A DNA stretch of 64,000 nucleotides from Betaproteobacteria bacterium TMED22 (GTDB lineage: Bacteria; Pseudomonadota; Gammaproteobacteria; Burkholderiales; Eutrophovitaceae): NCBI GenBank assembly GCA_002167745.1, contig NHCB01000013.1, positions 129,526-193,525 of the forward strand. Reading direction: 5' to 3'. Below are positions 1 through 64,000 of the stretch, piece after piece. The translations under genes were made by a program, and so were the position numbers. Below the pieces are notes generated by a model. It saw nothing but the letters and a program-made list of their open reading frames with translations. It ran no database searches and had not been told where the DNA came from. Position 1 is the first letter of the stretch. Each line of letters starts with the position of its first letter.

Positions 1-998
1 ACAACGCTAATGGCCGAAATTATCCCTTCCAAGTCTCCAACCATTAGCCAAGACCCCATAACCGTCGGACCAGTAATCTTACGATACCGGAAAGATTCAT
101 TACGCCACAATACCGCACCTGTATTTCTGTCCAAAGCCATAACATACCCCGCCTCATCAGACACGAATACTCTCTCATCGTCATAACCAAGGCTACCGAC
201 CGCTGAGACTCGGACACTCCAGTTAGGTTGACCAGTTTCTATATCGAAACAAGAAACCCGACCTTGGAAAGTAGCCATACACACGACGTCTTTTAGAACC
301 AATGGAGTACCTACCACATCCGAAATGCGCTCAAGCTCATTATCTCCAGAAGGAATAGAGACATTCACACTCCATAGGACCTCACCCGCCGAACTATCCA
401 GATTCATCGCAATTCCGCCATGGAACCCGGCGATAATCGAGTCAGACAATCCAACTCCCAACCCGGGATTTGATCGCAAAATCAAACTTTGACTTGGTGC
501 TTGGAAATCCCAGTTAAATTCCCCAGTATCTCTATCTAATCCAACCAGCCTACCCTGAACATCACGCGCAATCACTGTTTGTCCTGCTGCCATAGGCGCC
601 CCCATTACGGAGTTTCCAATGTTGGACTGCCATCTTACGACGCCATTAGAATCCATCAGACTGACCATTCCATCTTCACCACCTAAGAAAATCTCCCCAT
701 CGGCGACGCCCAATCCCCCAGATATTTTCTCATCGAATGCAACCTCATAAATTTTACGTCCTGTCTCAATATCAAAACACAAAACAGAATATGCAGAAGC
801 ACCGCACACACGCTCAGCCGAGGCAATCGGAGAAAAGATAGCTGCGTAGGGATCACCGAGTGATTTATCCCAAATCTTATTTAACGATATTTGCTGCTCA
901 AATTCTGGAAGATCAACCGCCTCTCGGCGCTGAGTACCCGAGCACGCAACGGTAATCAAAGTCGACAAAACGAACGCGCAAAATACAAAAAGTCTCAC
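1..998 (-). CDS. bamB: Outer membrane protein assembly factor BamB (PQQ-repeat lipoprotein), partial: C-terminus beyond left window edge, GTG start
   Basis: Minus-strand translation begins MRLFVFCAFVLSTLITVACSGTQ (lipobox-like VACS) followed by PQQ-type repeats (e.g. GRLVGLDRDTGEFNWDF, GRVSCFDIETGQPNWSV, GYVMALDRNTGAVLWR); lies downstream of hisS-yfgM; GTGA overlap with the yfgM stop. Confidence 0.88.
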   Translation of the reverse strand, partial: MRLFVFCAFVLSTLITVACSGTQRREAVDLPEFEQQISLNKIWDKSLGDPYAAIFSPIASAERVCGASAYSVLCFDIETGRKIYEVAFDEKISGGLGVADGEIFLGGEDGMVSLMDSNGVVRWQSNIGNSVMGAPMAAGQTVIARDVQGRLVGLDRDTGEFNWDFQAPSQSLILRSNPGLGVGLSDSIIAGFHGGIAMNLDSSAGEVLWSVNVSIPSGDNELERISDVVGTPLVLKDVVCMATFQGRVSCFDIETGQPNWSVRVSAVGSLGYDDERVFVSDEAGYVMALDRNTGAVLWRNESFRYRKITGPTVMGSWLMVGDLEGIISAISV

Positions 999-1630
999 TG
1001 CGATCCTAAACTGTCAATCTTGATCTGAACGATGTCCACCCATGGATTACCGTCTTGCAACAAACTCAATGCCTCTTGATAAGCAGCAAGAGCTTTTTCG
1101 TTCATATTTTGAGCCGCGTAGATATCGCCCCGCAGATCAGCATATAAACCCGACATTGCAGCATCAGCATCTCCATCAAGTGCTGTCATCGCCAAATTAA
1201 ACTCCTCAGTCATTAAATAAAGGGCTCCCAAACGAAGTTTCGCTAACGCCACCAAACTGCTATCGCGTGAGTCATCAACAACACTTCGCAAAAGATTTAT
1301 CGCCTCTTCATGCTTACCCTTATCGCTCTCGGTTCTCGCTAAATTCAACCGGGCTAAGTCCCCGTAGTACGTATCGCCATATTCGGCAATGATCTCCCTT
1401 GATGTGGAGCTAACAAGATCCAAATCTTCGCTGGCCCCAGCCGACTCAAGTTTATTAAATGAAGAGGAAGCAGATTGCGCCTTTGTGTTTACTTGAAGTT
1501 CCCACCACTTTGTACCACCAAAACCAACTACAACAGCAACCGCCACTGCGATCACGATCCGTCCGTACGATCTCCAAAACTGCTGAAGAGCATCTAACTG
1601 TTCTTGTTCATCTAAATCGAAAGTTGCCAT
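995..1630 (-). CDS. yfgM: YfgM family tetratricopeptide membrane protein (ancillary SecYEG translocon subunit)
   Basis: N-terminal TM segment IVIAVAVAVVVGFGGTKWWE, TPR-like region, position between hisS and bamB. Confidence 0.85.
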   Translation of the reverse strand: MATFDLDEQEQLDALQQFWRSYGRIVIAVAVAVVVGFGGTKWWELQVNTKAQSASSSFNKLESAGASEDLDLVSSTSREIIAEYGDTYYGDLARLNLARTESDKGKHEEAINLLRSVVDDSRDSSLVALAKLRLGALYLMTEEFNLAMTALDGDADAAMSGLYADLRGDIYAAQNMNEKALAAYQEALSLLQDGNPWVDIVQIKIDSLGSQ

Positions 1631-1668
1631 ATTAATTACCTAAAGTTTTTATAATCGTAATTGTAAGT

Positions 1669-2955
1669 CTAAACACCAGCTTCACAAATTCTTTCGACGG
1701 CATCATATACGCTAAGCTCCTGCTGTTGGGTAGCAAATTTACCATTGCTGGCGCGCAGAGACTTCAAAGAAATTGTTTTTTTAGCTACCTCGTCGTCGCC
1801 GATGATAACAGCAAATTTAGCACCGCTATTATCAGCCTTCTTCATTTGTGATTTTAGAGCACCACCACCACAATGAAGTACCACTTTCAAACCATTATCT
1901 CGCAGTATTTTTGCAATATCCCAAGCGTAGAGCTGCGCTGTTTTATCTGAAGACACCAAATAAACATCGGGATTTTCTCTCGAGATCTCTATTTCGCATG
2001 AACTTAAGACAGCAAGAACTCTTTCGAGACCTAAAGCGAATCCGCATGCAGGAATGAGTTTGCCACCAATTTGCTCTGCCAAACTGTTGTATCGCCCGCC
2101 GGCACAAATGGTACTTTGAGCTCCTAAGAAGTCGGTCTTCCATTCATAGACAACATCATTATAGTAATCTAAACCTCTGACGAGATTAGGATTGACTGTG
2201 TAAGTAATTCCTGAGCGATCGAGAAATTGTTTAAATTGCTCCATCTTATCAATGGATTCATTTGACAAGAAGTCCAGCAACTTTGGTGCTGACGAAACAA
2301 TCTCCTTTGTGTGAGGGTTTTTAGTATCCAGAACTCTCAGCGGATTCGTATTGATACGCCTACGCGAATCCTCATCCAAACTCTCCTCGCGCTCCTTTAA
2401 AAAGCTAACTAAAAACTCCCTATATTTTTTTCTATCGTCTTTGCTCCCTAAAGAGTTCACCTCCAACCGAACTCCCTTGGCTGATATCCCTAATTTACTC
2501 CATAGCTCGGATACCATCATGACGTGCTCAGCATCGATATCTGGACCCTCGAAGCCAAGCGCCTCTACCCCAACTTGGTAAAACTGTCTGAACCGGCCCT
2601 TTTGTGGTCGTTCGTGCCGAAACATAGGTCCGCAGTAATACAATCGTCTCGATTTTCCATAAGTCATATTGTGCTCGATCGCTGCACGAACTACGGAAGC
2701 TGTTCCCTCTGGCCGCAATGTCAACGAATCTCCATTCAATGCGTCAATGAAGGTGTACATTTCTTTTTCAACGATATCCGTTGTCGAGCCGATAGATCTT
2801 ACAAATAAATCAGTGTTTTCTAAAATAGGAGTACGGATATTTTGATATCCAAACATTGCTAGCCAATCTCGAATAACAGACTCAATCCATTCCCACTGAT
2901 AACTCTCTTCAGGAAGAATGTCATTCATCCCTCGAATCGCTTGAATTCTACTCAT
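1669..2955 (-). CDS. hisS: Histidine-tRNA ligase
   Basis: IQAIRGMNDILPEES, LRPEGTASVVRAAIEH, FRHERPQKGRFRQFYQVGVEALG, LVRGLDYYNDVVYEW motifs. Confidence 0.97.
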   Translation of the reverse strand: MSRIQAIRGMNDILPEESYQWEWIESVIRDWLAMFGYQNIRTPILENTDLFVRSIGSTTDIVEKEMYTFIDALNGDSLTLRPEGTASVVRAAIEHNMTYGKSRRLYYCGPMFRHERPQKGRFRQFYQVGVEALGFEGPDIDAEHVMMVSELWSKLGISAKGVRLEVNSLGSKDDRKKYREFLVSFLKEREESLDEDSRRRINTNPLRVLDTKNPHTKEIVSSAPKLLDFLSNESIDKMEQFKQFLDRSGITYTVNPNLVRGLDYYNDVVYEWKTDFLGAQSTICAGGRYNSLAEQIGGKLIPACGFALGLERVLAVLSSCEIEISRENPDVYLVSSDKTAQLYAWDIAKILRDNGLKVVLHCGGGALKSQMKKADNSGAKFAVIIGDDEVAKKTISLKSLRASNGKFATQQQELSVYDAVERICEAGV

Positions 2956-3014
2956 TAACTTCGTCTTTCATAAAGCTATTCAATAAGATATCGCACACAC
3001 TTGGCATCTTTAGC

Positions 3015-4232
3015 TCAACTGCCATACGTCTCACGTACATACTCATTCACAATGTCTTCGAACTCTTGAGCAATTGCGTCGCCCTTGAGTGTTTTAACTC
3101 TTACTCCATCGACATAGACTGGTGCGACAGGGTTCTCACCCGACCCAGGCAAACTGATTCCGATATTTGCATTTTTACTTTCTCCCGGTCCATTCACCAC
3201 ACACCCCATCACAGCAACCTTCATATCCTCGACGCCTTTGAACTTTTTCTTCCAAATGGACATTTCTTTCCTAAGAAATGTCTGAATCTCCTGAGCAAGG
3301 ATTTGAAAAAAGTCGCTCGATGTTCGGCCACATCCTGGACACGATATAACAAGGGGTGTGAAAGCTCGAATACCCATAGTTTGAAGCAACTCCTGGGCAA
3401 CATAAACTTCCTCCTCACGCTGCCCACCAGGCTGCGGGGTCAGTGAGATTCTTACTGTATCTCCAATCCCCTCTTGTAACAAAACTGCCAATGCAGCGCT
3501 CGACGAAACAATGCCTTTGCTGCCCATCCCGGCTTCGGTAAGGCCAAGATGTAGTGGATAATTTGATCGTGAACTCAATTCCCGGTAAACGGTAATTAAC
3601 TCCTGCACATCGCTCACCTTGCACGAGACTATGATTTTGTCATGAGCCAAACCAATTGTCTCCGCTATTTCCGCGCTGCTCATAGCAGACAAAATTAGGG
3701 CTTCGCGCACGAGAGCGTTATTACTAAGAGGCTGATTCCTCAACGCATTCTCATCCATCAATCGACTGAGCTGATCTTGATCCAAGCTACCCCAATTAGC
3801 ACCAATTCTAACTGGCTTATCGTATTTACACGCGTACTCAATGATGGATGAAAATTGACTATCTTTTTTACTTCCTCTACCGACATTTCCGGGATTAATT
3901 CGATACTTATCCAAATTTTCCGCGCACTCCGGATGCTCTTTCAAGAGTCGGTGACCATTGAAATGAAAGTCCCCTACGATTGGACACTCAACATTTTTTT
4001 TTGCCAAAGCTTCTTTTATCCTTGGCACGGCAGCTGCAGCCTCTGACGTGTTCACGGTCACCCTAACAATCTCCGAACCAGCGGAATGTAATTGTGCAAT
4101 TTGATTTACCGTTTTATCAATATCCGCAGTATCCGTATCAGTCATCGACTGAACAACCACTGGATGCTGACTACCCACCAGAACCGAACCGACTGCAACC
4201 GTGTTCGTCTTTTGTCGTATCGTCATATTCAT
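3015..4232 (-). CDS. ispG: 4-hydroxy-3-methylbut-2-en-1-yl diphosphate synthase (flavodoxin)
   Basis: [65 protein letters not shown]. Confidence 0.97.
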
Positions 4233-4264
4233 GCCGCATAAACTTTCATATCCATCCAGTCTTT

Positions 4265-5434
4265 TTACAGTGAGGCTGAAACAACTCGGCTCCTCCCAGA
4301 ACGAGGCGTTCGACGGTCTTTAACTTGTCCCGCCAATTGGCCACAAGCCCCCGCAATATCATCACCACGCGTCCTTCTAACTGTAGTCACCAACCCTGCG
4401 TCAATAAGTATTTTCTGAAACCGGATAACCACTTTTTCAGAGCTTCGATCAAATCCAGATTCATTGAACGGATTAAACGGAATGAGATTAAATTTGCAAG
4501 AAACACCGCGAGTGGCGGTTATAAGTTCTCGAGCATGCTCCGCCCGATCATTAATCCCGGCTAGCATGATGTATTCAAATGTTACGAAATCCCGAGGTGA
4601 ACCACGGCGTTGCCATTTTACGCCTGAAATAGCACCACCTTGCGAACAGTCTGTGTATCGCTTACATGCCTCCATTAAATCTGCTATCGGATATTTTTTA
4701 TTAATTGGAACTATCTGGCTTCTCAAATCATCATTAGGAGCATGAAGAGAAACAGCCAGAGACACCGGACAATCCTCTCTTAAACGATCAATATTGGGAA
4801 CAATACCAGAGGTCGAAACTGTTACCCGTCTGCGAGACAATCCATAAGCAAAGTCATCAAGCATAATTCGTACCGCATGGACTACGTTTTCGTAATTGGT
4901 CAAAGGCTCTCCCATTCCCATCAAAACGACATTCGAAACCGCTCGGGATGGATCAGATCCGTCAAGTCTGGCTCCCATGCGCTCAGCTTCTGGAAATCGA
5001 TTTTGCGCCAACCACAACTGTCCAATAATTTCTGACACTTTGAGGTTACGATTAAACCCCTCTCGTCCTGTGGCACAGAATGCACATTCAAGTGCACATC
5101 CAGCCTGAGAAGAAACACATAGGGTGCCACGACTTTTCTCTGGGATAAACACCGACTCCACAGAGTTTGCATTGTCAACCGGAAATAACCACTTAAGGGT
5201 CCCGTCATCAGACCGAGATTCACGCTCAAACGCTGGAACACGAATCGTCGCCAACTCACTCAGTTTCGCCCGTAAAGACCTAGAAAGATCAGTCATTAGA
5301 TTAAAATCAACGATCCCACGCTGATGAATCCATTTGAACAGCTGCTGCGCTCGAAATGAACTCTCACCAATTTCCTTGAGAAACTCAGCGAGTTGCAATC
5401 GGTCAAGGTCGAGTAGATTGGTTTTTACAGTCAT
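4265..5434 (-). CDS. rlmN: 23S rRNA/tRNA adenine methyltransferase RlmN (radical SAM)
   Basis: [26 protein letters not shown] radical-SAM CxxxCxx[30 protein letters not shown]. Confidence 0.96.
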
Positions 5435-5437
5435 AAA

Positions 5438-5863
5438 CTATCGCGGGTAAACGTTCATGCTAGGAAAAAAATAAGAGATTTCGATCGCTGCATTTTCAAA
5501 AGAATCTGAACCATGGACAGCATTAGCATCAATGCTTTCGGCAAAATCAGCACGAATACTTCCGGCATCAGCTTGCTTAGGATCCGTTGCTCCCATTAAA
5601 TCTCTATTTCGCTTAATTGCATCCTCACCCTCAAGCACCTGAATACACACAGGCCCAGAAGTCATGAAGTCAACTAGGTCATTAAAAAAAGGACGGTCTT
5701 TGTGCACAGCATAAAATCCTGCAGCATCAGCTTTCGACAGAAGCGCAAATCTCATAGCCGATATCTTTAAACCTGCGTCCTCGAATCGGGTGAGTATCCT
5801 CCCAATCAAGTTCTTTTTTACCGCATCGGGTTTAATAATTGAAAGCGTTCTCTCTATTGCCAT
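5438..5863 (-). CDS. ndk: Nucleoside diphosphate kinase
   Basis: [23 protein letters not shown], active-site [27 protein letters not shown]. Confidence 0.97.
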
Positions 5864-5959
5864 TGTCTCTCCATCACATTGTTTAAGTTAACAAAACCTC
5901 GGTATGTTAACACGCGCCGTGCGCATTAAAATGACGCTTGTTAACCTTACAATTTTAGC

Positions 5960-7291
5960 TCAGTGATTTGGACGCCATATGATATTTATACCTCTTTCGT
6001 CTTTTTGAGCACAACAATGTCCCGAAACACCATGATTACCAACGAATAGCGCCTCCGTGCCAACAAAAACTACCGGAATACTCGACCGGAGCCATGGAGG
6101 AATTCCCTCTGTCTGCCATATTTTTCGCAGCTCTCTTCTTGGTCGGTTTTGCGCTAGAGAAAAACGTTTGTTTCCGGAGCCTAGCCGAACAGTCAGAGAT
6201 CCATGCGAAACATACTGTTTTGAGATACCTCGGCCCAACACCTCTGAGAACTCAAGATGTCCTAAGTCTCCCGGCAGATCGATATACGTCTCCCCACTCC
6301 AAACTCTCGACCATCCTTCATTCGTCACATCTTTTCTATCAACAAGGTACACATGCTTGCGGTATCGCTTAACACTAATGCTTTTGTTATTGACGGAAAC
6401 AGCTGCACTTATTTTCGCGTACTTACACTGCCGTAAAGCCTCTGTCATCCAAGTTCGTCCGGGAACAGACGCACCGCGACGCCGAAATAACTCTCTAAAC
6501 ATATTGATAGCACGAACTTCAGACAAACTATTTAATCCCTCAAGATCAATACCGCCGCATGGACTAATTAAAAGGTCAATATCCTGCGCCGCTACTTCCT
6601 TCAACAAATCACTGGTATCCGCTAAATTTTTAATGACATTTACTATTGATTCTTCATAAGCTGGAAATCGAGTCCTTAACTGAGGCAGCATTTCCTTCCT
6701 GAGATAATTCCTAGAATAAATACGATCACTATTTGAAGGGTCTTCCACCCAAGTGAGACCTCGTTGCTTCGCGTACTTCACAATTTCGTCACGGCTAACA
6801 CCAAGCATCGGGCGAAAGATTTTTTTATGGGTACTGTAGTCGTCTCTAAGAGATGTCATACTCGAAAGACCGTCCACGCCAGAACCTCGGAGGGCTTGCA
6901 AGAAAAAAGTCTCAATTTGGTCATTCTGATGGTGGGCAAGCAAAATCATCGGTGACTTGTGGCTCAACAGGGCATCGTAGCGCGCTTGACGCGCGGCGCC
7001 CTCGATTCCAAGCCGAGATCGCTCTGGGACTTGCACATCAAGAATGCTCAAAGGAATTGAATAAGACTCACATAATTGAGAGCAAAAATCAGCCCATTCA
7101 GTAGATTTGTGATGCAGATGGTGATTCACGTGAGCAGCATCAATCTTGAGGTCCAACGACACAACCAACCGTGATAACACGTCAAGTAAAACAACAGAGT
7201 CCACTCCCCCGCTTAAAGCAACAACTACCGTTTGCCCCGCGAGTCGGTTTAACTCAAACTGTTCCTTAACTTTGATTTCTAAGTCAGTCAC
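5960..7291 (-). CDS. tilS: tRNA(Ile)-lysidine synthetase
   Basis: PP-loop VVALSGGVDSVVLLDVL; AHVNHHLHHKS; HHQNDQIETFFLQALRGSGVDGLSSM. Confidence 0.95.
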   Translation of the reverse strand: MTDLEIKVKEQFELNRLAGQTVVVALSGGVDSVVLLDVLSRLVVSLDLKIDAAHVNHHLHHKSTEWADFCSQLCESYSIPLSILDVQVPERSRLGIEGAARQARYDALLSHKSPMILLAHHQNDQIETFFLQALRGSGVDGLSSMTSLRDDYSTHKKIFRPMLGVSRDEIVKYAKQRGLTWVEDPSNSDRIYSRNYLRKEMLPQLRTRFPAYEESIVNVIKNLADTSDLLKEVAAQDIDLLISPCGGIDLEGLNSLSEVRAINMFRELFRRRGASVPGRTWMTEALRQCKYAKISAAVSVNNKSISVKRYRKHVYLVDRKDVTNEGWSRVWSGETYIDLPGDLGHLEFSEVLGRGISKQYVSHGSLTVRLGSGNKRFSLAQNRPRRELRKIWQTEGIPPWLRSSIPVVFVGTEALFVGNHGVSGHCCAQKDERGINIIWRPNH

Positions 7292-7351
7292 GATTACGCA
7301 CGATAAGTAGCGATAAACCTCTCAAAAACAAATGATAAAAGTATTAAAAGT

Positions 7352-8314
7352 TTACTCAACCTCAAGGAATTTACCGTAACTCATAATTCGACCTAGCCGT
7401 TTTTCAACTAGCTTAGCAGGTGATAAATCCATGACACTGGCTAAGGAGTCTTCCAAACTTTTCTTCAAGGTCTGAAACATTGCACTCTGATCCCGATGTG
7501 CACCGCCTAAGGGCTCTGAAACGATCTTATCAATCAAGCCAAGTGTTTTAAGGCGACTCGCAGTAATGCCTAAAGCCTCTGCGGCCACCGATGCCTTCTC
7601 CGCACTTTTCCAAAGAATCGACGCACACCCCTCTGGAGATATGACGGAATAAATGGAGTACTGCAAGCTTTGAACTATATCTCCTACGGCAATAGCCAGA
7701 GCACCGCCGGACCCACCTTCTCCTACAATGGTAGTAATTATAGGCACCCTTAAGCGCGCCATTGCATACAAATTTCTGCCTATAGCCTCCGACTGACCTC
7801 TCTCTTCTGCACCCACCCCGGGGTAGGCACCGGGTGTATCCACAAACGTGAACACAGGCATGTTAAATTTTTCCGCCAACTCCATGAGTCGGAGAGCTTT
7901 TCTATAGCCTTCTGGTTTAGGCATGCCAAAATTACGATGCAGTTTTTCCTTCGTATCGCGCCCCTTTTGGTGACCTATTACGACTACTGAGCTATCGTTG
8001 AACCTTGCAATGCCCCCAACTATAGAAGGATCATCTGCAAAAAGTCGATCCCCGTGAATCTCTTCAAAGCCTGAAAACAGTGATTCAATATAGTCCAGCG
8101 TGTAGGGTCTCTGAGGATGCCTCGCAACTTGAGCAATTTGCCAGGCAGTTAACTTAGCGTATATCTCCTTCGTTATCGAATCGCTTTTTTTTCGTAATCT
8201 ACCGATTTCCTCAGATATATCAACCGCGGAATCATCTTGAACAAACCTCAGGTCCTCTATTTTGGACTCAAGCTCTGCGACCGGTTGCTCAAAATCAAGA
8301 AATGTTGTTTTCAT
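7352..8314 (-). CDS. accA: Acetyl-CoA carboxylase carboxyltransferase subunit alpha
   Basis: [61 protein letters not shown]. Confidence 0.97.
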
Positions 8315-8382
8315 ATTGAAATTCTAAATACTTTTCCAACGATAGACACTAATGATCAAAGTATCAACTGCGTTACGCCGTA

Positions 8383-10146
8383 TTAAAATACTACTCCTGC
8401 TCGGCCTCTTGGATCGTTTAAAACCGAACACCTTATTTGCTTTGTATCACAATGAATAGCTTGCATGTTGCCCCATTTTCTCCGGTAAACCTGCACATCA
8501 TGCCCTTTGCTTCTCAGCTGAGAAATCCAAGCGTCGTCAAAACTGTCTGGCTCAACTTGCACTCTGTCCGGCAAATATTGATGATGATATCGAGCTAGAG
8601 AAACAATAGCTTCAGGATCAACATTAATCGGGTCTAAATACTCAAGAATTGCCAACATAACCATACTTATGATTCTTGATCCACCAGGAGTACCGATCGC
8701 TAAATCACCTTTCTCACTTCCAACAAAAGTAGGAGACATCGAGGAAAGCGGTCGTTTGCGCGGCTCAATTCCATTAGCTCTATTCCCCACAAGCTCGTAT
8801 GCGTTACCTTTGCCAATTCCAATTGAAAAGTCATCCATATGGTTGTTCAACAATATTCCGGTATTTCCGGCAACCATGCCTGAACCAAACGGTCCATTTA
8901 TCGACAAGGTTGCAGCAACCCGATTACCCTCATCGTCGACAATTGAAAAGTGAGTAGTCTCCTCTCCATCTAATGTAAGGTCGAAGACTGTCGGAAGACT
9001 ATCACTATCCGTCGCGGCATCGAACGAAATTGACCGCCCTCTCTTTCGGGCGTATTCAAGACTCATTAATTGTTTTAACGGTGCGTCAGAAAAGTCTGGA
9101 TCACCCATAAACCTGGCTCGGTCATTGTATCCGCGTCTCATAGCCTCAACCATCAAATGAGGTCGAACCGTATGATCGTGACTATAGTAAGACAAATCCT
9201 CCAAAATATTGAAGACCTGAGCCATTACCAAACCACCGGAGGAAGGTAACGGCGCCGTAACTATTTTTGCGCCATTAAAGTTAATAATTACGGGGGCTCG
9301 TTCCTTTACTTGATAATTTTTTAGGTCGTCAAGCGTCCAATTACCACCAGAGGAGACCACATGATTTACCATTTCATGTGCGATACTACCGCGATAGAAA
9401 GAATCAATATCTTTTGCCATGGTTTCCAGCGTTTGCGCTAAATCAGGTTGCTTTAAAACCTCACCCAATTTAAATGGCTCACCTTTATTAAAAAATATGC
9501 GTTCTGAAAGTTTAAATTTCCTAATTCGCTTCTCAACCCAACCCACTGCGCGAACGTATCTAGGGTCGACCGAAAAACCATCACGAGCTAACGTAATGGC
9601 TGGCTGCAAAACGGCCTCCAACGGCAACTTCGCATAAACTGTTGATAAATGCTGGAGCGCGGCGGGGATACCTGGGATCGCGGCTGCAAGAGGGCCTTCT
9701 CGTGATCGTAGAGGCACCCCTAACCCTTCTGCGTTGAGATAAAGACCTTCGGAAGCCCGCTCAGGCGCTATTTCTCGAGCATCAACAAAGACGTCTCGAC
9801 CTGAGTCAGCAACATGCAATAGATAAAAGCCACCACCACCCAAACCAGAAGAATAAGGCTCCACAACACCCAAAGCAGCAGTCACAGCAATAGCTGCGTC
9901 AAAAGCATTCCCTCCGTCAAGCAAAACCTCACACCCGGCAGCTGTGGCTTCTGGGTGAGCAGTGGCGATAGCGCAACTATCGCTCGCTTGAGTCTGATGA
10001 GACAACGAGCAAAAGATGATTACAAAAAAATATACGGTTGATAATTTTAGTATTGATCTTGCACTAAATATCCATCGCAAGCTGTGCTCTAAAAACTGAG
10101 GCATGAAAACTCTCCGACCAAATACTCCGTCTTTACGATCAGCCAT
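8383..10146 (-). CDS. ggt: Gamma-glutamyltranspeptidase family protein (start may be internal)
   Basis: GGNAFDAAIAVTAALGVVEPYSSGLGGGGF; catalytic Thr region ETTHFSIVDDEGNRVAATLSINGPFGSGMV; GTPGGSRI. Confidence 0.92.
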   Translation of the reverse strand: MADRKDGVFGRRVFMPQFLEHSLRWIFSARSILKLSTVYFFVIIFCSLSHQTQASDSCAIATAHPEATAAGCEVLLDGGNAFDAAIAVTAALGVVEPYSSGLGGGGFYLLHVADSGRDVFVDAREIAPERASEGLYLNAEGLGVPLRSREGPLAAAIPGIPAALQHLSTVYAKLPLEAVLQPAITLARDGFSVDPRYVRAVGWVEKRIRKFKLSERIFFNKGEPFKLGEVLKQPDLAQTLETMAKDIDSFYRGSIAHEMVNHVVSSGGNWTLDDLKNYQVKERAPVIINFNGAKIVTAPLPSSGGLVMAQVFNILEDLSYYSHDHTVRPHLMVEAMRRGYNDRARFMGDPDFSDAPLKQLMSLEYARKRGRSISFDAATDSDSLPTVFDLTLDGEETTHFSIVDDEGNRVAATLSINGPFGSGMVAGNTGILLNNHMDDFSIGIGKGNAYELVGNRANGIEPRKRPLSSMSPTFVGSEKGDLAIGTPGGSRIISMVMLAILEYLDPINVDPEAIVSLARYHHQYLPDRVQVEPDSFDDAWISQLRSKGHDVQVYRRKWGNMQAIHCDTKQIRCSVLNDPRGRAGVVF

Positions 10147-10229
10147 TAACGTTTAATGAGCCAATGACTAGAATGTTTCGTTCCATTCAAGACACATCGC
10201 ACCGATGAAGAAAAAAGAAACAGGTATAC

Positions 10230-11540
10230 CTACTGCACGAACAATTCGTTGATAGCTGCTAAATCAGCCTCTATAAGTCGTCCAGTCACTGCTTGAAGTT
10301 GAAATTTTGCGAGAATAGAATCATAAATCGCGTTAAACATGTCCCTTCGGGCTTCGGCTAGTAAGGTTTCCGCATCCAAAACAGCTACAGCCGTTCTTAC
10401 ACCAACCTCTAAACCTAGCTTAGTAGATTCCAATTGAAGCTTCGTCGATAATAATGCTTGTTCCAAAGCGTCAATTCGAGCAATTCCGGTTGTATAGTCA
10501 AGATAAGCCACTCGAGCGTCTTGTGCCACCTTACGTTTCACATATTCAAGATCAAGAGCCGATTTATCATATTGAGATATAGCTTCCCTAGTTTCTGAAT
10601 TAACCTTACCTCCCTCGAAGAGTGGCACTTGGAAACGTAAACCAACAACGCCAGCCGTTGTATCAGAGCCAGATCCGAAGGTACTATTTCCAGCGTAGCT
10701 ATCAACAATCGATCCCACTAAATCAACAGTAGGCGCCGCCCCCAATCGATTGAATTGAACTCGAGTCTGGGCAATACTTACTTCATGTTGCGCAAGAATC
10801 ATTTCAAGTGATTGCTCTTTTGCACGCTGGACCCACAAGGCAATATCATTAGGCATCGGGGCTTCTAATTTAACTGGCATCTTGAGTGGAGCCAAGTTTT
10901 CTGAAACAGGTCCACCGACGAGCTCTTGCAGCGCCTCCTTCGAAACTCTAAGGTCATTTTGAGCAGCAAGTTCTTCCGCTAAAACAAGGTCTAATCTAGC
11001 TTTAGCTTCACGTTGATCGGTTATTGTCGCTGTACCCACAGAAAAATTTCTCTTTGCCAGCTCCAACTGTTCCGAAACAGCCAACTTTTGAGCGCGTACA
11101 GTACCCAAATTGGTGCGGGCTCGCAGCACATTGGAATATGCCCACAATGTGCGCAACATTAGTTTTTGATTGGCAATCTCTAAGCGAGTGGAAGCTTTAA
11201 CTATTTCGAGTTGAGCCAGATCAATCGCAACGTCATTTTGTTTTCGATAAATCGGTTGCGTGGCAGTGACCCCATACTCGTACGACTCGTAATCACGATG
11301 TCCCGTACTAAAAGTGGAATCCGCATCAACACTGTTATAGTCGTAACCTGCCTCAAGGTTAATTTTTGGCAATTGACTTGACTGAGCCTGGGGTAGACGC
11401 TCCTGCACCGCCAAGTACTCTGCCTTCGCTGCAGCATACTGGGCATCCTTACCGACCGCCTCTTTATATAGGTCAAGCAGATCAACCGCTTGGGCAGAGC
11501 CAAACAGTGACAAACTTAAAAGTCCAACTAAACGAATCAT
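10230..11540 (-). CDS. tolC: TolC-family type I secretion outer membrane protein (signal-peptide start at 11540 preferred over ORF start 11594)
   Basis: MIRLVGLLSLSLFGSAQAVDLLDLYKEAVGKDAQYAAAKAEY; TATITDQREAKARLDLVLAEE; VGLRFQVPLFEGGKVNSETREA. Confidence 0.9.
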   Translation of the reverse strand: MIRLVGLLSLSLFGSAQAVDLLDLYKEAVGKDAQYAAAKAEYLAVQERLPQAQSSQLPKINLEAGYDYNSVDADSTFSTGHRDYESYEYGVTATQPIYRKQNDVAIDLAQLEIVKASTRLEIANQKLMLRTLWAYSNVLRARTNLGTVRAQKLAVSEQLELAKRNFSVGTATITDQREAKARLDLVLAEELAAQNDLRVSKEALQELVGGPVSENLAPLKMPVKLEAPMPNDIALWVQRAKEQSLEMILAQHEVSIAQTRVQFNRLGAAPTVDLVGSIVDSYAGNSTFGSGSDTTAGVVGLRFQVPLFEGGKVNSETREAISQYDKSALDLEYVKRKVAQDARVAYLDYTTGIARIDALEQALLSTKLQLESTKLGLEVGVRTAVAVLDAETLLAEARRDMFNAIYDSILAKFQLQAVTGRLIEADLAAINELFVQ

Positions 11541-11623
11541 TTGGTTAAATACCTCTACATTAAATATTGCTTTGATACAGCTCAGGACTGACAATATACC
11601 TCCAAACCCCTTTGTATGCTGGA

Positions 11624-12481
11624 CTAACGCCTAAAATTGGTTATCTCAGCTGATCGGATTGTGTTCTCGAGGAGCATTGTAATCGTCATAGGCCCCACGC
11701 CACCAGGAACCGGTGTCACAAATCCGGCAACAGTCCGCACTGATTCATAGTCTACGTCACCCGCCAAAGAACCATTTTTTAAACGATTAATACCAACATC
11801 AATGACCGCTGCGCCTGGCTTGATCATGCCACCTTCCAAAACATTTAGTTTACCAACGGCAGTAACCACAATATCTGCCTGCCTCGTAAATATAGACAAA
11901 TCGGGCGTTTTAGAATTACAAATCGAGACGGTAGCGCCACGCTCAAGCAACATTAAGGCCATTGGTTTGCCTACAATATTACTTCGTCCGATAACTACTG
12001 CATGCCGTCCTTCAATCCGAACGTTGTAGTAATCCAGCAACTTCATGACGCCGTGAGGCGTGCATGGATAAAACGTAGCGTTTCCCGTAACCATGGCTCC
12101 AACATTTACCTTATGAAATCCATCAACGTCTTTTTCAGGTCTAATTGTTTCTAAAATTTTGTGTTCGTCAATATGTTTGGGGAGAGGGAGTTGAACTAAA
12201 ATCCCGTTAATGCCCGGATCGTTATTCAATCGTATCAACTCGTTTAGAACAGCTTTTTCAGAACAATCTGTTGCAAGCCTCTTCACCGTAGAATTAACGC
12301 CAACAGAATCACACGCGCGGATCTTATTGCGAACATATACTTGAGATGCAGCGTCATCGCCAACCAAAATTACCGCCAAGCCAGGTTTGATATCTTTCAG
12401 CATCAGACTACCTACTCTGTCTTTCATTCGCGCTCTCAATTCCCGAGACACCAATTTACCATCGACAACTTTTGCGCTCAT
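11624..12481 (-). CDS. folD: Bifunctional methylenetetrahydrofolate dehydrogenase/cyclohydrolase
   Basis: GLAVILVGDDAASQVYVRNKIRACDSVG; GILVQLPLPKHID; VVIGRSNIVGKPMALMLLERGATV; TPVPGGVGPMTITMLLENT. Confidence 0.97.
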   Translation of the reverse strand: MSAKVVDGKLVSRELRARMKDRVGSLMLKDIKPGLAVILVGDDAASQVYVRNKIRACDSVGVNSTVKRLATDCSEKAVLNELIRLNNDPGINGILVQLPLPKHIDEHKILETIRPEKDVDGFHKVNVGAMVTGNATFYPCTPHGVMKLLDYYNVRIEGRHAVVIGRSNIVGKPMALMLLERGATVSICNSKTPDLSIFTRQADIVVTAVGKLNVLEGGMIKPGAAVIDVGINRLKNGSLAGDVDYESVRTVAGFVTPVPGGVGPMTITMLLENTIRSAEITNFRR

Positions 12482-12548
12482 TTGTTAACCACGTTAAGCA
12501 TTTACAGTTTTATTTGGGCGCAGCGTTTTTAAAAATGCTGCTAGCTAA

Positions 12549-14663
12549 TCATAAACCATGACTAGCATCTGCTTTCTGGATCTCTGCGAGAGTGGAGTAG
12601 TATACAGGACCGCGCCCCATATCAGCCTCTTTTTGACTTGTAAGTGCATTAAGATTCATTCCATTTTTCATCTTCGACCCTTGCAACTGTTTAGGAGCGC
12701 CCAAAACTCCGGGCCTCAGTCCCTCAACAATATGCGCATGGCCAAAAACCTCTCCACGATCGTTAAATAATCGGCAAAAATCACCCTCAGAGATTGACCG
12801 CTTATCCGCGTCATCAGGACTCAACTCAAAAGTGGGGCGAGATAACATGTTTTGTAAATGCTCTACATGTTGAAATGTCGATCCGATAAAGTAATGCGTC
12901 GCCGCACTAAAAACCTGCAGTGGGTAAGGACTTAACTCGTCCACTCCGGATAAACCCTCTACCTCTGGAACATGCGCGGGCATCGGATCCAGCCCGAGCT
13001 CAGCCATTTGCTTGGAATAAATTTCAATTTTTCCAGAAGGTGTCGGCCAAATACCAGAGTTAACACCTTTCCTTCGCGGAGAGTCGACCGCACCTTTTGC
13101 CCAACCTTGCTTTTTGAGCAAATCTAGACTTACGCCTTCAAAAAGGGGATTGAATTCAGGATCGATAATTTCTTCGATCATTTCCTCATCAGTCTGAGAA
13201 AAGCAAGACTCTGTGTACCCCATTTTCTCCGCAAGTCTTCGAAACATCTCACTATTATCTAAACTTTCTCCCAATTTATCGATCGCGGGCATTGACAAAC
13301 CATAGTAATAAGCTCCGTAACCCGCCAAAATATCCATGCGCTCAAGCGCGGTGTCTGCTGGTAGTAAAATATCCGCATAAAGAGCTGAATCGGTATAGAA
13401 CGTATCATGCACAACCGTGAATAAATCAGTTCTGGATAGTCCCTGTCGGGCAGCCTGCGTATCTGGCACACAGTTCGCGGGATCAGCGTTCCATACAAAG
13501 AGCGCTTTGATTGGCGGATTCGCTTTATTGAGAGCATCACCCAATTGAATCATATTAAAATTTCTAGGATTCCTACCTTCCAACAAATCGGATCTAAAGA
13601 ATCGATCCTCATCAAAGACCCTCAGCTCTCCCCCGGTTGAAACACACACCCCTCCATCACCTCGGGCAGCGCCTGTCACAGTGGGAAGCAATTTTATTGC
13701 GCGCATCATAGATCCGCCATTTTCATGTCTTTGTATGCCCCAAGTACAACGGATAAAAGAGCTTTTTGTAGATGCGTACAAATCAGTTAACCGCAATATG
13801 TCAGATGCCTCTAAACCTGTTATCGCAGCAACTTTTTCCAAGCTATATTCTGCTAAACGTTCATTGACAAACCGATCCCACCCAACAGTATGTTCTGTTA
13901 TAAATGCCTCATCATGTAGGTTATTGTCAACAATCAACTTCATCATGCCTAGAGCAAGCGCAGCATCAGTCCCAGGCTTAGGTGAAAGATGCCAGTCTGA
14001 AAAATCCGTTGTTCGGGTAACTCTGGGATCAATAGCAATAATTTGAGCTCCATTTTTTCTTGCTTTCTCAAGAAAAGGCATCGCATGCACTCCCGTGCTA
14101 ACAATGTTAGTACCCCACAGAAGTATGACATCCATATCCGGCAAATTCTCAATGTTGGCGTCACCAACTCGCCCAAACGTATAAGCCTCTGCAGCAGCGC
14201 CAGCTGCGGTGCATATTGTGCGCTCTAAACGACAAGCACCCATTCGATTAAAAAAACGTTGCCCCATGCCCAAAAATCCAGTCATACCCATTGTTCCGGA
14301 GTAAGAAAACGGCAAGACCGACTCCGCGCCATCAGTATCTATAATGTTTTTAAACCGACTGGAAATCTCATTTAAGGCATCTTCCCAGGAAATCCGCTCC
14401 CACTTTGCACCTGGACCTTTTGATCCAACTCGTCTTTGCGGATACAAAACACGCTGATCGCTGTACACATATCCGAGGTAACTATTAACCTTTCCGCATA
14501 AAAAACCTTGAGTCACAGGATGGGACTTATCTCCCTCTACTCGAATCGCTCTGCCGCTCTTTTGATCCACTGTGACGGACATGGAACAAGCGTCTGGACA
14601 GTCGTGCGGACAAGCTACATGTACTCGTTTAGTATCTTTGCTGTTAGTCGTGGCATTTTCCAT
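12549..14663 (-). CDS. Molybdopterin-dependent oxidoreductase with N-terminal 4Fe-4S domain (CISM superfamily), specific substrate unknown
   Basis: VACPHDCPDACSMSV...FLCGKVN Fe-S motif; VILLWGTNIVSTGVHAMPFLEKARKNGAQIIAIDPRVTRTTDFSDWHLSPKPGTDAALALGMM; C-terminal dinucleotide-binding domain. Confidence 0.9.
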   Translation of the reverse strand: MENATTNSKDTKRVHVACPHDCPDACSMSVTVDQKSGRAIRVEGDKSHPVTQGFLCGKVNSYLGYVYSDQRVLYPQRRVGSKGPGAKWERISWEDALNEISSRFKNIIDTDGAESVLPFSYSGTMGMTGFLGMGQRFFNRMGACRLERTICTAAGAAAEAYTFGRVGDANIENLPDMDVILLWGTNIVSTGVHAMPFLEKARKNGAQIIAIDPRVTRTTDFSDWHLSPKPGTDAALALGMMKLIVDNNLHDEAFITEHTVGWDRFVNERLAEYSLEKVAAITGLEASDILRLTDLYASTKSSFIRCTWGIQRHENGGSMMRAIKLLPTVTGAARGDGGVCVSTGGELRVFDEDRFFRSDLLEGRNPRNFNMIQLGDALNKANPPIKALFVWNADPANCVPDTQAARQGLSRTDLFTVVHDTFYTDSALYADILLPADTALERMDILAGYGAYYYGLSMPAIDKLGESLDNSEMFRRLAEKMGYTESCFSQTDEEMIEEIIDPEFNPLFEGVSLDLLKKQGWAKGAVDSPRRKGVNSGIWPTPSGKIEIYSKQMAELGLDPMPAHVPEVEGLSGVDELSPYPLQVFSAATHYFIGSTFQHVEHLQNMLSRPTFELSPDDADKRSISEGDFCRLFNDRGEVFGHAHIVEGLRPGVLGAPKQLQGSKMKNGMNLNALTSQKEADMGRGPVYYSTLAEIQKADASHGL

Positions 14664-14872
14664 AATTTATTCCCATTAGATTGATCCAGCACCTTAAATG
14701 AACGAACCAAAGCCATCAGCGGTCGTAGGTTAAGTTAGGTAACGCCAAATCTTATCAAATTAATATTATGAAGAACCATCCATTTTTGCCTACAATCTCA
14801 TTGTTGACTGATTGGACCATTATGTCACGGCACACCCAATAAATTCAAAAATCGACTCATTAAAGATACACA

Positions 14873-15355
14873 ATGTCTATAAAAAAATTACATCATTTAG
14901 CTATGCGTTGTCGAGACTCTGAAGAAACCAGGGAGTTTTACGAAGATTTTCTTGGATTACCCTTAGTTCATGCCACCAAGATTGTCGAGACAAAAACAGG
15001 AAACGCTACCAACACTTTGCATATTTTTTTTCGGATGCATGACGGATCTTACTTAGCCTTCTTTGAGAGCCCGAAAAAATCATTTGCCTTTAAGGAACAA
15101 CATGACTTCGATCTTCATACCGCGCTGGAAGTAGACGAAACGTTTATGAATGAAATGATTTTAAAGGCAAAAACATTGAATATCGAGACTCGGGGCATCA
15201 GTGATCACGACTTTTTCCGCTCGGTTTACTTCCGCGACCCAAATGGTTACGTATTAGAGCTCACAGCAAAACAACCACACCATGATGACAGCCTTGACCC
15301 AATCAAAAATAATGCCCGCCAAATCCTTCATGATTGGCAGACAGATAAAATTTAA
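14873..15355 (+). CDS. VOC (glyoxalase/bleomycin resistance) superfamily protein
   Basis: LHHLAMRCRDSEETREFYEDFLGLPLVH...SVYFRDPNGYVLELTAK. Confidence 0.88.
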   Translation: MSIKKLHHLAMRCRDSEETREFYEDFLGLPLVHATKIVETKTGNATNTLHIFFRMHDGSYLAFFESPKKSFAFKEQHDFDLHTALEVDETFMNEMILKAKTLNIETRGISDHDFFRSVYFRDPNGYVLELTAKQPHHDDSLDPIKNNARQILHDWQTDKI

Positions 15356-15386
15356 TTACTAAGAGTAAATTTAGGAGAAAAGTCAC

Positions 15387-16178
15387 ATGTCTTTCGAGCA
15401 ATTATCTTTTCAGGTAACAAACGGTATTTCTACCATCACTTTAAACCAGCCAGAAAGCTTAAATAGTTTCACGACTCAAATGCTCTCTGAACTCACAGAG
15501 GCTCTTTCAAAAGCGGAAAATGATCCTCAAGTTCGAGTCATTGTGTTAACAGGCTCAGGAAGGGCTTTTTGTGCAGGACAAAACTTGAATGAACGCAAGC
15601 GATCTTCAGATCAACCAAAATATGATATTGGTCAATCTCTCAGAGAACGATATGTTCCTATCGTTACAGCTATTCGCTCGTCCAAAAAACCAGTAATCGG
15701 GGCTATAAATGGCATAGCCGCCGGAGCAGGTGCTAACGTAGCACTGGCATGCGACCTCGTTATCGCCAAAGAGTCAGCAAGCTTCCTACAGGCATTTACT
15801 CGAATCGGTTTAATGCCTGATGCAGGCGGTACATTTTTCTTAACCAGGGCAGCTGGTCGCCAAAAAGCTATGGGAATGGCACTACTTGCACAACCAGTGA
15901 CTGCAGAGGATGCAGAATCATGGGGATTGATATGGAAAGCGGTGCCAGACCAAGAATTCAACGCGGAAATAAACCGGATCAGTGAGCAGTTAGCCAAGGG
16001 TCCGGCACTTGCCTACGCGAGAACCAAACAAGCAATACTCGCAGCGGAAAAAAACGATTTTACAGCGGCAATAGAACTTGAATGCGACCTTCAAGCTGAG
16101 CTCGGTTATAGCGATGATTATGAGGAAGGTGTAAATGCATTCAAAGAAAAAAGACCCGCCATCTTCCGAGGCAAATAA
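15387..16178 (+). CDS. Enoyl-CoA hydratase/isomerase family protein (PaaG-like)
   Basis: GISTITLNQPESLNSFT; GSGRAFCAGQNLNER; GAINGIAAGAGANVALACDLVIA; LMPDAGGTFFLTR. Confidence 0.93.
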   Translation: MSFEQLSFQVTNGISTITLNQPESLNSFTTQMLSELTEALSKAENDPQVRVIVLTGSGRAFCAGQNLNERKRSSDQPKYDIGQSLRERYVPIVTAIRSSKKPVIGAINGIAAGAGANVALACDLVIAKESASFLQAFTRIGLMPDAGGTFFLTRAAGRQKAMGMALLAQPVTAEDAESWGLIWKAVPDQEFNAEINRISEQLAKGPALAYARTKQAILAAEKNDFTAAIELECDLQAELGYSDDYEEGVNAFKEKRPAIFRGK

Positions 16179-16206
16179 CCTTACCAGTAACGATAAATTT
16201 TAAGAA

Positions 16207-17667
16207 ATGAATCAAAATCTTCCCTTATTCAAAAGCCCATTTGTTTTGCTGTTGATGTTAGGTGTTAGTTTTATGACGCTAAGCTGCGCATCCAATAACT
16301 CAGAGTATAGAACGACTAACGATCACGCACCCACGGAATGGGCTTACTTAGGCGAGGACAAGAACTACCAGGTAAGTACAACTGATATCACCAAGCTTGA
16401 ATGGTGGAGGTCCTTTGAAGACCCACTCCTCGTCAAATTAATAGAAGAGGGACTTGAATCAAATTACGATATTGCCCGAGCGACGAACAGAATACGTCAA
16501 GCACAAGAGGCACTTAATTCAGTCCGAGTCGATAAGAACCCAACATTAGACACAAATATCAAAACTCGCAAATCAACGAGCAGTGAAGAAAGCGGGTTAG
16601 GACGGACAAGCTCGGTTATAACGACACAATTTCAAACCAGCTGGGAGCTCGACCTTTTTGGCAAATTCAAAAGAAATACTGAAGCGGCCGAGGCAAATGT
16701 TCAGCTAGAGATTGCGGCTATGAACGGGGTCAAGATAACACTGATCTCAACAATAGCGGAATCCTATATTGCATTTCGGGCAACGAAAGACGACATAAAT
16801 TTAAATCAAGAAGCAGCTGAATATCTTAGAAGTTATGTCGAACTTGCGGAGCTTGAGACACAAGTTGGCCTGGAAAGTATAGACCAAGTCCAAAAAGCAA
16901 AGATCCAATTGGCAAACTTAGAAACAAATATTATTGAGAAAAAAACAAGGCTCAAAGAAACGCTGTTAGCGATTGATTTACTCCTTGGAGCGAAGCCGGG
17001 AGAAACGTTGAATTCATTAGATCATTCGACAAGTTCTTTGAAATTACCCTCAACAATTGCGATATCAATCCCAGCGGACACAATCTTACAAAGACCCGAT
17101 ATTCAAGAAGCTTTACGAAGGTTGCAAGTAGAGGCTGCGAAGGTAGGGGTGGCCGAAGCGCAACGATACCCGACTTTTTCTTTTACAGGCTCAATCGGGC
17201 TTGAGGCCTTAGCAATAAATTCAATCGGGAACTCAGGCGCCAACTTTTCCACAATTCAAGCCAGTTTATTAGCACCGATATTCAATTCAGGAGCACTTAA
17301 AGCAAACGTAAACGCCCAGGTTGCAACTCGAGAAGCGGCCTTAGAGATCTATCGAAAAAGTGTCGCGAATGGCCTAAACGAAACTGAACAAGCACTCCTA
17401 AATCTGAATTCAATCAAAGAGCGAGTAAAGACCATAGCTCCAGCGCTTCAATTAAGTAGGAACAACGTCGACTTAACAAACAGTAGGTATGAAATTGGGC
17501 TCGTGAGTTTTAGGGAAGTCTTAAAATCACGAGAGGAATTGAATTCTTTAAAACAAAAACAATCATCACTTACATTCGATGAACTTCAGGGTGTAACTCA
17601 GCTATACAAAGTCCTTGGTGGTGGATGGGCCTACGAAAGTGAACCAGCGAACATACAAACTAACTAA
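16207..17667 (+). CDS. NodT-family efflux outer membrane factor lipoprotein
   Basis: Signal/lipobox MLGVSFMTLSCASNN; WWRSFEDPLLVKLIEEGLESNYDI; TILQRPDIQEALRRLQVEAAKVGVAEAQRYPTFSFTGSIGL. Confidence 0.92.
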   Translation: MNQNLPLFKSPFVLLLMLGVSFMTLSCASNNSEYRTTNDHAPTEWAYLGEDKNYQVSTTDITKLEWWRSFEDPLLVKLIEEGLESNYDIARATNRIRQAQEALNSVRVDKNPTLDTNIKTRKSTSSEESGLGRTSSVITTQFQTSWELDLFGKFKRNTEAAEANVQLEIAAMNGVKITLISTIAESYIAFRATKDDINLNQEAAEYLRSYVELAELETQVGLESIDQVQKAKIQLANLETNIIEKKTRLKETLLAIDLLLGAKPGETLNSLDHSTSSLKLPSTIAISIPADTILQRPDIQEALRRLQVEAAKVGVAEAQRYPTFSFTGSIGLEALAINSIGNSGANFSTIQASLLAPIFNSGALKANVNAQVATREAALEIYRKSVANGLNETEQALLNLNSIKERVKTIAPALQLSRNNVDLTNSRYEIGLVSFREVLKSREELNSLKQKQSSLTFDELQGVTQLYKVLGGGWAYESEPANIQTN

Positions 17668-17688
17668 CCATAGGCTTCAAAACTACAA

Positions 17689-18960
17689 ATGGCATCAACC
17701 CAAAAGTCGCTAAAAGAAATCCTCGATGACCAGTCGAACGCAAAAGCTAGTCCAAAAAAGATGGTCGGCTATATATTCCTTGTTTTCATCATAATCTTCG
17801 CAGCCTTCTACCTTTGGCCAGGCGAAGAAAGCGACGAATACACTTACACCACTGAAACCGTCAAGTTAGGCGCGCTTACTGTTACGGTATCAGCCACAGG
17901 AAAACTTAGGCCCACCAATCAGGTGGAAATCGGTAGTGAACTATCAGGCATTATGGAGTCTGTATTTGTAGAAGAAAATGACAGGGTCAAGGTTGGTCAG
18001 GTTTTAGCTAGGCTAGATACTGCCAAATTAAGCGATAAAGTCGAAAAATCAAAAGCAGCTTTAATTGGACGTGAAGCCGCGGTGATTCAGTCACGCGCTA
18101 CGCTTTCAGAGGTCAGCACCAAGCTTTATCGATTAAGACAACTGCAAAAAATATCAAATGGAAAAATTCCAGCACAAAGTGAGATCGATTCAGCCGTCGC
18201 GAACGTCCGTCGGGCACAGGCGGATGAGAAGAGCAATCTAGCGGCGGTGGAACAAGCAAAAGCGGAATTAAGATCAGACGAAACTAACATAACTAAAGCT
18301 ACTTTAATTTCGCCTATTAATGGCGTTGTGCTAAAGCGTTCAATCGAGCCTGGACAAACAGTTGCGGCGTCGTTCCAAGCGCCCGTGCTATTTACAATAG
18401 CTGAAGATTTGGCGCAGATGGAATTACTTATCGATGTTGACGAAGCTGATGTCGGAAACATTAAGAGCGGACAAAAATCATATTTCACAGTAGATGCATG
18501 GCCAGACCGTGAATACTCTGCCAAGATTCATCGAATTAGCTTTGCAGCTGAAATAACGGATGATGTAGTGACATACCCTACCATCTTAAATGTTGACAAT
18601 ACCGATTTGTCGCTCCGACCTGGAATGACTGGAACAGCAACAATAACTACGCTGAGCCTAGAGAATCGACTTTTGATTCCAAACGCTGCATTCCGTGTAA
18701 ATTTTGACTCAGATTTAAAAACCAAGAAAACCAAGAAAAGTGTTTTTGGATTGTTATTTCCCAGATCAAAAAAACCAAAGAAAAAAATAAATATCGAACA
18801 AAAGACTGGCTTTTCTAAGCTATGGGCGCTCACGGAAAAAGGACCAATCGAAATGGCCGTAGAAATTCTCGCCGTCAACCAAAGATACAGCGCTGTGGCT
18901 TCAGGTGCCATCCAGCCAGATACAAAAATTATCGTTGAAGCCTCGAAAGAACGTCCTTAA
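17689..18960 (+). CDS. MacA-like periplasmic adaptor (membrane fusion) protein
   Basis: VKLGALTVTVSATGKLRPTNQVEIGSELSGIMESVFVEENDRVKVGQVLARLDTAKL; ATLISPINGVVLKRSIEPGQTVAASFQAPVLFTIAEDLAQMEL. Confidence 0.93.
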   Translation: MASTQKSLKEILDDQSNAKASPKKMVGYIFLVFIIIFAAFYLWPGEESDEYTYTTETVKLGALTVTVSATGKLRPTNQVEIGSELSGIMESVFVEENDRVKVGQVLARLDTAKLSDKVEKSKAALIGREAAVIQSRATLSEVSTKLYRLRQLQKISNGKIPAQSEIDSAVANVRRAQADEKSNLAAVEQAKAELRSDETNITKATLISPINGVVLKRSIEPGQTVAASFQAPVLFTIAEDLAQMELLIDVDEADVGNIKSGQKSYFTVDAWPDREYSAKIHRISFAAEITDDVVTYPTILNVDNTDLSLRPGMTGTATITTLSLENRLLIPNAAFRVNFDSDLKTKKTKKSVFGLLFPRSKKPKKKINIEQKTGFSKLWALTEKGPIEMAVEILAVNQRYSAVASGAIQPDTKIIVEASKERP

Positions 18961-18981
18961 AGGCGCCGTAAAAAAACAATA

Positions 18982-19653
18982 ATGGCACTTATTCAATTCA
19001 AAAACGTCACAAAAACTTACGGAACAGGTGAGAACCCTTTTCCAGCGCTTAAAGGACTAAACTTAACGATCGATGAAGGCGAGTTTTTGGCGCTAATGGG
19101 GCCAAGCGGCTCAGGAAAATCGACAACAATGAATATCGCCGCATGTCTAGATACCGCGACAAGTGGAAACTATCTGTTTCAAAACATATCGGTTGAAAAT
19201 CTCGATACACACCAACGCACACTACTTAGGAGAAACTTCCTAGGGTTTATTTTCCAAGGGTTTAATCTGCTGCCTAGAAGCTCAGCTATTGAAAATGTAG
19301 AGCTTCCCTTAATTTACCGTGGCGACAAGAAACAAGACAGACGGTCAGCTGCGTATGAAGCCCTTGAGAAAGTTGGTTTATCAGATTGGCAAGACCATAA
19401 TCCTAATGAGCTATCGGGTGGACAACAACAACGAGTAGCTATTGCTCGAGCTATCGTAACGAATCCAAAAATCCTCTTGGCTGATGAACCAACAGGGAAT
19501 TTAGACTCACAAACCAGCGCAGAAATCATGTCTCTGCTCACTTCGTTAAATCAAGATTCAGGTGTCACCATAATCATGGTTACTCACGAGCAAGAAATGG
19601 CAGATTATTCGTCGCGAGTCGTACACTTTTTAGACGGTCAAATTCGTACTTAG
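18982..19653 (+). CDS. MacB/LolD-like ABC transporter ATP-binding protein
   Basis: LMGPSGSGKSTTMN Walker A; LSGGQQQRVAIARAIVTNPKILLADEPTGNLDS; same-strand neighbour of MacA-like adaptor. Confidence 0.95.
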   Translation: MALIQFKNVTKTYGTGENPFPALKGLNLTIDEGEFLALMGPSGSGKSTTMNIAACLDTATSGNYLFQNISVENLDTHQRTLLRRNFLGFIFQGFNLLPRSSAIENVELPLIYRGDKKQDRRSAAYEALEKVGLSDWQDHNPNELSGGQQQRVAIARAIVTNPKILLADEPTGNLDSQTSAEIMSLLTSLNQDSGVTIIMVTHEQEMADYSSRVVHFLDGQIRT

Positions 19654-19667
19654 GTATTTTTTATTTT

Positions 19668-20867
19668 ATGTTCTGGAATTCCTTAATCCTGGCTCTCAAC
19701 GCGATACGCAGAAACCTGCTGAGGAGCTTCCTCACTGTTCTTGGCATCATTATAGGAGTGGCCGCGGTGATTACAATGGTCACCATAGGCCGAGGTGCAA
19801 CACAATCCGTTAGCGATCAAATTACGGCGATGGGTACCAATCAGCTTATTATTCGGCCAGGACAAAGACGAGGGACTGGCTCTAATACGCCGGAATTCAG
19901 ACAAAAAGATGTGGATATCATTAAAAACCAAGTCACAGGGATTGCTGGAGTTGCCCCGTACTCCACCATCTCTTCAAATGTGATCGCCCAAGCAAAAAAC
20001 TACACCACCTTAATTACGGGCACGACTAACGATTTCTTTACGGTTGGTAATTGGGAGCTAGGATCTGGAAGAAAATTTCAACAGGCAGAACTTAAGTCCG
20101 GCAAAGCCTCTTGTATTCTTGGTACGACAGTAAAAAACAATTTATTTGGCAATGAAAACCCAGAGGGTAAGCGGATCCGGATAAAAAAATTCACATGCGA
20201 AGTGATCGGTGTTCTCAAGTCTAAAGGTCAATCCACATGGGGAACAGACCAAGATGATACAGTCGTGATGCCACTTAAAACCGTACATAGACGGTTGCTT
20301 GGCAGTTTGGACATCTCGCGAATAGCTGTGAAAGTTGAAGACAGCAATAAAATTACAAGCGCACAGAGAAAGATAACAGAGCTACTTAGAGAGTCTAGAA
20401 GGCTTCCTGACAATATGGAAAATGATTTTCGGGTTCTAGATATGCGACAGATCATTAAAACATTAACGGGAACAACAAGAGTCCTGACGATGTTATTAGG
20501 CGCAGTTGCCGCTGTAAGTCTCCTAGTCGGCGGTATAGGAATCATGAATATCATGCTCGTCTCCGTAACCGAGCGTACCAAAGAAATCGGCATTCGGCTT
20601 GCGATCGGGGCACTTGAGAAACACGTCTTGATGCAATTTTTAATCGAAGCGGTAGTTCTATCGAGTATTGGCGGTGTGCTAGGTCTAATTTTAGCCACGG
20701 GATTATCAGTTGCTGGAGCTAATCTCATGGGCGTTCCATTTCTTTTTGATCTGCGTATAAATATACTGGCCTTTTTATTTTCAGCTTCAATCGGCATATT
20801 ATTTGGATTCGTACCAGCAAGACGTGCAGCTCGGCTAAACCCTATCGACGCTCTCAGGCATGAATAA
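19668..20867 (+). CDS. MacB/FtsX-family ABC transporter permease
   Basis: NLLRSFLTVLGIIIGVAAVITMVTIGRGATQSVSDQI; GGIGIMNIMLVSVTERTKEIGIRLAIGA; FVPARRAARLNPIDALRHE. Confidence 0.95.
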   Translation: MFWNSLILALNAIRRNLLRSFLTVLGIIIGVAAVITMVTIGRGATQSVSDQITAMGTNQLIIRPGQRRGTGSNTPEFRQKDVDIIKNQVTGIAGVAPYSTISSNVIAQAKNYTTLITGTTNDFFTVGNWELGSGRKFQQAELKSGKASCILGTTVKNNLFGNENPEGKRIRIKKFTCEVIGVLKSKGQSTWGTDQDDTVVMPLKTVHRRLLGSLDISRIAVKVEDSNKITSAQRKITELLRESRRLPDNMENDFRVLDMRQIIKTLTGTTRVLTMLLGAVAAVSLLVGGIGIMNIMLVSVTERTKEIGIRLAIGALEKHVLMQFLIEAVVLSSIGGVLGLILATGLSVAGANLMGVPFLFDLRINILAFLFSASIGILFGFVPARRAARLNPIDALRHE

Positions 20868-20915
20868 ACGTATGATTACCGCAATTATGAAAAAATTACA
20901 CGCGAAATTATTACT

Positions 20916-22409
20916 ATGCTGATTGTTGGAATCGTTGGTGCTGGAACAATGGGTAGTGGCATTGCTCAGGTGGCGATCGCTGCTGGAGAAACAGTGAAAT
21001 TCTTCGATCCTATACCGGAAGCTATTAAACGCGGCCAAGGTATGATCAAAAAGAATCTTGATTTCTTAGTTAGCAAACAGAAACTAACCAGTGATGAATC
21101 ATTTGATATCTTGTCAAGACTCGACATCGTAGATTCATTAAACAAACTTTCATCATGCGATATCGTTATTGAGGCAATAATAGAAAACGAATCAGTCAAA
21201 AAAGAACTTTTTCAAAATCTAGAATCAATCGTCTCTCAAAAAGCAATTTTAGCGACAAATACCTCTTCAATATCAATAACGGCTCTATCTAACGAACTGC
21301 AATTTCCAGAACGGTTGGTCGGCATGCACTTCTTCAACCCGGCCCCTCGAATGAAACTCATCGAAGTCATCAAAGGACTTAGAACCTCAGATACTCACGT
21401 CGACTACATTACCAATTTGGTAAAGCGATGGGGTAAGGCTCCTGTGATTACGAAATCGACCCCTGGTTTCATCGTAAACCGCGTTGCCAGGCCTTTTTAT
21501 GGCGAGGCACTTAGAGTGCTAACAGAATTAGGGGCCGATCACATTAGCTTAGATACAGTAATGCGGGATTGTGGTGGCTTTCCACTGGGACCCTGCCAAC
21601 TAATGGATCTTATTGGATTAGATGTAAATTTGTCAGTGACTCAATCCGTTTATGAGGCAACTGCGTTTGATCCACGATATGCCCCCTCTCTATTGCAACA
21701 AGAACTAGTTAGGGCAGGAAAGCTCGGTCGCAAATCCGGAGAAGGTTTTTATATCTATCCCGTCGGAGACAAGGATCTGGAGAGCTCGAATATAAATAAA
21801 AAACATGAACTAGGCAGCTTCACGCTTGGATACATCAAAAGCTCTGGCATCCAAAGCCTTATAGATCGCTTAAGCGACACAGGAGCAGACCTAATCGAGA
21901 CTGCAGCAGGCAGCACTATCGCCACTATTGCATTGACTGATGGAAGAACTGCAACGCAACGTGCTTCTGACGAATCGATCTCTAACTTAGTGCTAATAGA
22001 TCTTTGTATTAACTTTCAAACAACTAAACGAGTCGCGCTCAGCCACGCGGAACAATGCGATTCAATAGCCATTGATCAAATCGTCAATGCGCTAACCAAC
22101 ATGGGCTGTAAAGTAACGATCATTCAGGATGTTGCAGGTATGATCGTCTCGCGAACGGTGGCCATGCTGGCCAATGAAGCTGCAGATTTGGTGCACCAAC
22201 GTATCACCACTCCTAAGGAGGTTGACATGGCTATGACTCTGGGTACAGGCTATCCAATCGGGCCTCTTTTATGGGCTGATCGCATCGGAGTGCAGAATAT
22301 ATCCAACATACTAAAACACTTATGTGAGCATTACGGATCATCCAGATATCGAATTTCCCCTCTCGTTCAGAGAAAATCCATCACTAATCAACTATTTCAT
22401 GGGACTTAA
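20916..22409 (+). CDS. 3-hydroxyacyl-CoA dehydrogenase (PaaH/PaaC-like, two C-terminal domains)
   Basis: VGIVGAGTMGSGIAQVAIAAGETV; MHFFNPAPRMKLIEVIKG; TPGFIVNRVARPFYGEALRVL; C-terminal VDMAMTLGTGYPIGPLLWADRIG. Confidence 0.93.
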   Translation: MLIVGIVGAGTMGSGIAQVAIAAGETVKFFDPIPEAIKRGQGMIKKNLDFLVSKQKLTSDESFDILSRLDIVDSLNKLSSCDIVIEAIIENESVKKELFQNLESIVSQKAILATNTSSISITALSNELQFPERLVGMHFFNPAPRMKLIEVIKGLRTSDTHVDYITNLVKRWGKAPVITKSTPGFIVNRVARPFYGEALRVLTELGADHISLDTVMRDCGGFPLGPCQLMDLIGLDVNLSVTQSVYEATAFDPRYAPSLLQQELVRAGKLGRKSGEGFYIYPVGDKDLESSNINKKHELGSFTLGYIKSSGIQSLIDRLSDTGADLIETAAGSTIATIALTDGRTATQRASDESISNLVLIDLCINFQTTKRVALSHAEQCDSIAIDQIVNALTNMGCKVTIIQDVAGMIVSRTVAMLANEAADLVHQRITTPKEVDMAMTLGTGYPIGPLLWADRIGVQNISNILKHLCEHYGSSRYRISPLVQRKSITNQLFHGT

Positions 22410-22411
22410 TC

Positions 22412-24496
22412 ATGATGAAAAGAAGTTACCTTTTAGCGGTCTTATTAGTTATGGTCTCAATCAATTCATTAAATGCTCGGGTTACTCAAATTGAGATCAC
22501 AGAGACTATACCCGTCGCAAACGGGACGCCGTTCGGCAATGTTGGTGCATACGAGAAGGTATCAGGAATTGCATATTTTGAAATAGCGCCCGACCACAAG
22601 CGAAATAAAACTATTGCCGATATTGGTAGAGTCCCTGTTAATGAGAATGGCAATGTAGAGTTCAGTGCCGAATTTGAAATACTACGTCCAACTGATCCAA
22701 AAAAGGCGAGCGGTCTCCTGTTCGTTGAAACGCCCTCTCAAGGACAAAAATTAAGCTTGGGTCTCCTGCACGATATTGATGCGCAAGAAGATCTTAATTT
22801 AATAAACGAAAATACTAATTTGGGTAATGGATTTTTGTTTAATCGCGGTCACACATTGGCATGGATCGCATGGCAAGGAAAGGTTAGAGAGATAGAAAAC
22901 CGGCTCATCGTAGACTTCCCATCAGCACTTGAGAAAGAAAACCCTGTTCGTGGCTTTATTCTTACGGAATTTAACGGCCGTAGTTTCCAAGAACAAAACC
23001 CCTACACTCTGCCGCTCTCTGGCAGACGACACGTGCAGTCCTACCCGTCAATATCAACCGACAAAGAAATTGCGCAAGCATCACTATTCGTGATGCAAAG
23101 TGGGTCAACTAGCGCCAGCAGTTCAGATGTTGGCAAAGGAGAAATGGTGCCGTCTGATCAATGGGCGTTCGCGCACTGCCCCGAGGGTTGGCCAGGAGAA
23201 CCCTCCTCAGAGTATATCTGCGTTAAGAACAGCTTCCTAAAAAATAGAAATTACCACCTGATCTATCAAGCTACAGGTGCTCCCTTAATGGGACTAGGAC
23301 TAGCGACAACTCGAGATTTTATTTCGCACCTAAAGCATGAGGATGCCGACACGTTAGGCACTCCCAATCCAACAACAAAAATTAAACACGTAATTTGCCA
23401 AGGAATAGGTCAAGGAGGCAGATACTTAAGAGACTTCCTGTATCAAGGTTTCAACGTTGACGTTAACGGAGAAAAAGTCTGTGATGGCATGAATATTCAC
23501 GGTGCTGGGGTCGAAAAAAGTTATCTTAACTACCGTTTTTCACAGCCTTATAGAGTATCTACGCAACACTCAGAAAGGTTCATTCCAGATGTGAATTTTC
23601 CTCGGCAATACTCTGTTCGTGTTAATCCGTTTCTTAAGTTTCCTGATGGGATACTAAAAAGACCTGCTTTTGATCCTAAGATTTTTCATACAGATACCTC
23701 CACTGAGTTTTGGCAGTCCAGGGCCTCCCTTGTCGGCGCCAGTGAAGGGGCAACAATGGACTTCTCAGAATCCTCTCGGGTTCGGAGATTCCTGATTTCC
23801 AGCGCTGAGAGCTACAACCGTTTCAACGGAGTCGGTCACAATGGTTATGGCGAAAGACAGTGTTTTTACGGATCAAATACCCTCCATATTGGGTCGTTGA
23901 TGCGAGCCTTAATAAACAACTTAGAGCGTTGGGTCGTAGAAGGAAAAGAACCATTAGAATCAATTTATCCGAAAATATCTGAGGAAACGCTCGTAGACTT
24001 AACGTCGTTACGCTTACCTAGTGTCCTAGGAAAGAGTTTTCGTGGCGCATTAAATGGATCGGGAGACATGGAATTTGGCCCTAGAGTGAAATTTAATCGT
24101 GGCATGGTAGACATGTTGATACCGCAAGTCATCGCGAGGCATAAAGTATTAGTGCCTGCTGTCGATGAGATGGGACATGAAATCGCTGGAATTAGACATC
24201 CACATATCGAAGTACCAATGGGGACATATTTAGGTTGGAATATTAGGACCACGGAATTTGGTGGTGGCGACTTGTGTGATGAACATGGTTCATTTATCCC
24301 TCTATCCATGAGTAATGAAGATGCAGATCAAGGAGATGATTCTCGTCCATCGTTGCTCTCACTTTACCCAGACTACATGACCTACGTTAACAAACTCCGT
24401 GAGGCGACAAAAGCCCTCGTTTCTAGAGACTTATTACTTCAAGAAGACGCTGAAGAGATACTTCAAAGAGTGGAACAAAGTATTCCCATGCACTAA
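22412..24496 (+). CDS. Exported large alpha/beta hydrolase-domain protein of uncertain specificity
   Basis: Signal peptide MMKRSYLLAVLLVMVSINSLNA; GIAYFEIAPDHKRNKTIADI; VICQGIGQGGRYLRDFLYQGFNVD; FGGGDLCDEHGSFIPL. Confidence 0.7.
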   Translation: MMKRSYLLAVLLVMVSINSLNARVTQIEITETIPVANGTPFGNVGAYEKVSGIAYFEIAPDHKRNKTIADIGRVPVNENGNVEFSAEFEILRPTDPKKASGLLFVETPSQGQKLSLGLLHDIDAQEDLNLINENTNLGNGFLFNRGHTLAWIAWQGKVREIENRLIVDFPSALEKENPVRGFILTEFNGRSFQEQNPYTLPLSGRRHVQSYPSISTDKEIAQASLFVMQSGSTSASSSDVGKGEMVPSDQWAFAHCPEGWPGEPSSEYICVKNSFLKNRNYHLIYQATGAPLMGLGLATTRDFISHLKHEDADTLGTPNPTTKIKHVICQGIGQGGRYLRDFLYQGFNVDVNGEKVCDGMNIHGAGVEKSYLNYRFSQPYRVSTQHSERFIPDVNFPRQYSVRVNPFLKFPDGILKRPAFDPKIFHTDTSTEFWQSRASLVGASEGATMDFSESSRVRRFLISSAESYNRFNGVGHNGYGERQCFYGSNTLHIGSLMRALINNLERWVVEGKEPLESIYPKISEETLVDLTSLRLPSVLGKSFRGALNGSGDMEFGPRVKFNRGMVDMLIPQVIARHKVLVPAVDEMGHEIAGIRHPHIEVPMGTYLGWNIRTTEFGGGDLCDEHGSFIPLSMSNEDADQGDDSRPSLLSLYPDYMTYVNKLREATKALVSRDLLLQEDAEEILQRVEQSIPMH

Positions 24497-24524
24497 AGTC
24501 ATATTTTTACAAAGGTTCGAGGAT

Positions 24525-25163
24525 ATGAAGCAAATACTTGTTTATTCCGATTCGCTCAGCTGGGGAATAATCCCGGGCACACGCAAACGACTAGACTTCG
24601 AGGATCGATGGCCGGGGTTTATGGAAAATGTACTAAATGAAGTCGACGACAGAGTTCGTGTTATCGAAAATTGTCTTAACGGTAGGCGTACCGCTTGGGA
24701 GGATCCTTTTCTGCTAGGACGGAGAGGAATCAATGGAATTCAGCAAGTCATAGAAATGCATTCACCGCTGGATTTGGTTATTGTGGCACTAGGGACCAAT
24801 GATTTTCAATCGATGCATCAACTTAACGCTTGGCACTCGGCGCAAGGGATGCGCGCCATCGTAAATCACATTAAAACTTCACCTATAGAACCGGGCATGC
24901 CAATACCGTCTATATTGATAGTAGTACCACCGGTAATCGAGAGTCCCAAAGGTCCAATCGCGCCGAAATTTGAAGGCGGAGAAACTAAGATAGCTGGATT
25001 AGCAGAAGAATACAAAAAGGTATCAGACGAATTAGCCTGTCACTATTTTGATTGCTCATCGGTAACAACAACCAGCGTGGTGGATGGAATCCACTTAGAT
25101 AAAAATCAACACCATATTGTCGGTGCCGCACTTTCTAAGATAGCGCGCAGATTGCTCGATTAA
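24525..25163 (+). CDS. SGNH/GDSL-type hydrolase (arylesterase-like); start at MKQILVYSDSLSWG rather than the upstream ORF start 24399
   Basis: ILVYSDSLSWGIIPGT (GDS-like block), LVIVALGTNDFQ, C-terminal DGIHLD (Asp-His). Confidence 0.85.
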   Translation: MKQILVYSDSLSWGIIPGTRKRLDFEDRWPGFMENVLNEVDDRVRVIENCLNGRRTAWEDPFLLGRRGINGIQQVIEMHSPLDLVIVALGTNDFQSMHQLNAWHSAQGMRAIVNHIKTSPIEPGMPIPSILIVVPPVIESPKGPIAPKFEGGETKIAGLAEEYKKVSDELACHYFDCSSVTTTSVVDGIHLDKNQHHIVGAALSKIARRLLD

Positions 25164-25180
25164 TTAAGAACACAAGAGAC

Positions 25181-25657
25181 TTATGTCCCAGTCGACAATA
25201 AAACCGTAACAGTCGCCACAACACACTCCTCACGACCAACCGCACCTAACCGCTCTGAGGTCTTTGCTTTAATATTTATTTGGTCAACCTCTGCCCCGAC
25301 TAACGCAGCCAGAATCCGACGCATTTCCGGTATGTGTGGTGATAACTTTGGCTGCTCAGCAATTATTGTAGAGTCAATATTGACTACTTCGTATCCGGCA
25401 CGACATATCATTTCATAAACTTTATTTAGCAGCAACTTGCTGTCGACGTCGTGCCACTTAGGGTCCGTATCCGGAAAATGCTGACCTATATCCCCCAAAC
25501 CACATGCACCAAGTAATGCGTCAATAAGTGCGTGAATCAATACGTCAGCATCAGAATGTCCCAACAATCCTTTATCGTGTGGAATATTTACACCACCTAT
25601 AACAAGAGGCCTGTCAGGAACTAAAGCGTGGAGATCAAAACCTTCTCCGATTCTCAT
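25181..25657 (-). CDS. ispF: 2-C-methyl-D-erythritol 2,4-cyclodiphosphate synthase
   Basis: MRIGEGFDLHALV, LLGHSDADVLIHALIDALLGACGLGDIGQHFPDTDP, KTSERLGAVGREE. Confidence 0.97.
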   Translation of the reverse strand: MRIGEGFDLHALVPDRPLVIGGVNIPHDKGLLGHSDADVLIHALIDALLGACGLGDIGQHFPDTDPKWHDVDSKLLLNKVYEMICRAGYEVVNIDSTIIAEQPKLSPHIPEMRRILAALVGAEVDQINIKAKTSERLGAVGREECVVATVTVLLSTGT

Positions 25658-26391
25658 ATTTCCGCTCCCTTTTTTTTAGCGCGTTTTGTCAGGACTAGTT
25701 TTGCTCGATCTAAATCGTGAGCATATGTGATTTTAAAATTCGTGGAATCAGATTCTACCAATAAAGGGTTAATACCTAGCGCCTCAATGGCAGATGATTC
25801 ATCCGTGATATCGTTCCGGTTAATCGTCGTACTTAACGCTTGTTCGAGGTTAGCTCTCCTAAACATTTGCGGGGTTTGAGCCGCCCAAAGTTGCTTGCGG
25901 TCAGCTGTAGAAACCACTCTATTACGCTCATTACTGTTCTTAATCGTATCCACTAATCGACACGCAAGTAATCCACCCTCCGAATCAATCGTTAGCTCAT
26001 TAATGAGTCGATCAATCAATTCTTGAGTGATCAACGGTCGCGCTGCGTCATGAACTAAGACCCAATCCTCTGGGCCGGCAAACGCATCTAAAGCCCTAAT
26101 TCCGTTCAAGACGCTCTCAGCCCTCGTTCTACCCCCCACTCGCTGAAAGCTTAGCTTTTGATGCTCAATGTCGGACTCAACCTGTTGCAGACCTGAATCA
26201 TCAGGAGATAGAACAACGACCACATTTTTTATTTTTTGATGCGAGATAAAAGGCTCTATTGAGCGTTGCAATATTGACTTACCAAGAAGATCGGCATGCT
26301 GCTTTACTACATCTCCAGATGGCGAGAATCTAGCACCCTTGCCAGCCGCCGGTATGACAACAAAATAAGATGGATCAGTCATAGATAACAC
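25654..26391 (-). CDS. ispD: 2-C-methyl-D-erythritol 4-phosphate cytidylyltransferase
   Basis: VVIPAAGKGARFSPSGDVVKQHADLLGKSILQRSIEPF; WVLVHDAARPLI; WAAQTPQMFRR; ATGA overlap with ispF. Confidence 0.95.
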   Translation of the reverse strand: MLSMTDPSYFVVIPAAGKGARFSPSGDVVKQHADLLGKSILQRSIEPFISHQKIKNVVVVLSPDDSGLQQVESDIEHQKLSFQRVGGRTRAESVLNGIRALDAFAGPEDWVLVHDAARPLITQELIDRLINELTIDSEGGLLACRLVDTIKNSNERNRVVSTADRKQLWAAQTPQMFRRANLEQALSTTINRNDITDESSAIEALGINPLLVESDSTNFKITYAHDLDRAKLVLTKRAKKKGAEI

Positions 26392-26476
26392 TGCTCACTA
26401 TTGAATAAGTTGTAACGAGTAATATAGTTTCATTTTAATATTACGGACATTCGTACGCGCATGTGCATTATAATCG

Positions 26477-29400
26477 ATGCTTTTTCAGCGCATGAGCACC
26501 AGCCTCCAGTTACCAACTAGCAAACTACGGACAGCGATAACGCTGAACTCAAAAAGCGGTCTTAGTCTACTTATTGCTAACTCTGCTGGGAACTCAAACT
26601 CTCCTCTCGCGGTAATCTGCCAAAAAGCGTCTGACGCTAATCGACTAAAAGAAGAAATTAAATTTTTTAATCAAGAACTGCGAGTTCACTTACTCCCTGA
26701 CTGGGAAACACTCCCATTTGATACTTTCTCGCCGCATCAAGACTTGATTTCGCAGCGCCTAGAGACGATCTATCAAATTGATACTAAGAATATAGACGTA
26801 CTGATAGTTCCAGTCATAACTGCTCTTTACTACCTACCACCCAAAGAATTTATAAACAGTTATGTATTTTTTTTAAAAACCAAAGAATCACTAAACTTAG
26901 ATGAATTTAGGGAAAAACTCCAAAAAGCTAGTTACTCCGCTGTCTCACAAGTCGTAGCTCCGGGAGAATACGCAATAAAAGGTGGGATCATTGACGTATT
27001 TCCAATGGGCAGCGTACTCCCCTATAGAATCGATCTCTTTGACACTGAGATTGACAGCATAAGAACCTTTGATGTCGATACCCAAAGGAGTATCTACAAA
27101 GTAAATGAAATAAGATTGTTACCAGCAAGAGAATTTCCTACCGATGATGAAGCAAGAGCTAAATTCAGAACCCAATATAGGGAAATCATAGAGGGTGATC
27201 CATCTAAAAGTCTGATTTACAAAGAGGTATCTAAAGGGTCTAATCCGCCGGGGATAGAATACTATTTACCGTTATTTTTCGACCATGTTTCTCCTTTATT
27301 AAGCTACTTAGATAATGATTGGTCTATGATTTTAGAGGGCGACCTCGCATCAGAAATCAAGGATTTTTGGACAGACACGCAATCAAGATACCGATTACTA
27401 AGGGGGGACCCTGAGCGACCACTCCTTGACCCCTCGAGGTTATTTGTAAGCGAAGAACTGTTTTTCTCTCAAATTAAGAAATTAAAACGCCTATCGGTTC
27501 AGAGAGTTGGTAAGGATGATAGCTATTTTTCTCGACTACCGGATCTTTCTATTAACCGTAAGCAACAGGACCCCGTAGGTAATTTAAGATCATTCCTATC
27601 TAATTTTTCAGGAAACGTAGTCTTAATTGCAGACAGTCCGGGCAGGAGAGAAACTATTAAAACCTTATTCCACGAGCGCTCGATACAAACAGTGGAGGTC
27701 GAGGGATGGAAACACTTACCTAGCGTGACTGAAAAGCTTCCCATCGCTGTAGGGCTTATAGATCATGGTTTTTCCTGTCTCGATGGATCGCTCGCTGTTA
27801 TTACAGAATCTGAACTTTATCCACAACAAACCAGAACACTAAACAAGCGCGAACAAAAAATTTCTACGGAAAATCTTGTTAGGGATCTTTCGGAAATCCG
27901 AAAAGATGATCCAATCGTCCACCTGCAACATGGAATTGGCCGTTATAAAGAATTAGTCATATTGGATATGGGAGAAGGAGATACAGAATTCCTCACTATC
28001 GAATACGCTGATGGAGACCTACTTTACGTACCAGTTTCACAACTCGAACTGATCAGTAGATATTCAGGTGGGCCACCAGAAACAGCTCCAGTCCATCGTC
28101 TAGGCAGCGAAAAGTGGGATAAAGCCAAGAAAAAGGCAGCCAAAAAAATTAGAGATACTGCTGCAGAATTATTAAATATATACGCACAGCGCGCCTCCAA
28201 GAAAGGAGTGTCGCGACATATAGACAAGGATGGATATGCAACTTTCTGCGAGGATTTTCCCTTCACGGTAACAAGAGATCAACACCAAGCTATCGAAGAG
28301 ACCATCAGTGATTTGAAGTCCGATAAGCCTATGGATCGACTCATTTGTGGTGACGTAGGCTTCGGCAAAACGGAAGTCGCTCTTCGCGCTGCATACGTGG
28401 CTATCGCTGATAATGCCCAAGTAGCTGTTCTTGTTCCAACAACCCTACTAGCTGAGCAACACTTTCAGACCTTCTCTGACCGATTCGCAAGTCTTCCAGT
28501 ACAAGTGCGCGAATTATCTCGTTTTAGAAGTAAAAAGGAGGCCTCAGAAACCATAGATGGATTAAAGGCGGGAAAAGTAGATATTGTTATCGGAACACAC
28601 AAACTACTCTCAAAGGATGTTCGATTTCATAACCTTGGTTTAATTATTGTTGACGAAGAACATCGCTTTGGTGTGCGTCATAAAGAAGCATTGAAAGCCA
28701 TACGGGCCGAAACCGATATTTTAACCCTCACCGCAACTCCTATACCGAGGACTCTCGCAATGAGTATGGAAGGTCTAAGAGACTTTTCCGTAATCACAAC
28801 TCCACCGGAAAAAAGACTCTCTATCAAAACCTTTGTTATGTCATACAGCCGTGGGATTATTAGGGAAGCAGTATTAAGAGAGTTAAAACGTGGAGGACAA
28901 ATATACTACTTACACAATGAGGTGGATTCGATACAAAGAGAATTAGAAAAATTAATCGAAATAGTTCCAGAAGCATCTATAAGGATCGCCCACGGCCAAA
29001 TGCATGAACGAGATCTCGAATATGTTATGCGAGATTTTTATCAAGGACGCTTCAACATTCTGTTGTGTACCACTATCATTGAGACAGGGATAGACATTCC
29101 TACCGCAAACACCATCATCATTAATCGAGCCGAGAAATTTGGACTTGCACAACTGCACCAGCTTCGTGGAAGAGTCGGCAGATCTCACCATCAAGCATAT
29201 GCATACTTAATGACGACTGACGACGTTAAATTAAAAGGTCCCGCAAAAAAAAGGCTCGACGCAATTCAACTTATGGAAGACTTGGGGTCTGGCTTCTTCC
29301 TTGCCATGCATGACCTCGAAATACGTGGCGCCGGAGAAGTGCTCGGGGATTCCCAAAGCGGCGATTTACAAGAAATTGGATTTCAGCTATATGTTGATAT

Positions 29401-29917
29401 GTTAGATAGAGCTGTTCAATCATTAAAATTAGGAAAAGAACCAAATATAGACATCCAAATTCCACAGGGAACCGAAATCGTTTTACACACACCAAGCCTT
29501 CTTCCAGATGAATACTGTCCTGACGTTCATGAGCGTCTTATTATTTACAAACGACTAGCGAACACCTCAGAAACAGTACAACTAGAGAAAATTGAAGAGG
29601 AGCTAATCGATCGATTCGGATTGCTCCCATCGGAATCTAAAGCCTTATTAGCATCTCATCAGCTAAGAATCATTGGGAAAAAATTAGGTATTTCAAAAAT
29701 TGACTCAGCGCCACATAAAACCACAATAGCATTTCACGCTGAGCCTCTGTGCGACCCTATGGAAATCATTGAGCTAGTACAAAAAAGAAATGACATTCGA
29801 TTCTCGGGTCCGAGCAAAATTATTTGTGAACATGAAAACCTCGAACTAACGGGGGAGCGAGTTAAATTTTTATTGGAAACTTTGAGCGGCCTATCGTTCA
29901 CCAAGAAAGTTCAGTAG
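26477..29917 (+). CDS. mfd: Transcription-repair coupling factor
   Basis: RICGDVGFGKTEVALRAAYVAI-type Walker A (LICGDVGFGKTEVALRAA); VDEEHRFGVRHKE; TATPIPRTLAMSMEGLRDFSVI; full-length 1146 aa. Confidence 0.97.
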   Translation: MLFQRMSTSLQLPTSKLRTAITLNSKSGLSLLIANSAGNSNSPLAVICQKASDANRLKEEIKFFNQELRVHLLPDWETLPFDTFSPHQDLISQRLETIYQIDTKNIDVLIVPVITALYYLPPKEFINSYVFFLKTKESLNLDEFREKLQKASYSAVSQVVAPGEYAIKGGIIDVFPMGSVLPYRIDLFDTEIDSIRTFDVDTQRSIYKVNEIRLLPAREFPTDDEARAKFRTQYREIIEGDPSKSLIYKEVSKGSNPPGIEYYLPLFFDHVSPLLSYLDNDWSMILEGDLASEIKDFWTDTQSRYRLLRGDPERPLLDPSRLFVSEELFFSQIKKLKRLSVQRVGKDDSYFSRLPDLSINRKQQDPVGNLRSFLSNFSGNVVLIADSPGRRETIKTLFHERSIQTVEVEGWKHLPSVTEKLPIAVGLIDHGFSCLDGSLAVITESELYPQQTRTLNKREQKISTENLVRDLSEIRKDDPIVHLQHGIGRYKELVILDMGEGDTEFLTIEYADGDLLYVPVSQLELISRYSGGPPETAPVHRLGSEKWDKAKKKAAKKIRDTAAELLNIYAQRASKKGVSRHIDKDGYATFCEDFPFTVTRDQHQAIEETISDLKSDKPMDRLICGDVGFGKTEVALRAAYVAIADNAQVAVLVPTTLLAEQHFQTFSDRFASLPVQVRELSRFRSKKEASETIDGLKAGKVDIVIGTHKLLSKDVRFHNLGLIIVDEEHRFGVRHKEALKAIRAETDILTLTATPIPRTLAMSMEGLRDFSVITTPPEKRLSIKTFVMSYSRGIIREAVLRELKRGGQIYYLHNEVDSIQRELEKLIEIVPEASIRIAHGQMHERDLEYVMRDFYQGRFNILLCTTIIETGIDIPTANTIIINRAEKFGLAQLHQLRGRVGRSHHQAYAYLMTTDDVKLKGPAKKRLDAIQLMEDLGSGFFLAMHDLEIRGAGEVLGDSQSGDLQEIGFQLYVDMLDRAVQSLKLGKEPNIDIQIPQGTEIVLHTPSLLPDEYCPDVHERLIIYKRLANTSETVQLEKIEEELIDRFGLLPSESKALLASHQLRIIGKKLGISKIDSAPHKTTIAFHAEPLCDPMEIIELVQKRNDIRFSGPSKIICEHENLELTGERVKFLLETLSGLSFTKKVQ

Positions 29918-29929
29918 ACCTTAGAAAAG

Positions 29930-30250
29930 CTAATCCCACCTTAAATCCCGCACCCAAATTTCGTCGTTTTCTATCTTTATCGGAAATGTTGCTGTCGCCT
30001 CCCAAGCTGGCGCACTTAAGGCCTCACCGGTTTTAACTGAAAATCTTGCGCCATGTCGAGGACAAACGACCTCATCACCCTCTAAGGGGCATCCACTCAA
30101 AATGGCCCCATCGTGCGTACAAACATCCTCAATCGCAAAGAATTCTCCATCTACGTTGTATATAACGACAGTAGTTCCGTCCATATCTGATTGATGCCAC
30201 TCACCGAGGGGGATGTCCCCAGTTGCGCATACTTTCTGCCACTCACTCAT
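29930..30250 (-). CDS. Rieske [2Fe-2S] non-heme ferredoxin-like protein (SUF-associated)
   Basis: EDVCTHDGAILSGCPLEGDEVVCPRHGARFSVKTGEAL (CxH...CxxH). Confidence 0.9.
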   Translation of the reverse strand: MSEWQKVCATGDIPLGEWHQSDMDGTTVVIYNVDGEFFAIEDVCTHDGAILSGCPLEGDEVVCPRHGARFSVKTGEALSAPAWEATATFPIKIENDEIWVRDLRWD

Positions 30251-30295
30251 ATTTCGTGTAGACCTCTCGAAATTAAGTTCCGAAAACAGCGGAAC

Positions 30296-30865
30296 CTAAA
30301 CAGCAATTACATCGATATTTGGATCAATCTCACGGACCAACCCAGTAATGCCAGCAAGTGTTCCAGATAGTGAACTCGGGCAGCTGCCACACGCACCTTG
30401 ATAATGAACACTCAAGACATTGTCCTCTAGGCCAACAACATAAAGATCGCCCCCATCACTTTGTAGATAAGGTCTTACACGATCATCAAGTAATTCATTA
30501 ATTTGCAGCAGTTTAGCCCGATCTGTCTCTGACAAAGTGGAGTCGTCGGTTTGCAGCCAACTGGCGGTTTGTGATGCCTCCTCTGAAACCTGAGTAGCAG
30601 CAGGAGCGGATCGAATTGGCTCAGCTAAGGTCCGCATCAAATCCTTCCAATCCGCACTCCCGTCTTGAGTCACTGTTATCCAATTATCTACGTAAAAGAT
30701 AGATACAACACTATCGACCTCAAATAATTGAGTAGCAAGATCGTCCCCAGCGGCTTCTTCAACCGACTCATACGACTTAGCGACACCATAAGTTATAGGC
30801 TCCTTGAGCACGAATTTTCGTGCGTTAGGATTAGGAGTAACTTCTAGATCAGCAATTTTGGGCAT
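30296..30865 (-). CDS. Nfu-type Fe-S carrier (Nfu N-terminal domain + NifU C-terminal CxxC domain)
   Basis: EVTPNPNARKFVLKEPI (Nfu_N) and VRPYLQSDGGDLYVVGLEDNVLSVHYQGACGSCPSSLSGTLAGI (NifU C-terminal CxxC). Confidence 0.9.
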   Translation of the reverse strand: MPKIADLEVTPNPNARKFVLKEPITYGVAKSYESVEEAAGDDLATQLFEVDSVVSIFYVDNWITVTQDGSADWKDLMRTLAEPIRSAPAATQVSEEASQTASWLQTDDSTLSETDRAKLLQINELLDDRVRPYLQSDGGDLYVVGLEDNVLSVHYQGACGSCPSSLSGTLAGITGLVREIDPNIDVIAV

Positions 30866-30876
30866 ATGTTAATTAT

Positions 30877-31359
30877 TTATTTTTGGGTACCTGAGCCAGG
30901 AACTGGGTCTTTATCCCCTTCCGTCGAAATTTCACTCTGTGAGTTAATCGCCGCGATTAGTGTGTGCCATGGTAGCAGTGCACACTTAACTCTTGAGGGA
31001 AGGTCGCGGATCCCAGAAAAAACGGCAAGACTACCAAATCCAGCTGGTTCCTCCTTATTTTCTGCCTCAGTGGTTAGCACACGAAACTGCTCAGTCAAAT
31101 CAATCGCCTCAGTACAAGCTTTACCTTTCACTTTTGCGGTCATCATTGAACCAGAAGCCATGCAAATAGCACAACTCTCTCCCTCGTATTGAATATCCTC
31201 GATCTTTTCATCAACAACATTCATGCTGACGCAGATGCGATCGCCACACAACGGGTTTATACCCTCAGCTTTGTGTGTGGCATTCTGCACCTGACCCCAA
31301 TTACGAGGTTTTTTACAATGATCTAAGATCACTTCTTGATACATTTGCTTAGAGCTCAT
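30877..31359 (-). CDS. sufU: SufU-type Fe-S cluster assembly protein
   Basis: MYQEVILDHCKKPRNWG; NPLCGDRICVSM; GESCAICMASGSMMTAKVKGK; insertion before RVKCALLPWHTL. Confidence 0.92.
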   Translation of the reverse strand: MSSKQMYQEVILDHCKKPRNWGQVQNATHKAEGINPLCGDRICVSMNVVDEKIEDIQYEGESCAICMASGSMMTAKVKGKACTEAIDLTEQFRVLTTEAENKEEPAGFGSLAVFSGIRDLPSRVKCALLPWHTLIAAINSQSEISTEGDKDPVPGSGTQK

Positions 31360-31371
31360 ATTTAAAAAGTT

Positions 31372-32622
31372 CTAACTAAATATTTTCTTTGCACTTCGCA
31401 CGGAGTCAACTAGTTTATCTATGTCGTCAAGCGTGTTGTACAAATAAAATGAGGCACGGGTTGTTGCAGGCACTTTATACCTTTGCATAACAGGTTGCGC
31501 ACAATGATGACCGGCTCTAACAGCAACGCCATCATCGCTGAGTAACGTAGCCATATCATGAGGATGCACACCTTGAACACCAAAAGAAATGACACCCGCT
31601 TTTTGCGGAGCAGTTCCGTAAACTGTGAGCCCGCTGATATCTGATAATGCCTCTGTTGCGTATTGGGTTAGGACCTTTTCATGGTTTTCAATATTTTCAA
31701 GACCAATTGACTCGAGATATTTTATTGCTTCACCTAGACCAATCGCAGAAGCAATGGGAGGAGTACCTGCCTCGAACTTTGAGGGTATCTCAGCATAGGT
31801 GGTTTTTTCGAAAGTTACGGAGAGAATCATATCTCCCCCACCTTCATAAGGGTTCATTCGCTCCAACCAGTCGCGCTTCCCGTAGAGAATACCAATACCC
31901 GTCGGCCCGCACACCTTATGCCCAGAGAAAATATAGAAATCACAATCTAAGTCTTGAAGATCAACTTTCATGTGAGGCGCCCCTTGAGCGCCATCAACCA
32001 ATACTGGAATATCCTTAGCATGAGCTAATGCCACCATCTCCTTAATTGGATTTATAGTTCCAAGGACATTAGAGACATGGGTAACAGCTATGATTTTAGT
32101 TCTATCTGACAATAGACGACGGTATTCCTCTAAATCTAATTCACCGACATCACTGATGGGAATGATTTTCAAAGTCGCGCCAACCTCCTCGCATAACTGC
32201 TGCCATGGAACAATATTCGAATGATGTTCCATGTGAGAGATGACTATCTCATCCCCAGCACGAATAAAGGTGCGGCCAAACGCGTGTGCAACTAAATTTA
32301 TTGCATGCGTTGTGCCCTTGGTAAAGATCACTTCCGCTGTATCCGTGACGTTTAAAAAACGTGCCACCGTCGACCTCACTGATTCATATGAGATCGTAGC
32401 TTGCTCAGATAGCTCATAAACTCCACGATGAATATTCGCATGTTCATACTGATGATAATGGTTGATTCGATCTATGACCGATTGAGGCATTTGCGCGCTT
32501 GCACCACTGTCTAAATAAACCAATGGTGCGTTATTCGCAGAATTAGATAAAACAGGAAAGTCTTTTTTAATAAGCTCTGCATCTAACTTGCCGGATAGAA
32601 CTTCCATATCTAGTTTATCCAT
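31372..32622 (-). CDS. sufS: Cysteine desulfurase SufS
   Basis: VLSNSANNAPLVYLDSGASAQMPQSVID; IFSGHKVCGPTGIGILYGK; VAVRAGHHCAQPVMQRY. Confidence 0.95.
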   Translation of the reverse strand: MDKLDMEVLSGKLDAELIKKDFPVLSNSANNAPLVYLDSGASAQMPQSVIDRINHYHQYEHANIHRGVYELSEQATISYESVRSTVARFLNVTDTAEVIFTKGTTHAINLVAHAFGRTFIRAGDEIVISHMEHHSNIVPWQQLCEEVGATLKIIPISDVGELDLEEYRRLLSDRTKIIAVTHVSNVLGTINPIKEMVALAHAKDIPVLVDGAQGAPHMKVDLQDLDCDFYIFSGHKVCGPTGIGILYGKRDWLERMNPYEGGGDMILSVTFEKTTYAEIPSKFEAGTPPIASAIGLGEAIKYLESIGLENIENHEKVLTQYATEALSDISGLTVYGTAPQKAGVISFGVQGVHPHDMATLLSDDGVAVRAGHHCAQPVMQRYKVPATTRASFYLYNTLDDIDKLVDSVRSAKKIFS

Positions 32623-32639
32623 CTATATCCTACCTATAT

Positions 32640-33947
32640 TCATGTTTTAGTTTGCTCCTTGATATAACTTTCGATGACACCACCCAAGGACTGGATAGGT
32701 AAGTCGTCGATGACCTCTTTCGCAAATGCATAATTTAGTACATTACGTGCAATGGCATCATCAAGACCTCGTGTCTTCAAATAAAACAATTCATCTTCGC
32801 TCACTTGCCCGACAGTTGCCCCATGAGCACATTTAACATCATCGGCGAAGATCTCCAACTCTGGCTTAGCATCAACTGACGCGCGAGCACTCAGTAAAAG
32901 GTTACGATTTTGCTGACTGGAGTTAGTTTGCTGTGCATTTTTATGCACTTTTACTTTGCCGTTGAAAACAACTTTTGAACGACCGCCAGCAATGGTTTTA
33001 TGAACTTGAGTTGACTCTCCATGAGGCCGGGTATGTTCGATACAAGAGTGAGTATCTACAATTCGTTTTCCATGACCAAGCGCTAGACCCTTTATATCTA
33101 TCTGGCCACCTTCCTGTCGTTGACGTGTCACCATATTGTGTCTCGATACCGCCGCCCCAACGCTAATTGACCAGTTGCGATATGACGCTCCATTGTCGAC
33201 CCCCACGTGTGTATGAGCGATGTGATAAGCGCTATCGTCATCCCGTTGAAGCTTGACGTGAATTACCTCAGAATCAGCCGCGAGTGATAATTCAGACACT
33301 GAATTAGTCATATATTCGAAGCCTCCAATTCCAACGTAATCTTCAAAAATACATACTTTTGCCTGCTTTTCCGCAATAAGAAGTAATCGAGGATGATTGA
33401 ATGTCTGCTTACCGGTACTAATATTTAAAACATGAATGGTCTCAAAGGACTGAACACCAGAACCAACATGGATGACTACAATGTCTTTGAATAGTGCGGT
33501 ATTCATCTCACCAAAAGCGCTAATACCGTCGCCATCAATTTTATTTAATTGATCTTTTAGTAACGACGTTAAACTTTCATCTTGTAAAGCGGCTTCTAGG
33601 TTACTCACTCGAATTTTAGTTTTACCCGCATCGACGAAGCTCATATCAGGAGAATAAACTCCATCCACAAGAACAATAGAGCTTAAAGCCTCTGGGATGA
33701 CTAATGACCTAACGACCGCCGAGTCAACTGGCAAATCAGCCTGTGGAACTGATAATGTTCTCTTATACAGTCCTGTCAAGTCGGTAAACCGCCACTCTTC
33801 TTCAGCAGTGGTTGGTAATGAATTATTTTCTAATTGGAAACGAGCCTCTTGCTGACGCTCTTTCAGCCAGTGCTCTTGAGACAATTCGAGACTCGCCCCA
33901 TTATCCTTCAGCAAAGAAGCAGTAAATTCAATTGATTGCTCGCTCAT
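32640..33947 (-). CDS. sufD: SufD, Fe-S cluster assembly protein (start MSEQSIEF at 33947, ATGA overlap with sufC)
   Basis: EEEWRFTDLTGLYKR; KVVFNGKVKVHKNAQQTNSSQQNRNLLLSARASVDAKPELEIFADDVKCAHGATVGQ. Confidence 0.95.
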   Translation of the reverse strand: MSEQSIEFTASLLKDNGASLELSQEHWLKERQQEARFQLENNSLPTTAEEEWRFTDLTGLYKRTLSVPQADLPVDSAVVRSLVIPEALSSIVLVDGVYSPDMSFVDAGKTKIRVSNLEAALQDESLTSLLKDQLNKIDGDGISAFGEMNTALFKDIVVIHVGSGVQSFETIHVLNISTGKQTFNHPRLLLIAEKQAKVCIFEDYVGIGGFEYMTNSVSELSLAADSEVIHVKLQRDDDSAYHIAHTHVGVDNGASYRNWSISVGAAVSRHNMVTRQRQEGGQIDIKGLALGHGKRIVDTHSCIEHTRPHGESTQVHKTIAGGRSKVVFNGKVKVHKNAQQTNSSQQNRNLLLSARASVDAKPELEIFADDVKCAHGATVGQVSEDELFYLKTRGLDDAIARNVLNYAFAKEVIDDLPIQSLGGVIESYIKEQTKT

Positions 33948-34729
33948 GACACACTCGAACGATTTTCTTCCAGAATCCACTCGTACCCTCGAGATTCAAG
34001 CTCGTGTGCGAGTGACTTATCGCCCGTCTTAATCACACGGCCCCCATCAACAACATGAATAAAATCCGGCTCGATATAATTTAACAATCTCTGATAATGA
34101 GTAACAAGTACAACAGCATCAGCATCAGCGTGCAAAGTGTTAACTCCATTTGCAACAACACGCAATGCGTCGATATCAAGCCCAGAATCAGTTTCATCCA
34201 ATATTGCTAATGTTGGCTCAAGGATTGCCATCTGAAGAATTTCATTTCGCTTTTTTTCACCGCCAGAAAATCCGTCATTTAGGCTACGCTCTAAAAATTC
34301 TGCATCCATACCCAATAAATTCAATTTACTTTGGATATAGTCATCAAATTCAAGAGGATCTAATTCATCCTTGCCACGAGCTCCTTGCACCGTGTTGTAA
34401 GCTAACCTCAAGAACGCGCCATTCGTAACACCTGGCACCTCTACCGGATACTGAAACCCTAAAAAAATCCCGAGTTTAGCTCGTTCGTCAGGCTCAAGGT
34501 CCGTTAAGTTTTTCCCTCTAAATTCTAAAATTCCTCCGTCTACTGAATATGACGGATGTCCGGCAACCACTTTTGAAAAAGTACTTTTTCCCGAGCCATT
34601 TGGCCCCATAATTGCATGTATTTCCCCCGCCTTAATGGTAATATCAAACCCTTTCAAAATCTGAGTACCAGTAATGCTCGCCGACAAGTCTTGAGCATTT
34701 AAAATCACTTCCGCATTATTTGAAATCAT
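33944..34729 (-). CDS. sufC: SufC, Fe-S assembly ATPase
   Basis: [61 protein letters not shown]. Confidence 0.97.
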
Positions 34730-36162
34730 CCAACACTTCCTTCCAGTTTGAGACCGAGTAGTTTTGTTGCCTCGACCGCAAACTCCATGGGCAAGTGCAT
34801 AAATACATCTCTAACAAATCCATTAATAATCATTGAAACTGCTTCTTCAGAGTCAATACCTCGACTCAAGAAATAAAACAGTTGCTCCTCACCAATCTTC
34901 GATGTACTTGCTTCATGTTCCACGGTCGCGCTCTTGTTACCAACCTCAAGGTAAGGAAACGTGTTCGCACCGCAAAGATCTCCGATGAGCATAGAGTCAC
35001 ATTGAGAGTAGTTGCGAGCGCCATCGGCTTTCGGCGAAACCTTAACTAAACCACGATAACTGTTGTTTGATTTTCCTGCGGAAATACCCTTACTAATGAT
35101 ACGACTGCGCGTATTCTTTCCAAGATGAAACATTTTCGTGCCTGTATCTGCTTGTTGCATATTATTTGTCAGCGCAACGGAATAGAATTCACCCACTGAG
35201 TTGTCACCCAGCAAGACACACGATGGGTACTTCCAAGTTACCGCTGATCCGGTCTCAACCTGAGTCCAAGAAATTTTAGAATTGGCTCCCTTACAAAGTC
35301 CTCTTTTAGTAACGAAATTAAAAATTCCGCCCACACCATTTTCATCTCCGGCATACCAGTTTTGAACCGTCGAATATTTGATGTCGGCGTTATCCAAAGC
35401 AACTAACTCAACCACCGCGGCATGAAGTTGATTCGTATCGAACTGAGGCGCGGTACATCCCTCAAGATACGAAACTTGACTACCTTCCTCAGCAACAATT
35501 AGTGTCCTCTCAAACTGACCTGAATCCTGAGTGTTAATACGGAAATAAGTCGACAAATCCATCGGACACTTCACCCCTTTCGGAATAAAGCAAAAGGACC
35601 CATCGGTAAAGACCGCAGAATTTAATGCGGAATAAAAGTTATCTGTGTATGGCACAACACTGCCTAAATAGCGTTTTATGAGGTCCGGATGATCTCTAAC
35701 CGCCTCAGAAAAAGAGCAGAAAATTATTCCGTGTTCTGCTAATTTTTCCTTGAATGTAGTCGTAACCGATACACTATCGAACACAACGTCGACCGCAACC
35801 CCAGCAAGTGCAGCTCGCTCATTCATCGGAATCCCAAGCTTTTCAAATGTTTCTAGCAACTCAGGATCTACCTCATCCATCGATTTCTTAGTCGCTTTAG
35901 GTTTTGGTGCGGAATAGTAGATGATGTCCTGAAAATCAATTTTAGGATACGTGACATTTGACCATTTAGGCTCATTCATAGTCAACCAATGTCTGTAAGC
36001 TTTTAAACGAAAATCCAATAACCAATCCGGCTCATTTTTTTTACTGGATATCGTTCGGATCACATCCTCATTTAATCCGCGAGCGACAGAGTCGGTCTCA
36101 ATATCGGTTTTAAATCCAGCCGTATAAGGTTGGTTAACAATGTTATCAATTGCAGTACTCAT
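34726..36162 (-). CDS. sufB: SufB, Fe-S cluster assembly protein
   Basis: [91 protein letters not shown]. Confidence 0.97.
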
Positions 36163-36176
36163 ATCGTTAGTACACC

Positions 36177-36509
36177 TCAGTCATTTTCTTCAATCGTAAA
36201 ACTTTCGCCGCAGCCACAAGTAGCTGCAGCTTTCGGATTCTCAACTTTGAATAGTTCATTTAAGCCTTGTCTTTCAAAATCAAGAGTTGATCCATCTAAA
36301 AACAGAAGGTCAGTTTTTTTAACTAACACCTTCACATTTTCAGTCTCAAATATTTCATCCTCGGACGTAATCTCGGAAGCTTTTTCAAACGTGTAACTCA
36401 GGCCTGAGCACCCGACAGTTTTAACCCCAAACCTCAAACCCACGCCTCCTTCTTTTTCAAGGGAACGTTGGATATGAAGCGCTGCTTTTTGCGTAACTTG
36501 TATTGACAT
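36177..36509 (-). CDS. A-type Fe-S carrier (IscA/SufA/HesB family); start [10 protein letters not shown] at 36509
   Basis: [24 protein letters not shown]...[15 protein letters not shown] (three conserved Cys). Confidence 0.93.
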
Positions 36510-36523
36510 AATTAATATTTGAT

Positions 36524-37669
36524 TTAAACAGTAAGTGAAACTAAATCTTTTAACCGAGCGCAAATGTCTTTCAGGGTCGTATTGAACTTTTCACACTCAT
36601 CTATTGTGTTATCCAAACCAAGACTAAGACGCACTGCACCGTGTGCAAGTTCCTCAGAAACCCCCATCGCTCTTAATGTCTCGCTTGAATCACTACCATG
36701 GCTAGAACATGCCGACCCACTTGCGACCGCAAAACCGGACTTATTCAACTCCATAACTAGCGTTTCACCTTGTATACCTGGAATAGAAAAATAAGAGGTA
36801 TTACCCAAACGAGGCAATCGGCCTCCGTGTATAACGGCTCCCAAACAAGCCAACTGACCCTCTATCTTGTCGCGCATAATACTTAATCGCGCTCCATAAT
36901 CCTTTGCCGTTTCATTTGCGAGTTCCGCTGCAACACCAAAGCCGACAATTGAAGCGACATTTTCAGTGCCTGACCGTAAACCGGACTCATGTCCACCCCC
37001 TCGAACAAACGCATCAATAGGGAGCTTTTTATCGATAATTAAAGCCCCAATCCCTTTAGGCCCATAAATCTTGTGAGCCGAAACACTCATAGCATGTACA
37101 CCGCTCTCGTCAAATGATACAGGCGTTTTACCTACGGCTTGAATAGCGTCGGTGTGCATCCACCCACCACTTTTTCTTACCTGTGCAGCGATTGCGGCAA
37201 CAGGTTGTATCACACCCGTTTCATTATTAGCCATCATCACCGATACCAAGCAATCTTTTTCTATTGTAAGAGCGGCAACTTCACTAGCCTCTATTTCGCC
37301 GTCCTTGGAGACAGGAATAGTATCGACTGACCATCCCAATCGGGCAAGATATCTTGATGGCGCAACAACACAAGGATGTTCAATTGCTCCAATCAGCACC
37401 CTACCTGGAGCTAGGTAAGAGGTCATTCCATTAATGAACATATTGTTTGATTCGGTTCCGCCTGAAGTGAAAATCACTTGAGAGGAATGAACTCCAACTA
37501 ACGAGGCGACCTTCTCTCTCGAATGATTGATAGCTTCCCGCGCGGTTGTTCCTAAGTCATGCCGACTGGAGGCATTTCCATATTGTTCCTGAAGAAAAGG
37601 TAGCATTGCCTCAAACGCAGGCGCAGCTAGCTTTGTCGTGGAATTATGATCGAAATATACTGACATCAA
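36524..37669 (-). CDS. iscS: Cysteine desulfurase (IscS/NifS group I type)
   Basis: YFDHNSTTKLAAPAFEAMLPFL; MHTDAIQAVGKTPVSFDESGVHAMSVSAHKIYGPKGIGAL; SGSACSSHGSDSSETLRAMG. Confidence 0.92.
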   Translation of the reverse strand: MMSVYFDHNSTTKLAAPAFEAMLPFLQEQYGNASSRHDLGTTAREAINHSREKVASLVGVHSSQVIFTSGGTESNNMFINGMTSYLAPGRVLIGAIEHPCVVAPSRYLARLGWSVDTIPVSKDGEIEASEVAALTIEKDCLVSVMMANNETGVIQPVAAIAAQVRKSGGWMHTDAIQAVGKTPVSFDESGVHAMSVSAHKIYGPKGIGALIIDKKLPIDAFVRGGGHESGLRSGTENVASIVGFGVAAELANETAKDYGARLSIMRDKIEGQLACLGAVIHGGRLPRLGNTSYFSIPGIQGETLVMELNKSGFAVASGSACSSHGSDSSETLRAMGVSEELAHGAVRLSLGLDNTIDECEKFNTTLKDICARLKDLVSLTV

Positions 37670-37715
37670 CTAGAGCTCCACTCTTGCCGGAGCTAACCCA
37701 AAAATCAGCAAATAA

Positions 37716-38171
37716 TTACACACGATTGGTTTTCTCAAACTTAATTTTGTGAACACCATTCATCTTGACAGCCCGTTTCTCAACTAAATCTGCAAGCCTC
37801 ACGGTATCCATGTAATCAAAAATACGTTCATTTAAACCTGTCCAAAGCTCATGGGTAATGCACTCTTTATCGTCTTTGCAATTTTTTAATCCGCCGCACT
37901 GAGTTGCATCAACGGTTTCATCAACCGCCCTTATGATCTCACCTACGGTAATCGATTCTGTAGGCTGGCTAATACGATAGCCGCCACCCGGACCTCGAAC
38001 ACTAGTGACGAGCGCACGCCGTCTGAGTTTCCCAAACAGTTGCTCGAGATAAGACAAGGAAATATTTTGCCGTTCGCTGATATCACCTAGCGCTACAGGT
38101 TGCTCTCCCTGTTGGAGGGCTATATCCATCATCGCAGTGACCGCAAAACGGCCTTTTGTCGTTAACCTCAT
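37716..38171 (-). CDS. iscR: Rrf2-family Fe-S regulator IscR
   Basis: MRLTTKGRFAVTAMMDIALQQGEQPVALGDISERQNISLSYLEQLFGKLRRRALVTSVRGPGGGYRIS; three Cys in VDATQCGGLKNCKDDKECITHELW. Confidence 0.95.
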   Translation of the reverse strand: MRLTTKGRFAVTAMMDIALQQGEQPVALGDISERQNISLSYLEQLFGKLRRRALVTSVRGPGGGYRISQPTESITVGEIIRAVDETVDATQCGGLKNCKDDKECITHELWTGLNERIFDYMDTVRLADLVEKRAVKMNGVHKIKFEKTNRV

Positions 38172-38242
38172 TGGCGACCCCTCCCCAGGGCCTGTCGACT
38201 TAATGACACTTTAAAGTAGCTTAAAACGTAAGACAAGGCTGG

Positions 38243-38275
38243 ATTGTAAAGTTCCCGACTATTTTAGTCAACTAT
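38243..38275 (-). promoter_or_regulatory. iscR promoter (TTGACT-17-TACAAT) overlapped by a near-consensus IscR type-1 operator
   Basis: Minus strand 38275-38251 reads ATAGTTGACTAAAATAGTCGGGAAC versus type-1 consensus ATASYYGACTRWWWYAGTCRRSTAT (22/25 positions by eye); -35 TTGACT at 38271-38266, 17-nt spacer, -10 TACAAT at 38248-38243. Confidence 0.8.
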
Positions 38276-38288
38276 TAAAAATGTCGAT

Positions 38289-39002
38289 TTACTGTCCTTT
38301 ACGATATTGCTCGGGCACATCAACACCCAATTTTTTAAGCTCTGAAAGAATATAGTCGAGCCGTGCGTCAACGTTCTCTGCGCGATCCAATACAGCACCA
38401 AGGGCCTTGACTATGGGGTCATTCACATCAGCACTCGTCGCGTATGCTGAGAATGCTACTTTTGTCTCGCTATCCTGACTGGTTATCTCACCATCCTCGA
38501 CGATCCGGGCAGGAATACCAACAACCGTGGCCTCGACAGGAACGTCTTTAACAACAACAGCGTTTGACCCAACCTTAGCGTTTGCGCCAATTGAAATAGG
38601 TCCAAGCACCTTGGCGCCAGCCCCAATGACCACACCATCTCCAAGCGTAGGATGACGTTTGCCTTTATCCCAACTCGTACCACCCAATGTTACGCCATGG
38701 TAGAGTGTGCAGTCATCACCAATGATTGAGGTCTCCCCGATTACGACACCCATGCCGTGATCAATGAAAAATCGTCTCCCGATCGTGGCTCCTGGATGAA
38801 TCTCAATGCCAGTTAGCCATCTCGCAATGGAAGAGAGCCATCTTGCCAGCCAACGTAATCCTAGGTGCCATAGCGCATAAGCAACCCGATGAAACAACAT
38901 CGCGTGAAAACCGGGATAACAAGTCACTACCTCCCAGGTTGTTCTAGCGGCTGGATCGCGATCAAAGATGATTCCGATTTCTTCACGTAGTCGGCCAAAC
39001 AT
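38289..39002 (-). CDS. cysE: Serine O-acetyltransferase
   Basis: [69 protein letters not shown]. Confidence 0.96.
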
Positions 39003-39036
39003 TATTAGTCCTATCTAAATCGAATTGGTCTCGATT

Positions 39037-39756
39037 CTACAGCGCTTTTTTCTCGACTGCGCTGAGAAAACCCCTCAAGATATTCAACTCCTCCTTCTCT
39101 AACTCCGTCTTAGCGACTAACCGGCGTATGCGCTGCATCACCCGTCCCGGGTTCTTAGCATTCAAAAAATCAATTTCGATCAGGACTTTTTCAAAGTGTC
39201 CGATCAGCCCTTCGATTTCTTCGTGGGTAGCACGCTCAACCAACCTTCCGATGCCACCGGAAATAGCCCCTTCCGCGCTCCTGACTTTGAGCTCATAAGT
39301 AAATACTTGTACTGCTTGCGCTAAATTTAAAGAGGAATAATCTGGATTACATGGGATAGTTGAAATAACATTACATTTAGTTGCATCCTCAATGGTAAGC
39401 CCAGTTCGCTCAGGACCAAATACAATAGCAACGTCACCTTCAGCAGTTTTTTCTAAAAAAGCACCAGCTACTTGGCGAGGGGCCATTGTTTTATGACTCA
39501 GATCGCGATGCCTCGCAGTAGCCGCCACGGAAAACACAGTTCCCATTAACGCCTCATCAAGCGAGTCACACACTGATGCGCCCTCTAATAAATCACTTGC
39601 ACCCACTGCAAGTGCAGTCGCATCACTATGGGGGAAAAATTTGGGGTCAACCAGATACAACTGTGTCAGACCCATAGTTTTCATGGCTCGCGCAGCAGAC
39701 CCTATGTTGCCAGGATGGCTCGGCGAAACTAGGATTATTCTCACTCTATCAAGCAT
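39037..39756 (-). CDS. trmJ: tRNA (cytidine/uridine-2'-O-)-methyltransferase TrmJ (start MLDRVRIILVSPSHPGN at 39756)
   Basis: ILVSPSHPGNIGSAARAMKTMGLTQLYLV; VFGPERTGLTIEDATKCNVISTIPCNPDYSSLNLAQAVQV. Confidence 0.93.
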   Translation of the reverse strand: MLDRVRIILVSPSHPGNIGSAARAMKTMGLTQLYLVDPKFFPHSDATALAVGASDLLEGASVCDSLDEALMGTVFSVAATARHRDLSHKTMAPRQVAGAFLEKTAEGDVAIVFGPERTGLTIEDATKCNVISTIPCNPDYSSLNLAQAVQVFTYELKVRSAEGAISGGIGRLVERATHEEIEGLIGHFEKVLIEIDFLNAKNPGRVMQRIRRLVAKTELEKEELNILRGFLSAVEKKAL

Positions 39757-39885
39757 GTATGTCAGTGTACTATTACTAGGATTCCGTATTAAATTTATTC
39801 CCACAAAGCTACCGAACGTCGCGAACATGATCCGTTTAATTTAGAATAGCGTTTTCGTTCTCTAAAATACTTCCGAGAGTTCACT

Positions 39886-40680
39886 ATGAATCCCATGTTA
39901 GGCTTTGCGGTTAAAGCCGCTAGGCGTGCAGGCGACATCATTAACCGCGCAGCCGAAAATATTGAACAGCTGAAAATACAGCATAAAACAAAAAATGACT
40001 TAGTTAGCGAAGTCGATCATGCTGCTGAGGCTGAAATCATCAACTCATTGCAAAAAGTCTACCCGGACCATGCATTTTTAGCTGAGGAATCCGGAAGAAT
40101 TGGAGAATCCGATTACGAATGGATTATCGATCCACTCGACGGTACAACAAATTTTCTACATGGCTTCCCTGTTTACGCCGTATCCATCGCGCTCGCATAT
40201 AAAAAACAATTGCAAGTGGCCGTTGTTTACGACCCATGTCGCAACGATTTATATACAGCTTCCAGAGGAGCAGGCGCGTATCTTAATGAGAAAAGAATTC
40301 GAGTCTCCAAAAGAGACAAACTTATCGACTGCCTCATAGGAACCGGGTTTCCATTCAAGGCAAATGCAGATGTTGATGCCTACGGAGAAATGTTCAAAAC
40401 AATCGCATTAAAGACCTCTGGAATTCGAAGGCCCGGTGCAGCGGCCCTAGATTTAGCCAATGTTGCTGCGGGTCGCTTGGATGGCTTCTGGGAAATTGGG
40501 CTATCTCCATGGGATATGGCAGCGGGCGCGTTACTGATTAAAGAAGCCGGGGGTCTAGTAGGTGATTTGGACGGCGAAACAGAATACTTGGATAGCGGAA
40601 AAATTTTAGCTGGGAACCCTAAAATTTTCGGCCAACTGTTGTCAGCACTTCGACCTCATGTTCAGAACCTCAAGAATTAG
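39886..40680 (+). CDS. suhB: Inositol-1-monophosphatase family protein SuhB
   Basis: [60 protein letters not shown]. Confidence 0.95.
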
Positions 40681-40793
40681 ATTTACGCATCACATCACTT
40701 ATTTTGCGTTTATGGCAGGATAGTGAGCGTGAGCGGCACTAGGCTGCACATCCAGGTGCGCACCCATAAAGATAAATGTGTTCTTAATTTCTC

Positions 40794-43412
40794 ATGACCA
40801 AAATTCAACCGAATACTATCGACAAGAAAAAGGTTGTAGACACTTCACAAAAATCTGTGCATACGCCCATGATGCGTCAGTACCTAAAAATCAAATCAGG
40901 GCATACCGATAAACTGCTGTTCTACCGAATGGGGGACTTCTACGAACTTTTCTTTGATGACGCCGAACGCGCCGCTAAATTGCTCGGAATCACTTTAACA
41001 GCTCGGGGGAGTTCGGCTGGAGAGCCGATTAAAATGGCTGGGGTCCCGCATCACGCTGCCGAGCAATATCTTGCAAAACTAGTTAAACATGGAGAATCCA
41101 TAGCTATTTGCGAACAAACTGGGGATCCAGCGACGTCAAAAGGCCCCGTTGAGAGAAAAGTAGTTCGAATAGTTACTCCAGGTACGCTATCGGATGCTGC
41201 ACTGCTGCCCGATAAACAAGAAAACTATGTGCTGAGTTTTTACAAAAAAAACGATAGCTTGGGTGTCGCATGGTTATCTATTGCCGCAGGACAATTGAAA
41301 ATAAAGGAAAGCAATACATTATCGGTATTAGATGAAATAGCGCGTCTTCAACCCTCTGAAATCATCGCTCCTGAAGGGTCGGTTTTCCCGGAAATGGATC
41401 AAACCAAAATTAGAATTCAACGGCTTCCCATCTGGAACTTTGAAGAAGAGGTAGCGCGAAAAAATTTATGCGCTCACCTGAAAGTTCGAGACTTACGGGG
41501 TTTCGGCTGTGAAAACTCACTCTCCGCCATATCAGCAGCTGGTGCGCTACTCTCTTATGCGCAAAGCACCCAATCCGAACCACTATCCCACATCACAGCC
41601 GTCCAGGTTGAACAGGATAATGACTTTATAAAACTTGACGTTGCGACCCGAAAAAATCTCGAGATAACCACGACGCTGCAAGGAGAGATTAGTCCAACAT
41701 TGCTGTCTACAGTCGATAAATCAAAATCCAGCATGGGCTCTCGGTGGATTCAACACGCACTCAATCATCCATTATTTAATCATAATGACATAAGGGAACG
41801 CCACTCGACTATTGCATGGCTCACTGACCAAAAAAACTCTGCCACTCTAAGTTCAATGCAGCAGATATTTGGCTCAATTTCAGATATAGAACGAATCAAC
41901 TCGCGCATTACCCTAAGAAGTGCTCGACCTCGAGATCTTTCTGGATTGAGAGAGTCTCTGCTGCTTTTACCTAAATTAAAAGCATCAATTAAAGCTTCAG
42001 ACTTACCATTGTTGTCTTCATTATCCAGCGATTTATCATGTAACGCCAAAATAGCTGAAGAACTTGTCGCTGCAATTCTTCCTGAGCCAGCGACTTTGCT
42101 GACAGAGGGTGGAGTTATTAATGATGGCTATGATTCTGAACTAGACGTCCTGAGATCAGTTCAGAATGATTGCGGCACCTTCCTAATAGAGCTAGAACAA
42201 AGAGAGAGAACGGAAACGGGTATTAACAGCTTAAAAGTTGAGTTTAATCGTGTCCATGGATTTTACATTGAGGTCTCAAAAACGAATGCATCGGCGGTGC
42301 CAGACACCTACAGGAGACGACAAACATTAAAGAATGCAGAACGATTTATCACTCCGGAACTAAAAGAATTTGAAGATAAAGCACTATCAGCAAAAGACCG
42401 CGCACTAAAACGTGAAAAACATATCTACGAGAACCTTATAGGCTCGTTGCAGACCCATCGAGAAGAAATTCAAAAAGTTGCAAGAGCTATCGCTCAACTT
42501 GATGGCCTTTGTAGCCTTGCCCAATTGGCATTGGAACAGAACTATGTCTGCCCGATATTAGTCGAGAGTAACGAGATCAATATTGTTAACGGTCGTCATC
42601 CAGTTGTCGAGACACAAATTGATAATTTCATTTCTAACAATTTAGAGATCGACGTCCATAGAAAAATGCTCATTATCACTGGGCCCAACATGGGTGGAAA
42701 ATCCACATACATGCGCCAATGCGCATTGATTGTTTTGCTCGCTCATGTGGGGAGCTTTGTTCCAGCAGAGTCTGCTTTGATTGGTCGAATCGATCAAATT
42801 TTTACCCGAATTGGAGCCTCAGACAATCTCTCTGGAGGGCAGTCCACATTCATGGTAGAGATGTCAGAGGCTGCGAATATTCTGAATAATGCTACCCAAA
42901 ACAGCTTAGTGCTTATGGATGAAATTGGTCGTGGCACATCAACGTATGACGGACTTGCTTTGGCATTTTCAATTGCTCGTTACCTAGCCAAAACAAATCA
43001 AAGTATTACCCTGTTTGCGACGCATTACTTCGAATTAACTGGTTTATCTGAAGAAATTCCAGATATTGAAAATATTCATGTTTCCGCTGTTGAACACAAA
43101 GATGAAATTGTCTTTCTACACAGCGTTGCTGATGGTCCGGCATCACAAAGTTACGGCATACAAGTTGCTCAGCTTGCGGGAGTACCTCAAGAAATCGTTA
43201 AAGCTGCAAAACAAGAACTCAAGTTTTTAGAGTCAAAAGGCACTGGTGGAATTACCGAGCCGGACCTTTTTAGCCAAACGAACACTTTAAATTTTAAGTC
43301 CAATGATCCGATTTCGCAGCGACTCGCCGACGTAAATGCCGACGAATTAACCCCTAAGCAAGCGCTAGACCTAATTTACGAGCTCAACGAGATCAACAAG
43401 AGCGACGAATAG
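40794..43412 (+). CDS. mutS: DNA mismatch repair protein MutS
   Basis: [92 protein letters not shown]. Confidence 0.98.
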
Positions 43413-43442
43413 AATTAATAAAACTTCGATTATTACTCATGC

Positions 43443-44909
43443 TCAAGTGCCGCAAAAAGTAATATAAGGCTCAGCATTGGCTGGAGAGGGCTCGGCATAT
43501 TCCTCATGGCCTGATTTGTATGAGTAAGGTTCAGACATCACACTGAGCATCATGCGGAATGGTTCAAGGTCGTTACGATTCACCGCCGCATCTAATACCT
43601 CTTCGATTTTATGATTTCGCGGAATATAAATAGGATTAACCGTATTCATCCTATCAGCACACTCTTCCGGGGATTGGCCATCACGTTCAATACGTTCAGC
43701 CCAGCGAGCTAACCAATCATCAAGATTAACGACAGCATTAAATTGCGACTTAAACTTAAGCTCGTCATCTAATCTCACATCAGCAAGATAACGGAACGCC
43801 AGGGTGAAATCGGCTCCACCTTGATGCATCAATTCTAAGAGCTGCTTAACAAGTTCCCCATCCCCTTTGTCCTTACTAACCATGCCGAATTTTGCACGCA
43901 TATTGTCTAGCCAAAATGTCTCGTAGCAATCATTAAATCTATCGAGCTCATCCACGAATCTTTGTATAACCCGCTCCTGTTCCTCATCGTAAAGTGGTAT
44001 GAGGGCTTTTGCCAATTGGGCGAGGTTCCACTGACCCATTTTCGGTTGGTTCTCATAAGCATAGCGGCCATGCCCGTCGATAGAACTAAAAACAGTAGAC
44101 GGCACATAACGATCCATAAAAGCGCATGGACCATAATCTATCGTTTCTCCAGAAATAGTCATGTTGTCTGTGTTCATCACCCCATGAACAAACCCCACAC
44201 TCATCCAATCTGCAATCAGTTTCGCTTGCTTGCGCAGCACTGACTTAAAAAATTGCAAGTATAGATCTTCCGAATTTTTAGCCTCAGGAAAATGTCTATC
44301 AATTGCATAATCCGCCAGCCGCCTGACTTGATCCCATTCTCCTTTCGCCGCAAAAAACTCAAAACTTCCCACTCTAATATGGCTAGCTGAAACCCGCGTC
44401 AAGACTGCGCGCGGCTTCAGATCTTCTCGGGCGACCCAATCCTCTGTGCCCACAGCTGCCAGAGCGCGAGTCGTCGCGATACCGAACTGATGCATTCCCT
44501 CGCTCACTAAATATTCTCTTAATACTGGCCCTAAGGCTGCTTTTCCATCACCGCCGCGTGAAAAAGGCGTTCTCCCTGAACCCTTCAACTGTATATCTCT
44601 TCGCGTACCTGTTCCATCTACCACCTCACCTATGAGCAGCGCACGACCATCGCCTAGTTGCGATGTAAACATTCCAAATTGATGACCTGCATAAACTTGC
44701 GCTATCGGTTTCGCATTGTCTGGCAGAGCGTTCCCTGAGAACAAAGCAACTCCAACCTCTCCTTCAAGCAAGCAATGATCTAACCCTAGCTCCTCAGCCA
44801 ACAAAGTATTCAATTGCAGTAATCTTGGTGAAGTACATTTCTCTGGACTGCAGGATTGATAAAAGCCATCCAGCTCATTTGCAAATGTATGACTAAACGC
44901 TATGTCCAT
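43443..44909 (-). CDS. selO: SelO-family protein adenylyltransferase (YdiU)
   Basis: YAGHQFGMFTSQLGDGRALLIGEV; LKGSGRTPFSRGGDGKAALGPVLREYLVSEGMH; GVMNTDNMTISGETIDYGPCAFMD. Confidence 0.95.
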   Translation of the reverse strand: MDIAFSHTFANELDGFYQSCSPEKCTSPRLLQLNTLLAEELGLDHCLLEGEVGVALFSGNALPDNAKPIAQVYAGHQFGMFTSQLGDGRALLIGEVVDGTGTRRDIQLKGSGRTPFSRGGDGKAALGPVLREYLVSEGMHQFGIATTRALAAVGTEDWVAREDLKPRAVLTRVSASHIRVGSFEFFAAKGEWDQVRRLADYAIDRHFPEAKNSEDLYLQFFKSVLRKQAKLIADWMSVGFVHGVMNTDNMTISGETIDYGPCAFMDRYVPSTVFSSIDGHGRYAYENQPKMGQWNLAQLAKALIPLYDEEQERVIQRFVDELDRFNDCYETFWLDNMRAKFGMVSKDKGDGELVKQLLELMHQGGADFTLAFRYLADVRLDDELKFKSQFNAVVNLDDWLARWAERIERDGQSPEECADRMNTVNPIYIPRNHKIEEVLDAAVNRNDLEPFRMMLSVMSEPYSYKSGHEEYAEPSPANAEPYITFCGT

Positions 44910-44948
44910 ATCAAATCCTCTTCAGAATTGAAAAATGAGCAACTAAGC

Positions 44949-45980
44949 TCACTCAGCATCCCTTAGCGCTTTTATTTTTTGAGATAATTGCACCATCGCC
45001 AAGGCGTAATTATTGCTTGGGTTATAACGGGTAATAACGTAAAAGTTCTTTAACGACATCCAGAATTCAGTTCCGCCATCTCCTTCGAGCTTAAATAAAC
45101 CAACCGACACATCGTCCTCAAACTCAAAATTCTCTTGCACCCCTGCCTTTTTGAGTTCTCCATAAGTCCGATTAGGTTTTGACTTTCCAGCCATCTCGAC
45201 AAGAACCCCAGCATCTTCAGCGCTCACCGGAAAAACTATTGGTTCACCGCGCTTCCAACCATGTCTTTTTAAATAATTACTCGCGCTGCCAATCGCATCT
45301 ACAACACTATTCTCCAAATCCGCCTTTCCATCACCATCAAAATCAATAGCATACTCACGATAACTAGATGGCATAAACTGAGCAATCCCTATAGCGCCTG
45401 CAAATGAACCTTTAATGGCATCAGGCTTAATATTATTTTCTCTGGCTAGAATTAGAAACTCTTCAAATTCTTTTAAGAAATACTTATTACGACGCTTACC
45501 GTAAAAGCCGAGCGTATAAAATGCATCAACGATTCGAAACTCACCGGTATAAGTCCCATAATTGGTTTCTATTCCAATGAGCGCCGTTATGATCTCTTGA
45601 GGGATACCAAACTCATCCTCCGCTCTAACTAAAGTTTCAAGATGTTGCTCCCAAAACTTAACACCTTCTTTTTCCCGCCAATCTGTTACATATAACTTTT
45701 TAAAAAAACTCCAAGGTTTAGCAGTAGCAGGTTTATCGAACGCGTTAAGAATCCCATCCTGTTTTTTCGCGTTACCCATCAGCGTGATTAGCTTTTCTTC
45801 AGAGAACTGATGCTTAGTCACCATATCTTGAATGAAATTTATAACAGGATCATCATGCGTCTCGTGCGCCTCATGCGCTCGAGCATAAAAAGCAACGTTA
45901 AAAGCCAAAATCAACATGCATATCAGCACTATTTTTTGGATACTTAATTCCGAGATAGTTCTCAAGGTAGGCCTCGTCAA
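44949..45980 (-). CDS. mltB: Membrane-bound lytic murein transglycosylase B
   Basis: EFGIPQEIITALIGIETNYGTYTGEFRIVDAFYTL; GAIGIAQFMPSSYREYAIDFDGDGKADL; RYNPSNNYALAMVQLS. Confidence 0.93.
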   Translation of the reverse strand: MTRPTLRTISELSIQKIVLICMLILAFNVAFYARAHEAHETHDDPVINFIQDMVTKHQFSEEKLITLMGNAKKQDGILNAFDKPATAKPWSFFKKLYVTDWREKEGVKFWEQHLETLVRAEDEFGIPQEIITALIGIETNYGTYTGEFRIVDAFYTLGFYGKRRNKYFLKEFEEFLILARENNIKPDAIKGSFAGAIGIAQFMPSSYREYAIDFDGDGKADLENSVVDAIGSASNYLKRHGWKRGEPIVFPVSAEDAGVLVEMAGKSKPNRTYGELKKAGVQENFEFEDDVSVGLFKLEGDGGTEFWMSLKNFYVITRYNPSNNYALAMVQLSQKIKALRDAE

Positions 45981-45994
45981 GTCAAAATGTCTGA

Positions 45995-47236
45995 TTACGG
46001 TACCGTACTATCGATTGTGATTTCAACTGTTGCGCCTTTGCGTACAAGACTTGTCGATGACTCTATGTCGCCACTGGCCCTAATCGCATTACCAGACTTG
46101 GATATACGGGCACCAACAAGGAACTCCGGAAAATCAGATAATTTACGGTTAGGCATGAGTGAAAATGAATCATCAAAAGAAAACGAGTAAGGCAATTGAT
46201 CCACAGGAATCCTCATTGCAGCAATAGGCATAGGTGGCCCTTCAGCCGACCTGGCATAGATAAAAACAACGTCCTGAGCACTAATCTTATCGCGCAACTC
46301 ATTCGATATTCGAACGAAGCCGGAAACCATGACAGCTGGTTGCTCGGCATTTGATTCTTCAGCAGTGATTATCTGATCGATCCCATCACGCCCAGACTGA
46401 ACCAATCTAATTTTCGCCTCTGCAATTCCTGCTCGCAAAGTTTCCATCAACTGTGCGTCTTCAAGATTCGCCTTCATGAGACGTGTCCAACGATCAATCG
46501 CTAGTTGATATTTCCCAGCTGCAAAAGCTGCTGTGCCACCCAATGCGAGTCCTTTACCATGATCGGGATCGATCTCCAAGGCTCGGTTGATTAGGTCCGC
46601 AGGCTCCCCAGACAGGTCCCCTCCGACCGTCAGACCCCTAGCCTCAGCATAATCAACCAATATAGCTGGATCTCCTGGACTGATTTGATAAGCACGCTCC
46701 CACGCGTTGGCTGCCTCATCAAATTTGTGCATTGCTTGGTAAGTTCTCGCCAGCATCCCCCAAGCCTGGATATCATTTGGATTTTCATCAATATGCTGAA
46801 TGACCTTATCCGCAAGTGACTGAAGATCCGATTGGTCAAATGATTCATTCTGAGTATCAACAAATGCGGCAACATCTTGGCCTTCAGGGCTTCCTATGAA
46901 ACTATATAAGTAGGCAGCACTAGCGGGTATCAACAGAATAGCCGCGACAGATGCTAGCTTTGCGTATTTGCCTGACACAACCAATTTTTGCGGCTCTCTC
47001 GAGACCTCCTCTAAAACGCGCCCTTCGATTTCGGCTTTAGACAGCTCATATTGCTCCGCGGATAAATTTCCAACCCGATGATCTTCAGCGAGCTCCTTCA
47101 GTTGATCGCGCAGCAAACGTAAATTAGTTTGAGATTGTGTGTTCGGAGACAAGACGCGCGACTTGAAAATAGTCCTGACGAATACCATCAGGACAAATAC
47201 GCTCAATAGCCCAGCACACACATTGAATATTGACAT
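45995..47236 (-). CDS. ccmI: Cytochrome c-type biogenesis protein CcmI (TPR)
   Basis: N-terminal two-TM CcmI-type region, TPR segment DDIQAWGMLARTYQAMHKFDEAANAWERAYQ-like; adjacent to ccmH. Confidence 0.9.
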   Translation of the reverse strand: MSIFNVCAGLLSVFVLMVFVRTIFKSRVLSPNTQSQTNLRLLRDQLKELAEDHRVGNLSAEQYELSKAEIEGRVLEEVSREPQKLVVSGKYAKLASVAAILLIPASAAYLYSFIGSPEGQDVAAFVDTQNESFDQSDLQSLADKVIQHIDENPNDIQAWGMLARTYQAMHKFDEAANAWERAYQISPGDPAILVDYAEARGLTVGGDLSGEPADLINRALEIDPDHGKGLALGGTAAFAAGKYQLAIDRWTRLMKANLEDAQLMETLRAGIAEAKIRLVQSGRDGIDQIITAEESNAEQPAVMVSGFVRISNELRDKISAQDVVFIYARSAEGPPMPIAAMRIPVDQLPYSFSFDDSFSLMPNRKLSDFPEFLVGARISKSGNAIRASGDIESSTSLVRKGATVEITIDSTVP

Positions 47237-47255
47237 TGGTAACTCTCTATCCTAA

Positions 47256-47711
47256 TCAGTCTTTGAGTAATGCGCGCGCGCGATCTATATCTTCCGCGCT
47301 TTTGTATGCGTCCGGATTCCTCGAGCGCCGTCGCACAAACCTCACCGAAAACCAAAACGCAATAAACAACATCAGCAGAGGGCCGGCCCACAGCACCATA
47401 GTCGTACCCTTAATCGGAGGGTCATACAATACAAAGTCACCGTAGCGCTCAACCATAAAATCTTTTATCTGAGTCTCGTTCATACCTTCACGCAACATAT
47501 CACGCACTTGATTCTTTAGGTCCACTGCGAGCCCCGCGTTAGAGTCAGCAATCGTTTGATTTTGACAAACCAAGCATCTAAGCTCCAAACTAATTGCTTT
47601 TACGCGCGCCTCAAGGACTGGGTCTTTTGCAAGCAAAGGAGCCTCTTCAGCAAAGGACCAAGGACCTAAGAAAAATAGCATTAAACCTATTATTTTTGTC
47701 TTTGTAATCAC
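47256..47711 (-). CDS. ccmH: Cytochrome c-type biogenesis protein CcmH
   Basis: LRCLVCQNQTIADSNAGLAVDLKNQVRDML; MVERYGDFVLYDPPIKG. Confidence 0.96.
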   Translation of the reverse strand: MITKTKIIGLMLFFLGPWSFAEEAPLLAKDPVLEARVKAISLELRCLVCQNQTIADSNAGLAVDLKNQVRDMLREGMNETQIKDFMVERYGDFVLYDPPIKGTTMVLWAGPLLMLFIAFWFSVRFVRRRSRNPDAYKSAEDIDRARALLKD

Positions 47712-48241
47712 TGACTCAATTCCTCAATTAAAGGGATAATATCCTGCGAAACGTCCATCTGAGTCAACGGACCAATTTTTTTATATCTTATAATTCCTTG
47801 TTGGTCTATTAAAAAAGTTTCAGGCACTCCGTAAACGCCGTAATCAAGACCAATCCGGCCATTAAGATCGACCACAACTTGAGTATACGGGTCGCCGTGT
47901 CGGTTAAGCCATTGTTTAGCAGCTCGAGGTCTATCTTTGTAGTTGAAGCCTACAACAGGCACCGCAGTCGATCGAGCGAAGTTAACAATGATTGGATGCT
48001 CATCCAAGCATGGTCCGCACCATGAAGCAAAAACATTAAGCAACCAAACCTCACCAGTCATATCGCCATTGGCAAAGGGAGCCTCAAAATCATTCAGTAA
48101 CGGAAGAGAAAACTCCGGTGCCGCTTTTCCAATAAGAGGAGAAGGAACTTCTTTTGGATCCAGTGACAAACCTTTGAACAAAAATGCTGCGACCGCAATG
48201 AATATTCCTAGAGGAATTAAAAATCGGGCCGACGCCATCAT
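47708..48241 (-). CDS. ccmG: Thiol:disulfide interchange protein DsbE/CcmG
   Basis: EVWLLNVFASWCGPCLDEHPII thioredoxin CGPC; YGVYGVPETFLIDQQGIIRYKKIG. Confidence 0.96.
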   Translation of the reverse strand: MMASARFLIPLGIFIAVAAFLFKGLSLDPKEVPSPLIGKAAPEFSLPLLNDFEAPFANGDMTGEVWLLNVFASWCGPCLDEHPIIVNFARSTAVPVVGFNYKDRPRAAKQWLNRHGDPYTQVVVDLNGRIGLDYGVYGVPETFLIDQQGIIRYKKIGPLTQMDVSQDIIPLIEELSQ

Positions 48242-48250
48242 ATCGACCCC

Positions 48251-50233
48251 TCAAGATGAGGCAGTCACTCCCTCGGTCCCGTTCTCTGGCTGACTCGCTT
48301 TTCGGTAGCGACGATCTGAGACTGCGAGTATTCCTCCTAGTGCCATGAGGAAGGCTCCACCCCAAATCCAATCCACATATGGTTTCAAATACACCCGAAC
48401 AACCCAAGATCCATCGCTTAATGGCTCTCCCAATGAAATATAAAGATCTCTCGTAAAGCCCGTATCAATTGCAGCTTCGGTCATCGCCATTTGCTGAACA
48501 GTGTAAAGCCGCTTTTGCGGAAACATTCGGTCAACCTCCTTGCCATCCACCAAAATTGCCATCGAACCCTCGACACCGGTGTAATTAGGTCCTTCCAGGT
48601 CCTTGAGCGCATCAAGCCGAATGGTGTAATTCCCTATTGTGACGGTATTACCAAGGCTCATTTTTACATCTTTCTCAACTTCGTAACCATTAACGAGGGT
48701 AACGCCAACGATAAACACAGCAACACCCCAGTGAGCACACAACATACCGTAATAAGAATTTGGCAAGCTAGCTACAGAGTTCCAGAATGTTCTTCCTTCC
48801 CCCCGAGACATTTGTTTAAGGCGCGTCCACAAATTTACGATTCCCGCCAAGGCAATCCATACAGCCATGAGCAATCCAAAACTGACCAATAAACTCCAGG
48901 TCCCCATTGTGAACGGCAGTAATAACGACGATACAATCGAAACTACAAACGCCCACTTAAGTTTCAATGCTAGATCAGGAACCGAGGATTTCTTCCATCG
49001 CGAAATAGGACCGATCCCCATCAAAAACATCGCAGGCGCCATAATTGGAATGAAAACGGCATCGAAGTAAGGTGGACCCACCGAGATCTTACCCAAACCG
49101 AGGGCATCAAGAAATAGTGGGTAAAGGGTACCTAAGAGGACCGAAGCTGCAGCAACTACCAACAAAACATTGTTTGCTAACAAGGCAGATTCCCGCGAGA
49201 CAAGATCGAACCGGCCCCCTAGCCCGACTTTAGGAGCTCTCCACGCAAATAGAACTAATGACGCCCCCACCACGAACACCAAAAAACCGAGAATAAAGAC
49301 GCCTCTCTCAGGATCGGTTGCAAACGCGTGCACGGAAGTCAAAACCCCTGAGCGCACCAAAAAAGTACCGAGCAATGATAGAGAGAAGGTAATTATCGCC
49401 AACAAGACCGTCCAAACTTTAAAGCTACCACGCTTCTCAGTCACTAAAAGTGAATGCATCAGCGCGGTTCCACAGAGCCATGGCATGAAGGACGCATTCT
49501 CAACTGGATCCCAGAACCACCAGCCGCCCCAACCGAGCTCGTAATATGCCCACCAGCTGCCGAGCGCGATTCCAATGGTTAGAAATGCCCAAGCGATCGT
49601 TGTCCAAGGACGCGACCATCGAGCCCAAGTAGTGTCTAAACGTCCGCTGATTAAAGCAGCGATAGCAAAGGCGAAAACAACCGAGAATCCCACGTAGCCC
49701 ATATATAACATTGGTGGATGGATGACCATTCCCGGATCTTGGAGGAGAGGGTTTAAATCACGACCATCCATTGCCGGCGGCAGTAGACGATCAAATGGGT
49801 TGGATGTAAGCAATAAAAAAGAGTAGAAACCAATCGCAACTAGTGCCATGACGCCAAGTATTAACGACAACATATCGTTAGGCACCCCTTTACTGAAACG
49901 TGCAACCGCAGCCATCCACCCGGAGAGCATCAGAACCCACAATAACAAAGAGCCTTCATGACTACCCCAACTTGCCGCAAGCCGATATGGCCAAGGTAGC
50001 TGAGAATTCGAATTCGATGCTACGTTCAAGACCGAGAAGTCATTCGTTAAAAACGAAATCACCAAGCAGCAGAATCCGAACGTCGTTAAAAAAAACAACA
50101 GATACGCAGCGGGCCGAGAAACTGCCATCCAGTTTACGTATCCACGCGTTGCTCCGACTAACGAGAAGAATGCCTGCGCCAGTGCTACGCACAGCGCTAA
50201 TATAACGGCAAAGTGTCCGACCTCAGGAATCAA
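48251..50233 (-). CDS. ccmF: Heme lyase CcmF
   Basis: MIPEVGHFAVILALCVALAQAF; PWPYRLAASWGSHEGSLLLWVLMLSGW; GGWWFWDPVENASFMPWLCGTALMHSL. Confidence 0.97.
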   Translation of the reverse strand: MIPEVGHFAVILALCVALAQAFFSLVGATRGYVNWMAVSRPAAYLLFFLTTFGFCCLVISFLTNDFSVLNVASNSNSQLPWPYRLAASWGSHEGSLLLWVLMLSGWMAAVARFSKGVPNDMLSLILGVMALVAIGFYSFLLLTSNPFDRLLPPAMDGRDLNPLLQDPGMVIHPPMLYMGYVGFSVVFAFAIAALISGRLDTTWARWSRPWTTIAWAFLTIGIALGSWWAYYELGWGGWWFWDPVENASFMPWLCGTALMHSLLVTEKRGSFKVWTVLLAIITFSLSLLGTFLVRSGVLTSVHAFATDPERGVFILGFLVFVVGASLVLFAWRAPKVGLGGRFDLVSRESALLANNVLLVVAAASVLLGTLYPLFLDALGLGKISVGPPYFDAVFIPIMAPAMFLMGIGPISRWKKSSVPDLALKLKWAFVVSIVSSLLLPFTMGTWSLLVSFGLLMAVWIALAGIVNLWTRLKQMSRGEGRTFWNSVASLPNSYYGMLCAHWGVAVFIVGVTLVNGYEVEKDVKMSLGNTVTIGNYTIRLDALKDLEGPNYTGVEGSMAILVDGKEVDRMFPQKRLYTVQQMAMTEAAIDTGFTRDLYISLGEPLSDGSWVVRVYLKPYVDWIWGGAFLMALGGILAVSDRRYRKASQPENGTEGVTASS

Positions 50234-50269
50234 AACCTACCACCTTTCTGGGACTAAATATGTCAGCAC

Positions 50270-50713
50270 TCATTCCGATTCCATTTTTATTTTTCTTGCC
50301 CTCTCGAGAGCCTCTGCGGCTTCGGGAGGCATATAATTTTCGTCGTGTTTCGCGAGCACTTGGTCTGCGACAAACACACCTTGTGGATCCATCCTTCCTT
50401 GAGCGACAACTCCTTTGCCCTCTTGGAATAAATCCGGGAGTATACCCGTAAACTGCACAGGTACATTCTCTATACTATCGGTTACCGCAAATCTGACAGT
50501 CACACCGTCATCTTTACGCTTAAGACTGTCTTCTAACACCATCCCACCAATACGAAACGCTTGACCCTGAGGCACCTGCCCCGCAAAAACTTCAGTGGGG
50601 GTGTAGAAAAATACTAAATTGCTTCGGAATGCCTTTAAAACAAACGTCGCCCCCAAGCCGAGGAGCGCAAGCGCGACTACAACCAGTAATAACCGTTTAT
50701 GACGTGGTTTCAT
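50270..50713 (-). CDS. ccmE: Cytochrome c maturation heme chaperone CcmE
   Basis: MKPRHKRLLLVVVALALLG; FRIGGMVLEDSLKRKDDGVTVRFAVTD; VLAKHDENYMPPE (heme-binding His). Confidence 0.97.
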   Translation of the reverse strand: MKPRHKRLLLVVVALALLGLGATFVLKAFRSNLVFFYTPTEVFAGQVPQGQAFRIGGMVLEDSLKRKDDGVTVRFAVTDSIENVPVQFTGILPDLFQEGKGVVAQGRMDPQGVFVADQVLAKHDENYMPPEAAEALERARKIKMESE

Positions 50714-50763
50714 GCAAAGGCCCTTTATACATTAATACCTAGACCGATATTGGTGATGTGAGT

Positions 50764-50889
50764 TCATCTCTTTTTCCATAGATCCAGAAGCTCAATCACA
50801 ATACACAAGGCAGCAACAATGTAGGAGCCCCAGACATAAAGTCCGTAACCACCCATTGCAAAAAAATCGGAAATACTTTCCCACTGCAT
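50764..50889 (-). CDS. ccmD: Heme exporter protein CcmD (41 aa; not in supplied ORF track)
   Basis: Minus-strand translation MQWESISDFFAMGGYGLYVWGSYIVAALCIVIELLDLWKKR*; FFAMGGYGLYVW is the typical CcmD motif; sits between ccmC and ccmE. Confidence 0.93.
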   Translation of the reverse strand: MQWESISDFFAMGGYGLYVWGSYIVAALCIVIELLDLWKKR

Positions 50890-51621
50890 TTATTGCACCC
50901 CCGACGAGTCAGAAAGCCAAGCAGCATTTGCTTCACGATCACGAATAATACGCCTTACTCGAATTAATGAGACTGCTATCGAATACATCCAAAATGCCAG
51001 TGCCATAACCAACATGCCCGTGAGCATGCTTGTAGCCATACTGGGCGATTTAGTAAGACTTACCGACGCTCCTTGATGGAGTGTATTCCACCACTGAACC
51101 GAAAAATAAATAATTGGTACATTCACAATCCCTACCAAAGCAAGAATAGCCGAAGCCCGGTCAGCGCGTCTCGGATCCTCGATAGATGCGCGAAGTGCCA
51201 TATAACCGATGTATAAGAATAATAAAATTAGCTCAGAGGTTAAACGAGCATCCCAGACCCACCATGCACCCCATGTGGGTCTGCCCCAGAACGCGCCCGT
51301 CCACAAAGCAATAAAGGTCATCAGCGCACCTGTAGGTGCTAGAGCATGGGCCATCATTGACGAGAGGCGCGTGTTCATAATTAACCCTATGGCGGCCCAA
51401 AACGACATAATCAAGTAAATCAGCATCGACATCCAGGCTGCAGGAACGTGGATGAAGATTATTCGGTATGACTCGCCTTGCTGAAAATCTGTGGGCGCAA
51501 CGAAAAATCCAACATAAAGTCCCCATACAGTCAAAATCGACGCCAACAAGAAGAAGAAAACGGCCATTTTCTTAGCTAGCGGATAAAAATATTGTGGGGA
51601 GGAATACTTCCAAATACTCAT
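50890..51621 (-). CDS. ccmC: Heme exporter protein CcmC
   Basis: IIFIHVPAAWMSMLIYLIMS; GRPTWGAWWVWDARLTSELILLFLYIGYMAL. Confidence 0.97.
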   Translation of the reverse strand: MSIWKYSSPQYFYPLAKKMAVFFFLLASILTVWGLYVGFFVAPTDFQQGESYRIIFIHVPAAWMSMLIYLIMSFWAAIGLIMNTRLSSMMAHALAPTGALMTFIALWTGAFWGRPTWGAWWVWDARLTSELILLFLYIGYMALRASIEDPRRADRASAILALVGIVNVPIIYFSVQWWNTLHQGASVSLTKSPSMATSMLTGMLVMALAFWMYSIAVSLIRVRRIIRDREANAAWLSDSSGVQ

Positions 51622-51686
51622 AAACTTTCGATTTTTAAACCAGGGCTAAAGCATCAGTCAATAATATATACAACAATCCGAAGCCA

Positions 51687-52355
51687 CTATTCTAAAGCAA
51701 TTTTAATTGCATTCGCGACGGCTATTGGCACCAAAGCAACAGATAAACACAACATAGCGATCAGTATAGAGAGGTGTCCCTCGATCGAGAGTCCCTGAAG
51801 GTCGGCGACTACTGCTCCGGCTCCAAAAATCAAAACAGGCACATAGAACGGCAAAATAAGGATAGACGTCAATGCGGCGCCGCCGCGGACTCCTAATGTT
51901 AATGCAGCACCGATCGAACCCATCAGAGAAAGCACCGGTGTGCCCAGTAAAAGAGTAATCAAAAGCAGGCTAAGGCTCCCGGCAGAGAGCCCAAACTGAA
52001 GCCCTATTAACGGCGCAACAATAACGACTGGCAAACCAGTAATTAGCCAATGTGAGCCGATCTTGGCCAGCACCAAAACCGTTAACGGCTCACCACTGAG
52101 GACTAAATATTCTAAAGAGCCATCACTAAAATCGGTCTCGAATACCCGATGCAACGCGAGCAATGAGCATAACAGGGCTCCGACCCACACAACTCCCGGC
52201 CCAATAATTTTTAGGGTGTTTAGATCCGGACCGACTGCAAAAGGAAACAAACTGGAAACAATGAGAAAAAAGAACAATACCGTCACTACATCTGTCTTTT
52301 GCCTCAGCGCTAGCAAAAGCTCTTTACGCAGGATGAAGATAAACGCTTTATACAC
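51687..52355 (-). CDS. ccmB: Heme exporter protein CcmB
   Basis: LRKELLLALRQKTDVVTVLFFFLIVSSLFPFAVGP; DFSDGSLEYLVLSGEPL. Confidence 0.95.
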   Translation of the reverse strand: MYKAFIFILRKELLLALRQKTDVVTVLFFFLIVSSLFPFAVGPDLNTLKIIGPGVVWVGALLCSLLALHRVFETDFSDGSLEYLVLSGEPLTVLVLAKIGSHWLITGLPVVIVAPLIGLQFGLSAGSLSLLLITLLLGTPVLSLMGSIGAALTLGVRGGAALTSILILPFYVPVLIFGAGAVVADLQGLSIEGHLSILIAMLCLSVALVPIAVANAIKIALE

Positions 52356-52357
52356 AA

Positions 52358-52972
52358 TTAGTCCAGAGAGAGGCTAAGAGCCTCAGACACAACGTCGAAA
52401 TCTTGATGTGTCGTAAAAATAAGCAAGCCACCCGAATCGATATGCTTCCTAAGCTTCAGGACTAAACCTGATATTGCCGTAACGTCTAACGATGTAAAGG
52501 GCTCATCGAGGATCCACAATACACGGTGATTCATAAAGTCGAGTCTCGTCAACGCAACCCGCCTCTTTTGTCCTGCCGACATGTGCATGACAGGCTTATG
52601 TTTAACCGCCTCAAGCCCTGCCGCATCAAGCGCTGACTCAACATCTCTATCAGATGGAGAAGCACCTAAGAGTGGGAGCATTAATTTCAAATTTTCAGTG
52701 GCAGTAAGTTGTTTTTTTAATCCATCGTCATGACCAAGAAAATTGACCGATTTTACAAATTCACTATTATTTTTTCGAGCTAAATCACGATCCCAAATGA
52801 CTACCCCGTTATCTGGCCTGCACAGCCCAGAAACTATCCGAAGCAAGGTTGTCTTTCCAGACCCGTTGGATCCTGTCACTCGAAAAGCCTCGCCTGCTTT
52901 AACCGAGAAATTCAAATTCTCAAATAGAACATTCTTACCTCGAGCAAAACCCAAATTTTGGATCTCTAGCAT
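52358..52972 (-). CDS. ccmA: Cytochrome c biogenesis ATP-binding export protein CcmA
   Basis: VTGSNGSGKTTLLRIVSGLCRP; MSAGQKRRVALTRLDFMNHRVLWILDEPFTSLD. Confidence 0.95.
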   Translation of the reverse strand: MLEIQNLGFARGKNVLFENLNFSVKAGEAFRVTGSNGSGKTTLLRIVSGLCRPDNGVVIWDRDLARKNNSEFVKSVNFLGHDDGLKKQLTATENLKLMLPLLGASPSDRDVESALDAAGLEAVKHKPVMHMSAGQKRRVALTRLDFMNHRVLWILDEPFTSLDVTAISGLVLKLRKHIDSGGLLIFTTHQDFDVVSEALSLSLD

Positions 52973-53116
52973 GAATTAAATTACCCGTTTAATCTAAAAA
53001 TTCTTTAATCGTTTTTCACGTAAAACCGATTATGAGGGTATCATTCTTTATAACCTGTGTGTTGTATCAAAGTGCGAGATAACACACAACCAAAGCTATG
53101 AACTTAGAGGAGCAGC

Positions 53117-53752
53117 ATGCCGAAAATTACCATGTACTTGGATTTTATATCGCCTTACGCTTATCTCGCCTTTAAAGAAATTGAGAGAGGCTTAAGTAAA
53201 CGGGTAGACTTTACTTATAGACCCATATTGTTTGCCGGTCTGTTGAACCATTACGGACAATTAGGTCCCGCTGAAATTCCGCATCGCCGAGAATGGACTT
53301 TCTTACAAGCCTTATGGCAAGGGAAAGAGGCTGGCATCCCAATCCAACTCCCTCAAAGCCACCCTTTCAACCCACTCGCTCTACTTCGTTTAGCGATAGC
53401 GGAGACCACATCTGGAAATCCGAGCCAAGAGACCTGCAATGAGATTTTTGAGTTTGTATGGAATCGTGGCGTTGATGTGACGGATGAAAACGAATTTTTA
53501 GCGCTTAAAAATGCAATTACTTTGGAGCGTGACCTCAATGATCCAACAGTGAAGGAACAACTCAAAACAAACACCGAGGAGGCTATTGCTAATCAAGTTT
53601 ATGGCGTACCATCCTTCCACTACAATAACAAAATATTTTGGGGAAATGACTCCCTCAAAATGCTTGAGGCATATATTGATGGCGATCCGTGGATTGATAA
53701 AAATTGGTCAAAACCAGAGGCCGTAGCGGTTGGTATAAAACGTAAAGCCTAA
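53117..53752 (+). CDS. 2-hydroxychromene-2-carboxylate isomerase-like protein (DsbA/thioredoxin fold)
   Basis: MYLDFISPYAYLAFKEIERG; YRPILFAGLLNHYGQLGPAEIPHRREW; QVYGVPSFHYNNKIFWGNDSLKMLE. Confidence 0.9.
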   Translation: MPKITMYLDFISPYAYLAFKEIERGLSKRVDFTYRPILFAGLLNHYGQLGPAEIPHRREWTFLQALWQGKEAGIPIQLPQSHPFNPLALLRLAIAETTSGNPSQETCNEIFEFVWNRGVDVTDENEFLALKNAITLERDLNDPTVKEQLKTNTEEAIANQVYGVPSFHYNNKIFWGNDSLKMLEAYIDGDPWIDKNWSKPEAVAVGIKRKA

Positions 53753-53798
53753 AAGAACATGAATACATACTCAGCACAACAGAAAAATAGGATAAGAC

Positions 53799-54578
53799 AT
53801 GCGTAAAGTTTGTTTAATCGTCGGCGCAGGTGCAGGGATAGGTATGGCAACTGCCAGAAGATTCTCCAAAGAGGGTTATTATATTTGTATTGTTAGACGC
53901 AGCGACCAAAATGGCCTCGATAACTCGGTCAGCGAACTCAAGACAAATGGGTATGAGGCATCGGGTTTTATGGTGGATGTAACCGTACCGGACGATCTTG
54001 AATCACTGGTCGAAAAAATAGAAACCGAAATTGGTCCAATCGATACGGCTGTTTACAACGTAGGGGCTCAAATCGGTGACCGTTATTTAGATGACACTTC
54101 ACTCAAAGTTTTTGAACTCGGGTGGAGGTTAGGCACCTTCGGGCTATTTCGCCTTGCCAAAACACTGCTTCCGCACATGGTAGAACGTTCAACAGGTAGC
54201 CTCCTCGTTACTGGCGCAACCGCCTCGGTAAGAGGAAACGGTGGTCAGCACTCACATGCTGCCACGATGGCCTCACGTAGAATGCTCTGTCAATCGTTAA
54301 ATGCAGAGTTCGCTCCCAAAGGGATCCATATTGCGCATGTTGTGATTGACGGACTTATCGATGCTCCAGACACGCTCGGAAAAATGCTGGGACCGGACGC
54401 GTTCGAGGATCTAAAACAAAGAAAAGGGTACGAAAAAAATGGCTTGTTGGTTCCAGATCAAATTGCCGACAGTTACTTTCATATCGCAAATCAACACCCT
54501 TCGGCCTGGACACATGAATTGGATTTAAGGCCACACTCAGCGCTACCTTGGTGGAATCACAAAAAGCTCGACTTATAG
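53799..54578 (+). CDS. SDR-family oxidoreductase
   Basis: VCLIVGAGAGIGMATARRFSKEG; VYNVGAQIG; LLVTGATASVRGNGGQHSHAATMASRRMLCQSLNAEF (no canonical YxxxK). Confidence 0.85.
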   Translation: MRKVCLIVGAGAGIGMATARRFSKEGYYICIVRRSDQNGLDNSVSELKTNGYEASGFMVDVTVPDDLESLVEKIETEIGPIDTAVYNVGAQIGDRYLDDTSLKVFELGWRLGTFGLFRLAKTLLPHMVERSTGSLLVTGATASVRGNGGQHSHAATMASRRMLCQSLNAEFAPKGIHIAHVVIDGLIDAPDTLGKMLGPDAFEDLKQRKGYEKNGLLVPDQIADSYFHIANQHPSAWTHELDLRPHSALPWWNHKKLDL

Positions 54579-54585
54579 TGGATGA

Positions 54586-55290
54586 CTAGTTTTTTGGCGG
54601 CAAATTCTGAATTGTTGCTTGAAGCGGCTCACCATCGACCCACGTTGCTCGATAAGATGCCCCACTCGAAAACGTATAGATACCGTCCCCATTAGGCGCT
54701 CCATTTTGAAAATTCCCAACGTATTTTCCACCGCTCGCATAGGTTTGGCGGCCACGACCGTGCTCATGATCATTTCGCCAACGCCCTTCATAACGAGCAC
54801 CATCTGAATAAGTGTAAACTCCAAAACCTTCTTTACGACCTTCCTTGTAACCACCTCGATATTGATCTCCGTTGGTAAATTTCATGGAGCCGTGCCCATG
54901 AAACTGACCAAATTGATAAGAACCTTCGTACTTCGCCCCATCGTCATATTGCATGACTCCGTGTCCATGAGGCATGTCATTTTCAAAGTGTCCGACATAG
55001 ACGGAGCCTGACAAGGGGTGTTTCGAACCGAACGTCATCTCACCCCGGCCATCTTTTTTCCCATGATTGAATTTCCCTGTGTACTTCGTACCGACAGCGT
55101 CCTCAAGGAAGCCCTTTCCATGCGGTTTTCCGTCGACAAATTCTCCGATGTAATAAAAATTGTCTGTTTCTATTATTCCATGACAGTGCGTCCAAACCTC
55201 AAGGTTTTCGCCCGCGCACTCTGCTAAGTCTTCCGCCTGAGCTACAGAAACACAACACAGAATCGAAAGCAATCTTAATTTAGACCACAT
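54586..55290 (-). CDS. Exported MORN-repeat protein
   Basis: Signal peptide MWSKLRLLSILCCVSVAQAED; repeated Y-x-G-x(2-4)-G-x(4)-G-x-G units (e.g. KYTGKFNHGKKDGRGEMTF, KYEGSYQFGQFHGHGSMKF, RYEGRWRNDHEHGRGRQTY). Confidence 0.9.
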   Translation of the reverse strand: MWSKLRLLSILCCVSVAQAEDLAECAGENLEVWTHCHGIIETDNFYYIGEFVDGKPHGKGFLEDAVGTKYTGKFNHGKKDGRGEMTFGSKHPLSGSVYVGHFENDMPHGHGVMQYDDGAKYEGSYQFGQFHGHGSMKFTNGDQYRGGYKEGRKEGFGVYTYSDGARYEGRWRNDHEHGRGRQTYASGGKYVGNFQNGAPNGDGIYTFSSGASYRATWVDGEPLQATIQNLPPKN

Positions 55291-55323
55291 AACCCGTGAA
55301 CTTCATTTGTTCTCAAACAGGAT

Positions 55324-55737
55324 TCACGCCGTCTCTGTCTCTCCGCCAGCATCACGCCAGTCTGGAAATCCTCCAACATTTTTTACATTTTCATAGCCCA
55401 TATCCTTCAAAGTCTTGCCAGCAAGCGCAGCCTGACCGCCTGCTCCACAAACAAGAATAATGGTCGCGTTTGTGCTGAGCTGAGCATTATGGAACGGACT
55501 TTCAGGATCCGCAGCAAACTCGATAAAACCCCGAGGAATTCTGAGGGCACCGTTAATGGTCCCGGACTCGGCGATTGCCGCTGAGTCACGAACGTCAACA
55601 AAAATAGCCTCTTTGCTTTTATGAAGATCCATACCTTCCTGAACAGATATACGTTCGACTAGCGCATTGGCTTCCTCCAGATAGTCCTTTGAATTTTTCA
55701 TTCTTCTCTCCTTAATCTCTGTGTCGTAAATAATCAA
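55324..55737 (-). CDS. Rhodanese-like domain protein
   Basis: EAIFVDVRDSAAIAESGTINGALRIPRGFIEFAAD; IILVCGAGGQAALAGKTLKDMGYENVKNVGGFPDWRDAG (CGAGGQA loop). Confidence 0.92.
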   Translation of the reverse strand: MIIYDTEIKERRMKNSKDYLEEANALVERISVQEGMDLHKSKEAIFVDVRDSAAIAESGTINGALRIPRGFIEFAADPESPFHNAQLSTNATIILVCGAGGQAALAGKTLKDMGYENVKNVGGFPDWRDAGGETETA

Positions 55738-55909
55738 TCCCGTAGCATATTCTACCGTCTACTCAAAGAGCGGGCTTACCACACGGTCCAGAAGCCTAAG
55801 AAAAACTGATTTGTTTTAATGAGAAGTTAAAGGAAGCACCTTCAGTGTAAAGACATCACAGCCTTCCAAAGACCTTGCCGAATGCCGTCACAAGATGAGA
55901 CTGGCCTGC

Positions 55910-56362
55910 CTAGTCTGGAAATACCATAGCATCTTGATTTTCTGCGTATGGATCTGAAATTTCTCCCGAGGCAATCCGGGCCCTCTCCGTCGCCCGAAGG
56001 TAGGTAACAAGACTAATGATCTCGCTCTTATCCAACATACTGCTAAATGCGCCCATTTTCCCACCACGACTTCCTGTTCGCGGAGTTCCTGAATAAATCG
56101 TTTCATATATTTCGCTATTTGTATTTCCCCTGAACATGAATTTTCCGCAACTCACACAGGGCGCTCGACCTGTTCCGACACCACGTCCACCGTGACACGC
56201 AGAACACTTCTCAGAAAATATTTCACCGCCCTCAGCTACCGCCTGCTCATCGGCAATCGGGACTGCTAGATCCAAGGGGTTCATTTGATGGGTTTGAGCG
56301 CCTGCGCCCCAAGAAACGATAAGTAACCCTAGAATGAGCGAATGAGTGGTAATCTTCAGCAT
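55910..56362 (-). CDS. Exported c-type cytochrome (single CxxCH) with additional CxxC motif
   Basis: Signal peptide ending SWGAGAQT; heme motif CSACH; GRAPCVSCGKFMFRG; Met-ligand-type region GGKMGAFSSMLDKSEIISLVTYLR. Confidence 0.88.
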   Translation of the reverse strand: MLKITTHSLILGLLIVSWGAGAQTHQMNPLDLAVPIADEQAVAEGGEIFSEKCSACHGGRGVGTGRAPCVSCGKFMFRGNTNSEIYETIYSGTPRTGSRGGKMGAFSSMLDKSEIISLVTYLRATERARIASGEISDPYAENQDAMVFPD

Positions 56363-56535
56363 AGCTTTTAACCTGTTTTTTCTTTAGTTAACTTTAAATG
56401 GGATCACAAACCGCAAACAAAGTTCATTGATATCACCCACAAAAAGTTAATGGCTCGTCGAACGCAACCATCTATCTGGGAACCAAACGCAGGTGGGAAC
56501 GTCACAAAGTGATGACAATTTGACGCGGAAGTTTA

Positions 56536-56913
56536 GTGATTACTGTTTTTTATGATGATCAATGCGGTTTGTGCTTAAGAGAAATTGGTGTGTATAAGCG
56601 TGCTGATCAAAAGTGCTGTTTTAAATGGCAAGGCTTATCGGATCGCAGCTTGGACCTTAAAGCGGAAGGCTTAGACCTCGTGTCTGCGCTGGAACAGTTA
56701 CACGTTAAGGATTCGTCAGGAGACGTTCACGTGGGCGTCGACGCATTTATTATGATTTGGAAACACTTACCTCGGTGGCGAATTTTAGCGTTTCTTGCTT
56801 CCATTCCGTTCTTGCATTGGATTCTCACACTTGCGTACGAATGGTTTGCGAAACGAAGATTCCAACAATTAACCCATTGTCAGATCGCACTCAGTAAACG
56901 GTCAAAAGAATAA
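56536..56913 (+). CDS. DUF393 / DCC thiol-disulfide oxidoreductase family protein (GTG start)
   Basis: ITVFYDDQCGLCLREIGVYKRAD (D-x-x-C-x-x-C), HWILTLAYEWFAKRR. Confidence 0.87.
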   Translation: MITVFYDDQCGLCLREIGVYKRADQKCCFKWQGLSDRSLDLKAEGLDLVSALEQLHVKDSSGDVHVGVDAFIMIWKHLPRWRILAFLASIPFLHWILTLAYEWFAKRRFQQLTHCQIALSKRSKE

Positions 56914-56915
56914 AA

Positions 56916-56945
56916 GCCGGTTAAGAAAAAACATCCTTAACCGGC
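56916..56945 (-). terminator. Rho-independent terminator of the 56985-57533 minus-strand gene
   Basis: Perfect 10-bp stem GCCGGTTAAG/CTTAACCGGC; reading minus strand the stem is followed by TTTTATTCTTTT. Confidence 0.8.
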
Positions 56946-56984
56946 CATAGAATTTTGATAGGCACTCAGATCGGAATCGATTTC

Positions 56985-57533
56985 TTAAGGCTCAACTGCA
57001 TAAACGTCGTACCTTACATATAAGGGTTTATTCGTATCATTAGCCGGTTGAACTTCGACCATTTTCCCTACAAAAACAGTACTATTCATCCATCCATATC
57101 GTTCCGAGTCAGTTCGGACCAAAGGATTCGTGATGAAGCGAGCGTCCTCAGGCGTGATCAACTCCCCGGCTTGCCACTTTGACAGTCCTGTCTCATTTAG
57201 CAGCATCTTCCCTGAGTAAGTGTAAAAAAGGAGCGATTGGTCCTCCATTTTTATAGTTATTCGAACATCCAATTTGATAACCCCATCCGGGTACATCGTA
57301 GCCCACTCGCCGGCTGGCGGAAGGATCTCGCCCTTCTCACCGTTTGCCATTTCAACAGTCCCCGATGGCACATTAAAGATAAAACGGTCGCCTATGACGT
57401 ACGGTTGGTCCAAGTCGGCAGTTAAACTCATCACGTACTTCATTGCAGGGGGAGAGAGTTCCTGAGCGCTAGCGCTAGAAGTAAATGTGAAAAGCATTAT
57501 AAGAAAACCGTAAAGTGATGTTAATCGCAACAT
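56985..57533 (-). CDS. Exported hypothetical protein (start MLRLTSLYGF at 57533 preferred over 57587)
   Basis: Signal peptide MLRLTSLYGFLIMLFTFTSSASAQ; no family recognised; own terminator downstream. Confidence 0.7.
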   Translation of the reverse strand: MLRLTSLYGFLIMLFTFTSSASAQELSPPAMKYVMSLTADLDQPYVIGDRFIFNVPSGTVEMANGEKGEILPPAGEWATMYPDGVIKLDVRITIKMEDQSLLFYTYSGKMLLNETGLSKWQAGELITPEDARFITNPLVRTDSERYGWMNSTVFVGKMVEVQPANDTNKPLYVRYDVYAVEP

Positions 57534-57783
57534 AATTCCTCCTATTAAATATAATAATTTTCCTGGCTCCGGCACGTAATATAACACGGCCTGTTTTAAG
57601 GTTAAAACTCCACCTTTCGATGGAAAGACGCGAACTTTGACAAAATTCGCGTGTCAAGAAGGCTTATACGTTTGGGTAAAGTAATAAATAATAATGTCAT
57701 TAGCGTGTGGACTAAAAGTACTGTGAAAGATCGGAGTATGCGGAACAGAAACTAACTTTATAAATGCCAATTACGTTTAATTT

Positions 57784-58053
57784 ATGTCGCGAGAAAATAG
57801 AGACTTAGTCCTCAAGCGCTTTTCATCGAAGCTTAACGCGGCGATACTTGATCGTTACGGCTCCAAATTTAACGGTACCGATTTTGCGAATCAATACAAT
57901 TTGCGGGCGAGTGGGACGACGACTATTACCCGCCAAACGGCATTCAGATGGGCTTCAGGAAAAGGCTTTCCAGATCCCGGGCGACTCGTCGTTTTAGTGG
58001 AATGGCTTGACCTGGACCTCAGGGCTATATTTCAGCTCACCGAAGGCATCTAA
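57784..58053 (+). CDS. Small putative DNA-binding (lambda-repressor/XRE-like HTH) protein, 89 aa
   Basis: FSSKLNAAILDRYG...GTDFANQYNLRASGTTTITRQTAFRWASGKGFPDPGRLVVLVEWLDLDLRAIF resembles HTH repressor architecture. Confidence 0.55.
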   Translation: MSRENRDLVLKRFSSKLNAAILDRYGSKFNGTDFANQYNLRASGTTTITRQTAFRWASGKGFPDPGRLVVLVEWLDLDLRAIFQLTEGI

Positions 58054-58345
58054 CGCCGCTCTTGAAATCTTGGGAATTTAAATCGTAACATCGGTACGGT
58101 CCAGATATCATCCGTCCCCCTTGAATCGTAATGACTGAGATTACCTCGTTACAAAGATCGCGTTAATACTTAGCCGCCTAAATAATAAAAAAGAGCTATT
58201 AATACGTTTGTCGCTCGCTTATCATAGAGATAAGATGGCTTCTATTCGCACCAACGAATTCAAATCAACAAACGATTTAGTTTGTAAATTTATGCTCTAA
58301 TACGAAACTAATTAATTAAAGACTCTGAGGTTAAGAAGGTTAATT

Positions 58346-58924
58346 ATGTTGAGCACTAGACTAATTAGTTTGATTTTTATAATCGGATTTTTAACGATTA
58401 CATCAACAGCGTACCCACAGGCAAAAACTGCGCAAGAGTTAGTTGGCGCATGCGCAAGGTGCCACGGCACTGATGGCAATTCAAGCTCCGGACAATATCC
58501 CAGCTTAGCACGCCAAAATGAGGAGTACCTCATCAAGCAATTGCACGACTTTAAATCAGGAGCACGATCTAATGGACAAATGTCACCTCTGGTCGGCGTT
58601 TTAAACGATGAGGACATTATCACTCTCGCGAAATTTTATTATGGAGAGCACATCGTCAGACAACGGGGTATAGATGAAGATCTAGCTAAGGCAGGAAAGG
58701 ATATCGCCAAAACTCGCGGTTGCGCTGCATGTCACCAAGCAAACTATCGTGGCGCAGGCCCTATACCTCGACTATCCCGCCAAAAACGGGTATACCTAGC
58801 AAAAACAATGAAAGATTTTAGAAATGGAAAACGAACAAATGACAATGGACTAAAAAATGAGGTAATGAAAGTGCTATCCGATGAGGAGGTTAAAGCCCTG
58901 TCCCACTTCCTGGCTGGCATGTAA
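58346..58924 (+). CDS. Exported diheme cytochrome c (c4/c553-like)
   Basis: Two CxxCH motifs (CARCHGTDGN, CAACHQANYR) each in a Q-x-P-x-L-A/S-R-Q repeat context; signal peptide ending AYPQA. Confidence 0.9.
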   Translation: MLSTRLISLIFIIGFLTITSTAYPQAKTAQELVGACARCHGTDGNSSSGQYPSLARQNEEYLIKQLHDFKSGARSNGQMSPLVGVLNDEDIITLAKFYYGEHIVRQRGIDEDLAKAGKDIAKTRGCAACHQANYRGAGPIPRLSRQKRVYLAKTMKDFRNGKRTNDNGLKNEVMKVLSDEEVKALSHFLAGM

Positions 58925-58961
58925 ACGCGATGAATGAATAATTCTTGAAGGAGGCTCAAGT

Positions 58962-59780
58962 ATGACAAAACTAAACTCAGACGAGCTTAAACAATATGCG
59001 GATGATGGATATGTGTTTCCAGATTTTAAACTCTCGGAAGACCTGCTAACTCGGCTTCAATCAGGCATCGATTCCGCGATCAATCGACTCGGAGACCAAT
59101 TTAAACCTGAAGATATTCCGAACCCTCACTTTCTCGATTTTTCTTCCGAGGGTGTTGATAATCCATTTTTAGAGGTCGCATCGCACCCCGATATTCTTGA
59201 TATGGTTGAGCAGGTCATCGGACCGAATATCATTTTATGGATAGCTCGAGTTTTTTGTAAGCCCAGCGTAACGGGTAGAGAAGTTCCTTGGCACCAGGAC
59301 GGTGAATATTGGCCAATGCGTCCACTTGAAACCTGCACAGTTTGGATAGCATTAGACGAAGTCACCACAGAAAATGGATGTATGCGATTTATTCCTGCCT
59401 CACATCAGTCTGGCCTATACAAACATCATATGTCAGACCGAAAAGATCTCGTGCTCAATTTAGAATTAGATGAAGATCAATTTGATGAATCCAACGCAGT
59501 TAATGTTGAATTACAGCCGGGGGCAATATCCATGCACCACGTCAAAATTATTCATGGGTCGCATGCAAATCAGTCACCTAAAAGACGAGCGGCCCTAGTG
59601 CTGCGCTACATGCCAGCGTCCTCTCACTATGACCGCTCACTTGTAAATCATGATCGCTTTAAGAGTCCATTTAACCTGACTGAGCAACCCTTGATACTCA
59701 TGCGCGGAACGGATGTATCAGGAGAAAATGATTTGATCTCAAATCATGATTACTGGAAAAAACGATATTCAGAAGTGTAA
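58962..59780 (+). CDS. Phytanoyl-CoA dioxygenase (PhyH) family protein
   Basis: WHQDGEYWPMRPLETCTVWIALDEVTTENGCMRFIPASHQ; GAISMHHVKIIHGSHANQSPKRRAALVLRYMP (HxD...H Fe(II) facial triad). Confidence 0.92.
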   Translation: MTKLNSDELKQYADDGYVFPDFKLSEDLLTRLQSGIDSAINRLGDQFKPEDIPNPHFLDFSSEGVDNPFLEVASHPDILDMVEQVIGPNIILWIARVFCKPSVTGREVPWHQDGEYWPMRPLETCTVWIALDEVTTENGCMRFIPASHQSGLYKHHMSDRKDLVLNLELDEDQFDESNAVNVELQPGAISMHHVKIIHGSHANQSPKRRAALVLRYMPASSHYDRSLVNHDRFKSPFNLTEQPLILMRGTDVSGENDLISNHDYWKKRYSEV

Positions 59781-59870
59781 TGTAGACATCACAAATTTGT
59801 ATTATCGACTCGCTTTCTTTCCATGAATATGACCTAAAAATAATGCAAACCACCGAGCTCGAGAACTATC

Positions 59871-60554
59871 ATGTCAGTAATTGTAGGTATTGATGGCTGT
59901 AAGTCTGGCTGGTTCGTCATTTGGGAGGAGTCTGATAATACCTTGCGATCCTGCGTAATTCCGCAGTTAAAAATGCTGCGCGATATGATTAGCTTCCGTC
60001 ACTTAACAATTGGCATTGATATACCTGTGGTTTTATCCGATGAGATTCCAAGGGCAGCAGATCAACTAGCAAGGAAGCAACTTGGGAAAAAATCCTCGAC
60101 AATTTTCACTGCGCCAACACCCGGCATATTAAAACAAACAAACTACGAGCAAGCTTGCCATGTTTCCAAGAACCAATTCGGCAAATCCATCTCCATTCAA
60201 TCATGGAACCTATTTCCTAAAATCAGGGACGCGCAAACTCTCGCGGATGAGGAACAAATAGATATTTTTGAAATTCATCCTGAGTTGAGTTTCCGTGCGT
60301 TGAATCGGGGCAACGTGATTTTAGAAAGTAAAAAAATAGCAAAAGGATTCTTACTCAGAAGCCAGTTACTTGAGCGTGCTTTTCCTAATTTTGAGTTTGA
60401 GGCAATCCGAGCTCAATATTTGAAAAAAGATGTCGCCAACGACGACATCTTAGATGCATTAGTTGTGTTATGGAGTGTAAAAAGAGTAATAGCTAAGGAG
60501 GCTATTTTCCTTCCAGACAATCCAATCAAACCTAATATGAGCATCGCTTATTGA
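59871..60554 (+). CDS. DUF429 family protein
   Basis: VIVGIDGCKSGWFVIWEE; IGIDIPVVLSDEIPRAADQLARKQLGKKSSTIFTAPTPGIL; FEIHPELSFRALN; DDILDALVVLWSVKR. Confidence 0.85.
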   Translation: MSVIVGIDGCKSGWFVIWEESDNTLRSCVIPQLKMLRDMISFRHLTIGIDIPVVLSDEIPRAADQLARKQLGKKSSTIFTAPTPGILKQTNYEQACHVSKNQFGKSISIQSWNLFPKIRDAQTLADEEQIDIFEIHPELSFRALNRGNVILESKKIAKGFLLRSQLLERAFPNFEFEAIRAQYLKKDVANDDILDALVVLWSVKRVIAKEAIFLPDNPIKPNMSIAY

Positions 60555-60561
60555 GCGCAAC

Positions 60562-61401
60562 TTACATAAAAATTCTCATGCCAAACTCAATATTCCACTT
60601 AAAAGAGAAGGGGGTACTGTCGCCCCACAAAGTCGTTCCCGGCCTAACATAGTACATCGTCTTACCCTCAACAAAACGTCCATACTCTAAATCAAAAGTA
60701 CCGGTTGATTGATCATTTCTCTCGTGATCCCATATAAACGCTGGATCCGCTAACAAATAATAACCGTCGGTGAGTATTCGTACCGTGGTTCCTTTAATCG
60801 TCGTATTGTTTGAGTCTGCACGAGCTGAATCTCCACCGGCCGTATCCACATACTGTACAGATGGGAAAGTAACAATTTTTGCCTCTGGAAATCTCATAAA
60901 TCCTGTCACAACAGGCGAGAATGTATATTTTCCTCCCCCGAGCGCGGTATCAGTTGCCGTATCCCACTTGTTCTCCATTCCAAAGAAGAGTCTTGTACCA
61001 GCGTTTGTATTTATCGCCAAATAGGAGATTCGCGTTGTTATATCACCAAGACCAATGTTTGATCCGCCAGCTAGCGCAGTATTCCTTTTAAACGGGGCCG
61101 ACATTCGCAGATACCATTGGTTTGTCAAAGGTAACTCATATAAACCCTCGCCTACCAAGCTACTGGTATCGTTTTCAAGCTTCCTATACTCAGATCTGAG
61201 AAACAGTTTCTTCTTAGTAGGATCTAATCCACCACCCTTTGATGGCTTAGCTGCCACACTATCTTCGGCCGCAAATGATCGCTCAACGTAAACGAAAAAA
61301 AATACGCTTATAAGAAAAAAAGAGATCATAACCATCCTGACCAAATGGCTGGACATTGTGACACTCGTGACGCCGGCGTTAGTGCTCATCCCTTTAATCA
61401 T
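60562..61401 (-). CDS. Putative outer-membrane beta-barrel protein (transporter/MetA-pathway-like), start uncertain
   Basis: Signal peptide-like MVMISFFLISVFFFVYVERSFA; alternating amphipathic strands (WYLRMSAPFKRN, DITTRISYLAIN, TRLFFGMENKWDTA, FKWNIEFGMRIFM C-terminal aromatic). Confidence 0.6.
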   Translation of the reverse strand: MIKGMSTNAGVTSVTMSSHLVRMVMISFFLISVFFFVYVERSFAAEDSVAAKPSKGGGLDPTKKKLFLRSEYRKLENDTSSLVGEGLYELPLTNQWYLRMSAPFKRNTALAGGSNIGLGDITTRISYLAINTNAGTRLFFGMENKWDTATDTALGGGKYTFSPVVTGFMRFPEAKIVTFPSVQYVDTAGGDSARADSNNTTIKGTTVRILTDGYYLLADPAFIWDHERNDQSTGTFDLEYGRFVEGKTMYYVRPGTTLWGDSTPFSFKWNIEFGMRIFM

Positions 61402-61468
61402 GATACTTCACCCCCCTGATCCATAAAGTCGTGAGCGCGATATGTTAACGCAAATTCATTTTTAATAT

Positions 61469-61861
61469 CTAAAGTGCACACACTCCATTCATAACATTAA
61501 CTAATCCTTGATCTTTGGCAACAGGAATTATCTCAGCCGTAATCACATCGGTTACATATGCCTCTCCAGACCCGAATGAGCTTTCAAACAATATTTCCTG
61601 ATGAATTCTGTATGTTTTTTTATCACAATCCATCTGCACGTGACTCTTCTTGGAGAACACCCCCATAACCGAAGTCGAAAAATCAACCATGATCCAGACA
61701 TACACTCCTTGTGCGTTCGACTCTATCGAATCCAGATCATAGTAAACTTTATTTGCTTCCGTATCGGATGAAACTCTTTCCCAATCCTCGCTGTAGCACG
61801 GCGCCGCCACTAGCATAGATAGCGCTACAGTAACGGTAAAAATTGGTTTTAGAGATGACAT
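61469..61861 (-). CDS. Exported small protein resembling the surface-adhesin E-like family
   Basis: Signal peptide ending CYSEDW; W-x-x-V-x-x-D...VYYDLDSIESNAQGVYVWIMVDFS pattern. Confidence 0.55.
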   Translation of the reverse strand: MSSLKPIFTVTVALSMLVAAPCYSEDWERVSSDTEANKVYYDLDSIESNAQGVYVWIMVDFSTSVMGVFSKKSHVQMDCDKKTYRIHQEILFESSFGSGEAYVTDVITAEIIPVAKDQGLVNVMNGVCAL

Positions 61862-61896
61862 CTTTTATAGGAGCAACAGATCAGATTACTATGAAG

Positions 61897-62559
61897 CTAG
61901 GCCTCCGGGTCTCCAACTGCTACTTTGCCGAACCACTCCTCCACAGTGATTTGTCCGCCCTCCTCGTCTGCACGACCTTGGTCTTCCGCTGGCAGAGCGT
62001 CTTGTACGATATCGATGCGTTTCCAGCCTGCTAAAGGGGTCTCTACATTTTCGCGAGGCACATAACGGGACGCAGAGACCTTTTCCATACGATGCACATA
62101 TCGAGGGCAATTTGGAAATACATGAGTAACCGACACCCGCACGATAAGTTGAGCCTCTTTAAACTCGTTTAATAATGGATCATCACTTGCTACAGAAGCA
62201 GCACCCTGCACTCTAAGCCGAATCGGTTTTTCGAAATCCATGAATAAGAGACCTACTTTACCGCTTGCACTGATGTTTCCAGCAGAGTAGAACATACCAT
62301 TACCGTTATAAATCGGAAACGCAATCGTGCTCTTGTCGATGATTTTTACAAAGCCGGAATCGCCCCCCTTGTAGGAGACAGTTGGAAAACCATCAGCGTC
62401 TACGGTCGACAACCAAAACATATCTCGGCTACCGACAAAAGCTACGTCCTGATCACTTAATTCGGACGCAATAAATCCGCCCTCAAGCAAGTCAGCCATC
62501 CGGCGTGTATCAAACTGATCTTGAAATAAGCGATGACTCTCTTTGTATATGTTACTCAT
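61897..62559 (-). CDS. Pyridoxamine 5'-phosphate oxidase family flavin-binding protein
   Basis: FWLSTVDADGFPTVSYKGGDSGFVKII; GKVGLLFMDFEKPIRLRVQGAA; NCPRYVHRMEKVSASRYVP. Confidence 0.87.
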   Translation of the reverse strand: MSNIYKESHRLFQDQFDTRRMADLLEGGFIASELSDQDVAFVGSRDMFWLSTVDADGFPTVSYKGGDSGFVKIIDKSTIAFPIYNGNGMFYSAGNISASGKVGLLFMDFEKPIRLRVQGAASVASDDPLLNEFKEAQLIVRVSVTHVFPNCPRYVHRMEKVSASRYVPRENVETPLAGWKRIDIVQDALPAEDQGRADEEGGQITVEEWFGKVAVGDPEA

Positions 62560-62595
62560 CGTTCCTCCTGTTTAAGATTTATTCTATTGATTGAG

Positions 62596-63021
62596 TTAGT
62601 CGTTCCAATCGCTCTCCGGTAAAACACACAATATAGTGTCACCATTTGCCACTAATTTCTTTTCACTACCGTTCAAAGAATACAAATCGCACCTTGTGAA
62701 AATTTGCAGCCTTCCCCGCTTAATGACCTGCGCCTCGGCTACAAATGAATCACCGACAGCTGGCCTCAAGAAATTTACCGAAAAATTCGAAGCAAGAAAC
62801 TTTGATGTCGTTACCGTCAGACCAGAAAATCCACATGCGGTATCAATCATAGTGCCAATAATTCCCGCATGGAGATGACCTGAGTATTGCCCAAATTCTT
62901 CGCGCCATTTTATTTTTAATGACACTGAACCGGCAGCCACCTCTACAACCTCTATACCTAACCAACGGTTAAATGACGATCGTTCGTTAATACTGTTAAC
63001 TAATGCAGCGCTGACATCCAT
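62596..63021 (-). CDS. PaaI-type hotdog-fold acyl-CoA thioesterase family protein
   Basis: FNRWLGIEVVEVAAGSVSLKIKWREEFGQYSGHLHAGIIGTMIDTACGFSGL. Confidence 0.88.
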   Translation of the reverse strand: MDVSAALVNSINERSSFNRWLGIEVVEVAAGSVSLKIKWREEFGQYSGHLHAGIIGTMIDTACGFSGLTVTTSKFLASNFSVNFLRPAVGDSFVAEAQVIKRGRLQIFTRCDLYSLNGSEKKLVANGDTILCVLPESDWND

Positions 63022-63053
63022 ACCTCATACCTCATACCTCATACCTCATACCT
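63019..63053. repeat. Perfect 5x tandem heptanucleotide CATACCT (AGGTATG on the minus strand) overlapping the thioesterase start codon
   Basis: Five contiguous copies read directly at 63019-63025, 63026-63032, 63033-63039, 63040-63046, 63047-63053. Confidence 0.97.
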
Positions 63054-63352
63054 ATTAGAATAATCTATAGCCCAAGAGAACTAGGCTTGAAACTATAACG
63101 TAGACAACTTTATTTAAAAAACTTTTTGGGATCCTGAATTTAATACCGTCGATTTTTTCATGTTTTTGCCTTTAGCGGGAGTAACCAATAAATACTCTAG
63201 ACACTTCGTAAAAGCAGAGGATAGCGAAAGGGAGTCGAGTTGATGCTCTTATTATGATTAAAAAAACAGTGAATTGGATCCAAATAAATATTTATAAAAC
63301 AATAGCTTATGAAATAATTGAAAATTCACTAGGTAAATATACTTATAGCCTA

Positions 63353-63380
63353 TTGACATGCATTTCCCACCGGATATAAC
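63353..63380 (+). promoter_or_regulatory. Putative sigma70 promoter (TTGACA-16-TATAAC) of the RNA-element/micro-ORF unit
   Basis: Perfect -35 TTGACA at 63353-63358, 16-nt spacer, -10 TATAAC at 63375-63380. Confidence 0.75.
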
Positions 63381-63389
63381 ATCCGCTCA

Positions 63390-63492
63390 CGTTCATCCAT
63401 TAGGACGGAAGTAGACTACTCAGTCGAAGGAACGCATTATCGTCGTTCATCTCGTAAGAGACGGAAGTAGGTAATGGTTACCGAAGGAACGC
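63390..63492 (+). ncRNA. Tandem structured RNA element (two copies) in the 5' leader of the 35-aa micro-ORF
   Basis: Copy 1 63390-63435 and copy 2 63444-63492 share CGTTCATC, GACGGAAGTA and GAAGGAACGC; enclosed stems differ in sequence but keep pairing (GACT-ACTC-AGTC versus GGTAA-TGG-TTACC); outer CGTTC/GAACG complementary in both. Confidence 0.75.
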
Positions 63493-63517
63493 ACCTAACT
63501 TTAAAAAGGAGGGTGTT

Positions 63518-63625
63518 ATGAATATGTGGACACAATACTGTAGACGCCAAGCACGCGCTGAGCATTACAAAGCTCAGATGGTGAGAGCAATGTTGTTGCG
63601 CGCGTTAAAAACGTACGACAGTTAA
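63518..63625 (+). CDS. 35-aa basic micro-protein MNMWTQYCRRQARAEHYKAQMVRAMLLRALKTYDS
   Basis: ATG...TAA preceded by AAAAGGAGGGTGTT (strong Shine-Dalgarno at good spacing), within promoter-terminator unit. Confidence 0.7.
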   Translation: MNMWTQYCRRQARAEHYKAQMVRAMLLRALKTYDS

Positions 63626-63662
63626 AGTAATTACTAAACACAAATTCAGTAGTCAGCAAGCT

Positions 63663-63697
63663 AGGCAAAGCCAGCATATCGGCTTTGCCTTTTTTTG
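63663..63697 (+). terminator. Rho-independent terminator ending the micro-ORF transcript
   Basis: Perfect stem AGGCAAAGCC / GGCTTTGCCT with loop AGCATATC followed by a T-tract. Confidence 0.92.
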
Positions 63698-63724
63698 TGC
63701 CCCGAAAAAATTTAATCTTCCGCA

Positions 63725-63946
63725 ATGAAGCACAAAAAAAATCCCGTAATAGCGGAGGTAGTGCTTGCCCAAGCTCGCTATTGCCACACTCAAATGAGTG
63801 GCCTAAGTACAGCATCTATCCATGAAAATGAGCGCTCTGGCACCTCATGGACCTTGGAGTGGATGCTTGTTCCGACATTGCTCATTGCAAGCGCCGATAC
63901 TGTCGTCAATACGGAGGAGTTGATCGAAACTCTTACTTTCACTTAA
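63725..63946 (+). CDS. Possible small hypothetical protein (73 aa)
   Basis: Open reading frame downstream of the terminator; no clear Shine-Dalgarno, no recognised family. Confidence 0.3.
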   Translation: MKHKKNPVIAEVVLAQARYCHTQMSGLSTASIHENERSGTSWTLEWMLVPTLLIASADTVVNTEELIETLTFT

Positions 63947-64000
63947 AGACGTATTAAGTCTAGCTGCCTCTGCAGTATAAATGCAGCGAAGAAAGAGTCT

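Follow-up and report, generated by a model that had tools for sequence, protein, structure and literature searches.

Tandem glutamine-I riboswitch aptamers in the leader of a conserved microprotein gene of a reduced-genome Burkholderiales genus, and related viral cassettes

A 2018 description limited glutamine riboswitches to cyanobacteria, and in Synechocystis a glutamine-I aptamer drives expression of IF17 (gifB), an inhibitor of glutamine synthetase (GS) (PMC6316151); GS inactivating factors have also been described as unique to cyanobacteria (PMC7760959). Tandem aptamers of the glutamine-I class (glnA motif, RF01739) have already been described (PMC2864571), with 157 doublets reported (PMC9481103), and a riboswitch of the same RNA family, found in Melnitz, a phage of a marine proteobacterium, was published as controlling ssrA, the tmRNA (PMC9004378). 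In cyanobacteria and in marine samples, the Downstream-peptide motif (glutamine-II, RF01704), which has a pseudoknot architecture, likewise senses glutamine 5′ of short ORFs of 17-100 aa. The locus described here shares its RNA family with the known RF01739 cases, but its host belongs to a Burkholderiales genus and is not a cyanobacterium, its target is a new microprotein, and its predicted SD-sequestering platform is anchored on aptamer positions G59-C60. The RNA family is already known; the setting and the controlled system are new.

The window, a 64-kb stretch of DNA, lies within the 1.88-Mb genome of a marine proteobacterium of this reduced-genome genus. When all of it was scanned with cmscan, two glutamine-I riboswitch aptamers were found on the + strand, copy 1 at 63388-63438 and copy 2 at 63442-63495, with RF01739 scores of 54.1 and 58.5 bits against a gathering cut-off of 35 and E-values of 4e-9 and 2.5e-10 that exclude chance. 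The window aptamers fold as a three-way junction of P1, P2, and P3 with the conserved ACGGAAGUA and GAAGG core, and a position-by-position reading of the window sequence, with the numbering of PMC5393176 and PMC6698751, showed that the ligand-contact nucleotides C1, G2, G22, G23, C58, G59, and C60 are all retained. Agreement with the glutamine-I riboswitch thus extends to sequence, junction, and ligand-contact positions, and the identity of the tandem element is near certain. The initial annotation, made before this comparison, had left open whether the RNA family was new; the clear match to RF01739 from the cmscan it proposed rules this out and leaves the novelty of the controlled system unaffected. 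Its guess of an rmf leader motif was wrong, as the Rfam scan gave no rmf match and the downstream ORF has no Pfam or NCBIfam match, and a 451-base stretch gave no match to RF01704 up to an E-value of 0.1.

The two repeat units had been correctly placed in that annotation, with identical flanks and inner hairpins that differ and yet stay self-complementary, and the outer stem proposed between CGTTC and GAACG is P1 of the three-way junction. The annotation had overlooked P2, another hairpin that covaries (TCC-atta-GGA in copy 1, TCTC-gtaa-GAGA in copy 2). Selection on RNA structure, also proposed there, is supported by comparison with 98 distinct related aptamers: every one forms all three outer P2 pairs (mean 70 and maximum 76 with shuffled arms), and 73 of the 81 in which P3 was long enough to be scored form all three outer P3 pairs (shuffled mean 20, maximum 31), with a shuffled-arm control that leaves relatedness among the aptamers in place.

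The tandem element forms the 5′ leader of a 35-aa micro-ORF at 63518-63625 on the + strand (MNMWTQYCRRQARAEHYKAQMVRAMLLRALKTYDS). The earlier suggestion of cis-regulation of this ORF is therefore supported, and the statement that no neighbouring gene explains the element was only partly right. A putative sigma-70-like promoter (TTGACA ... TATAAC/TAACAT; 63353-63382, + strand) agrees with the consensus at 10 of 12 positions and places the predicted transcription start just 5′ of aptamer 1; by eye, TTGACA occurs at the same place in most loci of the genus. Beyond the ORF, a putative intrinsic terminator (63663-63696, + strand), consisting of a 10-pair stem and a T run, would close a monocistronic transcript, and a stem with a T tract likewise follows the micro-ORF in other loci of the genus. 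Such a transcript would join a leader with two tandem aptamers to a message for a single small, basic, helical protein. Elsewhere in the window, an ACCTCAT tandem 7-bp repeat (63022-63053) that gives repeated SD-like GAGGT lies directly upstream of a minus-strand thioesterase-like ORF (62596-63021).

The arrangement is conserved across the genus. Tandem aptamers were found in 8 of 9 genus genomes and, with the same search, in none of 91 other relatives, and at all 8 loci the tandem aptamer is followed by a conserved spacer, GAACGCACCTAAC...AAAAGGAGGGTG (GGCG at one locus), then by the micro-ORF, and then by a stem plus T stretch. Relatives of the micro-ORF, present in 8 of the 9 genomes, encode a basic microprotein of 35-48 aa whose pairwise dN of 0.05-0.13 against dS of 0.21-0.51 indicates purifying selection. 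The AlphaFold2 model of the window protein is a single helix (residues 3-34; mean pLDDT 91), although one helix this short carries little information on function. At one locus (L003, from G003), the 3′ part of the leader and the ORF are tandemly duplicated and read in frame as 72 aa.

A short transcript with its own promoter-like and terminator-like sites, no other gene before the terminator, and an ORF of just 35 codons could also be expected of a regulatory RNA in which the ORF is incidental, and the initial annotation had offered a trans-acting sRNA module as one reading. We consider this very improbable. Ligand-contact positions are retained, the SD-sequestering platform covaries, and dN lies far below dS across the genus. 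Moreover, in a sample of viral aptamers drawn with a pattern that left the platform unconstrained, an ORF of <80 aa followed 103 of 107 terminal aptamers and a longer ORF followed none; the ORF caller, which accepts the earliest start that has an SD-like site, is biased to short ORFs, though these ORFs group into coherent families. A search that started from the window protein recovered 26 relatives in viruses, and an aptamer lies ahead of all 26. We conclude that the tandem glutamine riboswitch almost certainly controls the 35-aa ORF.

The candidate expression platform (63491-63516, + strand) consists of GCACCT (63491-63496), which pairs with GGGTGT (63511-63516), and the latter overlaps the Shine-Dalgarno (SD) sequence AGGAGGG. 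The first two bases of this anti-SD are aptamer positions G59 and C60. Published structures show that glutamine contacts the C1-G59 pair (PMC6698751) and that G23, disordered in the free RNA, makes long-range contacts when ligand is bound, G23-C60 being a pair of the bound form (PMC5393176). In the predicted ligand-free ensemble, the anti-SD:SD pairs have probabilities of 0.81-0.96, and withholding C60 costs the helix ∼2.9 kcal/mol by nearest-neighbour energies. SAR86 has the compensatory version GCATCT:AGATGT, and among 79 unique viral leaders of the unconstrained sample, 44 have full 6/6 pairing, compared with at most 32 in 1000 shuffles, with helix types that include GCACCT:GGGTGT, GCACTT:AAGTGT, GCATCT:AGATGT, and GCGCCT:AGGTGC. 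The anti-SD of the window, of SAR86, and of most viral leaders begins within the ligand site, at G59 and C60. Certain leaders do without this helix, particularly where the peptide is of the YRGV kind.

Because the SD-sequestering helix covaries and begins on the G59-C60 used by the bound aptamer, these results support glutamine-induced translation. When glutamine is scarce, G59-C60-A-C-C-U would pair with GGGUGU and hide the SD site; when glutamine is present, the binding site would claim G59 (C1-G59) and C60 (G23-C60), weakening the anti-SD helix so that protein is made, and two aptamers may sharpen the response. From the helix overlap, the nearest-neighbour energies, and analogy, we judge an ON switch to be the probable sense. 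What counts against it is that the remaining four-pair helix could hide the SD site even with ligand bound. In the opposite arrangement, ligand binding would permit the anti-SD helix, and the microprotein would be made at low glutamine and aid assimilation. By eye, a copy-2 stretch, AAGTAGGT, can pair imperfectly with ACCTAACTT, and this would leave the SD site open in the unbound form, and in G133, a SAR86 relative, the same aptamer stands 5′ of GS and ammonium-transporter genes, where an OFF switch is expected. However, the AAGTAGGT/ACCTAACTT pairing is absent from the predicted minimum-energy fold, anti-SD pairing dominates without ligand, the position of the anti-SD start inside the ligand site speaks against an OFF switch, and the known glutamine riboswitches ahead of small proteins activate (PMC6316151, PMC6698751). 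We therefore regard the OFF sense as unlikely and retain the ON sense in what follows.

Beyond the genomes already described, the aptamer was found in 3 of 387 genomes sampled from the class and in none of 399 from the phylum, so it is rare in Pseudomonadota. In the window genome, the micro-ORF is the sole riboswitch target that was found. Targets elsewhere are more varied: G133 has the aptamer ahead of GS, of an operon for a porin and an ammonium transporter, and of a micro-ORF; G402 has it ahead of both glutamate synthase genes; and the gammaproteobacterium G285 has it ahead of a DUF4278-like peptide. With the DUF4278 model (PF14105), the L134 peptide scored above the cut-off and the L029 peptide just below it. 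At L029 (1501-1637; a gammaproteobacterium), a glutamine aptamer whose P3 carries a very long insertion is followed by the YRGV-repeat (DUF4278-like) peptide. At three G133 loci (L027, L030, and L033), a motif resembling CCATGGGTTAAAAG is repeated just 5′ of the glutamine aptamers.

All 168 distinct microproteins in the pooled set are net positive (median +6), compared with a median of +2 and 64% positive among 531 control ORFs, and they form several clusters with no detectable mutual similarity. A close viral relative of the window protein has no PHROG assignment. Marine phages carry the cassette too, in many cases just after the major capsid gene: pooled over both viral samples, a major head protein is encoded directly upstream of 76 of the 174 loci with an upstream gene in reach (41 of T4 type, phrog_138; 35 of another type, phrog_267). 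At L198 (4864-5286), where the riboswitch-microprotein cassette is likewise directly 3′ of the major capsid gene, a freshwater-2 RNA (RF02980) lies at 5199-5286. A tblastn search with a viral relative found no window-like (family A) protein in named phages, and Pelagibacter phage HTVC011P gave a weak match to a second family (family B) with no glutamine aptamer in the surrounding 1.2 kb.

A DNA search nevertheless led to the named phage Melnitz, whose aptamer is 75% identical to copy 2 plus platform. Rfam places its tmRNA at 781-1198 and its glutamine aptamer at 1206-1254 of L210, and an unannotated 32-aa ORF on the + strand (1277-1375; MTLYQQWCYLKAQKEYRRRQKILMYFRIRLKG), which clusters with the window family, lies behind the aptamer. 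An opposite-strand CDS annotated at 1300-1401 overlaps this ORF. Whereas the published target is the tmRNA, the tmRNA lies upstream of the aptamer and the 32-aa ORF downstream, and we favour the micro-ORF as the target of the Melnitz riboswitch.

What the microprotein acts on was approached through nitrogen control in the genus, in same-family genomes, and in aptamer-bearing genomes elsewhere. GlnE (GS adenylyltransferase) is absent from all 9 genus genomes and from every other aptamer-bearing genome tested, and of nine same-family genomes eight retain it, including three that are similarly small. The genus retains GlnD (all five genomes tested), one type I GS (9 of 9), and PII (9 of 9; two matches per genome, except for a 64%-complete one with a single match). 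Its GS adenylylation loop reads DLYTM[STA][PR]EEL, compared with NLYDLPPEE in the GlnE-bearing G012 and G014, with the Tyr retained. The correlation of riboswitch and GlnE loss amounts to one loss event in the genus and could reflect streamlining instead.

These results are consistent with a microprotein that, at high glutamine, most likely restrains GS or ammonium assimilation in place of the missing GlnE adenylylation. We give a direct action on either about an even chance. With glutamine-ON control kept, a partner other than GS, such as PII, GlnD, NtrB/NtrC, a transporter, or the translation or transcription machinery, is a serious possibility and nearly as likely. The microprotein families, unrelated in sequence, are all small and positive, phage cassettes sit behind capsid genes, and GS itself differs in type: a GlnII-like GS adjoins an ntrB-like gene in SAR86 (G485, G486), the gammaproteobacterium G285, and Porticoccaceae (G488), whereas GS of the window genus is type I; one common GS surface therefore does not account for every family. 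Yet GlnE loss and the altered adenylylation loop point to GS, and the families may have diverged to match different GS types. At L325-L328, the GlnII-like GS beside an ntrB-like gene is found in SAR86-type and Porticoccaceae genomes without GlnE.

A GS-restraining microprotein, our leading hypothesis for the mechanism and the simplest one by comparison with IF17, would be analogous to cyanobacterial IF7/IF17 without being homologous to them. Like gifB, the window gene is a small-protein gene with a glutamine-I aptamer in its leader; IF17 acts in nitrogen control, and GS control without GlnE is a shared feature that for the window protein is hypothetical. In contrast to these factors, the window microprotein has a putative GS target, does not resemble IF7, and has no match to PF14105 (DUF4278, the IF17 N-terminal domain). 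Neither it nor family B gave any NCBIfam match, the IF7 model (NF052599) included, and the microprotein family profiles ranked IF7 among shuffled decoys; the IF7 sequence used here scored 124.8 bits with that model. A candidate homology between family B and IF7 (LLRARKEVGI / LMRTAAEIGV) did not hold up in a profile test that had shuffled and control ORFs for comparison, and no credible PDB relatives of IF7 were found.

Taken as a whole, the proposal of a glutamine-ON tandem riboswitch, a GS-restraining microprotein, and phage use of the module has, in our estimate, slightly less than an even chance of being right; in it, the module would let phages adjust the nitrogen metabolism of the host while virions are made. 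A broader view, which we put forward tentatively and with some doubt, is that GlnE-less marine proteobacteria replaced covalent GS control with glutamine-switched microproteins from several unrelated families, and that phages repeatedly adopted the module and put it after the major capsid gene, so as to adjust the host's nitrogen supply while virions are produced. A Burkholderiales genus, SAR86, and many viral contigs have this one glutamine sensor in common, with unrelated microproteins under its control. If these microproteins act on GS, they would represent protein-level GS control in Pseudomonadota, tied to GlnE loss, and would give the phage-encoded riboswitch a testable role, including in the cultured Melnitz phage-host pair.
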